64,000 nt of DNA from Dysgonomonas sp. Marseille-P4361 (GTDB taxonomy: Bacteria; Bacteroidota; Bacteroidia; Bacteroidales; Dysgonomonadaceae). Below the pieces are notes generated by a model. The model searched no databases. It saw nothing but the letters and a program-made list of their open reading frames with translations, and was not told where the DNA came from. The DNA lies in the NCBI RefSeq assembly GCF_900343125.1, contig NZ_OPYL01000001.1:372001-436000 (forward strand). The letters run 5' to 3'. Shown here piece after piece: positions 1 to 64,000 of the stretch; position 1 is the stretch's first letter, and every line of letters begins with the position of its first letter. Made by a program: the position numbers and the translations under genes.

Positions 1-451
1 ATTGTCCATAACCTCCACTCCATTCCCAGCTATTATTGAGGAATAGTACTGCATGCATCTCTCTTTTTCCTAATTCTACCATAAGGTAGTCTAAGCCTTC
101 AAAAATAGTATCATTATATACCCCCGGAGCAAGCTGAAGGCTAGGTCTTATCTTCACCTCCTGTCCCGAAGGACCATCTGCCCCTACCAGAACTCTAAGG
201 TTAGTAATACCATTTGCTTTCATGAAATCAAGTTCTTTTCCCAATCTTTCTCTGTTTCCTCCCTGACCTGTTGAGCCTAGAATCGCTCCATACCAATAGT
301 TAGTCCCGATGAAATAGTAAGGTTTATCTCCTTTAAAAAAGCGACCTTTTTCTTGCGTAATAAATTCTGAGACTACTCCATCTTGTTGTTGATTTTTTGC
401 ACAACACATAAATAGGATTCCAATTGTAAGTAATATTGCTAATTTCTTCAT
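1..451 (-). CDS. GH5-family endo-beta-mannanase lipoprotein (5' part only)
   Basis: Minus-strand reading frame open from an ATG at 451 to the window edge, giving about 150 N-terminal residues. A lipoprotein signal with Cys at residue 16 (LFMC) implies export and lipid anchoring. The mature part has YYFIGTNYWYGAILGS, NGITNLRVLVGADG and LNNSWEWSGG, which match the N-terminal barrel strands of GH5 subfamily 7 beta-mannanases. The catalytic Glu residues lie beyond the window. The start is 23 bp after the GH26 stop, so it is probably the distal gene of the same mannan operon. Expected role: cutting the beta-1,4-mannan backbone at the surface. The family is clear; the subfamily is inferred. Confidence 0.85.
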   Translation of the reverse strand, partial: MKKLAILLTIGILFMCCAKNQQQDGVVSEFITQEKGRFFKGDKPYYFIGTNYWYGAILGSTGQGGNRERLGKELDFMKANGITNLRVLVGADGPSGQEVKIRPSLQLAPGVYNDTIFEGLDYLMVELGKREMHAVLFLNNSWEWSGGYGQ

Positions 452-474
452 AGTTATAAATCTCTTATTTACCA

Positions 475-1593
475 TCACTTTATATCCTGATTCATTAGTA
501 TATTATCTTTTTCTACAAACTTGATAAGATCATCAGCGGCAGGATGTCCCTTGAATGGTATATAGTAGTGATTAGGTTTATCCGCTTCCCAAGCATTCCT
601 CCAGAAAAGAATCCAGCTAATATTATATTTACTGATAATAGGATGTACAACTTCAGTAAAATAAGCCGTATTAGGAATAGATTCCATTCCTGTTTCTCCT
701 ACGATAGCTATCTTGTTTGTTTTATTTGCATGATCAGTTACAACTTTGATATTAAAATCCATATCTTTCTTGTAGTTTACCAATGCTTCAGGTTCATTAC
801 TTGTATAACAATCAAAACCTAAGATATCGACATATTCGTCACCTGGATAGCGTTCAAAAAACTCTTCTTCAGTTTTTACTGTTGCTGTGGAATAAGCATA
901 GATAAGATTATGAACCGATTTTTTATCTCTAAAATATTCTACAGTCATCACCCATAGTTTTTTATATTCTTCGGGAGTACATTGTCTGTTACCCCACCAG
1001 AACCAGCCACCAGTATGTTCGTGATACATTCTGAACACAATAGAAATCAAATGTCCATTATCATCTTTCAGACTAAGGAAAAAATCTCCTAGGCGATCCA
1101 TCCATTTCAAGTATTGAGTATGATGCACGCCATTAGGCAGAACAGATCGAACAACTGTATCTTGTTCGCAGTCCCATGAAGTATTTCCGGTTGCTATATT
1201 ATCGACATGCCAGCTAGCAGTGGTAATACCTCCTCTTCTATTAGTTTCTATTATATAGTTTCGCATATCTGAGAAATAGACAGAATCCAGATTATATTCC
1301 ACTCCCAGTTCTATATGTCCTAACTCCCATCCAATAATAGCCGGGTAATCTCCAGTAACGTCTTTCACATCGCTTCTTCCTGGCTCTTTGTACCAATCGT
1401 GTCCATAAGCCAAAGCGTCCTGATGAGCCAGCATTATACCCTTTTCTCTCAAATTGAAGAATTTATTATAAAGCTCTTGCGTTTCTTTAGTTGCATTTTT
1501 ATCTATAGGTTGCATAATAGGCTTTGTTGTTTTATTGTCACATGCAGTGAGACACACTACAATGGCAAAGAATAGTAAGCATATATTTTTCAT
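475..1593 (-). CDS. GH26 beta-mannanase lipoprotein
   Basis: 372 residues with a lipobox LTAC (Cys18), so a lipid-anchored exported enzyme. GH26 features are visible: RMYHEHTGGWFWWG with the likely acid/base Glu192, and AIVGETGMES with the likely nucleophile Glu300, both on a (beta/alpha)8 barrel. GH26 enzymes of this kind hydrolyse beta-1,4-mannan; the one beside epimerase and GH130 genes in Bacteroides fragilis releases mannobiose. The neighbouring 2-epimerase and mannosylglucose phosphorylase support the same role here. It lies 25 bp downstream of the epimerase gene in the minus-strand operon. Endo versus mannobiose-releasing action cannot be decided from sequence alone. Confidence 0.9.
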   Translation of the reverse strand: MKNICLLFFAIVVCLTACDNKTTKPIMQPIDKNATKETQELYNKFFNLREKGIMLAHQDALAYGHDWYKEPGRSDVKDVTGDYPAIIGWELGHIELGVEYNLDSVYFSDMRNYIIETNRRGGITTASWHVDNIATGNTSWDCEQDTVVRSVLPNGVHHTQYLKWMDRLGDFFLSLKDDNGHLISIVFRMYHEHTGGWFWWGNRQCTPEEYKKLWVMTVEYFRDKKSVHNLIYAYSTATVKTEEEFFERYPGDEYVDILGFDCYTSNEPEALVNYKKDMDFNIKVVTDHANKTNKIAIVGETGMESIPNTAYFTEVVHPIISKYNISWILFWRNAWEADKPNHYYIPFKGHPAADDLIKFVEKDNILMNQDIK

Positions 1594-1618
1594 ATGATAT
1601 TAATATAGGATTAAATTA

Positions 1619-2785
1619 TTAGTCTAAATTAAAGTTTTCTATCATCTCCATACACATTCTACTATTATGATACGGACATTTCCAGAAACCTGCTTTATCT
1701 TCCTTTTCATTGATACTTCCATCAGCTAACCGACTCCAAACCCATTCTCCATTCTCGTTATCAATTATTTCACGCTGAATGTATTTCCATGTTTGGCTTG
1801 CTTGTACTAGATAAGATTCCTTTTCTGAGTTTTTGTAAGCATACATAAAGCCAACAACAGCCTCTGCTTGCACCCACCAATGTCGTTCTGCATCTACATC
1901 CGCACCTTCCTTTTCGTAGACCATACTGCCATCTGCAAGACAGCCTTTAGTAGCTGCATCTGCTATTTGCAAACTCAACTGTTTAACTTGTTCTTGCAAT
2001 TTTGGTTCAGCTAATACTTCTACTGCTTCATAGAGCAACCAAGAAGCCTCTATATCATGTCCGTACGAGATAGCAGTCGATTTCACTCTCCAGTCTTCTT
2101 CAAAGAAAAGGTGTAAATGATAGTTCTTCCGGTTCACTATTTCCTCTATAAATACGCCAATAAGCTTCTGCTGAGCTTGTTTCAATTTCTCATCTTTCCA
2201 TATTCTCAACAGATTGGTATATGGTTCTAGAATGTGCAAGTGTGTATTCATCGACTTCTTCTCGTTAGCATCCTTATCGCTCAAACGCATATCTTCTATT
2301 GGTTGCCAATCTTGAGTGAATGCTTCATAATAGCCGCCATATTGATGATCTTTATATTTTTCGATAAGATGAAAAAGAGTCTTTGCATGCTCAAGAGCTC
2401 CTTCATCCTTAGTTACTCGATAATATTCAGAGAAGCCATACAAAGCAAAGCCTTGTGCATAAGTCTGTTTCTTAGAATTTACTACTTGTCCTTTATAGTC
2501 CAACTCCCAATATACACCTCCATATTGTTTATCTATAAAATAGTTGACCAAATAGTGGTATGCACGATGTGCTATCTTCAGATATTGTTCTTCTTTTAGA
2601 ATACGATATGCAGCCGAAAAAGTCCAGAGTATTCTAGCATTCAGTACAACTCCTCTATTGGCAGTTTTATGCAATTCATTTTTGCCATCAATACACCCAT
2701 AAAAACCGCCACACTCATCATCTTGCATTTTATTGATCCAAAAAGACAGAATATTATTTGTAAGCTCTTTCTTAAATCCTTCCAT
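1619..2785 (-). CDS. Cellobiose/mannobiose 2-epimerase (AGE superfamily)
   Basis: 388 residues with no signal peptide, hence cytoplasmic. Conserved (alpha/alpha)6-barrel motifs of the N-acylglucosamine 2-epimerase/cellobiose 2-epimerase family are present: NTHLHILEPYTNLLR near residue 180, SYGHDIEASWLLYEA near 242, RHWWVQAEAVVGF near 307 and CPYHNSRMCMEM near the C-terminus, supplying the catalytic His set. In the known mannan pathway this enzyme turns beta-1,4-mannobiose into mannosyl-glucose, the substrate of the GH130 enzyme encoded in this operon. Only 4 bp separate it from the transporter gene upstream, which suggests co-translation. Simple N-acylglucosamine epimerase activity is less likely in this context. 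Confidence 0.9.
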   Translation of the reverse strand: MEGFKKELTNNILSFWINKMQDDECGGFYGCIDGKNELHKTANRGVVLNARILWTFSAAYRILKEEQYLKIAHRAYHYLVNYFIDKQYGGVYWELDYKGQVVNSKKQTYAQGFALYGFSEYYRVTKDEGALEHAKTLFHLIEKYKDHQYGGYYEAFTQDWQPIEDMRLSDKDANEKKSMNTHLHILEPYTNLLRIWKDEKLKQAQQKLIGVFIEEIVNRKNYHLHLFFEEDWRVKSTAISYGHDIEASWLLYEAVEVLAEPKLQEQVKQLSLQIADAATKGCLADGSMVYEKEGADVDAERHWWVQAEAVVGFMYAYKNSEKESYLVQASQTWKYIQREIIDNENGEWVWSRLADGSINEKEDKAGFWKCPYHNSRMCMEMIENFNLD

Positions 2786-2789
2786 ATTC

Positions 2790-4229
2790 TTATTCTGTTT
2801 TTATACGTTTAGCATCCAGTTGGGCAGCGATCTCTTTTACCTTTTTTTCAGTCAGAGGATAAGCCATCATCCCAAAGAAAGCAATTATACAACATATTGA
2901 TGGTATAATACTGATCATCAAACGTTCTCCAAAAATAGTATCAGCACTTTGTTGTATTATTTCGGGATTATACTTAAAGATAGAAAGTATCCATCCGGTA
3001 AGTGCAGCTCCTAAAGCCCAACCCAGCTTTTGAGACATAGATGACGATGAAAAAATCAAACCAGAAGCTCGTCTATTTGTTTTTAACTCTTGATAATCCA
3101 CTATATCTGCATACATACTCCAAAGAAGGGGTAATACATATCCAGCACAAAGTGAAATTACTGTCTGGAGTAATAAAATCCATGCCAGACTGTTAGGTAT
3201 AAAATAAAATATTGCACTGAATACACCTGCACCGGCAATGGCAATCATATAAGTTCTCTTCTTTCCATATTTAGATGATAAAATGGGAGCCAAAATAACT
3301 CCGACTAGATTAGCTGCTTGTCCGACAAGAAAGTAAACCGTTGTAATATCCCACCCAGTCAGGGGAACACGGTAATTTATTTGTACATAGTCTCGAAAAT
3401 AATAGATTGCAACACCATCTCGTACTGCATTGAATAACAAAGCAGCCAACCCTGTTCCTACCAGAATCCACCAGGGAGCATTACTAAAAAGGTTCTTTAG
3501 ATCTTGCTTCACAGAAGTATTCTCTTCCTCGTTTATAGGTTCTACTCGTTCTCGAGTCCATTTGAAACAAAAGAAAAATAAGATAGAACAAATAATCCCA
3601 ATGGAAGCCACACCTAAAGTCCAACCAATGCCAGAAGTATTGATCGTAGATTCGTTTACTACATTTGTTACTGCCTGAATTTGATTTATACTCCCCGAAT
3701 CAAATAATTCTGCATAAGCATCTACCAAAGGTTGCAACAACATGAAGGTTATAAAGCTACCTATGAATGCAAAAGACATACGATATGAAGAGAGGACATT
3801 GCGTTCCTGAGAGTCTGCAGACATCACTCCTAACAAGGATGCATAAGGAACATTGATGAGTGAGTACACAATCATCATCAGTGAATATGTAATATAAGCA
3901 TATACAAGTTTACCTGTAGCTCCAAAGCTGGGAACAAAGAATGTGATAACCCCCATTACAGAAAAAGGAATAGCAAACCACAAAAGGTAAGGTCTATACC
4001 TTCCCCAACGAGTTTTTGTACGGTCGGCAAGGATGCCCACAAATAAATCGAAAAATGAGTCCCACACCCTTGCCACCAAAAACATAGTTCCTGCAGCAGC
4101 AGCTGTTATCCCAAAGACATCGGTATAAAAAAATAGGGAATACATTCCAAATATCTTCCAAAACATGGAAGATGCCATATCCCCAAAACCATAGCCTATC
4201 TTTTCCTTTAATGTTATTTTTGTATTCAT
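2790..4229 (-). CDS. GPH-family sugar:cation symporter (MFS)
   Basis: 479 residues with about 12 hydrophobic segments and the GPH/MelB signature near the start: KIGYGFGDMASSMFWK, then the loop DRTKTRWGRYRPYLLW. Such inner-membrane carriers import short oligosaccharides with Na+ or H+. Lying between the GH97 and epimerase genes, its likely cargo is mannobiose or mannobiose-type products made in the periplasm. It is the third gene of the minus-strand operon, with 103 bp to GH97 upstream and 4 bp to the epimerase downstream. The family is clear; the substrate is inferred from context. Confidence 0.9.
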   Translation of the reverse strand: MNTKITLKEKIGYGFGDMASSMFWKIFGMYSLFFYTDVFGITAAAAGTMFLVARVWDSFFDLFVGILADRTKTRWGRYRPYLLWFAIPFSVMGVITFFVPSFGATGKLVYAYITYSLMMIVYSLINVPYASLLGVMSADSQERNVLSSYRMSFAFIGSFITFMLLQPLVDAYAELFDSGSINQIQAVTNVVNESTINTSGIGWTLGVASIGIICSILFFFCFKWTRERVEPINEEENTSVKQDLKNLFSNAPWWILVGTGLAALLFNAVRDGVAIYYFRDYVQINYRVPLTGWDITTVYFLVGQAANLVGVILAPILSSKYGKKRTYMIAIAGAGVFSAIFYFIPNSLAWILLLQTVISLCAGYVLPLLWSMYADIVDYQELKTNRRASGLIFSSSSMSQKLGWALGAALTGWILSIFKYNPEIIQQSADTIFGERLMISIIPSICCIIAFFGMMAYPLTEKKVKEIAAQLDAKRIKTE

Positions 4230-4332
4230 GGTAATTTGATTAACCCTCTCGGATAGAGGTTTATTTAGCTTTTTGTTTTTCTTAGTAAAAGTATGTTAAA
4301 CTATAGATTATTACAGAATAATACAACTACAC

Positions 4333-6351
4333 TTATAAAGATTTATATATTTTCATAGCATAACCTCCTCCTGGAGCCATTTCTATTGTCATTTTCCTGC
4401 TGTTTGGAATATCTACTATTTCTTTTTTGTAATCTCTAGCTACTTTACCTGCATTCACTCCATCTTTGAAGACTTCTGCTTTGTAGTTTCCTTCCCCTAA
4501 AAACGATAAGTCCAATTCTAATGTTCGTGCATCCCAATTTGTCATTGAACCTAAATACCATTCATCTCCTTTTTGACGAGCGATAGTAACATATTGCCCA
4601 ATCTCACCATTCAATGCTATTGTATTATCCCATACAGTTGGAATATCAACAATAAATTTGGTGCATTCCGGTTCACGCAAGTAATTAGATGGATTGTCAC
4701 ACAGCATATTTATAGGAGACTCAAAAATTACATATTCAGCCAATTGTCGGCAACGTGTTCCTTGACTCATAGCCTCATTGTTTATTGAACGGAAATTTCC
4801 TTTTGTAGCATTACGCATTGCACCCTGAGTATAATCTACAGGTCCTGCCAACATACGGATGAAAGGGAAAGTAACATCATATGTTACCTGATCTACTGAA
4901 GGCTCTGCCCATTTCATCTGCTCCAAACCATGTACTCCTTCAAAGTTAATCACATTAGGGAATGTGCGTTGTAGTCCAGTTGGTTTATAACTCCCATGAT
5001 AATCGAGCATGATATTATATTTTGCGGCAATTTCGGCTGCACGGTAATGGAAATTAACCATTGGTTGATCATCTCTATCCATAAAGTCAACCTTGAAGCC
5101 TTTAACTCCCATTTCAGAATAATGTTTACATAATCCTTCTATATCCTTATTGAAAGCATAATATCCTGCCCATAATATAATTCCTACATTTTTACTCTTT
5201 GCATAAGAAACAAGTTCTCTCAAATTGATTTCTGGAACAACCTGATATAAATCTGCTTGTAATTTAACAGACCACCCTTCGTCGAGAATAACATATTCAA
5301 TGCCTTGATCAGAAGCAAAATCAATATAATACTTATATGTTTCGTTATTAATTCCAGTCTTGAAATCTACTCCATACAGGTTCCAATCGTTCCACCAGTC
5401 CCATGCTACTTTACCTGGTTTTACCCACGAAAAATCATTCACATCAGAAGCTGGTGTCGCCAATTTGTAAACCATATCATTATCGGCAAGCTGATGATCT
5501 TGCTCTGATATTGCTATTGCACGCCAAGGAAACTCTACATTTCCTTTATCATATGTAGCAATATAGTTTTCACGCGATTTCACTAAGTCCTGCAGCATAT
5601 TATGCCCTCCTTGTTCAAGCCCTTTCGGGTGACGAGCAAACATTCCCTTTATACTCTTTGATGCATCCCCGTTGTAAAGAAACATACCCGGATAATCGAT
5701 AAGGTCAGACTCTGCAATACACACCTTTTTTCCTTTAACTCCTTCTACAACCAGAGGAGAGAAAGCTAAACGATCTTTGTTCCAGTTTGAGATATTAATA
5801 TATTCATAAGTGTTTTCAAAAGATGTGAACATTTGAGATTCTAAAGACTCACGTTGTAGCTGCACATAAGGAATATATGCTTTAGCGTCTGTGGGAAAAT
5901 TAAAAACTGCCTGTTCGTCAAGCACTTTAAAAGGAGTTTTCAGTGTGGATACAAAACGGTAAGCAACACCATCATTATACACTCTGAAAATTAGGTTGAA
6001 GCCATCACGAAACTTAAGCGTAAGTTCATTATAGTTATCAACGATAGACTTACGCTTATAAACAGGAGCTTCGATCAACTGATTTACCGTTTTTTTAGAT
6101 GAACCTGAAAATTTAGATTTTACTCCAAAAGATTTCCCCCCTTCCAACATAATCGATATTGGAGATTTATCTAGCATCAGATCTCCGTCATGAGAGATAG
6201 AGTATTCGATGATATCTCCTACAGAAATATCTACAGCTATTTTTTTGTCTGGAGAGCTAGCTGTCATTTGCTTTTGAGCAAATAGATTTATCCCCGAACT
6301 AATTGAAAAAAGAACTATACTTACTGTTACTAATTTGAAAAGTTTACTCAT
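4333..6351 (-). CDS. GH97 glycoside hydrolase, probable retaining alpha-galactosidase
   Basis: 672 residues with an N-terminal signal peptide (SGINLFAQ), an N-terminal beta-sandwich, a (beta/alpha)8 barrel and a C-terminal domain ending GGGYAMKIY, the usual GH97 length and order. GH97 contains inverting alpha-glucosidases (SusB type, Glu base) and retaining alpha-galactosidases with an Asp nucleophile. Here the barrel strand reads GVKGFKVDFMDRDDQ, with Asp422 at that place, which favours the retaining alpha-galactosidase branch. In a mannan locus this would remove alpha-1,6-galactose side chains of galactomannan in the periplasm. Substrate assignment is inference; the family is secure. Confidence 0.88.
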   Translation of the reverse strand: MSKLFKLVTVSIVLFSISSGINLFAQKQMTASSPDKKIAVDISVGDIIEYSISHDGDLMLDKSPISIMLEGGKSFGVKSKFSGSSKKTVNQLIEAPVYKRKSIVDNYNELTLKFRDGFNLIFRVYNDGVAYRFVSTLKTPFKVLDEQAVFNFPTDAKAYIPYVQLQRESLESQMFTSFENTYEYINISNWNKDRLAFSPLVVEGVKGKKVCIAESDLIDYPGMFLYNGDASKSIKGMFARHPKGLEQGGHNMLQDLVKSRENYIATYDKGNVEFPWRAIAISEQDHQLADNDMVYKLATPASDVNDFSWVKPGKVAWDWWNDWNLYGVDFKTGINNETYKYYIDFASDQGIEYVILDEGWSVKLQADLYQVVPEINLRELVSYAKSKNVGIILWAGYYAFNKDIEGLCKHYSEMGVKGFKVDFMDRDDQPMVNFHYRAAEIAAKYNIMLDYHGSYKPTGLQRTFPNVINFEGVHGLEQMKWAEPSVDQVTYDVTFPFIRMLAGPVDYTQGAMRNATKGNFRSINNEAMSQGTRCRQLAEYVIFESPINMLCDNPSNYLREPECTKFIVDIPTVWDNTIALNGEIGQYVTIARQKGDEWYLGSMTNWDARTLELDLSFLGEGNYKAEVFKDGVNAGKVARDYKKEIVDIPNSRKMTIEMAPGGGYAMKIYKSL

Positions 6352-6408
6352 GTTAAATTATTAGATATGTTTCATTTGGCACTTATTGAATCATAACATA
6401 TTGTATAT

Positions 6409-7590
6409 CTACGATTTATGACTAATCTTTAAATTTTTTCGAATAAGAGAATTTAATGTTTCTACAGAAGTAGTAGATCTATAACCATCTGCTGCTGTAT
6501 TTAAACAATAATCTACCAACCTATCTACAGAAGAAACTGCCACATGCATCCGTGTGTCGCTTGAAGCATAGTATAAGAAAACGGTACCATCCTCATCTGC
6601 GATCCATCCATTTGTAAATAATACATTAGATACATCGCCTACTCTTTCTTCACCTATAGGAGCCATCAAATGCCCAGCAGGCTCTGCTATTAACTTATCG
6701 GGTTGTTTCAAATCCGTCATATAAAGATATAAAACATATCTTAGCCCTGCAGCACATGCTCGCACTCCATGAGCCAAATGTAACCAGCCTTTCGATGTTT
6801 TTATTGGATGAGGACCTTCTCCATTTTTCAATTCTTTGATGGTATGATAGTAACGGAAATTAATAATTTTCTCTTCCTTTATTTCTGCATGAGTAATATC
6901 ATCAATCAAGGCCCAGCCAATACCACCTCCACTTCCAGCATCAATAAAACCATCTTGTGGACGTGTATATAAAGCATATTTACCATCTACAAATTCAGGA
7001 TGTAATACTACGTTTCGTTGCTGACTCTTTGTTTTCAGATCAGGCAATCTTTCCCAATTCACAAGATTTTTGGTGCGGGCTATTCCTGCAGCAGCTACAG
7101 CAGAAGACAAGTCCCCAGCTGGAGCATTTGGATCTTTACGCTCTGTACAGAAAACCCCATATATCCATCCATCTTCGTGTGCAGTCAGGCGCATATCATA
7201 TACATTAGTATCAGGAATATCTGTCTCAGGCATAGTTATCGGATAATCCCAAAAGCGAAAATTATCTATGCCATTAGGACTTTCAGCTATAGCAAAAAAT
7301 GATTTTCTATCATTTCCTTCAACACGTACGACCATTATATATTTGCCTTGCCATTTTATCGCTCCTGCATTAAACGTTCCATTTATACCGAAACGTTCCA
7401 TAAAGTACGGGTTTGTATTAGAGTCCATATCATAACGCCAAAATACAGGAGTATGATCAGCCGTAATTACCGGATACTTATATCTTTCAAAGATTCCATT
7501 TCCTGGCAGTAAAGGCTCATTTTTTCGAGTAATCAATTTCTCATAATTCTCAGTAATTGCACTCAATCTTTTTTTGAATACTCTTTCCAT
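6409..7590 (-). CDS. GH130 4-O-beta-mannosylglucose phosphorylase
   Basis: 393 residues, cytoplasmic (no signal). The five-bladed propeller shows GH130 subfamily 1 motifs: [20 protein letters not shown], then [44 protein letters not shown] and the late [14 protein letters not shown] segment. Members phosphorolyse mannosyl-glucose to mannose-1-phosphate and glucose. Co-occurrence with the epimerase, GPH carrier and GH26 matches the mannan catabolic pathway described in Bacteroides fragilis. It is the first gene of the minus-strand operon, with a TAnnTTTG-like -7 box about 130 bp upstream. Mannan-oligosaccharide phosphorylase is the alternative, but the epimerase partner favours this call. Confidence 0.9.
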
Positions 7591-7720
7591 GATTATTTTT
7601 TAATTTTAGATATTATTTTTTGTCTTTATTTTTCCTTTTCAGGAATGATCTACAATCACATTTTCAGTGTGCTTATGTTGTATTTTTCTTAAACAGTACC
7701 AAGGTGTCATTATTAAACAA

Positions 7721-7728
7721 CAAACGTA
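7721..7728 (-). promoter_or_regulatory. Candidate -7 box for the mannan enzyme operon
   Basis: The minus strand reads TACGTTTG, a match to the Bacteroidetes -7 consensus TAnnTTTG, about 130 bp before the GH130 start. No good -33 TTTG lies at the usual spacing, so an activator such as the AraC protein of this locus may be needed. Confidence 0.4.
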
Positions 7729-7896
7729 ATTACACTTTTCTGTATTTTGTAATACTTTTTTAACAACATGTTACTCTATTTTTTTATTTGTTTAAAAGGT
7801 GAGCATCTTTTGCGCTTTACTGCAAGCTATTGCAATCCCAGCATTAACACTAAAAAAAACAGAGTCAAAAAAGTATCAATATTAGATATAATAGTG

Positions 7897-7928
7897 TTTA
7901 TATAGCATCAAATTAATAACTATGTTTG
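7897..7928 (+). promoter_or_regulatory. Bacteroidetes-type promoter of the mannan susC
   Basis: TATGTTTG at 7921-7928 matches the -7 consensus TAnnTTTG. TTTA at 7897-7900, 20 bp upstream, is one mismatch from the -33 element TTTG. The box overlaps the TTG codon that opens the longest reading frame, so translation most likely starts further down, at 7995. Confidence 0.55.
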
Positions 7929-7994
7929 ATGTTGAAAAAAACACTTATGTGTACAATCTTAAATTTTACCAAGGAACAGTCAAATTTAAAATTC

Positions 7995-10900
7995 ATGAAA
8001 AGCATTAATAAACAAAAGACAATGAACAAGATGAAGCTTAAAGGAGCTACTATGCTCCTATTACTTCTGATGCTCTTCCCTGTAAGCCATGCAGCTAAAG
8101 GGCCAGAAGCAGACAACAAACTTAGTGTTGTGCAAGAGAAAGTAATCACAGGTATTGTAAAAGACACTAGTGGTGAACCTTTGATTGGAGTTAACGTCCT
8201 GATTAAAGGGACTACCGTAGGTACAGTAACCGATATTGATGGGGCTTTCAGCCTTAAGGCCACTGAAGAGCCAATTGTATTGGTTTTCTCTTATGTAGGA
8301 TATGTAACTCAGGAAATCAAAGTTACAGAATTAGGTAAAGCTCTTAATATTACTATGCAAGACAACATAGATATGCTTGATGAAGTAGTAGTAGTAGGCT
8401 ATGGTGTACAAAAGAAAAAATTAGTTACCGGAGCTACGATTCAGGTAGATGGAGAGAGTTTGCAAAGTATGAGTACAGGAAGCGTACTTGGAGCAATGCA
8501 AAGTAAAACTCCGGGAGTAAACATCACTCAAGCATCAGGGATGCCTGGTGAAGGATTTAAGGTAAACATTCGTGGTTTAGGGACAATGGGTGATGCTGCT
8601 CCATTATATGTAATTGACGGAGTACCTGGCGGAAACATCAACAACCTCAACCCAAGTGATATCGAATCCATTGATGTCCTAAAAGATGCTGCATCAGCAG
8701 CAATCTATGGTGCTCGTGCTGCTAATGGTGTAATATTGGTTACTACAAAACAAGGTAAGGCTGGTAAACTTCAATTAAGCTATGATGGTTATGTAGGTTG
8801 GCAAAATGTATATAAAATGCCGGATATGCTAAATCCTTTTGAATATATGAATATTATAAATGAGGCTCGTCATAACGATGGACTACCTTTATATGATTTT
8901 TCGAAAGAAGTGCCAGTACAATATGAGGCTCTTATGAATGGAACCTGGGGCGGGGCAAACTGGATGGAAGAAATGAGAAACAAAAATGCATTGACTCAGA
9001 ATCACTCTATAAATTTAAATGGAGGCAATGAACAATCTAAATTCTCATTAGGGTTATCTTATAATACACAAGAAGGAGTTCTGGGTAAACCTGTTGCTCC
9101 TGAAGCGGACAGATATACATTCAGACTTAATTCCGATCATGTCCTTCTAAAAGTAAAAGATTTTGATGCGATCAAAATAGGAGAAAGCTTGACTTATTCT
9201 TATACGAAAAAACAAGGTATAGGTATTGGAAATCAATATGGGAATGATATTCGTTATGCAATGGTTGGTAACCCTCTATTACCTATTTATAATAGTAAAG
9301 GAGATTTCTATAACCAAGATGACAAAACGGCAGATAGTTGGGCTTTACACGGTCCTACAGCAAACCCCATAGCTGATATGGTTTATCAACGTGGACAGAA
9401 TCAAAACAAAAGCTATAATCTGCATGCTAACATTTATGCAGAGATACAACCTATTAAGAATTTACGTTTCAGAACAAGCTTTGGATATAAAAATGACAAC
9501 TCTAATTACAGACAGTACAAGCCTACTTATAACCTATCAACAACAGTAAAAAACACAGATGACCTAGTTCAACAATCATCTTCAATGGGACACAGCTGGT
9601 CTTTAGAAAACACATTAGCTTATGCTCTCAAGGTAAACATGCACTCTTTTGATGCAGTAGTAGGACAATCTGTTGAAAAATGGGGAAGAGGAAGTGAAAT
9701 GAGAATAGTAAATACAAACTCAAATTTTCCTGGATCTTGGGCTAATGCATGGATTAGTAATACTACTAATAAGAACAGTGCCAACATGGTACTTAGTGGA
9801 CACCCTTGGGGAGATGGCTCACTTGCCTCTTTCTTTGGTCGTGTAAACTATAACCTAAACGAGACCTATATGGCAACAGTTATCATGCGAGCAGATGGAT
9901 CTTCTAACTTTGCAAGAGGTCATCGTTGGGGATACTTCCCATCTGTTTCTGCCGGTTGGGTAGTGACTAATGAGAAATTTATGGAGCCTACTCTTTCTAT
10001 AATAGACTTCTTGAAAGTAAGAGCTAGTTGGGGGCAAAACGGAAATTCCAATATAGATAACTTCCAATATCTATCCACTATCGCATTTGATATGAAAAAC
10101 GGATATTATTGGGGTAATAATAAAGGAACCTTAGTGCAAGGAGGCTACCCTAATATCTTAGCAAACCCTGAGGTTACTTGGGAAACATCAGAACAGCTAA
10201 ATATTGGATTAGATATGAGATTCTTAAACAGCAGATTAGGCGTTGTCTTCGACTGGTATAACAAAACAACCAAAGATTGGTTAGTAATGGCTCCAATCCT
10301 AGATTCATACGGTACAGGTGCTCCATTTGTAAATGGAGGAGATGTAGAGAATAAAGGATTTGAAGTTGGCCTTGATTGGAATGATAGAGTTAGCGATTTT
10401 TCATATGGAGTAAATCTTAACTTCTCTTACAACAAGAATGAAGTAACTAGAATAGCCAATACAGAAGGTATTATTCATGGTGATACAGATATTCTTGCTC
10501 AAGGAACAAAAGAAATGAACCGCGTGCAAGTAGGTTATCCTATTGGATATTTCTATGGCTACAAAACCAATGGATTATTCCAAACTCAGGCCCAAATAAA
10601 CGAATATAGAGCAGCAGGCAAAGGAGTTCTTAGCAATGCACAACCAGGTGATGTAATCTTTGTAGATACAAATGGAGACGGAAGCATCACAGATGAAGAT
10701 AAGGTGCAAATTGGAAATCCTCATCCTAAATTCAGAATGGGATTCAGCATGAATTTTGCATACAAAGGCTTTGATTTAGCTCTTACTGCAACAGGTGCAT
10801 TCGGGCATCAAATCGCTAAATCTTATCGTTCCTTCTTAGACAATCCTCTTCAAAATTACACGACAGAAGTATTTGAAAGATGGCATGGAGAAGGGACTAG

Positions 10901-11216
10901 CAACAGATATCCTAGACTGACAGGTGGCGCACATTCTAACTGGACAAACATTTCAGATTTACTAGTAGAGGATGCTGATTATATAAAATTACAGAATTTG
11001 ACTTTTGGTTATGATCTGAAAACAATACTTCCAAAACTTCCATTAGCCCAGGCTCGCATATATTTTGCAGCACAAAACCTATTTACAATCACAGGCTATA
11101 AAGGAATGGATCCTGAAGTAGGATATGGATACGGCCATGATTGGGCTTCGGGTATCGATGTAGGTTTCTACCCTAGCCCTAGAACTTATATGATCGGATT
11201 CAACTTAACTTATTAA
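7995..11216 (+). CDS. SusC-like TonB-dependent outer-membrane transporter (mannan locus)
   Basis: Domain order after the signal peptide (hydrophobic LLLLLMLFPVSHAA): CarboxypepD_reg-like domain (ITGIVKDTSGEPLIGVNVLI), TonB box LDEVVVVGYG, plug domain (SIDVLKDAASAAIYGARAANGVI), and a long beta-barrel ending in an aromatic-rich C-terminus (MIGFNLTY). The frame is open from a TTG at 7926, but that codon sits inside the promoter -7 box, so ATG 7995 (1073 residues) is chosen; an internal ATG at 8022 is also possible. It imports mannan oligosaccharides across the outer membrane together with the SusD encoded 12 bp downstream. Confidence 0.93.
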   Translation: MKSINKQKTMNKMKLKGATMLLLLLMLFPVSHAAKGPEADNKLSVVQEKVITGIVKDTSGEPLIGVNVLIKGTTVGTVTDIDGAFSLKATEEPIVLVFSYVGYVTQEIKVTELGKALNITMQDNIDMLDEVVVVGYGVQKKKLVTGATIQVDGESLQSMSTGSVLGAMQSKTPGVNITQASGMPGEGFKVNIRGLGTMGDAAPLYVIDGVPGGNINNLNPSDIESIDVLKDAASAAIYGARAANGVILVTTKQGKAGKLQLSYDGYVGWQNVYKMPDMLNPFEYMNIINEARHNDGLPLYDFSKEVPVQYEALMNGTWGGANWMEEMRNKNALTQNHSINLNGGNEQSKFSLGLSYNTQEGVLGKPVAPEADRYTFRLNSDHVLLKVKDFDAIKIGESLTYSYTKKQGIGIGNQYGNDIRYAMVGNPLLPIYNSKGDFYNQDDKTADSWALHGPTANPIADMVYQRGQNQNKSYNLHANIYAEIQPIKNLRFRTSFGYKNDNSNYRQYKPTYNLSTTVKNTDDLVQQSSSMGHSWSLENTLAYALKVNMHSFDAVVGQSVEKWGRGSEMRIVNTNSNFPGSWANAWISNTTNKNSANMVLSGHPWGDGSLASFFGRVNYNLNETYMATVIMRADGSSNFARGHRWGYFPSVSAGWVVTNEKFMEPTLSIIDFLKVRASWGQNGNSNIDNFQYLSTIAFDMKNGYYWGNNKGTLVQGGYPNILANPEVTWETSEQLNIGLDMRFLNSRLGVVFDWYNKTTKDWLVMAPILDSYGTGAPFVNGGDVENKGFEVGLDWNDRVSDFSYGVNLNFSYNKNEVTRIANTEGIIHGDTDILAQGTKEMNRVQVGYPIGYFYGYKTNGLFQTQAQINEYRAAGKGVLSNAQPGDVIFVDTNGDGSITDEDKVQIGNPHPKFRMGFSMNFAYKGFDLALTATGAFGHQIAKSYRSFLDNPLQNYTTEVFERWHGEGTSNRYPRLTGGAHSNWTNISDLLVEDADYIKLQNLTFGYDLKTILPKLPLAQARIYFAAQNLFTITGYKGMDPEVGYGYGHDWASGIDVGFYPSPRTYMIGFNLTY

Positions 11217-11228
11217 ACGCTAAACAAA

Positions 11229-12932
11229 ATGAAAAAACATATATTAAAATATTTAATGATAGGAGTTGCTCTTGTTTCTATGAGCAGTTGTGAAGACTTC
11301 CTGGATTCTACAAATTATACAGAGAAAGATACAGGCAATTTCCCCACTAACATATCTGATGCTGACCAAATGCTGACTGGTATTTATTCTACGCTAAGCA
11401 TGACAGTAACAGATTGTCAACACTCACACTTCTACATGGCAGAGTTAGCTTCAGATGATAGATTTGGTGGTGGTGGCGAGAACGACCGCGACATGCAAGG
11501 ATTAGATCACTTTATGAATACTAAGGCAGACCGTTTCAGACCTTTCTGGAAAGCAAAATATACCGGAATCTACAGAGCTAACTTTGCGTTAGAGACTTTG
11601 GAACAATGCGAGGGATGGACAGATGAGAACCATAAAAACAGATACAAGGGTGAAGCCTATTTCATGAGAGCTTTGTTCTATTTTGAGTTAGCACAAATGT
11701 TTGGAGAGATTCCTCTTATTACTCATTCATTAGGAGGTAATTTCCCTAAATCTCCAGCTAGCGAAGTTTATGCATTAATAGCACAAGATTTGAAAAATGC
11801 TATTGATATGCTCCCTTCAAGTCATTACAGTGAAACAACTGCCGGACATGCGACAAAGTGGGCGGCTGAGGCTTTAATGGCAAGAGTGTTCTTATTCTAT
11901 ACCGGCTATTATAAACAAAGCACACTGCCATTACCAGAAGGGGGCAACATTTCTAAAACAGAAGTAATAAAATGGTTAGAAGACTGTATTACAAATAGCG
12001 GACATGGATTAGTAAGCGACTTTAGAAACTTGTGGCCTTACACAAATGAGTTTACAGCCAAAAACTATGAATATGTATCAAAGAACAACCTACAGTGGGA
12101 AGGTGATGGAAATAAAGAAACTGTATTTGCCATAAAATTCGGAACATCAGTAGACTGGGGTAATGACTTCCAAACAGGGTATTCAAATCAATATATGCTA
12201 CATTTTGGGTTACGTGCCGATAATGGTACAGAAAACACTTTTCCTTATGGACAAGGATGGGGTGCAGGACCAGTTAACCCTAACTTAGTTGCAGAGTGGA
12301 AAAAAGCAGAGCCTAATGACATCAGATTATTCGCTTCTGTACTTGATGTAAAACAAGAACTTCCTTCTTACAGTTATGGAGCTGACAAACAAATGGAGGA
12401 AACAGGACTTTGGCAAAAGAAATATATGCCTATTTCAGCTTATAAAGACGGCGAATTCTACGCTTCGTATGCAACACTAAAAGATGAAGCTAAAAACGAA
12501 ATGCAGTTAGCACATACACAAGACCTTGTATTAATCCGTTTCGCTGATGTATTGCTAATGCATTCTGAGCTAAAAGAAGATGCAACAAGCATGAATCTTG
12601 TTCGCAAAAGAGCAGGTCTCAAGCCGATAGGTTATTCTTTAACTGCAATTCAAAATGAAAGACGCTGGGAGTTATCTTTCGAAGGTTTAAGATATTTCGA
12701 CATCATGCGTTGGGGTATTGCAGGAGAAATGTTAGCAAAACAAGAAGGTGTAAATATTAAAAACAGAGGTATAGATACCAAGATGAGAGCTTTTGGAGGC
12801 GGATATAAAGCACGTTATGAAGCTACAGGTGGTTTTTGGGCTATTCCTGAATCTCAAATAGATCTTTCAGATGGTGTTTTAACTCAAAATAAAGGCTGGG
12901 GAACTCCTGATGTAGAATACCCAGGTTGGTAA
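11229..12932 (+). CDS. SusD-like glycan-binding lipoprotein (mannan locus)
   Basis: 567 residues. The lipobox SMSSC precedes EDFLDSTNYTEKDTGNFPTN, the standard SusD start. TPR-like helices (YKGEAYFMRALFYFELAQMFGEIPL) and the C-terminal RagB/SusD signature (RRWELSFEGLRYFDIMRWG) are clear. It should form the lid of the SusC encoded 12 bp upstream and bind mannan chains at the cell surface. The next gene, a small lipoprotein, follows after 21 bp, so all three are probably one transcript. Function by family and context; ligand inferred. Confidence 0.93.
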   Translation: MKKHILKYLMIGVALVSMSSCEDFLDSTNYTEKDTGNFPTNISDADQMLTGIYSTLSMTVTDCQHSHFYMAELASDDRFGGGGENDRDMQGLDHFMNTKADRFRPFWKAKYTGIYRANFALETLEQCEGWTDENHKNRYKGEAYFMRALFYFELAQMFGEIPLITHSLGGNFPKSPASEVYALIAQDLKNAIDMLPSSHYSETTAGHATKWAAEALMARVFLFYTGYYKQSTLPLPEGGNISKTEVIKWLEDCITNSGHGLVSDFRNLWPYTNEFTAKNYEYVSKNNLQWEGDGNKETVFAIKFGTSVDWGNDFQTGYSNQYMLHFGLRADNGTENTFPYGQGWGAGPVNPNLVAEWKKAEPNDIRLFASVLDVKQELPSYSYGADKQMEETGLWQKKYMPISAYKDGEFYASYATLKDEAKNEMQLAHTQDLVLIRFADVLLMHSELKEDATSMNLVRKRAGLKPIGYSLTAIQNERRWELSFEGLRYFDIMRWGIAGEMLAKQEGVNIKNRGIDTKMRAFGGGYKARYEATGGFWAIPESQIDLSDGVLTQNKGWGTPDVEYPGW

Positions 12933-12953
12933 TCAAATTAATTTAAGAATATA

Positions 12954-13790
12954 ATGAAAAAAATATATACATACACGATACTTGCTTTAAGCATGCTTAC
13001 TCTGTTATTTGCATGTGAACCTATCGAACCTAGAGAAAGTATGGGAGGAGAAATTGAAGCTTCACAGCTAAATGTTACAGCTACTCCTGTAATCGTTGAT
13101 GGCAAGAAGTCCAATAAAATCGCTTTGGACAATCATAGTCCGGTTCTATCCCTTTGGGACTACGGCATTGGCACTTCGGTGAAAACGACTGATACTATTT
13201 TGATGGTATCTACCGGGAATCATAATATCACTTTCACCGGAATCAATCCAAATGGAACAAGAATAGAAAAAGTATTACCCGTTGAAGTGGAAGAACTATC
13301 TTTCCCTGTACCTCCAGAATGGGCATATCTTGTTGGTGAAGGAACCAAAACATGGGTTTGGGACGAAACAGCTCCTGCTGTATGGGGTAATGGACAATAT
13401 CTGGATAGTAATGCTCCTGCATGGTGGACTTTGAAGATAGGTGATATAGATGGACAGGCAAAAGGTGAAGGTGAAGGTGCTAGTATGGAGTTCACTCTTC
13501 AAGGAGCTAAATTAACCAAATATAAGAGCGATGGAAGTGCTACTACTGGGGCGTTTAGTCTAGACATGAATACTATTGTCAAAAAAGCTGATGGAACGAT
13601 ATGGGCCAAGGGCAAGCTAATTACCAGAGGTATAGGTGTTCTATGCGGTATATCACCTAACGAAGGAGGTAAAGAAGTTTCGGAATACGATATCCTTATT
13701 CTAGATAACAAAAAAATGATACTTAGCTATCCTGAACCGGGAGCTGAGCAAGGGGGAACAGGTTGGTTCTGGGTATTTAGAGCAAAATAA
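12954..13790 (+). CDS. Putative surface glycan-binding lipoprotein
   Basis: 278 residues with a lipoprotein signal (LLFAC, Cys near residue 21). It is placed where SusE/SusF or surface glycan-binding proteins usually sit, directly after SusD. An N-terminal Ig-like segment is followed by a C-terminal domain rich in Trp and Gly (WAYLVGEGTKTWVWDE, APAWWTLKIGD, GGTGWFWVFRAK). Exposed aromatics of this sort fit carbohydrate binding. No known enzyme motif was seen. Last gene of the plus-strand transport operon, followed by a strong terminator. Binding of mannan is inferred from position only. Confidence 0.75.
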   Translation: MKKIYTYTILALSMLTLLFACEPIEPRESMGGEIEASQLNVTATPVIVDGKKSNKIALDNHSPVLSLWDYGIGTSVKTTDTILMVSTGNHNITFTGINPNGTRIEKVLPVEVEELSFPVPPEWAYLVGEGTKTWVWDETAPAVWGNGQYLDSNAPAWWTLKIGDIDGQAKGEGEGASMEFTLQGAKLTKYKSDGSATTGAFSLDMNTIVKKADGTIWAKGKLITRGIGVLCGISPNEGGKEVSEYDILILDNKKMILSYPEPGAEQGGTGWFWVFRAK

Positions 13791-13820
13791 ATAAACAGAA
13801 AAGGTTCGGTTATTAATTTT

Positions 13821-13862
13821 AAGGCATATTGGGTTTATCCCAATATGCCTTAATTATTTTTT
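13821..13862 (+). terminator. Rho-independent terminator after the mannan transport operon
   Basis: A perfect 13-bp stem (13821-13833 with 13839-13851, starting AAGGCATATTGGG) with a 5-nt loop, followed by a T-rich tract. It lies 31 bp after the lipoprotein stop and 21 bp before the convergent AraC gene's stop codon, and could serve both. Confidence 0.85.
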
Positions 13863-13882
13863 CGAAAATATAGGAATATAGT

Positions 13883-14761
13883 CTAGATAAGAATACGTTT
13901 TTTCTGATAATTCTCTCTAAATTCGGATGGTGTCACTTTTTTATTCTCCTTAAATAAACGATTAAAGTTAGATACATTATTGTATCCGCATTTATAGCAA
14001 ATTTCGGCTACCGACATCGTTGTATTAACCAACAGCAAACTGGCATGTCCTAGCCTTATATCTATCAAATATTTCGAAAAGGTCTTACCGGTACTTAGTT
14101 TAAAAAAACGACTAAAAGCGGCAGGCGCCATACCTATAATATCTGTAACATCCTCTAGTTTTATTTCTTCCGAAAAATGCTTATTTACATATTCCTTTAC
14201 TTTAGCAATTCTTCGGCTATCAGATTGTAGATCAGTTTTTGCAAACGAAGATGTAGCCAAAGTAGAGGAAAAATCACTAAATAAAGACAATTCATGAAGG
14301 ATAGTCAGCAAATCTATAACCGCATAAAAACCTTCTTGGCTTGCCAATGTATCTAGCTTAGCATAAACTTTCATTATGGCTTCCATCGGAAAACAAAGTC
14401 CTTTTTTCCCCATCTCCAGCATATGTCTGATAGAACCAAATTGACTTTTATGAATAAAGTTGTTGAAAAACAATTCATGAGAAAACTGTATTGTTATTTC
14501 CCTTATGCTCTTAGACTTGCATTCTTGTTGAATCCATCCATGCTCTAGTGTTCCATTTGCAATTAACACAAGATCATATTCACCGATAACCTCTACCGAG
14601 TCACCGACAATCCGTTGTACTCCAGATGCATTTTTAACGAAATTGAGTTCGTATTCACTATGGCAATGAATAGGATAAGTAAATTCAGATTTTTTTCTAT
14701 CTGCTATGTAGAAACAGTCTTTATCAGACAAAGGTGTAACTTCTGTTAATATGGAATTCAT
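13883..14761 (-). CDS. AraC-family transcriptional regulator
   Basis: 292 residues. The N-terminal half is cupin-like (FTYPIHCHSEYELNFVKNASG, typical of AraC sensor domains). The C-terminal double helix-turn-helix is complete: a first HTH near EEIKLEDVTDIIGMAPAAFSRFFKLSTG and the second with the signature NTTMSVAEICYKCGYNNVSNFNRLFKENKKVTP (spanning roughly residues 240-275). It is convergent with the SusCD operon and is the only regulator in the mannan locus, so it probably controls it in place of a hybrid two-component sensor. The inducer is unknown. Confidence 0.88.
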   Translation of the reverse strand: MNSILTEVTPLSDKDCFYIADRKKSEFTYPIHCHSEYELNFVKNASGVQRIVGDSVEVIGEYDLVLIANGTLEHGWIQQECKSKSIREITIQFSHELFFNNFIHKSQFGSIRHMLEMGKKGLCFPMEAIMKVYAKLDTLASQEGFYAVIDLLTILHELSLFSDFSSTLATSSFAKTDLQSDSRRIAKVKEYVNKHFSEEIKLEDVTDIIGMAPAAFSRFFKLSTGKTFSKYLIDIRLGHASLLLVNTTMSVAEICYKCGYNNVSNFNRLFKENKKVTPSEFRENYQKKRILI

Positions 14762-15076
14762 GCATTATATACTTGGTTAAACATCAATACGTCCAAATAT
14801 AATGAAATTGATTGATTCATAGACGTCCTCATTTTGTTAAAAGTTTATTCTCCCTATAAGAATTAACATAACAATTCATTTTCATAAAGAACTCAGATAT
14901 ATTAATTTATCTAGCATAAGTATAAATCGCCATATTGTAATGATAAGAATTAATAGAATAGTTGTAGATTATCTATGATTACCGGATTTATCTTTTGAGT
15001 AGTGGTCGTATTTTATAACTATCCATTTTATACTCTGTTTGTAATATTCATAATTCAGTATCGAATAATCATTCTG
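14762..15076. other. Gene-free junction between the mannan locus and the mobile region
   Basis: 315 bp of AT-rich sequence with no supported gene. CAAATATA at 14794-14801 reads TATATTTG on the minus strand and may be the -7 box of the AraC gene. The left edge of the mobile element probably lies here, since mobilisation genes begin at 15077, but no attachment-site repeat could be matched to the right side. Confidence 0.5.
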
Positions 15077-15508
15077 CTATTTCATACAAAACACAGTGAG
15101 CAGAAGCACTAACAGACTAAGCAAAGCTATAACGAATGATGTTTTTCTAACCTTGAATAATTTGAAGTTAAAATAAGCATCTTTGCTAACTACTTTTTGT
15201 TCGACAGCTTCCTTTTGCTGTTTTCTTATTCGAATAACTACATTGAAAATCTTTCTGATAGTCTCATCAGAAGTTGTAATATTCTCATTAATTGCTTTGT
15301 AGTTACTGTCGCCATGCTTGCCCAATAAATAGCCTTGCTGCTTAATTTTAGCGATTATGTCATCTTTGATATTACATAAATCGGAGCTATTCTCTTCCTG
15401 ATTTGTATTTGTAATTTGCGTTTTCTGCTCGGCAGATAATCTATCTAGTTGTTCGCTTATCTCTGACAGTTTCTCCCAAAGGGCATCGTTTGATACTGTT
15501 TTAGCCAT
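15077..15508 (-). CDS. Small coiled-coil, C-terminal membrane-anchored protein of the mobilisation operon
   Basis: 143 residues. The N-terminal two thirds is polar and likely helical (ALWEKLSEISEQLDRLSAEQ), and the C-terminus is a single membrane span (SFVIALLSLLVLLLTVF). No catalytic motif. It lies 34 bp downstream of the relaxase gene on the same strand, a place often held by accessory mobilisation proteins in Bacteroides elements. A role in tethering the relaxosome to the membrane is only a guess. Not assigned to a named family. Confidence 0.6.
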   Translation of the reverse strand: MAKTVSNDALWEKLSEISEQLDRLSAEQKTQITNTNQEENSSDLCNIKDDIIAKIKQQGYLLGKHGDSNYKAINENITTSDETIRKIFNVVIRIRKQQKEAVEQKVVSKDAYFNFKLFKVRKTSFVIALLSLLVLLLTVFCMK

Positions 15509-15542
15509 AATTAGTCTTTGTTTTAAGGGTTATTATTCGATT

Positions 15543-16466
15543 TTAGAGACCAAAGCCCCTGCGTTTTTTCTTCTTAATACTTTGCCGTTTATTTTCTTCA
15601 TACTCCATTCTTTCTTTGAAGGCTTCCTCCTGAACATCGTCGCCATGCTGCTCAAAGGCGGTAACAGATGCTACTTGCTCCAATACCGAACTTGATTGTT
15701 GGAGCTGTACTTTCTTTTGAGGAGTGAAGCTTATATTCTGAGATTTACTATCTATTTGATTCCTGAGTTTCGAATAACTAAATTTTCTATCCATCTCCGA
15801 GCCCTTGAAGGAATAATCTCCTTTCTTGAAAGATATACCTTGGACTTCTTCTGTTTGACCTTTCATTTTGTATTGGATAGATATATCTTGTAGATTTATA
15901 ATATGCTCAAATTGTTCCCAATCTTTAGTCATCAGCAGAGTCGTTTTTATGGCATGGTATATTTCATGCTTGGTGTGTTCTGCTCCTTTGAGCTGCTGTA
16001 CATTGACATTCTCTTTACCCTGCCCGTAAGTTAGGTTATACTTATCCTTTAACTGTTTACAGACCTTCTCGTTTCGGTAACGGTCATTCTTGTCGGAGAT
16101 GGTTTTACCATCATTATCTACCCGATTAAATACGATATGGCAGTGAGGATGATTCGTGTTGCTGTGTCTTACTACAATGTATTGCGTATTATCTATCCCC
16201 ATCAGCTTCATATATTCTTTAGCCAGTTGCCCCATAAAATGGTCTGTCATGCGTTCTTTGTCTTCGGGAGAGAATGCCAATGGGATATGCCCTACACATT
16301 TTGATAGCTTCGGATTCAGGAGACTCTGCATATAAAAACTGTTGATGATGGATTCTGTATCTGTTTCTAATACTCCTTCCGTAGCTAAGACCTTTGTGTC
16401 TTTAGCTTCCATCACATAAGAAATACATCCCTTAAAGCTTTTTCCTTTTACTATTTTTCCAATCAT
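15543..16466 (-). CDS. Relaxase/mobilisation nuclease (MobB-type, MOBP-like)
   Basis: 307 residues. The relaxase domain fills the N-terminal half: MIGKIVKGKSFKGCISYVM at the start, GHIPLAFSPED in the middle, and the metal-binding histidine motif HSNTNHPHCHIVFNRVDNDG (HxH near residue 127). Such enzymes nick one strand at oriT and stay bound to the 5' end during conjugative transfer. The C-terminal third is low complexity and basic (KRQSIKKKKRRGFGL). Its start overlaps the end of the upstream accessory gene by 35 bp, so the two are translationally linked. Neighbours on both sides are mobilisation genes. Confidence 0.88.
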   Translation of the reverse strand: MIGKIVKGKSFKGCISYVMEAKDTKVLATEGVLETDTESIINSFYMQSLLNPKLSKCVGHIPLAFSPEDKERMTDHFMGQLAKEYMKLMGIDNTQYIVVRHSNTNHPHCHIVFNRVDNDGKTISDKNDRYRNEKVCKQLKDKYNLTYGQGKENVNVQQLKGAEHTKHEIYHAIKTTLLMTKDWEQFEHIINLQDISIQYKMKGQTEEVQGISFKKGDYSFKGSEMDRKFSYSKLRNQIDSKSQNISFTPQKKVQLQQSSSVLEQVASVTAFEQHGDDVQEEAFKERMEYEENKRQSIKKKKRRGFGL

Positions 16467-16821
16467 CCGACAACATATTAATGATATTCAGTATCTCGTT
16501 AAGTATAATTTCTGCCTCTTTTTCCAAGCGTTTTGTATTTAAGAACTTGGCTATTCTGGTCAACTGATTCAGGTTGTTTCCCATCTTGGAAAGACTTCGA
16601 AGTACATCCAACTCTTCTCTTTTGAGCGGTTCTTTGATTATACTCTCCAGAATCGCATCATGACAATAGATACTAAGGGGCAGACCTGCCTGCTTTGCCC
16701 GAAACTTAATGGTATAGAGTTCAGGCTCAGAGAAGCAAACCCCAATGGCTTTGCTCTTCCGAGTGAGGGAACTCTTCTTTGGTCGTCCGCCTTTCTTTTT
16801 ATCTTGATTATCCTGAATCAA
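16432..16821 (-). CDS. Relaxosome accessory protein (MobA/MobC-type ribbon-helix-helix)
   Basis: 129 residues. It opens with a basic tract (KKKGGRPKKSSLTRKSK), then a ribbon-helix-helix-like segment (KAIGVCFSEPELYTIKFRAKQAG) and LRSLSKMGNNLNQLTRIAKF, the usual core of plasmid mobilisation relaxosome proteins. These bind oriT and help the relaxase nick. Immediately upstream (16861-16977) is an array of hairpins that looks like oriT. It overlaps the relaxase gene by 35 bp. Confidence 0.8.
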   Translation of the reverse strand: MIQDNQDKKKGGRPKKSSLTRKSKAIGVCFSEPELYTIKFRAKQAGLPLSIYCHDAILESIIKEPLKREELDVLRSLSKMGNNLNQLTRIAKFLNTKRLEKEAEIILNEILNIINMLSDDWKNSKRKKL

Positions 16822-16860
16822 AATGGTTAATTATTTTTAGACTATATCAAATAATTCCGT

Positions 16861-16977
16861 GTGCCGGGAAGCACCAACCAGCGGGAAGGGCTTCTTTATC
16901 TTTGGCGATCAGCCAAAGCGAGGGTTTTCATGCAATGAAAACATAACCTCGCTCCGCTATCCGAACATGAAATGTTC
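16861..16977. other. Candidate oriT (hairpin array) of the first mobilisation module
   Basis: Four inverted repeats are packed into 117 bp just upstream of the relaxosome gene: GTGC/GCAC (16861-16874), CTTTGGC/GCCAAAG (16900-16918), a long arm GCGAGG plus GTTTTCAT pairing with ATGAAAAC and CCTCGC (16918-16952), and GAACAT/ATGTTC (16963-16977). Relaxases of this kind act on such structures near their own genes. The nick site itself was not identified. Confidence 0.5.
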
Positions 16978-17040
16978 CAATCGAAAAGTAAGTCGTTAAA
17001 CAGTACACAGACTTACTATACAAATGACAGAAGCTAAACT

Positions 17041-17592
17041 TTACAGCTTCTTCCAACTATCAATATCCTCTCGGTAGATTTCCAGATGATGTCGGGCAAG
17101 ATTCTCGACAAAGCCCGATACGCTCATTCTGCGCCCTCCAAGCTTACGAACTATCTCATCCAGCCTGTCCCGTACTTCACGACTGACAAATACAGGTTTA
17201 CGATCCTCCAACCTTGGCACAACGAGAAAAGTTTGTCTGTATTCCTCCAACGACTCCTTGCGTTGCTTGCCACTGACTCGCTTGGATATAGTAGAACTTG
17301 TAGTCTGATTGATTTCTGTTGAATCTGTTTGCATACTAGCTGCTGTATCTGTATCATTATGAGATAGTGTAATTTTATCTGTATTAATACTATACTCATA
17401 TTCCTTTCCATCTTCTCTTCGAATATCAATCTTTGGTCTGGTCTTATCAACAACTTTTTGGGGAAACATCTTCTGAAGTTCAGCATCCATCTCTTCATGG
17501 GTAAGCTTCACTGGTTTTGCTTTTTTTGATTCGGGCAACCAACTTTGTGGTATTGGATCTTTTTCATTTTCTGCTGTTTGTTTACTGCTCAT
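17041..17592 (-). CDS. DUF3408-family conjugative element protein
   Basis: 183 residues. The C-terminal domain (KPVFVSREVRDRLDEIVRKLGGRRMSVSGFVENLARHHLE) is the DUF3408 region found in Bacteroides conjugative and mobilisable elements. It has a ribbon-helix-helix look and probably binds DNA. The N-terminal 100 residues are polar and low in complexity. Located 219 bp upstream of the relaxosome gene across the oriT candidate, same strand. A part in transfer or partition is likely but unproven. Confidence 0.75.
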   Translation of the reverse strand: MSSKQTAENEKDPIPQSWLPESKKAKPVKLTHEEMDAELQKMFPQKVVDKTRPKIDIRREDGKEYEYSINTDKITLSHNDTDTAASMQTDSTEINQTTSSTISKRVSGKQRKESLEEYRQTFLVVPRLEDRKPVFVSREVRDRLDEIVRKLGGRRMSVSGFVENLARHHLEIYREDIDSWKKL

Positions 17593-18149
17593 AATACACT
17601 GAATTTAAAAAGTAAATAGACTGGCTCTGGTATCTATTGTGAGCCGATTATTGCCTGCAAACAAACAATTATTAATCAGGATAGTGTACGAAGTGGAGTC
17701 TTAGGATATATTCTGTTCTGTTTTTCTACTGTAGTTATTACACCAATGGTGCAGACTACACCGATTTGCGTATCTGAGTTAGCAGTGAATAATCAATGAG
17801 CTTTAGTCATTGGAACTTTGCAGCAAATACGACATAGAAAGCAAAGTGATGACAGTTAACTAGTGGAGGCTATCGTTCTCACAAAAACAGTTTTAATTTG
17901 AAGTAAATTCAGCAAGGTATCAACGCCACTCACTGCCAGACCGAAGCCACAAGCTGCCACAGGACAGTAAATCCATTGAGCTATGGATTATTCTATTTTA
18001 CTTGCAGGGCAGAAAGGTGAAAGTTGCACCGAAAAGATGTTCAGGCAGCAGAAAGAGATTGCGGATAACAGCATAAGGATTCAAGTCCTTTCAAGGTAGA
18101 AAACGACACCTTATTTTTGAAGCAGAAAAATAATAACTAAAAATAGATA
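17593..18149. other. 557-bp gene-free region upstream of divergent mobile-element genes
   Basis: No gene is supported on either strand. Small inverted repeats occur (CAATGA/TCATTG near 17795 and AAGGA/TCCTT at 18075-18090). It separates the DUF3408 gene (minus) from the first HTH gene (plus), so it must hold both promoters. Confidence 0.4.
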
Positions 18150-18485
18150 ATGATGGAAACGAAATTTGACGAATACCAGATTGTCAATATTGAAGCCAAA
18201 ACCTTTGAAGCGATGCTCTCGAAGTTTGAAAGTTTCGCCAAGAGAATGGAAACCCTTTGTCATCTACATGGCGACAAGGATATCAGCGAGTGGATGGATA
18301 ATCAGGATGTGTGCCAGCTACTGAATATATCTCCCAGAACGCTGCAAACACTTCGGGATAATGGAACACTGGCGTTCAGCCGCATCAGTCATAAAATTTA
18401 CTACAAGCCCGAAGATGTAAAGAAGATGATTCCGATAGTGGAAGATAAACGCAAGCAGGCGAAGTATAAAGGAAAACAAATATAA
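18150..18485 (+). CDS. Excisionase-like helix-turn-helix protein
   Basis: 111 residues. The C-terminal half is a MerR/excisionase-type winged HTH: WMDNQDVCQLLNISPRTLQTLRDNGTLAFSRI followed by KIYYKPEDVKKMI. The N-terminus is helical. Proteins of this sort in Bacteroides elements act as directionality factors for the integrase or as local regulators. The next gene starts 2 bp after its stop, and a second HTH of the same type follows at 18808, so the trio forms a small operon divergent from the mobilisation genes. Confidence 0.78.
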   Translation: MMETKFDEYQIVNIEAKTFEAMLSKFESFAKRMETLCHLHGDKDISEWMDNQDVCQLLNISPRTLQTLRDNGTLAFSRISHKIYYKPEDVKKMIPIVEDKRKQAKYKGKQI

Positions 18486-18487
18486 AT

Positions 18488-18781
18488 ATGGAAGAAGTAC
18501 ACCAATCGAGTCTACAATTCCTATCCTCCTGTTTAGGCGGATGGGAAAGTGTAAACGGCAATCCAGATATCTATATCTTTCAGGGCTATGATGGAAATTA
18601 CTACCTGCTTGCTTACAGCTATGACAGGGAATCGCAGCGGGGCAGTTTCTCCTGTTACGATATCGATTTTGACGAAGAAGGCTGTTATATCCGAATGGGA
18701 ATCAAACAGTATTATCTCTCGGAAGAGAAACAGCCTTACGGATTATACATCGGAGTTTGGGGCAGTTATATGAGAAACTAA
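18488..18781 (+). CDS. DUF3876-like small hypothetical protein
   Basis: 97 residues, acidic and aromatic-rich (GGWESVNGNPDIYIFQGYDGNYYLLAYSYD, written here only as its span near residues 18-47). No signal peptide, membrane span or catalytic motif. Small proteins resembling DUF3876 are common between paired excisionase-like genes in Bacteroides mobile elements, which is exactly the position here: 2 bp after one HTH gene and 26 bp before the next. Function unknown; the family name is from memory. Confidence 0.55.
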   Translation: MEEVHQSSLQFLSSCLGGWESVNGNPDIYIFQGYDGNYYLLAYSYDRESQRGSFSCYDIDFDEEGCYIRMGIKQYYLSEEKQPYGLYIGVWGSYMRN

Positions 18782-18807
18782 ACAATCAATTATAAACTAA
18801 ATGAGCT

Positions 18808-19107
18808 ATGAGTAACCAACTAATTACAAAAGACAACAACGAAAGGGTTAAATCCTTTTTTGTTTCACTGGATCGGCTTTCTTCACTGATGGAGCGTTTG
18901 TTCGCTCCCCGAAAGCCGACACTGGATGGCGAGAGTTTTTATACGGACGAAGAGTTGTCGAAAAAACTAAAAATTAGTCGCAGGAGTTTACAGGATTATC
19001 GCAACGAGGGACGCATTCCTTATATCAAATTGGGAGGAAAGATACTCTACCGTTCTTCTGATATCGAAAAGCTGCTCGAAGAGGGTTATCAGGACAAATT
19101 TAGGTGA
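18808..19107 (+). CDS. Second excisionase-like helix-turn-helix protein
   Basis: 99 residues with the core SFYTDEELSKKLKISRRSLQDYRNEGRIPYIKLGGKILYRSSDIEKLL, a winged HTH of the excisionase type (residues about 47-93; motif quoted in part: ISRRSLQDYRNEGRIPYIKL). It resembles the protein at 18150 in layout but is more basic. Likely partner of the tandem integrases downstream. Last gene of the plus-strand trio. Confidence 0.76.
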   Translation: MSNQLITKDNNERVKSFFVSLDRLSSLMERLFAPRKPTLDGESFYTDEELSKKLKISRRSLQDYRNEGRIPYIKLGGKILYRSSDIEKLLEEGYQDKFR

Positions 19108-19155
19108 TGCCACAAGATAAAAAGTCATTACACGTAAAAGTTATTATCGGACAAG

Positions 19156-19216
19156 CGGTTATTCTGCGGGCTTCCGCCCCTCCAGACGGCAGGGAAGCTA
19201 TAAGCGGAAATAACCG
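19156..19216. repeat. Inverted repeat between HTH and integrase genes
   Basis: CGGTTATT at 19156-19163 pairs with AATAACCG at 19209-19216; the 45 bp between are G/C-rich, and ACCGTC/GACGGT pairing lies just beyond. The gap 19108-19322 has no gene. It may be a recombinase or excisionase binding region or a terminator-like structure. Confidence 0.35.
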
Positions 19217-19322
19217 TCACTTGGACGGTCAATAACTTCGAACTCCATCAAAATGGATAATAAAACAATAGCAGGAGATTATTTGAAATATCCTGCCATT
19301 AGTCTGTTCAGAAGAAAACTAC

Positions 19323-19676
19323 TCAATTCCAGATCGGATTTTGAGCATCTATTATCAGCATTTCAGGGATTACTGTTTTAGATAATCTCCTGAATAACCA
19401 ATTTCTAAATATTTTAGCTTTCTCGGATTGTACCTGAAAGGAAATTGCAACTATCATTTCCAATCCATAATACTCTGGGTGAACTTTATTTCCTTCAAGA
19501 ATACAGGAGTTTGTGTAGTTACCAGTAATAATCCCTACTTTTTCAATCGCCCGAATAATTCTCTTTGTTGGCTGATAGTATATATCAAATAGGTTTGCTA
19601 TTTCGGCAATGCTCATCTGTACTTGGTTGGGTATATCTACTATACCCTTATCTGTGATTGTTATTTTTTCTTTCAT
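19323..19676 (-). CDS. RhuM-like DNA-binding protein of the mobile element
   Basis: 117 residues. The N-terminal part looks like a short HTH (QVQMSIAEIANLFDIYYQPT) and the C-terminal part matches the RhuM-type segment HPEYYGLEMIVAISFQVQSE followed by AKIFRNWLFRRLSK. It is shorter than full RhuM proteins. The gene lies 4 bp downstream of an integrase gene on the same strand, so it is probably co-expressed with the recombinases. Function unknown; the RhuM resemblance is from motif memory only. Confidence 0.55.
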   Translation of the reverse strand: MKEKITITDKGIVDIPNQVQMSIAEIANLFDIYYQPTKRIIRAIEKVGIITGNYTNSCILEGNKVHPEYYGLEMIVAISFQVQSEKAKIFRNWLFRRLSKTVIPEMLIIDAQNPIWN

Positions 19677-19680
19677 GGGG

Positions 19681-20928
19681 TTAACTATTTTTCGTCCTAC
19701 TTGTTTCTTTTCTTCGCTTAATCAGTTTATCCATATCCTCCGATATTTTTTGCTCTGTAATCTGAGCATAGGTCTGTGTGGTAGAAATATTGGCATGCCC
19801 CATCATTTTGGCAATACTCTCAATGGATAAACCTGCCGAAATTGCCAACGTGCCAAAGCTGTGGCGACTTTGGTGATAGGAAAGATTCTCTTTAAACCCC
19901 AGAACAATACCAATCTGATTAATATCAAGCCAGATCCGATCACGAACAGGAAGTGGAAAAACTGGTTTACTGTCATCTGTTGTGTTGTACAATTCAAGTA
20001 TTTGTATGGCAATGGGATGTAAAGGGATAAAAGCTTCCACATCCGTTTTCTTTCTTCGGATTCTCAGATAAGCTTGTCCGTCAGCCGTTTTCCCGATATG
20101 ACGGGGATATAAACCTTTTACATCAACATAGGCAAGTGCCGTGAAGGAAGAAAAGATAAAAGCCCGCCTGACCAGTTCCATCATTGAACTACTCATTGGA
20201 GTTTCAATAATACGTTTTAAATCTTGCCTGCTTACAAAGCGGTGTTTAGGAGGATCTTTTTTCTCATATCTTACATCTTCAAGTGGATTGGCTCTTAATA
20301 CTTCTTGGTCGATGGCGATATAAATCAGACGATTGAGCCAAGTCAGGCATCTGTTTATATAAGACGATTTTCTTTCGCCAACCACTTTCAAATAAGTTTT
20401 AAAGGATTCTCCGAACTCTTCTCTAATAGCTGTAAAAGCAATATCTTTCAAGCCCCTGCTTTCAAGAAATTCCTTCAAATTGAGCTGAGTGAGTCTTGAT
20501 TCCCGATAAGTAGAGTTTGAGCTTATTTCAATGGCTCGCAGTCGCAAACGTTCGATCTCAATTTCTCCTGCTTGTAATAGATTTTTCGGAGTGGTATTGA
20601 TTCCAACAATCGTATTTTTTAAAAGCTCGCTACTGACAACACCTTGCTCTTTGAGGATATACTCATAAGTATTTTCGATTCGCTCTTTGAACTTGATCAA
20701 ACGATTGTTGAGTATTTCTGCTTTGACTTCTCCTTTCTTGGCATTCCAGTCTTCAACTCGGCAATGGATACCTGTTGTCAGGACTGTTTGTTTTCCGTCG
20801 ATGCTGATTCTGCATAAGATGGTGGTTGTTCCGTCAGCTTTTACTTTCTGCTTGTTGATGTAGCAGAATATCCTGAATGTACTGCGTATATCTTTTTGCT
20901 TTTGTTCTTGTATTTGTTGTTGTTTCAT
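19681..20928 (-). CDS. Tyrosine recombinase/integrase 1
   Basis: 415 residues. Arm-binding N-terminus (FRIFCYINKQKVKADGTTTI), SAM-like core-binding domain, and C-terminal catalytic domain with HQSRHSFGTLAISAG (H-x-x-R), MMGHANISTTQTYAQI (His and the nucleophile Tyr). The usual first Arg is Ala (SSFTALAYVDV), as in many Bacteroides recombinases such as the IntDOT group, where that position also deviates. It is 17 bp downstream of a second integrase on the same strand. Probably integrates and excises the element. Confidence 0.9.
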   Translation of the reverse strand: MKQQQIQEQKQKDIRSTFRIFCYINKQKVKADGTTTILCRISIDGKQTVLTTGIHCRVEDWNAKKGEVKAEILNNRLIKFKERIENTYEYILKEQGVVSSELLKNTIVGINTTPKNLLQAGEIEIERLRLRAIEISSNSTYRESRLTQLNLKEFLESRGLKDIAFTAIREEFGESFKTYLKVVGERKSSYINRCLTWLNRLIYIAIDQEVLRANPLEDVRYEKKDPPKHRFVSRQDLKRIIETPMSSSMMELVRRAFIFSSFTALAYVDVKGLYPRHIGKTADGQAYLRIRRKKTDVEAFIPLHPIAIQILELYNTTDDSKPVFPLPVRDRIWLDINQIGIVLGFKENLSYHQSRHSFGTLAISAGLSIESIAKMMGHANISTTQTYAQITEQKISEDMDKLIKRRKETSRTKNS

Positions 20929-20945
20929 CTTGAATGATTTTTCTG

Positions 20946-22211
20946 TTAAAGGACTAGTTGAATGTCTCGGGTAGCTGTAATGAGTTTATCCATATCTTCA
21001 AAAAGCTTCTTGGGAGTCACACGGGCATAAACCTGTGTCATCTGAATATTGCCATGCCCGAGCATTTTACTGATGGTTTCGATGGGTACGCCTTCTTCGA
21101 GCGTGATAAGGCTGGCAAAGCTGTGGCGTCCTGAATGATAGCTGATCGTCTCGGTGATTCCTGCCATCATTTTCAGTCCCTGCATATTCGCTCGAAGTGT
21201 TCCATAAAGTTGTATCGGGAAGAGTGTTTCTCTGCTGTCATCTTTGTATTTTTCGAGTAAAGCAATGGCTTCGGGTAGTAATTTTACCCGTGCTCTGCAT
21301 GTTGTTTTCTTTCTACGATATTTGAGCCAGAGACTGCCTTCATCGTCCGTAAAAAGATTCTCCTTTGTGATGCGAACCACATCTGCGTAGGCTGTACCCG
21401 TATAACAAGCAAACAGAAACAAATCTTTGGTCAAAAGATGGGATGTACGATGGGAAGGAATCTCCAAATCTCTGATTTTCTCAAAACTCTCCCGACTCAA
21501 AGCTTTGGGTGTTGTTGGTTTCTGCTTGGGTAATTTATAATAAGCAAAATGAAATTTCTCAGACAAGCCCTCTTTGAATGCCATTTTACAAATCTTTTTC
21601 AGTACAGCCAGATAATGACGGACGGAATCAAGTGCATAACCTAAATCATCGGATACAAAATTCTGATATTCCCGAATAAACTGTTCATTGAGCTGCCCGA
21701 AAGCCACATCTTTAGTCTTGAACTTCTTTTGGATAAACTTTTCCAAAGAGCGATAAGCATATACGTAATTACTCAGCGTAGTGGGTGCACAGTCAATGCC
21801 AATGCGACTTCGTAATTCTTGCTTGTGCCTGAAAAGAAGAGCCAGCAGAGTCATTTGAGTATCCATGCTCCCCTGAAACAGGTTCTTAACATCCTTGGCT
21901 TCGAAGGGGACATTTCTACCGATCAATGTCATATAGGCTTCATGAATGGAAAGCAATAACTTATCCAACTTGGAATTGGTAACTACAGCCTCTCGGCTTT
22001 TACCATCCAGACGACTTTCTCGGGGATTCCAAAGGGATTCTTTGCAGGATAGTTTGCAACTGAATTGTACCATGGAGCGATCTACGGTTATTCTTCCCAT
22101 GATCGGCACAAGTCCTTGTTTGTTGGGGCTACTTTTTTTGAGGTAGAGCAAAACCTTGAATTTTTCTTTTCTCATAACACTTATCCTTTTATGGACTTTG
22201 CCTGAAGGCAA
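20946..22211 (-). CDS. Tyrosine recombinase/integrase 2
   Basis: 421 residues, same three-part layout as its neighbour: basic N-terminus (KFKVLLYLKKSSPNKQGLVP), core-binding domain, and catalytic domain with HSGRHSFASLITLEEG, MLGHGNIQMTQVYARV (His and Tyr). The first catalytic Arg is again replaced (ACYTGTAYADV). Tandem integrases transcribed together are a known arrangement at one end of Bacteroides mobile elements. Upstream lies a Crp/Fnr gene remnant on the opposite strand, so the element border may be near 22220. Confidence 0.9.
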   Translation of the reverse strand: MPSGKVHKRISVMRKEKFKVLLYLKKSSPNKQGLVPIMGRITVDRSMVQFSCKLSCKESLWNPRESRLDGKSREAVVTNSKLDKLLLSIHEAYMTLIGRNVPFEAKDVKNLFQGSMDTQMTLLALLFRHKQELRSRIGIDCAPTTLSNYVYAYRSLEKFIQKKFKTKDVAFGQLNEQFIREYQNFVSDDLGYALDSVRHYLAVLKKICKMAFKEGLSEKFHFAYYKLPKQKPTTPKALSRESFEKIRDLEIPSHRTSHLLTKDLFLFACYTGTAYADVVRITKENLFTDDEGSLWLKYRRKKTTCRARVKLLPEAIALLEKYKDDSRETLFPIQLYGTLRANMQGLKMMAGITETISYHSGRHSFASLITLEEGVPIETISKMLGHGNIQMTQVYARVTPKKLFEDMDKLITATRDIQLVL

Positions 22212-22240
22212 AGTTACCTGATTAATAAGTGCTCTTTGTT

Positions 22241-22372
22241 ATGCAAAATAATGTGAATCAATACATATTAAAAGAGTACCCCGAAATTTTTCAAAAGGCA
22301 GCAATAAAGCACATTGCTTCGTTTTTAAATATCACTCCACAATCCTTAAGCCGAATCAGAGGTTCTTTGTGA
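22241..22372 (+). pseudogene. Crp/Fnr-family regulator remnant (C-terminal HTH only)
   Basis: A 43-codon plus-strand frame ends with KEYPEIFQKAAIKHIASFLN followed by ITPQSLSRIRG. This is the C-terminal winged HTH of a Crp/Fnr regulator, clearly similar to the end of the intact one at 38973 (KFPNILNLVTLKEIASFIKV, then TPETLSRIRR). The cyclic-nucleotide-binding domain is missing and no 5' half was found in the window. It begins 29 bp from the integrase start, so truncation by the mobile element is plausible. Confidence 0.75.
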
Positions 22373-22444
22373 ATTTTGTAACATATGTTATTTTTTGTGC
22401 TTTTATAAGTTCATAGTTTTGTATAAAATAAATTATATAATGCT

Positions 22445-23233
22445 ATGGAAAACTATTTAGAAATAAATAAAGCAGCATGGAACAATAGAGTTAATATACA
22501 TATCGAGTCTGAGTTTTACGAATTAACAAGGCTTATAAATGGAGAACTGAGTCTTCCTTCACTAGATATTAAATTATTAGGAAACATTAAAGGGAAAAGT
22601 ATTTTGCATCTGCAATGTCACTTTGGAATGGATACAATTTCTTTAGCTAAATTAGGAGCTAATGTTACAGGAGTTGACTTTTCAGAAAAAGCCATCGCAA
22701 AAGCTAAAGAACTAAGTAATCAATTACAAGCAGAAGTAAGTTATATCTGTTGTGATATCTGTTCGCTACCTGATATGATTAATGAGCAATTTGACATAAT
22801 TTATACATCGTACGGGGTTATCAATTGGTTGCCAGATCTCGATAGGTGGGGGAAAGTTATTTCTGCATTATTAAAACCCTCAGGTAGATTTATAATGGTC
22901 GAATTTCACCCCATATTATGGATGTTTGACGAGACTTTTCAAAACATATTATATAGCTATTCTCGAAAAGAACCATATATAACTGAAGAATCAACTTATG
23001 TGGGTGATGCAAGTGAAGCTGTAGACAAAGTTGTAACATGGAACTATGGATTATCAGAACCGATTAATAGTCTGACAAAGAATGGTATTCATATTGAAGG
23101 AATGGAAGAATATTATTATTCCCCAGTTAATTTATTTTCATCCATGATAGAAATTGAAAAAGATAAATTCCAAATAGAAGGGCAAGAAAACAAAATACCC
23201 ATCACTTATTCTCTTATTGGCAAAAAGTTATAA
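22445..23233 (+). CDS. Class I SAM-dependent methyltransferase
   Basis: 262 residues with the Rossmann methyltransferase motifs: ILHLQCHFGMDTISLAKLGA (motif I), VTGVDFSEKAIAKAKELS (motif II), and FDIIYTSYGVINWLPDLDRW (motif IV region). No signal peptide; soluble. The substrate cannot be told, but proteins of this type act on small molecules. It is flanked by the Crp/Fnr remnant upstream and the RteC relic downstream, so it is either cargo or a fragment of older chromosome trapped between two elements. Confidence 0.85.
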   Translation: MENYLEINKAAWNNRVNIHIESEFYELTRLINGELSLPSLDIKLLGNIKGKSILHLQCHFGMDTISLAKLGANVTGVDFSEKAIAKAKELSNQLQAEVSYICCDICSLPDMINEQFDIIYTSYGVINWLPDLDRWGKVISALLKPSGRFIMVEFHPILWMFDETFQNILYSYSRKEPYITEESTYVGDASEAVDKVVTWNYGLSEPINSLTKNGIHIEGMEEYYYSPVNLFSSMIEIEKDKFQIEGQENKIPITYSLIGKKL

Positions 23234-23284
23234 TTAAGATACAACTATTCTAATAATTGAAACTATTTTTTGATTTTAAACTTT

Positions 23285-23912
23285 ATGCCTATGAATGATC
23301 TAAATGAAACAGAGTTCTTTACTCTTCTATCTAGCCAAAAGCAGATAGATTATTTTCAAATCCAAAGTGCTTATGAGAAGTTCATAGAAAAAGTGATAAA
23401 TATTAATCAGCCCGATAATGAATATACAATCATCTATCGGAAACTGAATCTGACTCGTATCGAGTTGGTATCACTATCAAATCATTTTAGATACGAGCTG
23501 GGGGAAAAATGCGCTTAAATCTCAATATTGCCAAAAAGCTATAACTTTCGTAGATGCTGAATTAGCTCTTCTAGAGAAAGTGTTTGCTTTTCCCGAACGT
23601 TTCATCCAAAAACAAATTTATAAATCCGATTTATACATAATCCCTAAGTCGAAAGGCTTGGGGATTATTGGTTTTGTAGAGTTAGTGGTTTGCCTTTTTC
23701 TTCTTGGAGAAATCTACACCTCAAAAGGAGAAAAAGCTTCGCTTAGAGATATAGGACTAGCTTTTGAGCAAATGTTCAATTTTAGTTTTGGATGTATCTA
23801 CAAAAAGAGAATAGCCTTACTCGAAAGAAAAGCTTGTAATCTGACCAAACTATTGGACAATCTAAAGAATCTGCTCATCAAAGAGAGTAAGAATAAACTA
23901 AATGAAAAATAA
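23285..23912 (+). pseudogene. RteC-like excision regulator, broken by a +1 frameshift
   Basis: Frame 1 (from ATG 23285) gives MPMNDLNETEFFTLL and ends at 23518 (RYELGEKCA). The adjoining frame continues without a break as NALKSQYCQKAITFVDAELA into SKGLGIIGFVELVVCLFLLG and DIGLAFEQMFNFSFGCIYKK, which resembles the RteC domain of Bacteroides conjugative transposons (CTnDOT RteC promotes excision). The switch lies at a G5-A5 run (23500-23509), where one extra base would account for it. About 200 residues if joined. RteC identity is by resemblance. Confidence 0.65.
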
Positions 23913-24064
23913 TGCTTTTGTATATTACTCATAATGAATATCATATCAGCCGAACTTAGGGAGGTACTTAGAGACCTCTCTATGTTTCTGTCATCCATTG
24001 TCCGAGCTTTGCTTTACCAATCGATTGGAATTAATCAGAATATTAATTTCAAAAATGTACAATT

Positions 24065-24400
24065 ATGTATTTAAACAATGAGGACTTTTTAGCATGGATG
24101 GAAAAGCTATCCAAGAAACTCACAGATATAGGCAGAGACCTGAAGCTCGTTATCAATACAGGTGATGCTTTTGCGAACGAAGACAAACTATTAGACAATC
24201 AAGATTTGGCATTTTTGCTAAAGGTCAGTTATCGGACTTTGCAACGTTATCGGGATAGTGGCAAACTTCGCTATTTTTTGGTTAGGCGAAAAACTTTCTA
24301 TCGCATGGCGGATGTCAAAGATTTCATCCAATCCTATGCCTCTAAAAAAGAGATTGTGATGTTCAATAAAGGCATAGAGGAAGGCAAAATCCTAAAATGA
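24065..24400 (+). CDS. Third excisionase-like helix-turn-helix protein
   Basis: 111 residues. Helical N-terminus and a C-terminal winged HTH: LLDNQDLAFLLKVSYRTLQR and YRDSGKLRYFLVRRKTFYRM, then ADVKDFIQ. Same family as the two small HTH genes at 18150 and 18808. It stands before the second mobilisation module and the hairpin-rich region at 24434-24593. Likely a local regulator or directionality factor. Confidence 0.75.
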   Translation: MYLNNEDFLAWMEKLSKKLTDIGRDLKLVINTGDAFANEDKLLDNQDLAFLLKVSYRTLQRYRDSGKLRYFLVRRKTFYRMADVKDFIQSYASKKEIVMFNKGIEEGKILK

Positions 24401-24433
24401 TTCTGCATTTATTATGTAGCAGAATGAAGCAAA

Positions 24434-24593
24434 AGGGTGTGGGCTGTTTAGTCTATCACCCTCCCCAAAGACTCCGTATTTAGCTCAAACACCCTCGCTT
24501 TACCGCTTCGGATTGTTTGGTTAAATTGAGCAAGAGGGAACTGGACTATCGTCCTGTTCTCCTCTTGCCCTGCGGGGCAAAGCCTTCGGCTTT
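24434..24593. other. Candidate oriT (hairpin cluster) of the second mobilisation module
   Basis: Within the 300-bp gap before the bfmA-like gene are AGGGTG/CACCCT (24434-24462), CAAGAGG/CCTCTTG (24531-24567), GCCC/GGGC (24567-24578) and AAAGCC/GGCTTT (24579-24593). Such clustered hairpins beside mobilisation genes suggest an origin of transfer; the last one could instead act as a terminator. The nick site is not identified. Confidence 0.42.
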
Positions 24594-24700
24594 AGTGTTT
24601 TATCTGAAAGCACTGTAATTATACTTCCAATTAGTGTAATCTTTTAAACTCTTAGAATCAATAGTTTAAATGTGTGATTTTCCATTAAATAGTAATTACT

Positions 24701-25288
24701 ATGCAAAATCAGAATAGAAATATAGTCTATACAACCATATCCATAGATAAAGAAGCAAGCCGTTTAGTAGATAAAATCTGCAAACGCTATTCACTGAAAA
24801 AGAGTGAAGCGATAAAACTCGCTTTTCAATATTTGGATAAGGCAAATATCAATCCGAGCGAAGCACCCGAATCGACTAAAGCAGAGCTTCGGAAGATTAA
24901 CAAAAGACAAGACGATCTAATCCGTTTCATCCGACACTATGAAGAAGAACAGCTCAATCCGATGATACGCACAAGCAATTCTATTGCAAGTCGATTTGAC
25001 AAGATTGTCAAGTCAATGGAGGATATTATTCTATCTCATCTTAAAGATAATCAGGAAGGGCACAATAATCTGCTAAGGATGTTAAGTGAGAAATTTACAG
25101 GACACGCGGATGCGATTAATAATCAGGCGAAACAGCTATCAAGAATACAACAGGCACAACAGACAGATAATAAGAAGCTACTGCAACTAATTTCCCTTTA
25201 CTCAGATTTGGCAAATTGTGGAGTAATGGAGTCCAAGAAAAAGGAAAATCTAAAAACTGAAATTGCCAACCTGATAAACAGTCAATAA
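24701..25288 (+). CDS. BfmA/BtgA-family mobilisation protein
   Basis: 195 residues. The N-terminus YTTISIDKEASRLVDKICKR followed by YSLKKSEAIKLAFQYLD is a ribbon-helix-helix-like region typical of BfmA/BtgA proteins; the remainder is helical and polar, with a likely coiled coil. These proteins bind oriT and work with a relaxase encoded next to them, here 1 bp downstream. Different in type from the mobilisation pair at 15543-16821, so the region holds two transfer systems. Confidence 0.8.
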   Translation: MQNQNRNIVYTTISIDKEASRLVDKICKRYSLKKSEAIKLAFQYLDKANINPSEAPESTKAELRKINKRQDDLIRFIRHYEEEQLNPMIRTSNSIASRFDKIVKSMEDIILSHLKDNQEGHNNLLRMLSEKFTGHADAINNQAKQLSRIQQAQQTDNKKLLQLISLYSDLANCGVMESKKKENLKTEIANLINSQ

Positions 25289-25289
25289 A

Positions 25290-26105
25290 ATGAATATAGA
25301 CTTTCCACCACCATCGAACGGAGTATATAATAATGCAGGCAGTAGTCGAAGGCTATGTAATTACCTCGAACACGAGGACTTGGAACGGATGGAGAAAGGT
25401 ATTTATACAGAAGGATTTTTCAATTTGACGGAAGCAAATCTCTATAAATCACAAGTAGTAAAAGACATTGACAACAACAAAGCCCAACTATTAAAAACAG
25501 ATGCTAAATTTTATGCTATTCATATCAGTCCATCGGCTAAAGAGTTGCAAGCAATGGGAGCAACTGAGCAGGAACAAGCCGAAGCGATGAGAAGATATGT
25601 TCGGGAAGTATTTATACCTGAATACGCCAAGAACTTCAATAAAGGACTATCAGCAAAGGATATTAAGTTTTATGGAAAGATACATTTCGATAGGGATAGA
25701 TCAGAGAGCACCGAGGGTAATATGCATTGTCATTTGATTGTCAGTCGAAAAGATCAATGCAACAAAATCAAACTTTCTCCACTAACCAACCACCGAGATA
25801 CTAAGAAAGGTATTATTAAAGGAGGTTTTGACAGAATAAATCTTTTTCAACAAGTAGAGCAGGGTTTTGATAGACTATTCAATTATAGCCGTCTACTATC
25901 TGAATCTTTCGAGTATTACAATACTATGAAGAATGGCTCTATCACAGATCAACTTAGGATGCAAGAACGGATGAATGAACTTACTAATTCATTACAACAT
26001 GATGATATGAATTCAGTAAGCCAGTCATACAAACAGTCAGCTATGCAAAAAAAAGAAGAAGAGGAGAAACAGAAACAAAAACAAAATAGAGGACCTAAAC
26101 TATAG
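25290..26105 (+). CDS. Second relaxase (BtgB/MobB-like, DUF5712 type)
   Basis: 271 residues. After an N-terminal part containing LCNYLEHEDLERMEKGI, the segment FYGKIHFDRDRSESTEGNMH followed by CHLIVSRKDQ carries a histidine pair (HxH near residue 145) as in relaxases of Bacteroides mobilisable elements. The C-terminus is low complexity (KEEEEKQKQKQN). One bp separates it from the BfmA-like gene, so they form a two-gene operon. Nicking activity is inferred from the histidines and the partner gene. Confidence 0.75.
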   Translation: MNIDFPPPSNGVYNNAGSSRRLCNYLEHEDLERMEKGIYTEGFFNLTEANLYKSQVVKDIDNNKAQLLKTDAKFYAIHISPSAKELQAMGATEQEQAEAMRRYVREVFIPEYAKNFNKGLSAKDIKFYGKIHFDRDRSESTEGNMHCHLIVSRKDQCNKIKLSPLTNHRDTKKGIIKGGFDRINLFQQVEQGFDRLFNYSRLLSESFEYYNTMKNGSITDQLRMQERMNELTNSLQHDDMNSVSQSYKQSAMQKKEEEEKQKQKQNRGPKL

Positions 26106-26129
26106 TCTTTATATAAAACTCTTCTAATT

Positions 26130-26147
26130 ATCCAATATAAATTGGAT
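26130..26147. repeat. Small hairpin after the second mobilisation operon
   Basis: ATCCAAT (26130-26136) pairs with ATTGGAT (26141-26147) across a 4-nt loop, 25 bp after the relaxase stop. It lacks a T tract, so it may be a weak terminator. The rest of the 26106-26336 gap is AT-rich with no gene. Confidence 0.35.
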
Positions 26148-26336
26148 CAAATAATCGAACCCAAAAGGGATATATCTGTCGTATATCTTTATCTGGATGT
26201 CAATTTTACCACTGGCTATTAATATTAAAGCAAAAATCTTTTTATATTATAGCGAAATATAAGAAGATTATCCAAATATTTAATATATTTTCGCAAACAT
26301 GTCCTAATCTACTGATTAGAGTTTAAATATATATTG

Positions 26337-27215
26337 ATGGCTAGTTTGAATGATATTAAGAAAATAACATTAAGGGCATTAATGTCTGACGACTTATTGA
26401 TGCATGGTTTAGTATTAAAAGGAGGGAACGCTCTTCAGCTCGCCTATGATCTAACCAATAGAGGATCTGTTGATATCGATTTTTCCATGGAAAACGAATT
26501 TTCAGCAAACGATTTTAACCGACTAACCAACGTTTTTTGTTCTCTTTTGAATGAAGAATTTAAGAAGTCTGGATTAACAGCTTATGATGTTAAGTTTATT
26601 GAAAAACCTAAAACAGGAGATATTCCAGAATGGAAAGGATATTTATTAGAATTTAAGCTCATTGAAACAGAACAGTTCAATATTTTTGGTGATGATATAA
26701 ATGCTATCCGAAGAAACTCTATAAAAGTAAATAACCAATCTACTAAATATACTGTTGATATTAGTGCATATGAATTTATTGCAGGGGCAAGACCTCAAGA
26801 GATTGAAGGATTAATTCTAAAAGTATATACTCCAGAAATGATTTTAATAGAAAAAGTGAGAGCCCTTTGTCAATCAATGCCGGAATATGCTAAAATTGTA
26901 TCCTCGGCTAGACAAAAGCAAAGAGCTCGAGATTTCTATGATATTTGGCTGATAGTAAACTCCTTTCCTAAGTTACAATTAACCATAGATCTTTTTCGTC
27001 ACATCTTCGAAGCAAAAAAAGTCCCATTAGAATTTTTGAAGAATATGGAAAGTTTAAGAGAGCCTAATCGAGCAGGATGGGATACTGTACAGCAAACAAT
27101 ATCCGCAGGAGCTACATTAGAGTCATATGATTATTATTTTGATCATTTACTCGAAATTATCTCTCCTTTCATAAACCTTTTGGATAGTAAAGCTGCCACT
27201 TCTCCGAATACATAG
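26337..27215 (+). CDS. AbiEii/AbiGii-family nucleotidyltransferase toxin
   Basis: About 292 residues from ATG 26337 (a TTG just before it is also in frame). The nucleotidyltransferase signature is clear: LKGGNALQLAYDLTNRGSVD then IDFSM, i.e. a GG motif followed by DxD. Later EKVRALCQSM and RQKQRARDFYDIW are typical of AbiEii-like proteins. Known members stop growth and abort phage infection, by nucleotidylating tRNA in studied cases. The partner AbiEi-like gene is on the opposite strand and the 3' ends overlap by 47 bp, unlike the usual operon with antitoxin first. Confidence 0.87.
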   Translation: MASLNDIKKITLRALMSDDLLMHGLVLKGGNALQLAYDLTNRGSVDIDFSMENEFSANDFNRLTNVFCSLLNEEFKKSGLTAYDVKFIEKPKTGDIPEWKGYLLEFKLIETEQFNIFGDDINAIRRNSIKVNNQSTKYTVDISAYEFIAGARPQEIEGLILKVYTPEMILIEKVRALCQSMPEYAKIVSSARQKQRARDFYDIWLIVNSFPKLQLTIDLFRHIFEAKKVPLEFLKNMESLREPNRAGWDTVQQTISAGATLESYDYYFDHLLEIISPFINLLDSKAATSPNT

Positions 27216-28038
27216 CACGAGGCATATCATATGTTAAATAGAAAGAGTGTGTTTTTTCTATCTCATTAAATAGTTCTTGATCTTCGTTTGAATACCCAGC
27301 TTTCTCCAAATAAAATCCTATCACTTGATGATATGGATAAATAAATTTCATTTTCTTATAGTAGCGAAAAAGCTTTTTCACATTTAGACTCTCTTTAGCA
27401 TTGGAAAAGGCTTCTAGTACTTGGGTTACGCCTCCTGAATAAAATGGTCTTACAGATACATCTATTAATGTCCTTTCAATATTAGTGACTTGATAAATTG
27501 ATCTGTATGTCTTTACTCCCAAATGATTATACCCTTGACTTTGTAAAAAATTGATTGCAAAATCTTTATAAAAACGTCTATTATTTGTTACCCTAGGTTT
27601 TTTTTTAAATACTCTATCTATATCTGTCTGCATTAATGAATACGATTCTCTTCCTCCTGGAGAAAGCCTCTCGCTAGAGAGATATATTTGTTTTGGTATC
27701 TGTAATGTCAAATTATTAATAAATAATGCAGAATAATGGCTAAAATAAGCGCTTCTAGAACGGGTAGCTGCAATATCAAATATGTCTGCTTTTCTATTAA
27801 GAAGAAAATATAATGCATATTGTGCACCATCATTATCTGTTGTTTCTTCTTTTTTTAGTAAATTCAAACTAATTAACAAATCCAATATGTCGTTTTTTTG
27901 TTTACTCTTAAAGCCATAAACAGAACGTATATTAGTAATGAGTCTTTCATATTCAATTTGATTTATTACGGGGAAATTGCAAGTTTGTAATATTCCCATC
28001 AACTCATTAAATCGTTTGCTATTTGCACTTATTGTCAT
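27169..28038 (-). CDS. AbiEi-like type IV antitoxin/regulator
   Basis: 289 residues from ATG 28038 (a GTG lies one codon earlier). An N-terminal winged-HTH-like region precedes the AbiEi-type core: RSAYFSHYSALFINNLTLQI then PKQIYLS, and later VTNIERTLIDVSVRPFYSGG then VTQVLEAF. AbiEi proteins repress their own promoter by binding inverted repeats and neutralise AbiEii. Upstream of this gene are two perfect 28-bp palindromes within 159-bp repeats. Convergent and overlapping with the toxin gene, so each has its own promoter. Pairing is inferred from family and adjacency. Confidence 0.8.
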   Translation of the reverse strand: MTISANSKRFNELMGILQTCNFPVINQIEYERLITNIRSVYGFKSKQKNDILDLLISLNLLKKEETTDNDGAQYALYFLLNRKADIFDIAATRSRSAYFSHYSALFINNLTLQIPKQIYLSSERLSPGGRESYSLMQTDIDRVFKKKPRVTNNRRFYKDFAINFLQSQGYNHLGVKTYRSIYQVTNIERTLIDVSVRPFYSGGVTQVLEAFSNAKESLNVKKLFRYYKKMKFIYPYHQVIGFYLEKAGYSNEDQELFNEIEKTHSFYLTYDMPRAMYSEKWQLYYPKGL

Positions 28039-28192
28039 CACAAGAAATAATCTACATCAATAATGTGAAGTTATAGTTTTTTTGACAGAATCAAATTATT
28101 ATTCGCTTTTTTATTATTTAATTAATTTATGCATGAGATACAATACTAATAATCAGTTAAATAGCAAAAAAAGAGAACAGTGGGATACAACA

Positions 28193-28220
28193 TAATAGAC
28201 TGTATATATACAGTCTATTA
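28193..28220. promoter_or_regulatory. Perfect 28-bp palindrome, copy 1
   Basis: Half-site TAATAGACTGTATA followed directly by its exact reverse complement. It lies 155 bp upstream of the AbiEi-like start. AbiEi antitoxins are known to bind paired inverted repeats in their promoters, so this is a candidate operator; a hairpin in RNA is the alternative. Confidence 0.55.
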
Positions 28221-28351
28221 TAGACAAAGTTATAGTTTTTTTTTGACAAAGTCAAGTTATTATTCACTTTTTTATTATTTATTAATTTATACATGAGATA
28301 CAATACTAATAATCAGTTAAATAGCAAAAAAGAGAACAGTGGGATACAACC

Positions 28352-28379
28352 TAATAGACTGTATATATACAGTCTATTA
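28352..28379. promoter_or_regulatory. Perfect 28-bp palindrome, copy 2
   Basis: Identical to the palindrome at 28193, exactly 159 bp away. Identity across both copies suggests recent duplication or selection for the site. Confidence 0.55.
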
Positions 28380-28954
28380 CAGACAAAGTTATAGTTTTTT
28401 TTTGACAAAGTCAAGTTATTATTCACTTTTTTTATTATTTGTTAATTTGTATATGAGGTATAGCGCTCATTACCAACGAAATATTTAGTATGAAAAATTA
28501 ATATGTAGCAACGAAATTGAGTATCCATACCTTAAAGGGAATAATAAAAAATTACATAATGTACCCGTTAAGGTATAATTATATAAATGGATATTCATCT
28601 ATACCTCCTGGGGTATAGATAAGAAACTATGCTTTATGGTAAAATAATAGGACAGAAAAGGTATTATTAAAACAAAATTTCTATCTTTACTTCATCACTT
28701 AAGGAGGAAAAGTCCATCCATTCTCAGAGATAAAACAAAGTGAGTAACAAGTGAGTGAGAAAGATTACAAAACAGCTAGTACACTGACAGCATACGGGTT
28801 AGATGATCTGAAATAAATCCGTCAACGATTAATCGTAAGTCTTTTTTTATTTCTATACTTTTAGAATAAATCTCTGACAACCGAGAAAACTGCGACATAG
28901 GGTTGTCACTACACCTCATAACTTTGTAGCGTTAAACAATAAAAACTACAAATT

Positions 28955-29386
28955 ATGAAATTAAAAGTACATTTGATTTTCAATGGGAAGTGCGAAGAAG
29001 CTCTATTATTCTACAAAGATATTTTAGAGGGTGAAGTGTCTTTTTTATTCCGTAAAAGAGATGAAGAGACTCAAATTAAAGAGCTAGTTATTGCTGATAT
29101 TGATAGAGAGAAGATCTCTCATATGGTAATTAAAACAACATTTTTTGAACTCTCAGGGAATGATACTAATCATGAACAACAAGTTACAATAGGTAACAAT
29201 AACAAATTGATACTCTCATTTTATGATTTAGATCGGTGCAGGAAGACTTTCGATGCATTGTCAATAGGAGGAACTATAACTGAACCTTTTGAGAAAAAAT
29301 TTTTCTGCGAAGGTTTTGGTGAACTTACCGATAAGTTTGGCATTCCTTGGATTATTATGATGACTGATGAAGAGTACGAGGGATAA
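28955..29386 (+). CDS. VOC/PhnB-like glyoxalase-fold protein
   Basis: 143 residues with the two-fold beta-alpha-beta-beta-beta pattern of the PhnB-type vicinal oxygen chelate family: MKLKVHLIFNGKCEEALLFY at the start, and FGELTDKFGIPWIIMMTDEE at the end. No specific metal-ligand set could be assigned. The plus-strand WYL regulator gene follows after 79 bp and may control it. The substrate is unknown; PhnB-like proteins often accompany such regulators in Bacteroidetes. Confidence 0.8.
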   Translation: MKLKVHLIFNGKCEEALLFYKDILEGEVSFLFRKRDEETQIKELVIADIDREKISHMVIKTTFFELSGNDTNHEQQVTIGNNNKLILSFYDLDRCRKTFDALSIGGTITEPFEKKFFCEGFGELTDKFGIPWIIMMTDEEYEG

Positions 29387-29465
29387 AAGAATAAAGATTG
29401 GGTAGAAAGTGAATGCTTTCTGCTCAATCTTATGTATTTTTACTCTTCTGATAATACAAATCCCA

Positions 29466-30398
29466 ATGAATCGAATAGACCGCCTATCCGCTATACTAAC
29501 CATGCTACAATCCTCACCCTCTGTAAAGCCAAAGCAAATTACAGAACGATTCAGTATTGGTATACGAACTGTTTATCGTGATATACGAGCATTGGAAGAA
29601 AGCGGCATTCCTATTGCGGGAGATTCGCGCTCAGGATATTCTCTAGTAGAAGGATTTAAGCTTCCCCCACTTATGTTTACGAAAGAAGAAGCGTTTGCTT
29701 TTTTAGCTGCAGAAAGGCTTATCGATAAATTTACAGATACAGGATTGCGAGAAGGCTATAAGTCGGGAGTAGATAAAATTCGAGCAGTAATGCGATTATC
29801 TGAAAAAGAATTAATCACTGCGGTTGATACAAAGATTGGTAAACTAGATTTTGACTCTCCATCATTAGGTGATTCACAAGACAGAATGCAGACTATATTA
29901 GATAGTGTATCGAAGCAAAAGCAGATAATAATCACTTATACATCTCACTCCAAAAATGAAAAAATGGAGCGAATAATTGACCCAATTGGAATTTTCTTCT
30001 CCATGACAAACTGGTATATGATCGGCTTCTGTAATACAAGAAATGATTATAGGACATTCAAGATTAGCCGGATTACAGGACTGCAACTATCCAATATACC
30101 TATAGGCAAGGAGCATCCACCTTTAAATCAATTCCTGAAGAATCTACAAGATCAAACAGAGTTACAAAAAGTCATAATAGAAGTTGAAGCAAAAGACCTC
30201 CCAATAATTGATGAGAGTAAATATTATCAAGGCTTAGTTCACGAAATAAGGAAAAAAGATATTGTAGAAATGCATTTTATGACATTTTCTCTAGAACGTC
30301 TGGCTCGATGGTATCTATCTTACATGGATATAGCTACAATTATTCACTCCACAGAGTTAAAACAAATAGCTACAACTATTATCCAGAAGCATAAATAA
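29466..30398 (+). CDS. YafY-type HTH/WYL-domain transcriptional regulator
   Basis: 310 residues from ATG 29466; the frame is open further up, but only from this ATG does the canonical start MNRIDRLSAILTMLQSS appear. N-terminal HTH_11 (KPKQITERFSIGIRTVYRDI) and then a WYL domain (IGIFFSMTNWYMIGFCNTRN, FKISRITGLQLS). WYL domains sense small ligands or nucleic acid and control nearby genes, here probably the VOC gene upstream. It is convergent with the helicase gene with a 4-bp gap. Confidence 0.87.
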   Translation: MNRIDRLSAILTMLQSSPSVKPKQITERFSIGIRTVYRDIRALEESGIPIAGDSRSGYSLVEGFKLPPLMFTKEEAFAFLAAERLIDKFTDTGLREGYKSGVDKIRAVMRLSEKELITAVDTKIGKLDFDSPSLGDSQDRMQTILDSVSKQKQIIITYTSHSKNEKMERIIDPIGIFFSMTNWYMIGFCNTRNDYRTFKISRITGLQLSNIPIGKEHPPLNQFLKNLQDQTELQKVIIEVEAKDLPIIDESKYYQGLVHEIRKKDIVEMHFMTFSLERLARWYLSYMDIATIIHSTELKQIATTIIQKHK

Positions 30399-30402
30399 AA
30401 GA

Positions 30403-31746
30403 TCAATCTATTTTCTTGATTACGTTCCTTGCAACTTCGATCTTATATTTTTTACCCTTCATCTTCTCTTCTTTTATGTTAGTCAAAAGAGATTTTACCT
30501 TAGAAGATCGAACTGCGACAAAAGAGATAAAGTCTTTCACTTCTATCAACCCCAAGTCTGTTTTATCTAACTTCCCTTTCTGCAAGAAGAAACCGACAAT
30601 ATCGCTCTTGTTTAACTTGTTTTTCTTTCCTCCACTAACATAAATTGTCTGATACTCGGGACTATTAGGTAATGACTTTCCTGCCTTAATTTGGAGTATT
30701 TTTATATCTTCAGAGATGTAATCCGGCAACTTATCTTCTTTGTAAGAAACTATATAGGCTGTACCCGAAGCATGCATACGCGCTGTACGTCCGTTACGGT
30801 GTGTAAATTCACTCTCCTTGGCTGGTAAATGGTAATGAATCACATGCTTCATTTCGGGAATGTCCAATCCTCTTGCGGCGAGGTCTGTTGTGACCAGATA
30901 ATTTAGACTCCCATTTCGGAATTGTATAAGAATTCGTTCACGATCGTCCTGATCCATTCCTCCGTGATAATATCCTGTATATATTCCTTTTTTCTTTAGC
31001 ATATCACTTATTCGTTCGGCAACTTCACGATGATTGCAGAAGATAAGCGCCGGCTCTGAATGGAGTGAACATATAAGTTGGAATAAGGTTTCTATTTTAT
31101 CCTTCTCAGGAGATACGACAAGTCTGACCGAAAGTTTTTCGTCTTTCTCCTCTTGTGTATAATCCAATGTAACTAAGGACTGCATTTGCATAAAGTCAGG
31201 TATATCTACATCAGAAGTCGCCGAAAGGAGAACTCTCTTTTCCAAATTGTGCAATTGTCCTATAATAGTATTCATCTCCTCCTGAAACCCTAATTGCAAT
31301 GATTTATCAAACTCATCTAACACCAGCATACCGATAGAATTTGTGTCAAAAGACTGTCTCTCCAAATGATCAACCAATCGTCCCGGAGTTCCGATCAGCA
31401 ATGCCGGAGGGTTGCTAAGGTTTTTAAGCTCAACATCAATAGAGTGCCCACCATAGCATACATTAGCCTTAAACTTTGTTCCCATCTTTCTCCAGACTTG
31501 CTCTATCTGAAGGGCTAATTCTCGAGACGGTGCAATAACTAAACACTGCACTGCCTTCACATCCTCTTGCAGTAACTGCCATATGGGAAGTAAGAAGGCA
31601 AGAGTCTTTCCCGAACCCGTAGGAGATAATAACATGGTGTTTTGCTCAGCTAGGATTGTCTTCTGAGCAGCGGTCTGCATCTCGTTCAGATTATTGAAAC
31701 CGAGATTAGATAATATCGTCGTTTGTTCGTTTTCTACTTTCATCAT
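30403..31746 (-). CDS. DEAD-box RNA helicase, DbpA-like
   Basis: About 447 residues from the MMKVENEQ start. Helicase motifs in order: Q motif and LLSPTGSGKTLAFLLP (motif I), GTPGRLVDH, VLDEFDKSLQLGF (motif II reads DEFD, not DEAD), SATSDV, LVTTDLAARGLDIPE and HRNGRTARM. The C-terminal SDIVGFFLQKGKLDKTDLG followed by IEVKDFISFVAV is a DbpA-type RNA-binding domain. Expected role: RNA or ribosome remodelling in the cytoplasm. The DEFD motif occurs in Bacteroidetes homologues and is not itself a defect. Confidence 0.88.
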   Translation of the reverse strand: MMKVENEQTTILSNLGFNNLNEMQTAAQKTILAEQNTMLLSPTGSGKTLAFLLPIWQLLQEDVKAVQCLVIAPSRELALQIEQVWRKMGTKFKANVCYGGHSIDVELKNLSNPPALLIGTPGRLVDHLERQSFDTNSIGMLVLDEFDKSLQLGFQEEMNTIIGQLHNLEKRVLLSATSDVDIPDFMQMQSLVTLDYTQEEKDEKLSVRLVVSPEKDKIETLFQLICSLHSEPALIFCNHREVAERISDMLKKKGIYTGYYHGGMDQDDRERILIQFRNGSLNYLVTTDLAARGLDIPEMKHVIHYHLPAKESEFTHRNGRTARMHASGTAYIVSYKEDKLPDYISEDIKILQIKAGKSLPNSPEYQTIYVSGGKKNKLNKSDIVGFFLQKGKLDKTDLGLIEVKDFISFVAVRSSKVKSLLTNIKEEKMKGKKYKIEVARNVIKKID

Positions 31747-31825
31747 GCAAAGGTAATACATTATAGCTCACTTATTCTTTGCGAGGGTCTTATATTATTT
31801 CATTCACTTTATCTCTATAAAAAAA

Positions 31826-32290
31826 TCATTCTTCATTTTCTAAAAGGCTCCATATTATAGTCACATCCAGTTCTGATTTATGTACATGAAATTTAATATG
31901 GATAGTTTCTTCTGCATTGCCTTTTGTGAATGTATAAGAACCGATGGCTTTCTCATCCAAATACACCCAGTTTGCATTTTCATGACTGATTTCTGAAAGA
32001 CAGGCTTTTGTTATTTTTTCTTCACAGAGAACGGAATCTATTTTAAAACTCCAAAATTCATCATACTCTGAGTCCTTCAAACTAATTCTGCATTCGATAA
32101 AACCATCTCTCAATACAAAGCTGGCATTCTCTACTTGAATTGTCATATCTTCATCACCGATCTGATAGCAGAGTGTATTTACCTTATTGGGAGTATTACT
32201 ATTTTCAAGAATCTCCAGTAGACTCCTTTCTTGCCCCATAGCAGAAGAACTTATTATCATACAGAATATAATTACCAAGAACTTATTCAT
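31826..32290 (-). CDS. Small secreted protein of the radical SAM operon
   Basis: 154 residues with a signal peptide (VIIFCMIISSSAMGQ). The mature part is acidic and beta-rich, with single Cys residues at CYQIGDE, FIECRISL, SVLCEE and ACLSEI. No family recognised. Its ATG overlaps the radical SAM stop codon (ATGA, 32287-32290), so the two are translationally coupled. It may be another partner or target of the enzyme. Note a CY dipeptide (TLCYQIGD) like those of the upstream candidate substrates. Confidence 0.65.
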   Translation of the reverse strand: MNKFLVIIFCMIISSSAMGQERSLLEILENSNTPNKVNTLCYQIGDEDMTIQVENASFVLRDGFIECRISLKDSEYDEFWSFKIDSVLCEEKITKACLSEISHENANWVYLDEKAIGSYTFTKGNAEETIHIKFHVHKSELDVTIIWSLLENEE

Positions 32291-33321
32291 ATCAATTCAT
32301 TGCTGGTTAATATAGGATCAACATGGGCAAGTCCTAACCCGCATTGCTCGGAGGCTGCACGACATCCTCCCCGACAAGTTGTCCATTTCTCACACTCACT
32401 ACAAAAATCAGGGACAATTTCGTTCCACGAATTGGCATAAGAGGAGTATAGAATAGTTGTCAGGTCCTCTTTATAAATATTGCCTGCTACGATAGGAGAA
32501 TGGTTACACAGACGAATATTTCCGTTTATATCCATTGTAATCGGTTTGCGCAATACATCATCAGAGCAATGACCGAACATAATTAGAGGATAGTCTGATG
32601 GATCGATCAGGCAGTCGGGAGAACAGACATTGGAAGAAATAACCAATCCAAGCTCTTTTGCCTTAGTATTAGCTACAGCGAAAGCCGTTTTTAGTTGACC
32701 ATGTGTAGCAGAAACAGAAGCAGGATCAGCTGTTCCGCATCCTCCTATATTGTAACGGTTCATCATAATTCGTCTTAATCCGAGATCGGCAATAAAATCG
32801 AGAGTCTCACTTAATACCTCAACATTGTATTTTGTCAGCACAATAACAGGTACAGGATATCCTTTCATGCTTTGAACGGCACGAATGGAGTTGATCGATT
32901 TCTTCCAGCTGCCTCTTACCTGTGTTATATGATCGTGAATAGCCTCATCAGCAGAATGAATAGGGAATTCGAACAGGGTAACCCCCATTGCAATCATACT
33001 GCTATAATCATCGGCAGTTCCTTTGAAACCATTGCTGATGACAGTGACAGTTTTACCTTCCATCCGACAAAAGAGAGCAATCTCTTTGATCCGTTGAGCA
33101 ACAAAAGGCTCGCCCCCGGTAAGGGTTACATTACGAACATCAGCCTGAAGGAAAAGTTGCCTCAGTGCTTTAATGGCTTTATCATATGAGTCGAATGGCT
33201 GGTGTTCTGCACCCGGTATTTTCCAAACATTGTAACAATAGCGGCAAGCTAGATTGCACTTATCTGTCAGCTCAAAAGCGACATTATATAATTGTAATCT
33301 TTCCTTCTTATTCATTTCCAA
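32287..33321 (-). CDS. Radical SAM/SPASM peptide-modifying enzyme
   Basis: 344 residues, cytoplasmic. The N-terminal radical SAM domain has TDKCNLACRYCYNV, with CxxxCxxC at Cys22, Cys26 and Cys29, and LTGGEPF near residue 70. The C-terminal part is SPASM-like with Cys at 252, 272, 307, 310, 316, 320 and 327 (FCSECEKWTTCRGGCR), which would bind auxiliary Fe-S clusters. SPASM proteins usually modify ribosomally made peptides. Its start overlaps the preceding gene by 14 bp, and the upstream genes encode proteins with repeated Cys-Tyr motifs. It resembles the rSAM/lipoprotein pairs known in Bacteroides (TIGR04133/TIGR04134), from memory. Confidence 0.85.
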   Translation of the reverse strand: MEMNKKERLQLYNVAFELTDKCNLACRYCYNVWKIPGAEHQPFDSYDKAIKALRQLFLQADVRNVTLTGGEPFVAQRIKEIALFCRMEGKTVTVISNGFKGTADDYSSMIAMGVTLFEFPIHSADEAIHDHITQVRGSWKKSINSIRAVQSMKGYPVPVIVLTKYNVEVLSETLDFIADLGLRRIMMNRYNIGGCGTADPASVSATHGQLKTAFAVANTKAKELGLVISSNVCSPDCLIDPSDYPLIMFGHCSDDVLRKPITMDINGNIRLCNHSPIVAGNIYKEDLTTILYSSYANSWNEIVPDFCSECEKWTTCRGGCRAASEQCGLGLAHVDPILTSNELI

Positions 33322-34497
33322 AACTTATGCTAATAATCATTGTCGTTTTCATGGATTTACCATCATGAACTCCCGGTTTCCATGCCGAGGAGGAAGATAA
33401 TACCCGTAAAGCTTCTTTATCTGCTTCTTCTGACAATTTTCCAATTACTTTTTTATCAATTAATTTTCCTTTCTTGTCAATAGCAAAGCTAAGAATAACT
33501 TCTCCTCTAATGCCATCACTTTTCATCTGATCGGTATATCTTACATTCGCTTGTACCCACTTCTGAAAACTTTCAAGATCACCTGCGGGCGAAACGGGAG
33601 GAGTCTGTATTTCGGTATAAGATAGTTTCTTGACCTTTTCGGGTTTACGTCTATAGATATCATCCGTATAATTGTTAACAACAACGACTTCGTAACAAAG
33701 GATTGTATTAGAATCCTCGAGAGAAATAATTCCCTCTCCCCATTAAGTATTGATGCCGAAATCTCTTTCGTTTCCATTCCTAAGAAAGAGAAGACTAGTT
33801 TATCTGAAGATTTGGCCATAATACTAAAAGAACCATCGATGTCTGTTATAACACCATTCGTTGTCCCTTTCACCTTAACAGCTACACCCATGAGAAAGTC
33901 TCCAAATTCATCTCTTACTTTTCCTTTAATCTCTCTTTCATCTGTTTTTATAGGAGAAATAGTTCTCTTTCTCAGCTTGCGTTCTACAACAATATAACAA
34001 GTAAGATTTACAGAGTCTGTCTTTAATGTTACAGTAATTGAATCTTTGACTGACGAGGCTGTAAATTCAGCTGGTTTAAAGCCGAGTAAGGAGACTACAA
34101 TTATGTCTTGTATTCCCGCATTCAAACTGAAATTTCCATCAAGATCTGATACCGTTCCTTCGTTCTTATTTTTTATTTTAATAGAAGACCCTATAACAGG
34201 TTCTCCCTCTTCATCCAATACCTTTCCTTTCACCTCTACTGTATCAGTAGGACTTTTTATCCCCTTTGGAGGTATTGCGGGTTTATAGCAGGTAATAAGT
34301 TCTCTTTCAGGAATAGATGGCGAGATTGAATCTGTAGCAGCTACATTGTTTTTTTGAGCCTGGGCTGATGCACTCACCATTCCCCAAATTAATGTACCTA
34401 GCATTAGCTTATATTTAACAAATATAGGCGCACCATTCGTCTTATCGGAGAGAAAAGAGAATAGTCTGAATAATATGTTGTACGACTTTAGTTTTAT
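33308..34497 (-). pseudogene. Leader-CarboxypepD-CarboxypepD-TonB protein, split by a -1 frameshift
   Basis: Two frames read as one gene. Frame A (ATG 34404, or ATA 34497 in frame) has a signal sequence, then two CarboxypepD_reg-like domains (VEVKGKVLDEEGEPVIGSSI; IKGKVRDEFGDFLMGVAVKV). At a GGGG run (33738-33741) the sense passes to the -1 frame: GIISLEDSNTILCYEVVVVN, then a complete TonB C-terminal domain (GEVILSFAIDKKGKLIDKKV, SSAWKPGVHDGK). Frame A instead runs on to 33541 with low-complexity sequence. One lost G explains this. The end overlaps the radical SAM gene by 14 bp. Programmed slippage cannot be excluded. Confidence 0.75.
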
Positions 34498-34778
34498 TTT
34501 TCTTCTGTTTTTAAGCCTTCCGAAATATCTTCTGTTATCTCATAAAAAGCAGCTAGTGCATCTGAATCATCCTCAATAACAGTTATACTATCGGAGATAA
34601 CAGGATAGTAGCACATAGCATAGGGTGGCTCCTCTTCAGAGGAACAAGCAACACCTGTAAAACCAATAATAATTGTACCTAATAGTAACTTATGTTTCAC
34701 AAAAAAATGAGCACCATTCGTCTTGTCAGAAAGAAAAGAGAAGATTCGGAATAATAGTTTATACAATCGCAGTTTCAT
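34494..34778 (-). CDS. Small lipoprotein, candidate radical SAM substrate
   Basis: 94 residues. An unusual long N-terminus (MKLRLYKLLFRIFSFLSDKT, then NGAHFFVKHK) precedes a hydrophobic stretch and lipobox TGVAC. The short mature part carries AMCYYPVISDS and an acidic tail. The N-terminus is nearly repeated at the start of the next gene, whose ATA overlaps this stop codon. Radical SAM-associated lipoproteins (TIGR04134-type) of Bacteroides have a comparable beginning, from memory. A -7-like box sits about 80 bp upstream. Probably the first gene of the operon that includes the radical SAM enzyme. Confidence 0.7.
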   Translation of the reverse strand: MKLRLYKLLFRIFSFLSDKTNGAHFFVKHKLLLGTIIIGFTGVACSSEEEPPYAMCYYPVISDSITVIEDDSDALAAFYEITEDISEGLKTEEK

Positions 34779-34857
34779 AGTCTGTATTTTTTATATATAA
34801 CTTTCCAAACACTTATTTCTATAAAGATAATAGATTTATTTTTATATTACTCAATAT

Positions 34858-34865
34858 CAAATATA
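34858..34865 (-). promoter_or_regulatory. Candidate -7 box of the radical SAM operon
   Basis: The minus strand reads TATATTTG, a match to TAnnTTTG, 80 bp before the small lipoprotein start, in the 220-bp gap 34779-34998. No -33 element at the right spacing. It suggests that the lipoprotein-radical SAM genes form their own transcription unit. Confidence 0.4.
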
Positions 34866-34998
34866 AAGAGGAATAATCTCAAATGATTATCTCCTAATCA
34901 ATAGTGATTTAATGTTTATAATAATGGGACCCTCCAGTATAGTGTCAAAGGGGATTGGAAACAATGTGTGTAGTTAAGCGGAGAGCCCCAAATATATC

Positions 34999-37755
34999 TT
35001 AATAGTATCTGTATTTTATAAGGTCTGCATAGTCAGTATCTGCATTAATCTCATCAAAAGCATTATCTATATTTTCTTGTATTTCTTGTATTTCAGAATA
35101 CTCGGCAGAAACCAACTTTTGTTTTGTAGCATCCCATTTGTAGTATGAATACCAATCAGAGCCATCTTTTGCACAAACAGGATCCCATTTCTGTGTTTCT
35201 TTATTCCACACCGAACTAAGAAAAACATTAACTTCTCCTTTTTTCTTTTTTATTTTAATAGCTTCAGTACGATAAGCCTTCTCTAAAGACTGTATATCTG
35301 CATTGTACTTATAGATTTCAGAGGTTGCATCTCTTTCTTTACCCTTAACATAGGAATGATCTATTTTGATACTTGGTATCCATCTTTTCTCTCTATCGTT
35401 CCAAAGGCTCTGTTCTAACTCCATTTCTCTGGATCCATTTTTGCCGCTGACAAGTTTTGAAACAACCATTCGATCAAGATCCCAGTTATGTGTATCCTCA
35501 TTATATAGTTCGTAGATATTAGTTATCTGAGATCTGTCATAGTCCCTCAATTCGAATACCGAAATAGTATCTTTCCATGCGCTGATATCATAGTCCCAAA
35601 CTCTATGTATAAAGCGCTTGTCGTTATCATTTAAAGAGATAGTAGTCGTATTTTCTCTCCCTCCTAAGCAATTACAATCTTCGTCCCAACTCGCATATTC
35701 ATAATACGATGTATTTCCCTCTATTTGGTTAATATGACGTCTAGTCATATACCAGTCTCCTTTATTTTTGTCCCATTTCCACCTTAATTCAGAGTCGCCC
35801 GTGTTTCCTATTTTCCTTTCTATTTTTTCAACAAACACCCACTCATCACCTACCCACTCGGAATAGAACTCTTTCGATTCAGTATGATAGCCATCCTGAT
35901 CCAAATCTTTTTTCTCAGATTCTTCCTTCTCTTCAAACTGCCATTTCTTTTGTTCTGGCAACCACTTATAATAAACTCTGCGAATCTTTTCCCCTTCGCG
36001 ATTATAGGCAGTAGAATCGCAGCTAGAACCTATCCAGTCAGCTATCCTTTCCCCCCAACTATATTCTTCTCTATACGTCCTATTGTTAGCTTCATCGTAA
36101 GAATATTTTGCCCGAAAAGAATTTACCCATTTCTCCCCATCCCATTTTTTTTTCAGGAGGCCAATTATATTTTCGTTATTATCGTACTTCTGCTCTACCC
36201 ATTTCTCTCCAATCCAAGTATCTCCCTTAGATGAGTTTCCGCTTGGAGACCAATAATATGAATCATAAGAGTCATATTCATACCTCTCTTCGTGAGTCAG
36301 GAGTCCTTTCTCGTTATATTCGTATATTTCTTTAGAATCATTCTTCCACTTTTTGGTTTCATTATCGAAGCGGGCAACTTCTTCATATACAGTATGCCCA
36401 TTATTGTCTTTTCTTACAATTGTTTTTTTGTATGGCACTAGTTCCCTTACGACCACATCTTCATCAGTATAGTCAGACACATAGTTGTACTCGGTTTTTT
36501 CGATACTCCCATCCTCTTTGTAATTAAAGGTCACTTTCTCATAGTCGTCTAACTCTCCTTCATCATATTTCTTTATTTCTACGAGAGAAAGGCGTTCATC
36601 ATCTAGCTTACATAACTTTAATCCCCCTACTTTCCGAATTTCATCGTCTTCTTTGAGATATACTTCAACTTCTTGACAATTATCTACTTGCTTAAGGGTA
36701 TATTTCATATAGTTGAATTTATCCCCCAGTTGCTTCATCATTTGTGTATTAAGACCCATAGAGCCAAACATCTCCATAAAGCGGTCGGTCACATTCTGCT
36801 CGTGAAGCACACTTAACCGTCCCTTGTCATCATATGAGTATTGAGCATCCAGAAGAAGATCGTCATCTATGGTCACCTGCTTCCGGGTTATTCTGCCTTT
36901 ATCATCTGATGCTATCCGAAATCGGGTAACATCTGTTCTTTCTTTATAGCCTCCCCAATAATCTTCATCTTCGTCACGATACAAATATGTACCACGTTGT
37001 ACATATTCGATTTCATTCTTTTTATAGTTGACATCGAAGGAGTAGATTTCTTTCCACTCAGAAAACAGCTTTTCTTCATTATCATAAGACTGTCTATAGC
37101 TTTTTGCTCCTTTTATTCGCCCAGACCTATCATAATCGTAAATGACTTTCTGTTTTAGAATATCTTCATGTATAGAGACAGAGTCAAGAGAATTATAGGA
37201 ACTGTAACTATAAATTGAAACTTGGAGTACTGAGTCTATTTTAGCGTTTTTTCTATTGTAATAACGAACAGTATAAGATCCTTTACCTTCATCTCTAGAA
37301 AATGCGCTATACATCGATGCTGTATTGTTATCTATCCTTACTGTATCTGTATTTGTTACAGGATCGTATGATATATTTTTTTCGAGCATAACAGTAATAG
37401 ATCCTAAACCTAAACCCTTTTTGGGAACAAGAACCTCTCTGACAAGTCTTTCATCTTTATATTCATAGTCTGTAATGAACATTTCTTCCCATTCATAGTC
37501 ATACTGACCAAATACAGACATGGTTTTTCGTATAGGCTGCCCTTTTGCGTTACGCTCATAATCAACCTTTAACAGACCAGCCATTGCGTAAAAATCTATT
37601 GTTCCATCAGCATTGTAATGAGGTTCGAGCATAAGTAGCTCTGGATCAAAGCTACTCTGATCGTCAGCAAAAGAATTATAAAAATCATTACTTTGGGCAC
37701 CTAGATAGGTACTCAAACATATTCCAATAAATATAAGTAAAAGTATTCTCCTCAT
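34999..37755 (-). CDS. Large secreted YD-like repeat protein
   Basis: 918 residues with a signal peptide (LIFIGICLSTYLGAQ). The body is made of irregular repeats of the form W..YEYN..G...EER..Y and KYSYDEANNRTYREEY, similar in feel to YD/RHS repeats, with many Trp pairs such as EKWVEQKYDNN and GEKWVNSF. Very acidic and tyrosine-rich. No protease, toxin or C-terminal secretion signal was recognised; it ends DLIKYRYY. It follows the TonB-like gene after 14 bp, so both are probably cotranscribed. Function unknown; a surface or periplasmic scaffold is possible. Confidence 0.75.
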   Translation of the reverse strand: MRRILLLIFIGICLSTYLGAQSNDFYNSFADDQSSFDPELLMLEPHYNADGTIDFYAMAGLLKVDYERNAKGQPIRKTMSVFGQYDYEWEEMFITDYEYKDERLVREVLVPKKGLGLGSITVMLEKNISYDPVTNTDTVRIDNNTASMYSAFSRDEGKGSYTVRYYNRKNAKIDSVLQVSIYSYSSYNSLDSVSIHEDILKQKVIYDYDRSGRIKGAKSYRQSYDNEEKLFSEWKEIYSFDVNYKKNEIEYVQRGTYLYRDEDEDYWGGYKERTDVTRFRIASDDKGRITRKQVTIDDDLLLDAQYSYDDKGRLSVLHEQNVTDRFMEMFGSMGLNTQMMKQLGDKFNYMKYTLKQVDNCQEVEVYLKEDDEIRKVGGLKLCKLDDERLSLVEIKKYDEGELDDYEKVTFNYKEDGSIEKTEYNYVSDYTDEDVVVRELVPYKKTIVRKDNNGHTVYEEVARFDNETKKWKNDSKEIYEYNEKGLLTHEERYEYDSYDSYYWSPSGNSSKGDTWIGEKWVEQKYDNNENIIGLLKKKWDGEKWVNSFRAKYSYDEANNRTYREEYSWGERIADWIGSSCDSTAYNREGEKIRRVYYKWLPEQKKWQFEEKEESEKKDLDQDGYHTESKEFYSEWVGDEWVFVEKIERKIGNTGDSELRWKWDKNKGDWYMTRRHINQIEGNTSYYEYASWDEDCNCLGGRENTTTISLNDNDKRFIHRVWDYDISAWKDTISVFELRDYDRSQITNIYELYNEDTHNWDLDRMVVSKLVSGKNGSREMELEQSLWNDREKRWIPSIKIDHSYVKGKERDATSEIYKYNADIQSLEKAYRTEAIKIKKKKGEVNVFLSSVWNKETQKWDPVCAKDGSDWYSYYKWDATKQKLVSAEYSEIQEIQENIDNAFDEINADTDYADLIKYRYY

Positions 37756-37769
37756 TGATTTAGAGCATA

Positions 37770-38747
37770 TTAGTCCAGTTTAAAAATAAAAGGAAGCGTA
37801 AAATATACAGGGACTTCTTTTCCATTCTGTTTTCCCGGTTTCCACTTAGGCATTGCCTTTACAACACGAACTGCTTCTTTATCGCACTCAGGGTCAATAC
37901 CTCTTACAACTTTAACATTTGATAGATTCCCATCCTTCTGCACTACAAATCGGACAACAACTCGCCCCTGTATTCCAGCTCCGCTAGCGGCTGTAGGATA
38001 AACAAGGTTACGATGTATGAATTTGGACATTTCTGCTTCACCTCCTACAAAATGAGGCATTTGCTCTACAATTTCAAATGGTTTTTCATCAGGAGAGTCC
38101 TCTACAATCACTTTATAATCTTCCAGTTCAGCTATATCTATCCCATATTCTTCCCCATCGTACTCCTCTGATTCTATATCTTTTATTGCAACTTGAATTT
38201 TTACCCGTCCTTCGTCTAAGTCAGCAATGCTTATGCTCTCCACTTCTTCCGTTTCTTCAACCTCGACCTCTGTAATTATAAAAGGACTTAACTCATGTCC
38301 TTCTTCGCTCTCAACTCCTTTTACATCTGATGATAAATCGACTACACTCATTTGTAAAGAGCTCTGATCTGACTCCCTTTCTCTCTTAGACATAAAAGGA
38401 ATACGAAGACCTGTTCGCATATTTACCGGTTTTCCGTCAATGCTTCCCGGCACCCATTTTGGCATAGCTGCAACTATAGACAGGGCAATACTATCAAGAG
38501 TAGGATCAAGACTTATCCCAATAAGAGGCTCTTGTATTTGTCCCATAGAGTCAACCTCTATAAAGACAGCTACGACTCCTTGGCTTTCTAAATCATCCGG
38601 AAGTGATCTTTTACTGAGTTCTTTATTCAGGTACTTTTGTAAAGCCTCTTTCCCATTGGGGAACTCAGGCGATACTATTTTCTGTTGTGCATTAACTACT
38701 ATTACAGCAAAAACTACTATAACAGAGAAAAATATTCTCTTTAGCAT
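37770..38747 (-). CDS. TonB-like protein with two TonB C-terminal domains
   Basis: 325 residues. A cleavable-looking signal (VIVVFAVIVVNAQ) replaces the usual membrane anchor. Domain 1 (near residues 35-110) ends AMPKWVPGSIDGKPVNMRTG; domain 2 ends VKAMPKWKPGKQNGKEVPVY; both have the TonB_C pattern. Between them is a long acidic linker rich in Glu and Asp (EVEVEETEEVESISIADLDE). No ExbB/ExbD contact segment was seen, so it may not energise transport in the usual way. It is upstream of the repeat-protein gene and divergent from the Crp/Fnr regulator. Confidence 0.82.
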   Translation of the reverse strand: MLKRIFFSVIVVFAVIVVNAQQKIVSPEFPNGKEALQKYLNKELSKRSLPDDLESQGVVAVFIEVDSMGQIQEPLIGISLDPTLDSIALSIVAAMPKWVPGSIDGKPVNMRTGLRIPFMSKRERESDQSSLQMSVVDLSSDVKGVESEEGHELSPFIITEVEVEETEEVESISIADLDEGRVKIQVAIKDIESEEYDGEEYGIDIAELEDYKVIVEDSPDEKPFEIVEQMPHFVGGEAEMSKFIHRNLVYPTAASGAGIQGRVVVRFVVQKDGNLSNVKVVRGIDPECDKEAVRVVKAMPKWKPGKQNGKEVPVYFTLPFIFKLD

Positions 38748-38851
38748 AATCTATAATGTTTGTATTGTAGACATGTCTATACTATCGTGTGGGCAACAAT
38801 TGTGGCTCCTCGTTAACAAATGGAAGGCATATCTCGTACTAATATTAATGC

Positions 38852-38859
38852 CAAAAGTA
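38852..38859 (-). promoter_or_regulatory. Candidate -7 box of the TonB-like gene
   Basis: The minus strand reads TACTTTTG (TAnnTTTG), 105 bp before the TonB-like start and 22 bp from the FNR-type box. No -33 element was seen. Confidence 0.35.
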
Positions 38860-38881
38860 AACGATTTAGATTTAATCTTTC

Positions 38882-38895
38882 TTGATTTAAATCAA
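38882..38895. promoter_or_regulatory. Perfect FNR-type box between divergent genes
   Basis: TTGATTTAAATCAA matches the FNR consensus TTGAT-N4-ATCAA exactly and lies in an 18-bp perfect palindrome (38880-38897). It is about 30 bp upstream of the -7 box of the Crp/Fnr gene and about 22 bp from that of the TonB-like gene. The regulator's recognition helix (TPETLSR) has the E..SR pattern of FNR. Autoregulation is the simplest reading. Confidence 0.65.
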
Positions 38896-38925
38896 GAACT
38901 AAGATATTCGTATAAATCATTTTGT

Positions 38926-38933
38926 TAACTTTG
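38926..38933 (+). promoter_or_regulatory. -7 box of the Crp/Fnr gene
   Basis: TAACTTTG matches TAnnTTTG, 39 bp before the ATG at 38973. The FNR-type box centre lies about 40 bp upstream of this box. Confidence 0.45.
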
Positions 38934-38972
38934 GAGAGATAGAATGCATATTATCTTTACCCAACTACGCCT

Positions 38973-39566
38973 ATGAAGAAGGTTTTGAACAAATATATGG
39001 GGCTAGAGGAAATGGAAGTTGTAAGACAATGGTTCCTCGAAAACTGTGTGAGAAAAGAGATCCCCAAAGGAAGCTTTTTCTTTCGCGAAGGAGATATCAA
39101 ACACTATGTAGGCTACATTGAGACAGGCTCTTTCCGCTACCTAAAACTGAATATAAACAAAAATCAGGAACAGATCGTAGGATATAGCTTCGAGAATGAT
39201 TTCGTTACTGATTATGGATCTCTCCAACAACAAGAAAGTGCTGTGACTTCGGCTCAAGCCATTAAGGATAGTGTTATATGGATGACTTCGGCTGAAAAGT
39301 TAAATCAATTCTATCAGAATTGTGGAGTAGAAAATTTGAGAGCTATTGCATCTGAAGTCTTATATGCAGACATGTACGACAGACTTTTATCGCTTTATGT
39401 CGACTCTCCGAAGGAAAGATATTTTAAGCTTATTGAAAAATTCCCGAATATACTGAATCTTGTAACCCTTAAGGAAATTGCTTCTTTTATTAAAGTAACA
39501 CCAGAAACTTTAAGCCGAATAAGGAGGAACGTAAAACAGCACACAAATAAACATGAAAATATCTGA
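38973..39566 (+). CDS. Crp/Fnr-family transcriptional regulator
   Basis: 197 residues. N-terminal cyclic-nucleotide-binding-like domain (IPKGSFFFREGDIKHYVGYI, with the FREGD turn) and C-terminal winged HTH ending KVTPETLSRIRR. There is no N-terminal Cys cluster as in E. coli FNR, so oxygen sensing by Fe-S is unlikely; the ligand is unknown. Its stop codon overlaps the start of the nuclease-like gene by 14 bp, so the two are coupled. A perfect FNR-type box lies upstream. Confidence 0.9.
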   Translation: MKKVLNKYMGLEEMEVVRQWFLENCVRKEIPKGSFFFREGDIKHYVGYIETGSFRYLKLNINKNQEQIVGYSFENDFVTDYGSLQQQESAVTSAQAIKDSVIWMTSAEKLNQFYQNCGVENLRAIASEVLYADMYDRLLSLYVDSPKERYFKLIEKFPNILNLVTLKEIASFIKVTPETLSRIRRNVKQHTNKHENI

Positions 39567-40482
39567 AGAAGAAAAAGAAAGATATCAAGTAAAAGTAAAA
39601 AGCGATACCTTTTACAGGTCTGCTGCGCGTTTATTACAAAGTAAATGGAGAGAGCAGAAAGGATATCCTATTGGGGTATCTGCCAGAAATAACAAGTATG
39701 GGAATTACATTGAAAAAGAATATGCAGAATACCATAAAATTAACTTCTTGACAGAAAATATTAGAAAACAAGTAGATATAGCACTAGAAAATAAAGAAGA
39801 TAAATCTTTGATTGATAAATCCAGGTTATGGGAAAATATGCTTTCTTCCCAGCCCTTATGTTTTAACCTGTTTGGTGAATTAGCGCATGATTTGCAATTA
39901 GCCTCTCTATTTTTCACAGTTGTATTACCTGACAAAATAAAAGAAGTAACAAGAATACTATTCGAGCATTCGGCTTGGAGAGAAAATACAAAATATACAG
40001 GAGATAAGTCAGCTTTTGATGTTTTTGTCGAGTACACTTCTCCCATAGGAAGGAAAGGTTTTCTTGGTATAGAGGTAAAATATGCAGAAAGTCTAAATGA
40101 AGAAAGTTCGGCTAAATCAGAAAATATATTTAGAGCACACGAAACTGAATATAAAAGACTGACGACTAATTCTATATTTAAGAACAACAGTCTAGATAAG
40201 CTATGCAAGCCCCCTTTAAGCCAAATTTGGAGAGATCATCTTCTGGCTATATCTGTGGTTAAAAACAAAGATTACGAAGAAGGCTACTTTATATTTTTAT
40301 ATCCTAAAAGCAATTCTCAATGTGAGAAAGGGGTAAGGAAATATAAAGAGCAATTAATTTCGGAAAATTACGAGACAACTCTATTTATCTCTGCACATTT
40401 AGAGGACTATATTAATATTTTGAATGAGATTATTCATTCTGACTGGACAAAAGAACTAAAAGAACGGTATCTAGGCTACTGA
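39553..40482 (+). CDS. Putative restriction-type endonuclease (PGN_0703-like, PD-(D/E)XK)
   Basis: 309 residues. The family pattern is visible: SKWREQKGYPIGVSARNNKY near residue 35, LCFNLFGELAHDLQLASLFF, ILFEHSAWRENTKYTGDKSA, then the putative active site FDVFVEYTSPIGRKGFLGIE followed by VKYAE, i.e. D...ExK. It resembles the PGN_0703 family of putative restriction endonucleases, named from memory. No methyltransferase neighbours it. It overlaps the Crp/Fnr gene by 14 bp and is followed by a bidirectional terminator. Catalytic activity is inferred. Confidence 0.75.
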   Translation: MKISEEEKERYQVKVKSDTFYRSAARLLQSKWREQKGYPIGVSARNNKYGNYIEKEYAEYHKINFLTENIRKQVDIALENKEDKSLIDKSRLWENMLSSQPLCFNLFGELAHDLQLASLFFTVVLPDKIKEVTRILFEHSAWRENTKYTGDKSAFDVFVEYTSPIGRKGFLGIEVKYAESLNEESSAKSENIFRAHETEYKRLTTNSIFKNNSLDKLCKPPLSQIWRDHLLAISVVKNKDYEEGYFIFLYPKSNSQCEKGVRKYKEQLISENYETTLFISAHLEDYINILNEIIHSDWTKELKERYLGY

Positions 40483-40510
40483 TCTGTTAAGGAAATATAT
40501 TCGAATAATA

Positions 40511-40546
40511 AAAATAGGGAGGCTAAGTGTTTAGCCTCCCTATTTT
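40511..40546. terminator. Bidirectional terminator
   Basis: A 16-bp perfect stem: AAAATAGGGAGGCTAA (40511-40526), a 4-nt loop, and its complement (40531-40546), with A and T flanks that supply a T tract on either strand. It lies between the convergent nuclease gene and the GH71/99-like gene. Confidence 0.88.
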
Positions 40547-40565
40547 TATTATATATTAATCACTA

Positions 40566-42611
40566 TTATTGTCCCCATTGAAAACGATAATTGAATCGTC
40601 TGTTAGGAGCAGTATCGCCTTCCGTACAGAAAGAAATAGGATCGATCAGCTCTTTAGGGTTGTCACTCCACTTAAAGTCGACAGTAAACTGAGATTTTGT
40701 TAATCCTAACTCAGAACGAGGAATTTCCAATTCTAATTTATTACCCGATTTACGATAAGTAATATCTGATACTTTTACCCATTTGCCACCTTTCTTATTC
40801 TTCTTATAGGTCATAAGAGTTGTTTTATTATCACTCAAAACATTTTTATTGAGAATAAAATCATATCCGTACCATCCTGTTGAAGAATCGTTGTCTGCAT
40901 CTATCAACAATAACATCCAATTATTGTCAGTGTGAGGAGTCATTGCATCTTTGGTTTCCACATAAAAATATACACTCTTAGCATCTACAGCAACCTTAGA
41001 CGAGAGAATATCATTACGCCCCGAATTATTGGTATAGTGCAATCCTCCATATCCAATGTAATCGCGATGGAAGACATCTCCTTGCGTATCTCTATATTCA
41101 GTTGCAATATTCTCCCAATCTCCAAAAGAAGCATCTATTTTGATAGAAGAAAAACCTTTATGCACTGGTATAGGATTTACGCCTTTATATCGTCGTATAT
41201 TCTGTACCATCTGCATATAATAATTATCTGTAGACCCTCCTTTAGCAGGATGAATAGTACGGTTAAACTCTGCATTATATTGGTCAACAAAATAAAAAGG
41301 ATTATCCCTTCCCAAAAAAGTAGTTGGTCCCGGTAGCTCTGTATCCGGAGCTTTTCCTGATACATATTTCCCCGCTGTCCATTCATTCCAGTCATTAATA
41401 TAAAGAAACTGCGGATCAGCTTTCAAGGCTTCCTCCCATCTGTCCTGAAAATAAATTCCATATTCAGACGGATTATCTACTGTTTTACCTAGCCATGGCA
41501 CATAAGTAGCTTCGGGCATATCGTATTTATCGAGTTTAGGCTCACCTTTATCTCTAGTCCACGATTTCCCCACAATATTTATCGGATGCTGTGCAGGAGT
41601 TACAGCAAACTGTTCTTTTACTCCTTTGTAATACGAAAGCAGGGAATCGGAAGGCATATTACGAACATTCATATCGTTTAGCTCATAACCAAAACTCCAG
41701 TTACCTTCTGTGCCAACAAAACGCTCTCCCGCCCAATTATAATATCCCCACCACATAGTACGCAGGGTAAAATATTCTTTCACGGCTTTAGTATAGTCCT
41801 GATAAAATTCTTCTGTATAATCTATATCTTTATAGTGAGGATTTCTTGGATTAGTTGCGGCATCTGGGTCATAGTTAGGATTAGGATTCTGTACTCCTCC
41901 CCCATTTGCGTCCATACTAGGATTCCCATTATAGAGCAATAGAGGTTTCCCATCCCAATAAAACCATAGATCACGATATTTATCATTCTTGTAAATCTTT
42001 TCGTAAAGATCTTGTACTACAGTTATTACAGGCCCATTGAATGCCCAAAAGCAAAATTTAGGAACCTTATTTCCTTCGGCTTTCATTTCTTGCATCACTG
42101 AGAATAAAACATCCCACTCTGACCAATACCGAACAGCATTTGTAACATCCATAATAAGAACATCTACCCCTGCATCGGCTAGCATTGAGATATCTTTACG
42201 TATTACATATTCATCTTTGCTAAGGAAATATCCCATTTCTGGTTCTCCCCAGTGATAAGACCCTTCTGTCCACAAGGGATTGTCAGCTTCAAGACGTGCA
42301 TCTGGGTCTTGGTTCAAAATTTTTGTAACATCTGCTGTATAAGGAGACTTTAGATTATGCAAACCATCTCCATGCCATGTAATATAAAATATTCCTACAA
42401 CACGCCTTTGATCATTCTTCACGTCTCCTGCCTCAGTATTGAGAGGCATCTTCCGTCCCAATGCATCTGTTGCCACCCATGTGTCAGGATAAATATCCCT
42501 ATATGTATTTGCGGGTTTATTATCCTTTGATTCATTCTGAGCATTAATCCCGCACCAACATAGTGACAGTAGAACAGACAGTAATATTTTTGTTATTATA
42601 TGATTATTCAT
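40566..42611 (-). CDS. GH71/99-like glycosidase with C-terminal CBM9-like domain (paralogue A)
   Basis: 681 residues, signal peptide (LLSVLLSLCWCGINAQ). The N-terminal barrel shows RVVGIFYITWHGDG, YHWGEPEMGYFLSKDEYVIR, ADAGVDVLIMDVTNAVRYWS and FLYINDWNEWTAGKY, as in proteins annotated GH71/99-like. From about residue 490 a beta domain (FSSIKIDASFGDWENIATEY, FYVETKDAMTPHTDNNWMLL) looks like a CBM9/DOMON module. Paralogue of 45928-47721. Last gene of the rhamnose-type locus. The true substrate is not known. Confidence 0.8.
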   Translation of the reverse strand: MNNHIITKILLSVLLSLCWCGINAQNESKDNKPANTYRDIYPDTWVATDALGRKMPLNTEAGDVKNDQRRVVGIFYITWHGDGLHNLKSPYTADVTKILNQDPDARLEADNPLWTEGSYHWGEPEMGYFLSKDEYVIRKDISMLADAGVDVLIMDVTNAVRYWSEWDVLFSVMQEMKAEGNKVPKFCFWAFNGPVITVVQDLYEKIYKNDKYRDLWFYWDGKPLLLYNGNPSMDANGGGVQNPNPNYDPDAATNPRNPHYKDIDYTEEFYQDYTKAVKEYFTLRTMWWGYYNWAGERFVGTEGNWSFGYELNDMNVRNMPSDSLLSYYKGVKEQFAVTPAQHPINIVGKSWTRDKGEPKLDKYDMPEATYVPWLGKTVDNPSEYGIYFQDRWEEALKADPQFLYINDWNEWTAGKYVSGKAPDTELPGPTTFLGRDNPFYFVDQYNAEFNRTIHPAKGGSTDNYYMQMVQNIRRYKGVNPIPVHKGFSSIKIDASFGDWENIATEYRDTQGDVFHRDYIGYGGLHYTNNSGRNDILSSKVAVDAKSVYFYVETKDAMTPHTDNNWMLLLIDADNDSSTGWYGYDFILNKNVLSDNKTTLMTYKKNKKGGKWVKVSDITYRKSGNKLELEIPRSELGLTKSQFTVDFKWSDNPKELIDPISFCTEGDTAPNRRFNYRFQWGQ

Positions 42612-42642
42612 CTCTAAAAAATTATTAAGTATATATTCTATA

Positions 42643-45600
42643 TCAATACTTTATACCATATACCTTAACCGGGCCAAATAATCCCGATGGTTGCAATACC
42701 GACTCGGCTGTATATGGATTAACAGGAATCCATGTTTTTCTATCTTTCTCAGGTAAACGCTGATCACCAATAAGTCTGTTCATCCAATTATTAGTAACAG
42801 CAACTTCTATTGAGTTCTCTCCGTCTTTTATAAATCCAGAGATATCTACACGCCAAGGAGCAGTCCAAACACCACCGACAGCTTGCCCATTAATTTTCAC
42901 TTTGGCGAGTGAAGTTACTGATCCTAGATCTAGATAATAAGCCTTTTCAGGAGACATACCAGCCATCTCAAATCTATTTGTGTAAATTGCTGTACCAGAG
43001 AAATACTTGATACTATCATTCGCAGACAAAGTCCAATCTTCAAGTGAATTCATCGTAACAGGGTTTGACGGACCTCGTCTAGCCTTATCAAATTGCACAG
43101 TCCAAGGTGTATTAATATCTATTGTTTGTTCCTGATTAGGGAAATTCTTCACAACATCTCCATTCGATGAAGCATCTGCGTTTTTTCGGAAAATAATAAA
43201 TGCACTTTCCAACGATTCCAATTTTAGAGGAACAGTCGTAATGTCATTATTACGAGTATACGCAGGTAATTCCCTTATGGTAGCTGTAACCGGATCCCAA
43301 AGCTCTGGTTTCTTATTGGTTACTCTAAACTCAGGATTGATTGTTATTGTTTTCTCGGCCTGATTTGACACAAAATAGATTTCAGCATCCGGTAATGTAC
43401 GGTGAATAAACAAGACAGGGTCTTCATCATTGGTCTTGAAGTCTGGTTTCACTTCCAATAAAGCAAATGCTTCATTCATATCCATACCAGACATTACCAT
43501 TCCTTTTCCGACTTTGGCATGTTTAAGCGTTTTTCCGTCAACTTTACCCCATAGTTCCGAAGCTAACTTTACAACTTCTGCATCTGCTTTCGGGTAATTC
43601 TGATAACTAGGCGAGTATTTAGGAGCAGGTCCTAAAATTGTAGCACCATCATTCACCAGTTGTGTTATCTTACGAAGAAGCTCAGGACGCATTGTTTCCT
43701 GATTAGGAAGCACAAGAATACGATACTTCATTCCATCAGGAAGTACAAGATAGCCATCTTTAACCTTAAGGTATTTCATGATCACCTCGCTATTCATATA
43801 ATCAAAAGAGTAACCTTTAGGTAAAGCCGGATCGCATACTCCTGTCATTTTAGGGGCATCTTCGCCTATAAAGTATGCAGCATCTGCCACATAAGTTCCT
43901 TGCTGCAACATGAAATTACACCTCTTAAGATATTGGATGAACATATCCATATCGTAGAACCAAGTATTCTTTCTGTTAAATTCGTTCCCGAACCAAGCGT
44001 TCATTCCCGGTTCTACATCTTCGTATGGTTGTTGTATATACAAGTGCAATAGTGTATTATTGATTCCTTCGGTAAAGAATCTGTCTCCCCGTTGTTTCAT
44101 CAGCTCAGGATGTCTTCCCAATACTACTCCTGCTGCTGTGAAAGACTCGGCTGATATTTTTCTCTTTCCATAGATATGGCCGCAAGACGAAGCAGCTTTG
44201 TTTTCTATATCACCTAGAGAGCCTTCGCTCCAGAATTCGCCACCGATCTCGTCCGATTGTCCGCCATACTGTAGAAATTCGCCTGGGAATCCCCAATGTC
44301 CATAGTTTTCGAGCCAAGTAGTTAAACCGTGCTGATGACATACATCTCTTAATCCTCCTACATAGTCATATGCTACTTTATCAGCAACCAAACGTCTTAG
44401 GTCCCACAGAAAACGATCAGATACATTCCGGCTATCTACAACATAACCATTAAGTACAGGAATGAAAGGAACAGGATCATAACCATATTGAGTCTTGAAA
44501 TCTTCGATGAAAGTATCTGTCCAGTTCTGACCTCCGGTTTCGTAACTGTCCTGAACGGCTACCTTCCATGTACGTCTATCTTCAGCTGGTATACGACGGA
44601 TTATCTCACCTAAGAATGCATCAAAATGGGCAGCAATATGTTCTTTACTCATTTTATCAGTCTCTAGCCCCGTTGCTTCGGGAGTAGCCGGAGCATTTTC
44701 TACACCTGTGGGAGTCATGCCCGATCTTATTATCTTCCAATCTCCTTCAGGAACATCCCATTTCAGATTTCCTTCGGCATCCATGTATTGAGAAATATCA
44801 ACTACTTTGGCTGCATCAATCAATGCTTCATTGTCACTTCCTTCCGACTGTACTTCCCACATATAATCTTGCCAGTATGGAAGAGGAGTCTGATGCATTT
44901 TTGCCAAAGTTTTCTCAACATAACGTTCTTCCAATACAAGAGAAGAAAGCTTCATCTCCGTAATGCCGGCTCCCTGATTAATATTTGTAAGCTGTACTCT
45001 AAATGATTTAGAAGTTGTTTCGGGAAGAGCTATTACAATCGGCCCATAAGGATTGAAGCCCACATTCAAGCTTGCATTTGTACGGTTGACATTAAACTTT
45101 TTAAGTGTCTTAAATTCACCTCCCTGCTCTGCCAGCACTTCCACATTCATATCAATAGGACGATGTGCCGGAGACACAACAATAGATCTTACTGTCTGAG
45201 GATCGGTACAAACAAAATCGATAGTGGTGCTATTGCTATTAAAGGCCACTTCTGTCTCATTCTTACCATCAACTAAATTTACAATATTATTCAATTGCGG
45301 GTTGGATGATATTTTTGCATTTCCTGTTCCTAATGTTATATCCTTAGGTGCAGGATAGGCTAAAAGCCTCACATCCTGAAAATCTTTATTTGGTTTCTCT
45401 AATTTTATTTCGAGTTTCTGAGGTCCTTTTACAGATGTTTCGCTTATCGAAAGATAGCGCATAGCTTGCTCAGGTTTTACCCAAGGGCCGCCCGACTGAC
45501 TCCAGCCCGGACTGTTGAATATCCCTATCTCTATATTTAACTCAGCAGCTTTCTTCAAAGCTGTGTGCAAAATATCCCACCATTCATCTGAAAAGAATTT

Positions 45601-45906
45601 TACTTTTCCATAAGGCTGATCGGCAGCAGGAAGTCCTATATTACCTATAAAAGCTCTGTTGATGCCGACAGCTTTCATCGACTCCAAATCCTTTACAACC
45701 CCTTCTTTCGAAATATTATCGGATATCCAATACCAATAAATGGAAGTTTGCACACTATCCGGAATTTGCTTGAAGCCGGTTTCTATTTCTGCGATAGTTG
45801 GTTCATTACTTTTCGTATCACAAGCATAAAAGCTGATGAAGGCAGCAATAAAGGCAAAATAAAATATTGCTGAAATCTTACGTCTTTGTATACGTTTGTT
45901 TTTCAT
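42643..45906 (-). CDS. GH106-type alpha-L-rhamnosidase lipoprotein
   Basis: 1087 residues with a lipobox-like FYAC (Cys near residue 29). The N-terminal barrel has TSIYWYWISDNISKEGVVKD and FNSPGWSQSGGPWVKPEQAM, the middle has ENYGHWGFPGEFLQYGGQSD and EFWSEGSLGDIENKAASSCG, and the C-terminal end has a GH2-like sugar-binding fold (WTVQFDKARRGPSNPVTMNS; PWRVDISGFIKDGENSIEVA). This length and order match GH106. Such enzymes remove alpha-L-rhamnose from complex pectins or related glycans. It sits between the two GH71/99-like paralogues, 31 and 21 bp apart. Confidence 0.88.
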   Translation of the reverse strand: MKNKRIQRRKISAIFYFAFIAAFISFYACDTKSNEPTIAEIETGFKQIPDSVQTSIYWYWISDNISKEGVVKDLESMKAVGINRAFIGNIGLPAADQPYGKVKFFSDEWWDILHTALKKAAELNIEIGIFNSPGWSQSGGPWVKPEQAMRYLSISETSVKGPQKLEIKLEKPNKDFQDVRLLAYPAPKDITLGTGNAKISSNPQLNNIVNLVDGKNETEVAFNSNSTTIDFVCTDPQTVRSIVVSPAHRPIDMNVEVLAEQGGEFKTLKKFNVNRTNASLNVGFNPYGPIVIALPETTSKSFRVQLTNINQGAGITEMKLSSLVLEERYVEKTLAKMHQTPLPYWQDYMWEVQSEGSDNEALIDAAKVVDISQYMDAEGNLKWDVPEGDWKIIRSGMTPTGVENAPATPEATGLETDKMSKEHIAAHFDAFLGEIIRRIPAEDRRTWKVAVQDSYETGGQNWTDTFIEDFKTQYGYDPVPFIPVLNGYVVDSRNVSDRFLWDLRRLVADKVAYDYVGGLRDVCHQHGLTTWLENYGHWGFPGEFLQYGGQSDEIGGEFWSEGSLGDIENKAASSCGHIYGKRKISAESFTAAGVVLGRHPELMKQRGDRFFTEGINNTLLHLYIQQPYEDVEPGMNAWFGNEFNRKNTWFYDMDMFIQYLKRCNFMLQQGTYVADAAYFIGEDAPKMTGVCDPALPKGYSFDYMNSEVIMKYLKVKDGYLVLPDGMKYRILVLPNQETMRPELLRKITQLVNDGATILGPAPKYSPSYQNYPKADAEVVKLASELWGKVDGKTLKHAKVGKGMVMSGMDMNEAFALLEVKPDFKTNDEDPVLFIHRTLPDAEIYFVSNQAEKTITINPEFRVTNKKPELWDPVTATIRELPAYTRNNDITTVPLKLESLESAFIIFRKNADASSNGDVVKNFPNQEQTIDINTPWTVQFDKARRGPSNPVTMNSLEDWTLSANDSIKYFSGTAIYTNRFEMAGMSPEKAYYLDLGSVTSLAKVKINGQAVGGVWTAPWRVDISGFIKDGENSIEVAVTNNWMNRLIGDQRLPEKDRKTWIPVNPYTAESVLQPSGLFGPVKVYGIKY

Positions 45907-45927
45907 AGATTTATATTTTGATAATGG

Positions 45928-47721
45928 CTATTCCATGTACAAATAATTAAAACGACCTAAAGGTGCAACATCCCCATTTAAATAGAAATCCATAATATCT
46001 CCATCTTCTTGCATATTATCAGACCATTTAAATTCGAAATTAGCTGCGTCTTTTATTCCAAGAAGAGATTTAGGAATACTCAATTCCATTTTATTTCCCT
46101 TCACAATAAATTCGACTTCTCCCGATTTAGTCCAATTCCAGCCGCCATTGCTTTTTTCGATAATTGCTTTCTTCCCTGGGCTTGTTCTATTTATAATATA
46201 GTCGTAACCCTCCCATCCCGTACTTTGGGTACGATCTGTATTAATCAATAAACGCATCCATGCCGGATCTGTAGATGGACTAATATCATTTGCGGTTTCT
46301 ACATAAAAATAGATATATTTCTTATCGTGAGCAACTTTTGTTTTTACAATGTCATTACGCCCAGTTGTATTCTTATAATGCAAACTTCCCCAACCTCTAC
46401 TATCTCGATGTAGTGTATTGCCTCTATATGTATTGTATTCGGAAGCAATATTTTGCCATTCAGCAAAATTACCATCTATCTTAATTGTCTTCTGACTAGC
46501 TTTGGGTGAAGCTGAAGGAGATCCTTTAAATTTACGGATATTATCCACCATCTGATAATAATAGTTATCTCCATGACCACCTTTCATAGGTTCTATATCT
46601 CTACTTTTTTCTTGACTATATTGATCTGGAAATGCATTTTTTTGTTGTTGCCATTCTTCAAATCGCCCTGCAATCCATTCATTCCAGCCCGTGATGAAAA
46701 TAAATTCAGGGTCAAGCTCTATTGCTCTATCCCACTGCTCTTGAAAATTATAGCCGTAATTGATAGCCCCCTCTTCTTCTATCTGACCTTTAGAGTCTGT
46801 ATAACTTCTCCCAAATGTATTTGGAGCATTCATAGCAGTTAACCCTCTTTCTTTCGACCAGTTTTGAGATACTCCTACTGTAACTTGCTCTGCTTCTCCT
46901 TTTGCATTTTTCCCAAAAGCATGTTGAGGGTAAATCTCCAACCATCCCCAATGATCGGGACGAGCAGGTCCCTTATCATACACGGGTTGAGCCGGGCGGA
47001 AAGTGAAAAAGTCAAGTATTTCTTTATCTTCAGCTTTCTCCGAAGCAGGAACATCAAGATCTGTTAACATTTCGGGATATGCTAGTATTAATGGTTTTCC
47101 TTTCCAGTTAAACCATAAGTCTTTGTATAGTTCCGGTTTATACAAACTATTGTAAATATCTCTTATAGCAATTCTAGCTTCCGGTGTAGGACCAAAGCCT
47201 AGCATAAATACAATTTGAGGAACTTTTACGCCATCCTGACGAGCTTGTTCAAAGACTTTACACAATTCCATATACGATTCCTTCCAAGTAAAGGAACCAT
47301 TTGTACAATCAAAAAAGATAGCATCTACACCAGCATCAGCCAGCATTTCGGCATGCTTACGCAATACCCAATGGTCTGTATCTCTATAATATCCAAATAA
47401 TGGCTCACCCCAATAATAGGATGGGGCTTTCTTAGGCCATATAGGATCGTTATAGTCATTAATCGCTTCCGGTTTTTGTGCAAGTATTTTTGTTACATCT
47501 GCTACTTCACTGTCGGCAAAGTTTGTATGCCAAGTCCAGTAGAAAAGTCCTACAAACTTTCCTTCTCTAGAAGAAGATACTGTTTCAGACAGAGATAGTT
47601 TTCTCCCAACTGCGTCTGTAGCAGGTAACCCATTGCCATAGTTTGTCTCTTGTCCATATAAACATATAGGAAGAACATATAACAAGCCTATCAATATAAG
47701 TAGCAGATGTAATTTTTTCAT
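45928..47721 (-). CDS. GH71/99-like glycosidase with C-terminal CBM9-like domain (paralogue B)
   Basis: 597 residues with a signal peptide (LLYVLPICLYGQ). Same layout as paralogue A: GLFYWTWHTNFADSEVADVT, YYWGEPLFGYYRDTDHWVLR, ADAGVDAIFFDCTNGSFTWK, FIFITGWNEWIAGRF, then a beta domain (KTIKIDGNFAEWQNIASEYN, YFYVETANDISPSTDPAWMR). It is shorter than A mainly in the barrel loops. It follows the SusD gene after 27 bp. Having two diverged paralogues around one GH106 suggests action on different linkages of the same glycan. Confidence 0.8.
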   Translation of the reverse strand: MKKLHLLLILIGLLYVLPICLYGQETNYGNGLPATDAVGRKLSLSETVSSSREGKFVGLFYWTWHTNFADSEVADVTKILAQKPEAINDYNDPIWPKKAPSYYWGEPLFGYYRDTDHWVLRKHAEMLADAGVDAIFFDCTNGSFTWKESYMELCKVFEQARQDGVKVPQIVFMLGFGPTPEARIAIRDIYNSLYKPELYKDLWFNWKGKPLILAYPEMLTDLDVPASEKAEDKEILDFFTFRPAQPVYDKGPARPDHWGWLEIYPQHAFGKNAKGEAEQVTVGVSQNWSKERGLTAMNAPNTFGRSYTDSKGQIEEEGAINYGYNFQEQWDRAIELDPEFIFITGWNEWIAGRFEEWQQQKNAFPDQYSQEKSRDIEPMKGGHGDNYYYQMVDNIRKFKGSPSASPKASQKTIKIDGNFAEWQNIASEYNTYRGNTLHRDSRGWGSLHYKNTTGRNDIVKTKVAHDKKYIYFYVETANDISPSTDPAWMRLLINTDRTQSTGWEGYDYIINRTSPGKKAIIEKSNGGWNWTKSGEVEFIVKGNKMELSIPKSLLGIKDAANFEFKWSDNMQEDGDIMDFYLNGDVAPLGRFNYLYME

Positions 47722-47748
47722 GTGATTTAATTTAAAATTTTCAATATT

Positions 47749-49524
47749 TTACCACCCTTCATTCTGCCATTCTTCTCCTGTATATCCTGAAATCTTATTA
47801 ATTTCATCTTGGTTTATAGGATATTTAAGGAACTTAGCAGTTGAGCTTAATCTGTCGCTGAAAGCAAAACGTTTGTATGTATAACCTTCACCTTCTTTTC
47901 TTATCTCCATCCCTGAAAGATGTTTATCGGTTTGATCCAATATCTTCCAGCGGCGGACATCAAAGAAGCGATGCTCTTCGAAAGCAAATTCTACTCTCCG
48001 TTCATTTCTATATTTTTTCTCAAAATCGGCAACAGACATGCCAGCCGGGAAGTCAGGCATTCCTGCTCTTTTTCTGACAACATTAACAGCATCGCGGGCA
48101 CTCATTTTGAAGCCTAATCCTAGATCAATAACAGCATCCGGACCATCAGATTGATAGGCAGCTTCTGCAAAATTAAGGTATAGTTCAGCTAAACGGAACA
48201 TACGGATAGCTCCATCGTTGTTATTATTCAATCCTGAGCGATGATAGTTGAATTTACGCATATAGTATCCTGTTCGGGTATGGCGTCTGTCTGTAGAGCT
48301 TATTCCATCTGCTCCTCCAACATATGACTCTACTTTTTTACCATTTGGCTGATCAAGATAACGAACAGCTCCATTATAGTAGATGGATGCGTAGAAGCGA
48401 GGATCACGACCTTCGTATGGATTATTCGGATCGTATCCTGAAGCTGTATTCAGTATAGGGGAAAGATGCTTATCGTCACTGTATCCCAATATTGGAGCTT
48501 GCCCAGTTTTTTGCATCTCGTAACTATCTACTAGCTCTTGTGTAGGGCAAGGACCTGATTTATCCATATCGGGAGTAGATGGTAAACCTGCATACTTCCA
48601 TACTTCCATCGTTCCTCCCTTTTGATAAATAGTCTCCTTGTCCACCGATCGTCTGTCATTTGAGTTTGTCAAGAAATATAGCGCATATGCATTTTGTGCT
48701 TCTGTACTTTCCGGTACTACATCAAACAATTTATAGTCATGTGCTAAACATTGAGCCAAGGCTTCTTTTGTTATTTCTGTAGCCTCTTTCCATGTATATG
48801 TCCCGTCAGTCCATAGAGGACTAGCAGCATATATTGCAGCCTGAGACATAATAGCATATGGTATAGCTCTGTGCATAATACCATGCTGATTGTCATAAAT
48901 ATTCCAAGAGAAACCAGCCTGAGTATCAGGAACAGACAATGCAGCTTTACATTCATCAATAATGAAAGTAACAACTTCGGAGAAGGATGCTTTTTTGTCT
49001 GTTTTAAAATCATGCTCTAATCCTAAATCCTCTGTAAATAACGGCACTTCTCCATATCTTTTTATCAACTGCAAGTAATATAGAGCGCGAAGAGTTCGGG
49101 CCTGAGCTTCCCAACCTGTCCGTTCTTCATCGGAAATGAGAGCTGTGGATGTCTTTATATTTGCAATAAAAATATTACATTTTCTTATTCCTTGATACAG
49201 ACCTTCCCATGGGTCTTTATCTGCTGATACAGATCCATAGTTTACTGCTGTAACAGCACCAACATACCATTGAGCATAAACCGATCCTGCTGTGATTGCA
49301 TCACAGTCATGCGCTTCGTCAGTAAAGGAAGCTCTATCCATGTATGGTGCAGGACAAAATGATCCTTCGTAACACGAATTAAGGAATCCCATCACTTTGT
49401 TTCTTTCCTTAAATATTTCATCGCGAGTGATTCTACCATCGGTATCCAAATCTAACTGCTCATTACAAGAGAAAAAGAAACCACAAACTGTAATGATAGT
49501 TATTATAAATATATACTTTTTCAT
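47749..49524 (-). CDS. SusD-like lipoprotein (second pair of the rhamnose-type locus)
   Basis: 591 residues. Lipoprotein signal (TVCGFFFSC) followed by NEQLDLDTDGRITRDEIFKE, then TPR helices (WEAQARTLRALYYLQLIKRY) and the C-terminal RagB/SusD signature (YRNERRVEFAFEEHRFFDVR, ending TGEEWQNEGW). It shares its ending WQNEGW with the other SusD at 52702. Partner of the SusC gene 33 bp upstream. Confidence 0.92.
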   Translation of the reverse strand: MKKYIFIITIITVCGFFFSCNEQLDLDTDGRITRDEIFKERNKVMGFLNSCYEGSFCPAPYMDRASFTDEAHDCDAITAGSVYAQWYVGAVTAVNYGSVSADKDPWEGLYQGIRKCNIFIANIKTSTALISDEERTGWEAQARTLRALYYLQLIKRYGEVPLFTEDLGLEHDFKTDKKASFSEVVTFIIDECKAALSVPDTQAGFSWNIYDNQHGIMHRAIPYAIMSQAAIYAASPLWTDGTYTWKEATEITKEALAQCLAHDYKLFDVVPESTEAQNAYALYFLTNSNDRRSVDKETIYQKGGTMEVWKYAGLPSTPDMDKSGPCPTQELVDSYEMQKTGQAPILGYSDDKHLSPILNTASGYDPNNPYEGRDPRFYASIYYNGAVRYLDQPNGKKVESYVGGADGISSTDRRHTRTGYYMRKFNYHRSGLNNNNDGAIRMFRLAELYLNFAEAAYQSDGPDAVIDLGLGFKMSARDAVNVVRKRAGMPDFPAGMSVADFEKKYRNERRVEFAFEEHRFFDVRRWKILDQTDKHLSGMEIRKEGEGYTYKRFAFSDRLSSTAKFLKYPINQDEINKISGYTGEEWQNEGW

Positions 49525-49557
49525 ATTCGGATTTTTTCTATTAATAGTATTTACTTT

Positions 49558-52500
49558 TTAGAACTGTAGGCTAACACCTAAGTTGTATGTTCTATATACT
49601 GGTATTGCATCATAGGATGAAGCTTCTGGCCCAAAATCGCTGCTTTTCATCTTATCCCAAGTGATGAGGTTCTGTCCACTAAGAGCTACTCTTATTTTTG
49701 AGGAAGTAATAGCTTTTGCCCATTTTTGAGGAAGTGTATATCCTATTTCAATATTTTTAAGTCTAAGGTAAGATCTATCGTAATAGAAGAAATCGGAAGA
49801 CTCATGATTTACAGATTTGACTGTAGATAGTGCCGGGTAAGATATTTCTTCTCCATTTTTAAATCTTTCTTCAGTCCATGCATTTTGATGGATAGATCCA
49901 AACACCCCGGAATAAGAAGTTTCATAAACACCTTTACCTGAGTAGATACTTCCCCATTTTCCAACTCCTTGAAGGAGGAAGCTAAAATCTAATGATTTGT
50001 AAGTCAAACCTCCTGATATTCCATAATAATTACGAGGTATAGAACCATGTCCTATTGGAGCTTTATCTTTTTCATCAATAATTCCATCTTCATTTAGATC
50101 CTGATAGATAAGATCACCCACACGAGGAGATCCCATAGTATAGGTTAACTTACTATTCGCAACTTCTTCTTCCGAATTGAAGAATCCATTACCATTACTT
50201 TTGTCAACAAGATATCCAAATTGCTGATTGAGTGGGAATCCATCTACATTTGTTCTGTAAACATAACTGTCATCTTTCAAACCCTCCTGAGTGTCAATCA
50301 TTTTATTCTCAGCATCGCTAAAGAATCCTCCAATATTTATAGTCAGGTCTTTATCTATAGCCTTCGTATAGTTTACACTTACCTCATATCCTTTATTTTC
50401 TGCAGTACCTGTATTTGTTGCAGGATATTGACTTAGACTAACTCCCTGATATTGAGGAATTCTACCTGTTGCAGAAACAACCATATTGTCTATTCGTTCT
50501 TTAAATAAATCAAACGAAATATCCAATCCTTTAAACAAGCCTAGATCAATACCATAGTTTTGTTTTTTAATTTTTTCAGCCATGATATTGGGGTTTGCAA
50601 TTGTCTTTTCATTGATATTGTATTGGAAATAACCGATAGGGCCTCCTCCTGTTAACGTTACATTATCAAGATAAACAAATCGGTTCAGGCCGGATTGATC
50701 ATTACCAGTCATACCTACCGAAGCTCTAAGCTTAAGATTTGACAGCCATTCCACGTCTTTCATGAATGATTCGTTAGAAACTACCCAACCTGCAGAAAAT
50801 GCAGGAGTAGTTAGATATCTGCTTGATCTTGCATACTGTTCAGAACCCGAATGTCCTACACTTGCCTTAAGCAAGTATCTATTATCATAAGCATAGGTTG
50901 CTTCCAAGCCCATACTTACTCTGTCGTATGGTAAACTCAAAGGAGAATCGGTATTTGCCTTTACCAGATTCTGGTAAAACATATAACCCATCCCTGTCAC
51001 TCGGTGCTTATCTCCAAAGTTCTTTTCATAATTTAAGATTCCTTTGTAAGTGAGATGATAGTATAATGTTGAGTTTTTAGAATAAGCCAATGCTGTGTTT
51101 GTTTTTGATCCTTTTTTTATAAAAGTCAGTTCATTATCATCAGAAGATCTCATCCACCTTTCATAATCCTGAGAGGTAATTGTTGAATTTACGTTATTTG
51201 TTTGGTATCCAATCACACCTGATGCAGACAAACCTTTAGTTATAAAACTTAAGTCAAGCTTTAATCCAAACTGAGAGTATATATTAGTAACTGTGTGATT
51301 TGTATAGCCTGAACGATTAAGCCTTCCGTAGGTAGGATCATCCTCTGTTTCTGTTGCAACAACCTGTCCTCCTTGCATTTCCCCTGTTTCCGGATCTGTT
51401 ATAATAGGTGTTGTTGGTCCATATATAGTCGGATTCATATTGAATATAGATCCATAAAGACTATCAGAAAACCACCCGGGGCCCGATGCTTTTTCTCTTT
51501 TTATATTCCCACTCAAATTAAGGAATGCGCTAATATACTGCGTAAGTTTTACATCTATGTTAGATCGGAAGTTAGCCCAAAAGAAATCAGGATCTGCATC
51601 ATATTTTGGTTGGTCTGTCTTAAACTGACCTCCCTGGTGCATTACGTTTAGATTAGAAAAGTATCTTACTCTATCATTTCCTCCCGATATATCGGTTCCT
51701 ACACGTTGCATAAGTGCATGCTTTTTCAAAAACATACCATACCAGTCTGTATTAGGATATAGCTCTTGATTTTCTCCTGAACGAAACTTATTAATAGCAT
51801 CATCAGAGAAATAAAAATTAGCACCTCTTCCATCGTTTTCAGCTGCTTGATTACGCATAGAAGCATAGTCTGCCGAATTGTACATCATTGGTTTTGTCGT
51901 CATTTCCTGTAAAGCTGCATCTACACGAACATTTATTTTTGTTTCTCCCGGAGTGCCTTTCTTGGTTGTTATAACTATAACTCCATTTGCTCCCTGTATT
52001 CCGTAGATGGCTTGTGATGCAGCATCTTTCAAGATGGAAACTGACTCAATCTCTGCAGCAGAAATATAAGAAAGTGTTTCATTCGGATTGTATGGGCATA
52101 AAAAACCATCGATAATAACCAATGGAGGATTATCTCTCATCGTATTTGCACCTCTTATCCATAATTGTACAGATTCTCTGGAAGGCTCTGAATAGCTTTC
52201 GCGGGTATATAATCCGGGAAGGCGACCAACCAAAGAAAGACCTAAGCTCGCTGTTGGTGATTTCATCAATTCACTACCTCTAACTGTAGCAACAGATCCC
52301 GTTATATCTTCTTTTCGTTGAGAAGTGTGTCCTAAATAAATTGTTTCATCAGGATTATAACTATCGGGAACCAATACAACATCCATCTCTTCTGATAGAC
52401 CAATTTCCACTGTCTTACTCAAATATCCCAGATAAGAAAATACCAGAGCATCGCTATCATCACTTATTGCAATCGTATATTTCCCCTCAAGATTTGTGGA

Positions 52501-52668
52501 TGTAATATGTTCATTATTAGAAGAAGTAACCACTGCACCTATAAGGGGACGCTGAAACTCATCTCGAACAACCCCACTAATAGTAGTGGCTATATTCTGT
52601 GCTGACACTTGCTCTACAAGAAGGAACAAGGCCAGAAATGCTATCTTTAAATATTTTGTGTTTATCAT
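49558..52668 (-). CDS. SusC-like TonB-dependent transporter with an atypical TonB box
   Basis: 1036 residues. Signal peptide (ALFLLVEQVSAQ), CarboxypepD_reg-like domain (TISGVVRDEFQRPLIGAVVT), plug (SVSILKDAASQAIYGIQGAN) and barrel ending YRTYNLGVSLQF. The segment that is normally EVVVVGYG reads DETIYLGHTSQRKEDITG, so the canonical TonB box is missing while the rest of the plug is intact. Transport may still be TonB-driven through this region. Second SusC of the seven-gene operon. Confidence 0.91.
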   Translation of the reverse strand: MINTKYLKIAFLALFLLVEQVSAQNIATTISGVVRDEFQRPLIGAVVTSSNNEHITSTNLEGKYTIAISDDSDALVFSYLGYLSKTVEIGLSEEMDVVLVPDSYNPDETIYLGHTSQRKEDITGSVATVRGSELMKSPTASLGLSLVGRLPGLYTRESYSEPSRESVQLWIRGANTMRDNPPLVIIDGFLCPYNPNETLSYISAAEIESVSILKDAASQAIYGIQGANGVIVITTKKGTPGETKINVRVDAALQEMTTKPMMYNSADYASMRNQAAENDGRGANFYFSDDAINKFRSGENQELYPNTDWYGMFLKKHALMQRVGTDISGGNDRVRYFSNLNVMHQGGQFKTDQPKYDADPDFFWANFRSNIDVKLTQYISAFLNLSGNIKREKASGPGWFSDSLYGSIFNMNPTIYGPTTPIITDPETGEMQGGQVVATETEDDPTYGRLNRSGYTNHTVTNIYSQFGLKLDLSFITKGLSASGVIGYQTNNVNSTITSQDYERWMRSSDDNELTFIKKGSKTNTALAYSKNSTLYYHLTYKGILNYEKNFGDKHRVTGMGYMFYQNLVKANTDSPLSLPYDRVSMGLEATYAYDNRYLLKASVGHSGSEQYARSSRYLTTPAFSAGWVVSNESFMKDVEWLSNLKLRASVGMTGNDQSGLNRFVYLDNVTLTGGGPIGYFQYNINEKTIANPNIMAEKIKKQNYGIDLGLFKGLDISFDLFKERIDNMVVSATGRIPQYQGVSLSQYPATNTGTAENKGYEVSVNYTKAIDKDLTINIGGFFSDAENKMIDTQEGLKDDSYVYRTNVDGFPLNQQFGYLVDKSNGNGFFNSEEEVANSKLTYTMGSPRVGDLIYQDLNEDGIIDEKDKAPIGHGSIPRNYYGISGGLTYKSLDFSFLLQGVGKWGSIYSGKGVYETSYSGVFGSIHQNAWTEERFKNGEEISYPALSTVKSVNHESSDFFYYDRSYLRLKNIEIGYTLPQKWAKAITSSKIRVALSGQNLITWDKMKSSDFGPEASSYDAIPVYRTYNLGVSLQF

Positions 52669-52701
52669 AACCTTTTATTTAGCTAATAATTAATTAATGC
52701 G

Positions 52702-54600
52702 TTACCATCCTTCATTCTGCCAATCCTCTCCTGATATAGCCAACATACGGTTTACTTCATCGAGTGGAATAGGCAAGCGCAAAAATTTATTTGTGTAGCA
52801 TGCTCGAGCTTTCGCACGTACTGTCTTACGACCATATTTATATTTCCCATCGGCAGTTCTGGTTATTTCAGCCGCAGTAATCCATTTGTCAGTCTTTGAT
52901 AAATCTCCAGTAGGAGCTGACCAACGACGTACGTCGAAATACCTGAATCCTTCCATTGCCAGCTCAACTCGTCTTTCATGTTTGATTCGCAACTTCAAAT
53001 CATCCAGAGAAATAGAATTTGGAATGCTTGGCATGCCTGCACGGGTTCTTATTTCATTAAGGGCAGCTAACGATTCATCTTTATGATTTGCTTCAGCTGC
53101 AGCCTCTGCAAAGTTTAAGATTATCTCAGCTAAACGGAATGTCTTCCAATTAGCCCCTCCTACCGGATTATTATCTCCAGCAAAAGGATGTAAGAATTTT
53201 CGTCCATAATATCCTGTACGAGTCTTAGCTCTATCTCTTTCGTCTATACCTGTTTTTGGTTCTCCAACATAAGTCATTATCGAACGTGCACGGTATCCGG
53301 CAGGGGCAGGATAATTTTCAGGAGAATCAGGTGTTTCTGCAAATCCCCAATAAGCTGTTCTCTTAGATCCATTGTAATAGATAGAAGCATAGAAGCGAGG
53401 ATCTCTATTTTCATATGGGTTCGCAGGATCATATAATGTATTTTTCGTATTGTAATTAGGTTCTAGATGTTTCTCATCTTTATAAGGATTAGCTAAATTC
53501 AATACCGTTTCTCCATTTATTGTTTCATACGAATCTACTAACTCCTGAGATGGACATGTTCCTGTCTTATAGCCGGATTGTGATCCAATACCATCGATAT
53601 GCCAGATGTTTCCTTGTCCATCTCTTTGTTGATATATCGTTTCTCTATCAATAGCTGTTGCACTATACTGCACACTCTGAGTAAAGTATTCATTAAACAT
53701 TGCCGCTTTCTCGTTAGGAATAAAAGCTTCCGGCACCATATACGTTTGAGGATAGTTAACCTTATTATACAATGCATAGCCATTCGATTTTAGGTTTTCT
53801 AAAGCTTTTTTGTTTATTGTATATGCCTCTTCCCAATAATTTTGTCCTTCGTTGTAAAGAGGACTAGCTCCATATAAAATCATTCTGGACTTAATTGCTT
53901 CAGCCACAGCTTTGGTTACGCGACTAGATTCTCCTGAAGCCGTAATTCTCCAAGGAAGATTAGGCGAATTTAAAGCTTCGTTACAATCCTCTATAATAAA
54001 TTGGACAACATCATAATAGCTATCTTTCTTTACATTAGAAAAATCCTGATACATGTCATAAAGCTCTCTTTGGATAGGAAGACCTGTGCCAAACCATCTC
54101 AACAGCTCCGAATAATAATAGGCTCTGAGGATATGAGCTTCAGCTTTCCATCTCGATCTCTCTTCTTCGGTGTTTACTTTAGCGTCATTTATTCTTGTAA
54201 GAAAGAATGTACAGTTTCTGATAGCAACCCAATATCTATTCCAATAATCTCCATTTCCGGCATCAGCACTGATATTTGTTAATGGGTGATTAGCAGCAGA
54301 AGCATCCCCATTATAATAACGTCCTGATGATAGGGTAGACTCTGCTTCAGCATCTGTATCCCACGCTTCGTCGCTCCAGACTACCGGACCACGACTCCAG
54401 AAAAAGTATCTTGTACCCATTACCGGAATCATTTCATAACATGTATTCAAAAAAGCTCCTGTTTTATTATGGTCTGCAAAAATCTCATCGTAAGAGACAG
54501 TTCCATCGGGAGCCTGATCCAAAACGTCATTACATGAGCCTAAAGCTAGTATTAAAAGAGCCAGGCATGTCAAATATATTTTATTCATTTTACGATTCAT
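52702..54600 (-). CDS. SusD-like lipoprotein (first pair of the rhamnose-type locus)
   Basis: 632 residues. Lipobox ALGSC, then NDVLDQAPDGTVSYDEIFAD. TPR helices (WKAEAHILRAYYYSELLRWF) and C-terminal RagB/SusD signature (IKHERRVELAMEGFRYFDVR). Partner of the SusC gene 20 bp upstream. Similar in layout to the SusD at 47749 but about 40 residues longer, mainly in the middle. Confidence 0.92.
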   Translation of the reverse strand: MNRKMNKIYLTCLALLILALGSCNDVLDQAPDGTVSYDEIFADHNKTGAFLNTCYEMIPVMGTRYFFWSRGPVVWSDEAWDTDAEAESTLSSGRYYNGDASAANHPLTNISADAGNGDYWNRYWVAIRNCTFFLTRINDAKVNTEEERSRWKAEAHILRAYYYSELLRWFGTGLPIQRELYDMYQDFSNVKKDSYYDVVQFIIEDCNEALNSPNLPWRITASGESSRVTKAVAEAIKSRMILYGASPLYNEGQNYWEEAYTINKKALENLKSNGYALYNKVNYPQTYMVPEAFIPNEKAAMFNEYFTQSVQYSATAIDRETIYQQRDGQGNIWHIDGIGSQSGYKTGTCPSQELVDSYETINGETVLNLANPYKDEKHLEPNYNTKNTLYDPANPYENRDPRFYASIYYNGSKRTAYWGFAETPDSPENYPAPAGYRARSIMTYVGEPKTGIDERDRAKTRTGYYGRKFLHPFAGDNNPVGGANWKTFRLAEIILNFAEAAAEANHKDESLAALNEIRTRAGMPSIPNSISLDDLKLRIKHERRVELAMEGFRYFDVRRWSAPTGDLSKTDKWITAAEITRTADGKYKYGRKTVRAKARACYTNKFLRLPIPLDEVNRMLAISGEDWQNEGW

Positions 54601-54620
54601 AGTTGTCTGTTTTTTATGCT

Positions 54621-57600
54621 TTAAAAAGTAACGTTAACCCCAAAATTCATTATCTTAGTTATAGGGTATCCGAGAGGGTCGGTCTTTTCCGGATCAAGAT
54701 GACTCATCTTTAACTTATCCCATGTAATAAGATTCTGACCACTAACATATACGCGAAGGTTTTGTACTCCTAACACTCTTAATGAGTTTTTAGGAATGGT
54801 ATATCCTAGTTCTATATTTTTAAGGCGGATGAAAGATCTATCTTGAATAAAGAAATCGTTGGCTACATGGCTAGTTGATCTATTGGTACTCAAAGCAGGA
54901 TAGGTTATTTCATCCCCATTCTCCCATCTTTCCAATGTCCATGCTGTTTTATGATAGCCATAGTAAGTTCCTTGTTTAATATTTTCATAAACATTTTGTT
55001 CGCCCCAGAAGCTTGAATATTTCCCTACTCCCTGGAAGAATATATTGAAATCGAAGCCTTTATAATTAGCTCCCAGATTGATCCCGTAGCTTATTCTCGG
55101 AGCACTACCCGAATAGCCAATAGGCACTTGGTCTTTATCATCTATGGTGTTGTCTCCATTCGTATCCACATATTTAAAGTCTCCGGGACGAGGGGTACCA
55201 AAGCTATATGTCAATGGACTATTATCAATTTCTTCTTGAGAAATCCAGTATCCTCCATTAGAGCTTTGATCTATTCTATATCCCCATTGTTGCCCTACCG
55301 AGAATCCTGTTGTCCTATAACGGTATGCATAAGTGTCGTCTCTCATTGGTTCATCAAAAAACTTCACTTCATTTTTTGCATAGCTGAAATTACCCCTTAC
55401 CGAAATAGATAAGTCTGACGAAAGTTGTTTGTTGTAGTTTAGCTCGATTTCATATCCGGCATTATCTACTTCTCCCATATTCGCTTTAGGTATATTTCCT
55501 AACTCAATTCCTTGAAAGGCGGGTATGGACTGACGCTGAATAAGAATTTGTGTTCTATTTTCTGTAAAATAATCAAAGGAACCTTTAAGGTCTTTGAATA
55601 ATTGAAAATCGATCCCGATATTTACCTTATCTGCCATCTCCCATGTTAGCCCGTAGTTTCCTCTAAGCCCCTGACTTACTCTCTGTCCTAAGCCAAGAGT
55701 AGATAGAGCTCCACCTCCTGCCATATACAATTTGTCAATATATAAGAAACGGTCATCACCCATCTTATCATTCCCTGCACGACCGTAAGAAGCTCTTAGT
55801 TTTAAGAAATCCAACACTTTGGTATTTTGCATGAATTTTTCGTTGGTAATAACCCATCCGATAGATCCGGCAGGAAAAAATCCGAATCTTTTGCTTGGTG
55901 CAAATTGCTCTGTCCCGTTATAACCAATATTTATTTCTGCAAAATAACGAGAGTCGTAATTATATGTTGCACGCCCTACCAGACCCAACATATTGTATGG
56001 TATAGCACCCTCATTCTTTTCCCAATTGTCTCTTTGTATCAAGAAGAGTCCTCCTACATTATGCAGTGTATTAAATGTTCTTTCGTAGTTGACTGATCCC
56101 TGTAGGTTTATATAATAATTTGAATTGGATCCTCTGGATACAGATAATAGTTGTTCGTTAGGATTTGTTACTGCATAAGAGAAAGTATCATTATCGGTAT
56201 CGAGTAATACGCTGTACAGTTTCTCCTTTTTATAAGCCTTACGCGTTGTTACAGAAGAGTTATCATATGAGATCATCCCTTTCACACTTAATCCTTGAGT
56301 AATGCTCTTGCTTAAATCAAGTTCCATTCCAAAAGATGAATTTAAGTTAGAACGTGTATCATTCAAGTAACCTTGTCTATTAACAACCTCATAAGCCGTT
56401 CTGTCCAGATATGTAGGATATATTAGTCCGTTTTCTTCAACTCCATATCCTGGAATTGTTGTTGGTCCTGGCGTGATTGGCAAAATAGTAACTGCCTGAT
56501 ATATAATATCCCGCATCATCCAAGCTTGATCCCCATTTGGATAAGAATCGGGACTTGGCATATTTACTTTCTCTATGTATGTACCAATGTTTAGAAAAGC
56601 CTTTAAAGAATTGGATATTTTATAGTCCAGATTTCCTCTAAAACTCCATCTATCCATTTTAGGAGAAGGATCGTATCCGAGGAATGATTTATCTTCTGTT
56701 TTGAGATTACCTCCCTGATGAATATAACCCGCATTCATAAAATATGACAGTTTATTTACACCTCCGGATATATTTGCATTGATACGTGTTTGAGGAGCTG
56801 ACCTTTTTACGAGTTCTCTATAGTAATCATGATTAGGATACATATAGTTCAGCATTGTTGCTTTCTGAGCGTATTCAGGATCATTAGGGTTAAGACCGGC
56901 TGTAGGATTTTTATATTTTTCTATCAGTTCGGGGCTAAACTGTGCAGGTAATCCATCATTCTTTAGTGCTTCATTCCTTAGATTTAAGTATTCAACCGAA
57001 GTCAATCGTTCCGGCTCATACGTAAAAGAGCTAAAACTTTGCTCGGCGGTAATAGATAATTCAGGTTTTCCTTCTTTTCCTCTTTTTGTAGTAATAAGGA
57101 TAGCCCCATTCGCTCCACGAACACCGAATACTGCTGTTGCAGAAGCATCTTTTAATACAGAGATAGAAGCAACTTCATTCGGATCGATTGTACGCATATT
57201 ATCTCTAGGTACTCCATCGATCATGATAAGGGGAGAGTTGGTATTAGTTGTTGCAATACCCCGCAAATACAAGGTTGCATCATCTTTTCCCGGTTGTCCT
57301 CCAAGTGATTGAGTCGAGGTTAAACCCGAAACACGACCTGCGAGAGCATTACCTAAGCTGTTAGAAGAACTTTTCTTAAGGTCATCGGTGGTGATTGACG
57401 ATATAGCTCCTGTGATCGACTCTTTTTTCTGTGTGCTATAGGCGACAACAACAACCTCTTCCAATACTTTTTGGTCTTCAATTAATATAATATTAATTTG
57501 TTTTTGATTTCCAACGACTTTCTCTTGCACATCGAATCCAATATAAGAGAATACAAGTGTAGCTGTGTTGTTGGTTACATTAATCGTATAAAAACCGTCA

Positions 57601-57830
57601 ATGTCAGTAATTGTAGCATTTGATGTTCCTTTCTCCACAACAGAAACACCTGTAAGCGGTTCTCCTTTTTCATCGTTTATCTTGCCTGTAACAGTCAGCT
57701 TGTTGTTTTGTCCTGCTAAAGACAAATTTCCACAAACAAATAGGATGAGTGTTACAAACTTTAAATAATGAAGAGGATCTGCAATAAATCGAGTTTTAAA
57801 ATACATGCTTTTCATAATCTTCATAGTCAA
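54621..57830 (-). CDS. SusC-like TonB-dependent transporter, first gene of the operon
   Basis: 1069 residues as opened; a later Met (MKIMKSMYF or MKSMYF) may be the true start. Signal-like stretch FVTLILFVCGNLSLAG, CarboxypepD_reg-like domain (TVTGKINDEKGEPLTGVSVV), TonB box EEVVVVAYSTQKKESITG, plug (ASISVLKDASATAVFGVRGA) and beta-barrel ending PITKIMNFGVNVTF. First of two SusC/SusD pairs; such tandem pairs often import different products of one glycan. Confidence 0.93.
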   Translation of the reverse strand: MTMKIMKSMYFKTRFIADPLHYLKFVTLILFVCGNLSLAGQNNKLTVTGKINDEKGEPLTGVSVVEKGTSNATITDIDGFYTINVTNNTATLVFSYIGFDVQEKVVGNQKQINIILIEDQKVLEEVVVVAYSTQKKESITGAISSITTDDLKKSSSNSLGNALAGRVSGLTSTQSLGGQPGKDDATLYLRGIATTNTNSPLIMIDGVPRDNMRTIDPNEVASISVLKDASATAVFGVRGANGAILITTKRGKEGKPELSITAEQSFSSFTYEPERLTSVEYLNLRNEALKNDGLPAQFSPELIEKYKNPTAGLNPNDPEYAQKATMLNYMYPNHDYYRELVKRSAPQTRINANISGGVNKLSYFMNAGYIHQGGNLKTEDKSFLGYDPSPKMDRWSFRGNLDYKISNSLKAFLNIGTYIEKVNMPSPDSYPNGDQAWMMRDIIYQAVTILPITPGPTTIPGYGVEENGLIYPTYLDRTAYEVVNRQGYLNDTRSNLNSSFGMELDLSKSITQGLSVKGMISYDNSSVTTRKAYKKEKLYSVLLDTDNDTFSYAVTNPNEQLLSVSRGSNSNYYINLQGSVNYERTFNTLHNVGGLFLIQRDNWEKNEGAIPYNMLGLVGRATYNYDSRYFAEINIGYNGTEQFAPSKRFGFFPAGSIGWVITNEKFMQNTKVLDFLKLRASYGRAGNDKMGDDRFLYIDKLYMAGGGALSTLGLGQRVSQGLRGNYGLTWEMADKVNIGIDFQLFKDLKGSFDYFTENRTQILIQRQSIPAFQGIELGNIPKANMGEVDNAGYEIELNYNKQLSSDLSISVRGNFSYAKNEVKFFDEPMRDDTYAYRYRTTGFSVGQQWGYRIDQSSNGGYWISQEEIDNSPLTYSFGTPRPGDFKYVDTNGDNTIDDKDQVPIGYSGSAPRISYGINLGANYKGFDFNIFFQGVGKYSSFWGEQNVYENIKQGTYYGYHKTAWTLERWENGDEITYPALSTNRSTSHVANDFFIQDRSFIRLKNIELGYTIPKNSLRVLGVQNLRVYVSGQNLITWDKLKMSHLDPEKTDPLGYPITKIMNFGVNVTF

Positions 57831-58238
57831 AGTGATTAGTTAATAGTACTTGTTCCATTTCTTTTAAGTATCCAAAGCATATTCTTTTTATGCTTTACAG
57901 TAAGTACATTAGTAGGTATCATTTTTTTGGGCATTAAATTTATAATAGGGTTTTCTTTTGGGCTTCTATCATAAATAAGGGATACAAACTAGGGCTATTT
58001 ATTCTCAGTCTCCACTGGTATAGCCATATACATGATAGTTGCATACATATATATCATATACAAAAAGATTTAAGATTAGATTAAATATAGAAAGATATGT
58101 TTTTCAGTTTTGAGTAAATCAAATAAAGAGACTCTCTTTCAGATACAAAATCTATAAGGGCATTTCAATAATACTGAGGTTAACAGTAGGTCCGATTTAA
58201 GGGGAGCTTTTCTAAGATTTAAACTCCCCTAAATCTGA
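57831..58238. other. 408-bp gap upstream of the seven-gene operon
   Basis: AT-rich gap between the operon's SusC and the GH78-like gene, both on the minus strand. It must hold the operon promoter, but no TAnnTTTG box was clear. The distal end carries the terminator-like stem described at 58194-58235. No gene seen. Confidence 0.5.
58194..58235 (-). terminator. Stem-loop after the GH78-like gene
   Basis: GATTTAAGGGGAG (58194-58206) pairs with CTCCCCTAAATC (58224-58235) with one bulged base. It starts 4 bp after the GH78-like stop on the minus strand. The T tract is weak, so termination may be partial. Confidence 0.5.
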
Positions 58239-60005
58239 TTATCTAATAACTTGCACTCCGTCGGGTGCATCAATTTCTGTTTTAATAGTTCCGTCTTCTA
58301 ATTTTTGATGTTTTACTTTAATTATACCATATGGCGTAGGGAAAGTTCCCTCAACCCACTTTAAGTTTCCTAAGTGAGGTCTTATCCCCACCTTTTTAAA
58401 TCCAGGCTCTAAAGGATATATTCCCAGCACATACTGACTAAGCCAAGCTGTAGGACCTGATGCCCATCCGTGACAAAGACTATGCCTTAGACCTACATAA
58501 CAATACGCTCCTCCATCGGCGTGAATATCATACTTACCCTCAGGTGTAAATTCGTCTATACGGGATGATTTTTGAAGATCGCTATAAGTTAAATCCTCCC
58601 AGAAAGTAGTTGCGCCTAAATCTAGCATTCCACCCCAATAGTCAGATATAATCTGCATAGCTTCTTCATATTTTCCTGCTTTTGCTAATGATTCTAGCAT
58701 ATAATATCCATAGAATGTAGAAAAGCCATCGGCTCCATCCTTTAGTACAACTTTTTGGGTTTCTTTATCGCTCAAAATGCCGGCTAGGCCCATTAAGGAA
58801 GCTGCTTGCTTGTTATTTTTATGTTTAGGGGTATATTTTTTCAATCTAGATACAGCCTCGTTACAAAGCTTTTCCAATTCTTGGTCTTTTAGCCATACTG
58901 CCATCTCGCTTCCAGCCTCTAGACTAAGTATTGTTAGGGCTTGTAAACCTGCATGAATAACCTCTGGATTTTCGGATGTAGGCCAATCTAAAAAGCGTGT
59001 GGCACCTTGTAGATTTTCTTTATTCCCATCGGTGTTTTTTATTACTTGCTTTAGAAGGTCTCTTAAGTAAGTATGTTGTTCTTTAAGATATGCATAGTCT
59101 CCTTGATAGTTATAAAAATCTCTGTGGATAATGATCCACCATAGAGAATAAGAACACATACCATTCATCCAGCCCGGAAGTGGAGTATCTTCTCTCCCGA
59201 AATCCAAACTTTTTTTAACGACATCCTGATTTCCAAATACAGAGTTAACAGTCATTACCTCCGGATGAAGATCTCCCAACCATACCAAACGGTCTCTCTT
59301 GATACCGTCCCACAAATAATTTTGCATATTGAGGTGAACTGTATATGCTCCTGTATGCCATATTTGATTCAGACGTTCATTATCCGATTTGAAAGATCCT
59401 AAATATGGAATGTCTCTATATTTAAATACAGTGCGTACTGCTACAAGAGGCAGATCTACATCTTCGTCAATAAGATCGATGCGGGCAAAACGAAACCCAG
59501 ATTCTCCTATTTCTACTGTTCCAAGCCATGGCACATATGCGATAAAATCGCGAATAGCATGTTCGTTTGTTGCAGTAGAGTTATCCACATCACTCATTGC
59601 TTCTGTAACAGATTCTCCCAATCGAACTCTTACTCGTATCGGAGTTTGTTTTTCTCTTATTGCTGCTGCAATTTGAATTCCTCCTTGATATTCTTTACCA
59701 AAATCTAACAATATAGAAGCTGTTTTACTGTTTTTGGTGCTTAACAGACATACTTCTCCTGTATTGACTGCAACTTGCCCGGAGAAGGGCTTTAATAAGG
59801 CTTCAGGCGACTTAACACTCTTGCCTGACGGATCTGAAGTCCACATTATTCGAGCAGGCGAGATATAGCTAATACTCATATCCTGCTTTTGCCAATGATT
59901 ATTATAGGGAGTATCCTCAACATTCCATACTGTTTGAGCATGTCCTGTAGTAATAAACAAAGAGATAAACAAGAAAAGAGAATAGATACATTTTCTGACA
60001 TTCAT
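58239..60005 (-). CDS. GH78-like alpha-L-rhamnosidase
   Basis: 588 residues with a signal peptide (LFLFISLFITTGHAQ), so periplasmic or secreted. A beta-sandwich N-terminus is followed by an (alpha/alpha)6 barrel with YLWDGIKRDRLVWLGDLHPE, the GH78-family signature around the catalytic Asp/Glu, and SLCHGWASGPTAWLSQYVLG with a small C-terminal sandwich (DAPDGVQVIR). It is shorter than many GH78 proteins, lacking extra N-terminal modules. Rhamnose release from the glycan of this locus is likely. Divergent from the hybrid two-component gene, sharing a repeat-bearing promoter region. Confidence 0.82.
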   Translation of the reverse strand: MNVRKCIYSLFLFISLFITTGHAQTVWNVEDTPYNNHWQKQDMSISYISPARIMWTSDPSGKSVKSPEALLKPFSGQVAVNTGEVCLLSTKNSKTASILLDFGKEYQGGIQIAAAIREKQTPIRVRVRLGESVTEAMSDVDNSTATNEHAIRDFIAYVPWLGTVEIGESGFRFARIDLIDEDVDLPLVAVRTVFKYRDIPYLGSFKSDNERLNQIWHTGAYTVHLNMQNYLWDGIKRDRLVWLGDLHPEVMTVNSVFGNQDVVKKSLDFGREDTPLPGWMNGMCSYSLWWIIIHRDFYNYQGDYAYLKEQHTYLRDLLKQVIKNTDGNKENLQGATRFLDWPTSENPEVIHAGLQALTILSLEAGSEMAVWLKDQELEKLCNEAVSRLKKYTPKHKNNKQAASLMGLAGILSDKETQKVVLKDGADGFSTFYGYYMLESLAKAGKYEEAMQIISDYWGGMLDLGATTFWEDLTYSDLQKSSRIDEFTPEGKYDIHADGGAYCYVGLRHSLCHGWASGPTAWLSQYVLGIYPLEPGFKKVGIRPHLGNLKWVEGTFPTPYGIIKVKHQKLEDGTIKTEIDAPDGVQVIR

Positions 60006-60052
60006 ATTTCCACAGATTAGTTAGGTTAAAAAACGACATTTATTTTATTAAC

Positions 60053-60060
60053 CAAATATA
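60053..60060 (-). promoter_or_regulatory. -7 box of the GH78-like gene
   Basis: The minus strand reads TATATTTG (TAnnTTTG), 48 bp before the GH78-like start. No -33 element at the right spacing; the ATGTTTCAAA repeats lie just upstream of it. Confidence 0.45.
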
Positions 60061-60080
60061 GCCTTCCTTTTTCACTTTTA

Positions 60081-60136
60081 ATGTTTCAAATATTCCAATA
60101 ATTGTTTCTAATGTTTCAAAACTAATATTGAAACAT
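60081..60136. repeat. ATGTTTCAAA repeats between divergent GH78 and HTCS genes
   Basis: ATGTTTCAAA occurs at 60081-60090 and 60111-60120, exactly 30 bp apart, with a near-inverted copy ATTGAAACAT at 60127-60136. The three-turn spacing and the position between two promoters suggest a binding site for a dimeric regulator, possibly the HTCS itself. Confidence 0.5.
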
Positions 60137-60139
60137 TTG

Positions 60140-60172
60140 TTTGATTGAATCCAATATTTATTCGTATTTTTG
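60140..60172 (+). promoter_or_regulatory. Promoter of the hybrid two-component gene
   Basis: TTTG at 60140-60143 (-33), a 21-bp spacer, and TATTTTTG at 60165-60172 (-7, TAnnTTTG). A textbook Bacteroidetes promoter, 36 bp before the ATG at 60209. Confidence 0.7.
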
Positions 60173-60208
60173 TTCTTATCATACAATACTTTTAACCTTC
60201 CTTATCTA

Positions 60209-63200
60209 TGAAAAAATGTAGAATTCTTATATTTCTATATTTCATCTTTTTATTTGCGCCCAAGATTACAACTATTATTATAGCCCAAGAAAGCAATAGT
60301 CATACAATCAAAAGCTCTATATCGAATCAACACATTAATGGTTTTTGTGAAGATAGATATGGTTATATGTGGATAGCAACAGCTAAAGGGCTGTGTAAGT
60401 ATAATGGTTATGACTATGTCCATTATTACAACACCCCGAGTAATTCATTTAGTATCCCTTCCGATTTTATCACTAAAATATATTTAGATTCTAACCAAGA
60501 GTTATGGATTACAACAGATAAGGGTGTTTGTAAATATGATTATGAGGCGGACAGATTTATAAACTTCGCTTACCCTGAATTAGAGAATAACCCATTCGAA
60601 TCCGGCTGTTTAGAGTATCAAGGCAATTTATTTGTATTTGGCTTCGAGGGAATAAAAATAATAGATAAAGAAAATCTAACTGCTAACAGGCATAAGAATT
60701 TCCCTGATTTTATTGTTACCACAATGATTGAAGACGATGATTCTTGTCTGTGGTTTGGAGGAAAGATGAGCGAAGCAATATATTACTATAACAAAGATAT
60801 AAACAAGGTAGGACAATTATCAACGTCTCCTTCTACCGAAATATACTGTTCTTATAAATGTACAAATGGAAATATCTGGTTCGGGACAAACAATGGACTC
60901 TTAGTTGTAGATACAAAAGCTAAAAAAAGAATAGAACCAGAATCTATAAAAATACATCAACAGCTACTCTCTAAGCTACGCATAACCCATATACAACAGA
61001 TGGATCAGAATACAATTCTGATAGGAACTGAAAATGAGGGACTCTTCCTCTATAATCTACTATCTAACAAATTATATACGGCCAAAGAGAATAATTTTTT
61101 CTCTGATAATAAGTCTGTACACATAACATCTTTATATAAGGACTCGTGGCAAAACATATGGTTAGGAACCTTTGATAGTGGTTATTACTTTGAACTCAAT
61201 TCGCCTAAACGTTTTAATAAGAACAGAAAACTTAATGCCGTTACAGAGGGGAAATTTATTACACGAATAGCAGAAGACAAATTTGGAAACATGTGGTTTG
61301 GAACTCGCTATAATGGGTTTATATATTATGATAAAAACACACAAGAAGCAGTCACTTATAACAGTTCAAATTTTGAACCTCTAAGAAAGGTGAACAATAA
61401 TCTTATCCAGTCTTTATATATCGATTCAGAGAATAATTTATGGATAGGCTACTATAACAATCTGATATATTGTCGTACAAATCAGGGAAAGATTATTTCA
61501 TATACCAGCTTCCAGACGAAAAGTGATATTATGACAATTACTGAAGATACTATGGGGCGTATATGGGTTGGCTCAGATTCTGAAGGAATTTCCATATACG
61601 ATATGAAAAATGAACAAGAGAAAATAATCCTTCCTATTACTAAAAATATTTGGAACAATGTAACATACATAACTAAGCTTAGATCGGGAGATATGCTCTT
61701 TTCTGTTTATAATGATGGAATTTATATTGTAAACCCAGTGACACTCGTTCCTCAACCCCTTTTTAATCAGAAAAAAGATTTAGAATCATTATGCAAGCGC
61801 GTAATATTCCTTTTTGAAGACCATAATCAAAATCTATGGATCGGGACCTATGGCAACGGGGCTATTTTTTATAATAAGAATTCTGATAATTACACGTTAT
61901 TTAAACCTTACGATGGCTTGCCAAGCAATGATATACTAGGTATTCTGGCTGATAATAAAAACAATATATGGTTAAGTACATCATATGGGCTGTCGATGTT
62001 CGATACAAAAAATAAAACATTCTCAAATTATTTCTACGAAGATGGTATCGGGGGAAATCAGTTTCACGAAAAGAGTATAATGAAAGCCTCTGATGGCAAA
62101 TTATATTTTGGGGGAAATCATGGAATTACATACTTTGATGCTGAAGACGCAGAAGATCAACCTCATCCGGTGAAAGTAATATTAGAGGATCTTAAAATCT
62201 TAAATATATCAGAAATACCGAATGATACAGAAAAAGGTGTATTAAAGAAACAACTATCTCAGACCAATTCAATAACGCTCAATCATAAACAAAATGTCTT
62301 CAGCATTGACTATTCAGCTATACACTTCAACTCTAACAGGAAGATTAATTATGCATATACACTAAAGGGTTTCGATGAGGAGTGGAACTATGTAAATGAT
62401 CACCGACGTGCTACCTATTCAAACCTTCCTCCCGGAGAATATACATTCCAAGTAATGGCGCAAAACCCGAACGGAACGTGGAACAACGAGCCTACTCTAT
62501 TGGATATAGAAATAAAAGCCGCTCCGTGGGCCAGTAAGGCTGCAGTAATTGCCTATATCCTGTTTGCCACCCTTTTTATCTATTTATGCATTTATATATA
62601 CATCCGACTCAAATTAAGTTCTGCAAGAATAGCTCTGATTGAGAAGGAAAGAAAAAATGAGCAAGTGCTGGCTTCTATGAAAATCAGATTCTTCTCAAAT
62701 ATATCACATGAGCTAAGAACACCTCTTAGCATGATCTATGCTCCTATCAAGAAATTAATAGAGAATGATACCGACAAGCCAACCCAACAATATCTTTTAC
62801 AGTTAGTAAACTTTAATATAGAGCGTTTACTCAGACTGATTGATCAACTTCTCGATTTTGAAAAGATGGAAAGCGATACGCTTACTTTTTCTGCTTCTGA
62901 GGTAAATCTTGCTGAAGTCGTAAAGAAACTAATCCTAAGCTTTTCTTTTCATTCGCAAGAGAAAAATATAGATGTGAAATTTAATCTCCCTTCCGATCCT
63001 TTAAATGTGCATATAGACGGTGATGCTTTCACTAAAATACTGAATAACCTACTTTCAAATGCTATAAAATATACTCCTGACAATGGGCATATAATTATTG
63101 ACATTTCTATTATAGACCAAGCTCCTTCGGTATTTAAGCTATCAGAGAAAGCACCAAGATACTTACAGGTAAAAGTCATTGATGATGGTATTGGCATGCA

Positions 63201-64000
63201 AAAAGACGAATTGAAACTACTGTTTCAAAGGCATAAGCGGCTTAATGAAAACAATAAGGCTATATCAGGAAAAGGAATTGGACTAAATTATGTGAAAAGG
63301 CTATTAGAGAAACAGAATGGAGGGATCATTGCAGAGCTAGGAGAGAAAAGTGGGATGATATTCAATTTTATTATACCTATTAATGATATACCGACAAAAG
63401 CCGAAGAACTAACAGATGTCATTCATGCCTCTCATGAAGATGAAGTTCTTATACCAAGTGAAGAAAAGATTGTAACCGAAGGGCAGAAAACAATATTAAT
63501 CGTAGAGGATAATGCCGAATTAAGGACTTTCTTATATGTTTTACTAAGGAACGAATATAATGTATTGACTGCAAATAATGGTGCAGAAGGCTATGAGAAA
63601 GCCAAAGAGGAAGAGATTGATCTCATACTTAGCGATGTATTAATGCCAGCAATGAATGGCTACGAACTATGTTATAAAATAAAGAACGACTCCGAACTAT
63701 GCCACATACCTTTCATTATTCTTTCGGCAAAAGGATTGCCTGAAAATTTGGTAGAGGGCTATTCTCAAGGAGCAGACATATATATAAACAAGCCTTTCAA
63801 TCCTGAGGTTTTAAATGCAATTATTAAAAATACATTCGCTAATATAGAGCGCAGAAAAAGGTCTATAAGCCGAGTCCAATCATCCTTAGAGGACGAAGAA
63901 GGATCTATTGAGGATCAAAATACTATCTGCATAAACCCTCTAGACGAAAAGTTTCTTCAAAACTTGTATCAGTACATTGATGACGATTTGTCTAATAGTG
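60209..64000 (+). CDS. Hybrid two-component system regulator (HTCS), 3' end cut off
   Basis: Open from ATG 60209 to the window end, about 1264 residues. Signal anchor (ILIFLYFIFLFAPKITTIII), then beta-propeller repeats with the reg_prop motif (GYMWIATAKGLCKYN; NIWLSTSYGLSMFD), a Y_Y_Y domain (YAYTLKGFDEEWNYVNDHRR), one membrane span near 62540-62600, HisKA with FFSNISHELRTPL, HATPase (NLLSNAIKYTPDNGHI; GKGIGLNYV), and a receiver with ILSDVLMPAMNGYEL (Asp phospho-acceptor). The AraC-type output domain lies past the edge. HTCS proteins sense oligosaccharides and switch on the neighbouring locus. Confidence 0.94.

What the first reader, a model, noticed from the sequence alone, without database searches (positions are those of the whole stretch)
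31826..34778. Compact radical SAM operon with two leader-sharing candidate substrate proteins
The sequence shows four minus-strand genes packed end to end: a small lipoprotein, a CarboxypepD/TonB fusion, a radical SAM/SPASM enzyme and a small secreted protein. Junctions overlap by 3, 14 and 4 bp. From known families, SPASM enzymes usually modify peptides encoded beside them, and Bacteroides has lipoprotein/radical SAM pairs. It is inferred that here the substrates are exported proteins, one of them TonB-domain bearing, which would be an uncommon target. This is the best candidate in the window for an undescribed system.
Basis: partly seen in the sequence, partly recalled or inferred. Interest (0 to 1): 0.85.

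Follow-up and report, generated by a model that had tools for sequence, protein, structure and literature searches.

The report
Radical enzyme with exported Cys-Tyr partners
A Dysgonomonas bacterium carries a small gene set in which one iron-sulfur enzyme sits beside exported envelope proteins that share a leader and a cysteine-tyrosine pair; relatives in other bacteria keep this pairing, which points to an undescribed protein modification made before export.

Summary
The finding is real, with corrections. In Dysgonomonas a radical SAM/SPASM enzyme (32287-33315, minus) follows two exported proteins with similar leaders. It is not TIGR04133: 64 bits against a cut-off of 425, and it falls in another clade. 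The downstream 154-aa gene is not conserved, and the CarboxypepD/TonB gene is broken in this genome. Comparison showed more: all 21 rSAM loci with upstream sequence (window, 7 other Dysgonomonas, 12 other members of the order, 1 of the phylum) have 1-5 leader-bearing ORFs directly upstream. Tails vary, yet 41 of 41 collected proteins carry a Cys-Tyr pair: 65 CY among 118 post-leader Cys, 28 others lipobox-like. Controls: 28 CY of 580 Cys in other ORFs of these loci; 0 of 21 in the genome's other TonB_C frames. Leader searches found 16 readable unlinked substrates, all with CY, eight in one array. Best reading: a stand-alone rSAM modifies CY sites of Sec-exported (lipo)proteins before export. 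The chemistry is unknown and no modification has been shown.

The parts
34494..34778 (-). Substrate candidate 1: 94-aa leader-bearing lipoprotein-like protein with one CY site and a short acidic tail
   Evidence: ORF; leader alignment; CY count
33541..34497 (-). Substrate candidate 2, first frame: leader and two CarboxypepD_reg-like domains, two CY sites; broken gene (no standard start directly before the leader)
   Evidence: CarbopepD_reg_2 101.7 bits; frames read apart; intact relatives
33308..33739 (-). Substrate candidate 2, second frame: CY site (ILCYEVVVV) and TonB_C domain
   Evidence: TonB_C 39.7 bits over its cut-off of 24.6; CY in this frame
34608..34613 (-). CY site of candidate 1
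   Evidence: translation
34285..34290 (-). CY site 1 of candidate 2 (LITCYKP)
33994..33999 (-). CY site 2 of candidate 2 (NLTCYIV)
33692..33697 (-). CY site 3 of candidate 2, in the second frame
32287..33315 (-). Radical SAM/SPASM enzyme, 342 aa from the ATG at 33315 (344 aa from the TTG at 33321)
   Evidence: Radical_SAM 73.6 bits; conserved Cys set
31826..32290 (-). 154-aa secreted-type ORF overlapping the enzyme by 4 bases; probably not part of the system
   Evidence: no family match; no counterpart in other loci

Best explanation
A two-part protein-modification system. A stand-alone radical SAM/SPASM enzyme acts in the cytoplasm on precursors that carry a long leader (an N-terminal amphipathic or hydrophobic segment, then a basic stretch with a conserved Gly that runs into a Sec or lipoprotein signal peptide). 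It modifies one or more Cys-Tyr sites, most often [IV][TSLM]CY, that lie behind the lipobox or beside CarboxypepD, TonB_C or unassigned tail domains. The precursor is then exported by Sec and the leader goes with the signal peptide, so no dedicated protease or transporter is needed. One enzyme can serve several substrates, beside it or elsewhere in the genome. SHOWN: gene pairing, leader, CY site, its link to this enzyme clade, and no other gene conserved around it. INFERRED: that CY is the modified site and that modification precedes export. GUESSED: the chemistry; first choice is an oxidative link or ring that involves the Cys sulfur and the Tyr or its backbone. The likely role is structural or metal/redox related in the envelope rather than a released bacteriocin.
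For: 21 of 21 loci with upstream sequence have leader-bearing ORFs directly upstream; 41 of 41 collected have CY, 65 CY among 118 post-leader Cys with 28 of the others lipobox-like. Controls: 28 CY of 580 Cys in 152 other ORFs there, and 14 of 232 in 57 exported-like ones; 0 of 21 Cys in other TonB_C frames of this genome; 0 of 6 Cys in 3 partners of the sister rSAM clade. 16 of 16 readable unlinked leader proteins have CY, including an eight-ORF array with no rSAM-type ORF flagged in 18 kb. Co-occurrence: 8 of 25 Dysgonomonas have both, 15 neither; 11 of 12 leader genomes in the order sample have the enzyme. No other conserved neighbour apart from one dispersed 3-locus cluster. Enzyme clade 100/100.
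Against: No modification is shown. 25 of 118 post-leader Cys are neither CY nor lipobox-like. The leader profile was built from 7 of the 12 genomes it found. Substrates were collected with a leader regex that dropped frames under 80 aa and those over 400 aa without CY. G014 has an enzyme fragment without a leader protein and G020 broken leader remnants without the enzyme. No leader-binding domain was identified. Structure models are weak, and the profile resembles metabolic enzymes such as PqqE and NirJ about as well as peptide maturases.
Confidence: 0.77

Rival explanations
1. The enzyme alters a single residue at the site (Cys oxidised as in anaerobic sulfatase maturation, or Tyr cut or decarboxylated as in spliceases and mycofactocin) and the other residue serves only for recognition.
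For: SPASM enzymes do such Tyr chemistry (mycofactocin, spliceotide: PMC8326336, passages). Both Cys and Tyr are fixed in the motif, which cannot tell the two apart.
Against: The recalled sulfatase motif CxPxR and splicease motif XYG do not fit the collected CY contexts, where position +2 after Cys is mostly D, E or K.
Confidence: 0.3
2. The enzyme acts on another part of these proteins (leader, lipobox Cys, tail), and CY is kept for another reason such as disulfide pairing or metal binding.
For: No modification is shown. Leader and CY are both conserved, so CY as the target is an inference.
Against: CY is present with otherwise different tails and is absent from the three partners of the sister rSAM clade that have a similar leader design. 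A single CY per protein in 24 of 41 makes intramolecular disulfides unlikely as the general reason.
Confidence: 0.15
3. A metabolic radical SAM enzyme that lies beside exported proteins by chance.
For: Weak similarity to NirJ, AhbD, MoaA and viperin at about the level of the maturases.
Against: 21 of 21 loci keep the partners directly upstream although the other neighbours differ, and genome co-occurrence is strong.
Confidence: 0.03
4. A divergent member of the TIGR04133/TIGR04134 rSAM/lipoprotein system.
For: Same plan: SPASM enzyme after exported lipoproteins with a leader; the TIGR04134-type site also has a fixed Tyr ([CEMA]YGxP in 13 of 17 YGxP sites).
Against: 64 bits against a cut-off of 425; separate clades; different leader and motif; 7 genomes hold both enzymes at different places.
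Confidence: 0.03

Closest known systems
TIGR04133 / TIGR04134 (rSAM_w_lipo / lipo_with_rSAM), function unknown
   Same: SPASM enzyme beside exported lipoproteins with a shared leader, CarboxypepD-like tail in the partner; Bacteroidales
   Different: Enzyme scores 64 of 425 bits and lies in another clade; leader and site differ: CY instead of xYGxP
GeoRSP system radical SAM/SPASM protein (TIGR04303)
   Same: Best NCBIfam score of the window enzyme (83 bits); matched by 19 of 19 members
   Different: Cut-off is 400 bits. A 207-bit relative, G427, sits beside a second rSAM gene and has no CY partner
PqqE
   Same: Profile match over nearly the whole length including the SPASM part (3.4e-15); an Asp ligand to auxiliary cluster II is known there (PMC5715301, passages)
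   Different: 69 bits against a cut-off of 381; no PqqA or PqqD beside it was found among the conserved neighbours
SkfB and other sactipeptide/ranthipeptide maturases
   Same: Nearest solved structure by sequence (5.5e-20, radical SAM half) and by a weak model; Cys-centred targets
   Different: No cut-off reached; the window enzyme starts almost directly with the radical SAM core; one Cys per site, beside a fixed Tyr
MNIO-modified bufferins
   Same: Precursors with Sec or lipoprotein signal peptides, modified before export; [quoted passage not shown]
   Different: Enzyme family is unrelated (MNIO, with an RRE-type partner protein); no conserved partner gene here

Membership tests
TIGR04133 (rSAM_w_lipo) | Score at or above the curated cut-off of 425 bits | tested here: not met
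   64.3 bits; all 19 aligned members match only weakly, best E 2.2e-18
TIGR04133 (rSAM_w_lipo) | Groups with TIGR04133 enzymes in a tree | tested here: not met
   19 family rows 100/100 and 17 TIGR04133 rows 97/98 are separate clades; the tool warns of long branches elsewhere in the tree
TIGR04134 (lipo_with_rSAM) | Score at or above 39.8 bits and the xYGxP site | tested here: not met
   Candidate 2 scores 23.9 bits, matching residues 52-87 of the CarboxypepD part, candidate 1 none; no match over cut-off in this genome; site is CY
GeoRSP rSAM (TIGR04303) | Score at or above 400 bits | tested here: not met
   83 bits
PqqE (TIGR02109) | Score at or above 381 bits | tested here: not met
   69 bits
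Anaerobic sulfatase-maturing enzyme | Substrate motif CxPxR (recalled) | tested here: not met
   CY contexts do not show it
Radical SAM/SPASM superfamily | CxxxCxxC and the SPASM cysteines | tested here: met
   C19/C23/C26, C249-x14-G-x4-C269 and C304xxC307x5C313x3C317 invariant in 19; the last usual Cys (C324) is not conserved, C230/C234 are extra and D332 is invariant. Pfam SPASM is just under threshold (18.5 of 21.5)
RiPP-type modification system | Enzyme-dependent change of the partner protein | not testable with these tools
   Needs mass spectrometry

The most novel reading that the evidence does not exclude
A class of exported proteins and lipopeptides of the Bacteroidota in which a lone radical SAM enzyme turns Cys-Tyr pairs into a new cross-link or cofactor before Sec export, and serves both operon partners and scattered arrays of short lipopeptides. 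In the CarboxypepD/TonB_C substrates the CYEVVVV strand sits where SusC-type receptors carry their TonB box (recalled), so the modification may tune TonB-type strand pairing in the envelope.
Probability: 0.4. Interest if true: 0.9.

Novelty: new variant of a known kind. Interest (0 to 1): 0.74.

Why it matters
Radical SAM maturases are known mostly from small peptides. Here one is tied to Sec-exported lipoproteins and domain proteins of the cell envelope, some with TonB C-terminal domains, with a short countable target motif that makes the chemistry testable on a 94-aa substrate. If confirmed it would add a protein modification to the envelope of Bacteroidales and give a second kind of precursor, next to the MNIO-bufferins, that is modified before Sec export.

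Tried and rejected
Considered and rejected: membership in TIGR04133/TIGR04134 or another NCBIfam rSAM model (the 25 best models are shown there for the window enzyme, all far below cut-off); the 154-aa downstream gene as a component; plasmid carriage (no tblastn match at 1e-30 in 72,556 plasmid records). The motifs CxPxR and XYG (both recalled) do not fit the CY contexts.

Little gain: structure of the rSAM from 4 sequences (pLDDT 60.6), whose PDB matches mix maturases with viperins; structure of a D. hofstadii substrate from 3 sequences (pLDDT 52.5, both CY sites in segments under 50), not interpretable. Promoter scan: 19 sites against 12.6 +/- 3.5 in shuffles, 2 terminator-like sites against 2.4, not used. 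Ten paper searches gave listings in which I saw no description of this system; TIGR04133 and TIGR04134 are named in 0 papers. Of PMC10352776, PMC5715301, PMC8326336, PMC8939145 and PMC12452194 I saw passages only; PMC10352776 has no occurrence of Dysgonomonas, lipoprotein or TonB. One paper on rSAM families, looked up by DOI, is not held. Subscription papers and preprints are not in the library, so absence from print is not proven.

Counting choices: substrates were collected by a leader regex with a start codon; frames under 80 aa, and those over 400 aa without CY, were dropped. L112's three were added by hand. The G551 substrate and a second L103 substrate, both with CY, are outside the 41. 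L107 (enzyme at a contig end), L115 and L021 (enzyme fragments) were left out. Pfam and NCBIfam scans of substrates from other genomes used 7 of these 43. Of unlinked leader hits, G132:C169 (stops in frame), G146 (E 7e-4, partial) and a second partial hit in G169 could not be read as proteins; the G132 three-ORF array was listed with a filter for CY, the G245 array with a filter for Cys only. Of the two broken G020 remnants one has CY and one stops before the site. The TIGR04134-type control was picked by a YGxP regex.
Full report
WHAT IS THERE. The window lies in a Dysgonomonas genome: in the family-wide search only same-genus genomes matched, and the named relatives are Dysgonomonas sp. Marseille-P4677, D. 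hofstadii DSM 104969 and Dysgonomonas sp. 25. On the minus strand, from 34778 down to 31826, lie a 94-aa lipoprotein-like ORF, a leader/CarboxypepD frame, a TonB_C frame, a radical SAM enzyme and a 154-aa secreted-type ORF. The first two share a leader, 52% identical over the aligned piece. The second gene is broken in this genome: no standard start codon directly before the leader, and CarboxypepD and TonB_C parts in different frames. Intact copies exist in relatives.

THE ENZYME. Pfam gives Radical_SAM (73.6 bits) and SPASM just under threshold (18.5 of 21.5). Over 19 aligned members the three radical SAM cysteines and C234, C249, C269, C304, C307, C313 and C317 are invariant, C230 is in 18, the usual last SPASM cysteine is not conserved, and D332 is invariant. 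PqqE is a precedent for an Asp ligand to auxiliary cluster II, at another position (PMC5715301, passages); that D332 is a ligand here is a guess. No NCBIfam model shown reaches its cut-off: GeoRSP 83 of 400, PqqE 69 of 381, TIGR04133 64 of 425 bits. In the PDB, SkfB (5.5e-20) and PqqE (3.4e-15, nearly full length) come first by profile. A low-confidence model has SkfB, PqqE, viperin, SuiB and TigE as nearest folds.

DISTRIBUTION. The enzyme is in 9 of 101 genomes of the family, all Dysgonomonas, one of them a fragment with a stop at a contig end; 25 Dysgonomonas genomes were in reach. Of 295 genomes sampled from the order, 18 matched at 1e-40: 15 belong to this family (this genome and one 180-bit fragment included) and 3 to a sister clade at 144-160 bits. 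Of 395 sampled from the phylum 3 matched: this genome, G551 (411 bits) and G427 (207 bits); G427 sits beside a second rSAM gene and has no CY partner. In a tree of 49 proteins the 19 enzymes form one clade (100/100), apart from 17 TIGR04133 enzymes (97/98) and from the sister clade; the tool warns of long branches among the outgroups and TIGR04133.

THE PARTNERS. I looked upstream of 22 enzyme genes; one (L107) is cut by a contig end. The other 21 have 1-5 leader-bearing ORFs directly upstream in the same direction. Twenty loci gave 41 collected proteins, G551 one more, and L103 a second one missed by the regex. Leaders differ between genera but run through a basic stretch and a conserved Gly into a signal-like segment, with a lipobox-like Cys in 28 of 41. 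Tails are short and acidic, CarboxypepD_reg, TonB_C, or without a Pfam match (7 of the 43 scanned).

THE CY SITE. All 41 have a Cys-Tyr pair: 24 have one, 11 two, 5 three, 1 four. Of 118 Cys after the leader 65 are CY, 28 lipobox-like, 25 other; Tyr makes up 4.0% of the tails. The commonest context is [IV][TSLM]CY[DE][VP]. The sequences are related, so the binomial 6e-70 is not a true probability; the fair statement is 21 of 21 loci. Controls: 28 CY of 580 Cys in 152 other ORFs of these loci (26 of these ORFs have one; at least one is a missed substrate), and 14 of 232 in 57 exported-like ones; 0 of 21 Cys in 11 other TonB_C frames of this genome, two of them the same protein; 4 of 43 Cys in 15 TIGR04134-type proteins; 0 of 6 Cys in 3 partners of the sister clade.

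UNLINKED SUBSTRATES. Leader profiles found such proteins on other contigs than the enzyme: one each in G023 and G011, one each in G125, G169 and G228, three in G132 and eight end-to-end ORFs in G245. All 16 have CY. In the 18 kb around the G245 array no rSAM-type ORF was flagged. These contigs are draft, so physical distance is not proven in every case. This suggests that one enzyme acts in trans on many small lipopeptides.

CO-OCCURRENCE. In 25 Dysgonomonas genomes 8 have both, 1 only an enzyme fragment (G014), 1 only broken leader remnants (G020, 55% complete), 15 neither (Fisher P 7e-5). In the order sample of 295, 11 of 12 genomes with the second leader type have the enzyme; the four enzyme genomes without it (G000, G163, G293, G317) carry other leader types (Fisher P 5e-16). 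The profile was built from 7 of those 12 plus G551. Of the 5 independent hits, G125, G169 (fragment), G194 and G228 have the enzyme, and G146 (E 7e-4, partial) does not.

NO OTHER PART. All-against-all comparison of neighbours finds in 3 or more loci only the enzyme (21 loci), two groups that hold the substrates (12 and 8 loci; the first also takes in a few unrelated CarboxypepD or TonB_C proteins), and one dispersed 3-locus cluster. The simplest scheme is that the enzyme itself reads the leader, modifies in the cytoplasm, and Sec export follows with removal of the leader. These steps are inference.

CHEMISTRY. SPASM enzymes make thioethers, C-C and C-O links and Tyr-derived products (PMC8326336, passages). 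A fixed Cys beside a fixed Tyr suggests a Cys-Tyr or Cys-backbone link; single-residue changes are not excluded. In CarboxypepD substrates one site reads ILCYEVVVV, close to where SusC-type receptors, whose N-terminal domain the CarboxypepD part matches (138.8 bits), carry their TonB box (recalled); this is a lead only.

NOVELTY. The plan resembles TIGR04133/34, but enzyme, leader and motif differ. MNIO-bufferins share the idea of Sec-exported modified precursors, which that paper calls highly unusual (PMC12452194, passages). I rate it a new variant of a known kind. Ten paper searches showed no description, in an open-access library only.

Noticed in passing
L116, L118, L119 (G361, G269, G228): A sister rSAM clade has upstream partners of 531, 527 and 330 aa with a similar hydrophobic-basic-lipobox leader but no CY: possibly a second undescribed pair.
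   Followed up: partly
L193:6850-9317 (G245, contig 13): Eight short leader-bearing ORFs with CY packed end to end, with no rSAM-type ORF flagged nearby.
   Followed up: yes
L147 (G551): The rSAM frame carries an extra stretch of roughly 40 aa after the radical SAM cysteines that looks like a small in-frame insertion.
   Followed up: no
L068, L076 (G020): Broken leader remnants; L076 lies between gcvT-like and pepT-like genes, which also flank the intact operon of G023 (gene names recalled).
   Followed up: partly
L040-L056: TIGR04134-type partners carry [CEMA]YGxP sites (13 of 17 YGxP sites in 15 proteins), which recalls the XYG splicease motif.
   Followed up: no
window 34999-38747: Upstream on the same strand lie a 918-aa secreted-type protein with only a sub-threshold RHS-repeat match and a 325-aa TonB_C protein without leader or CY.
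   Followed up: no
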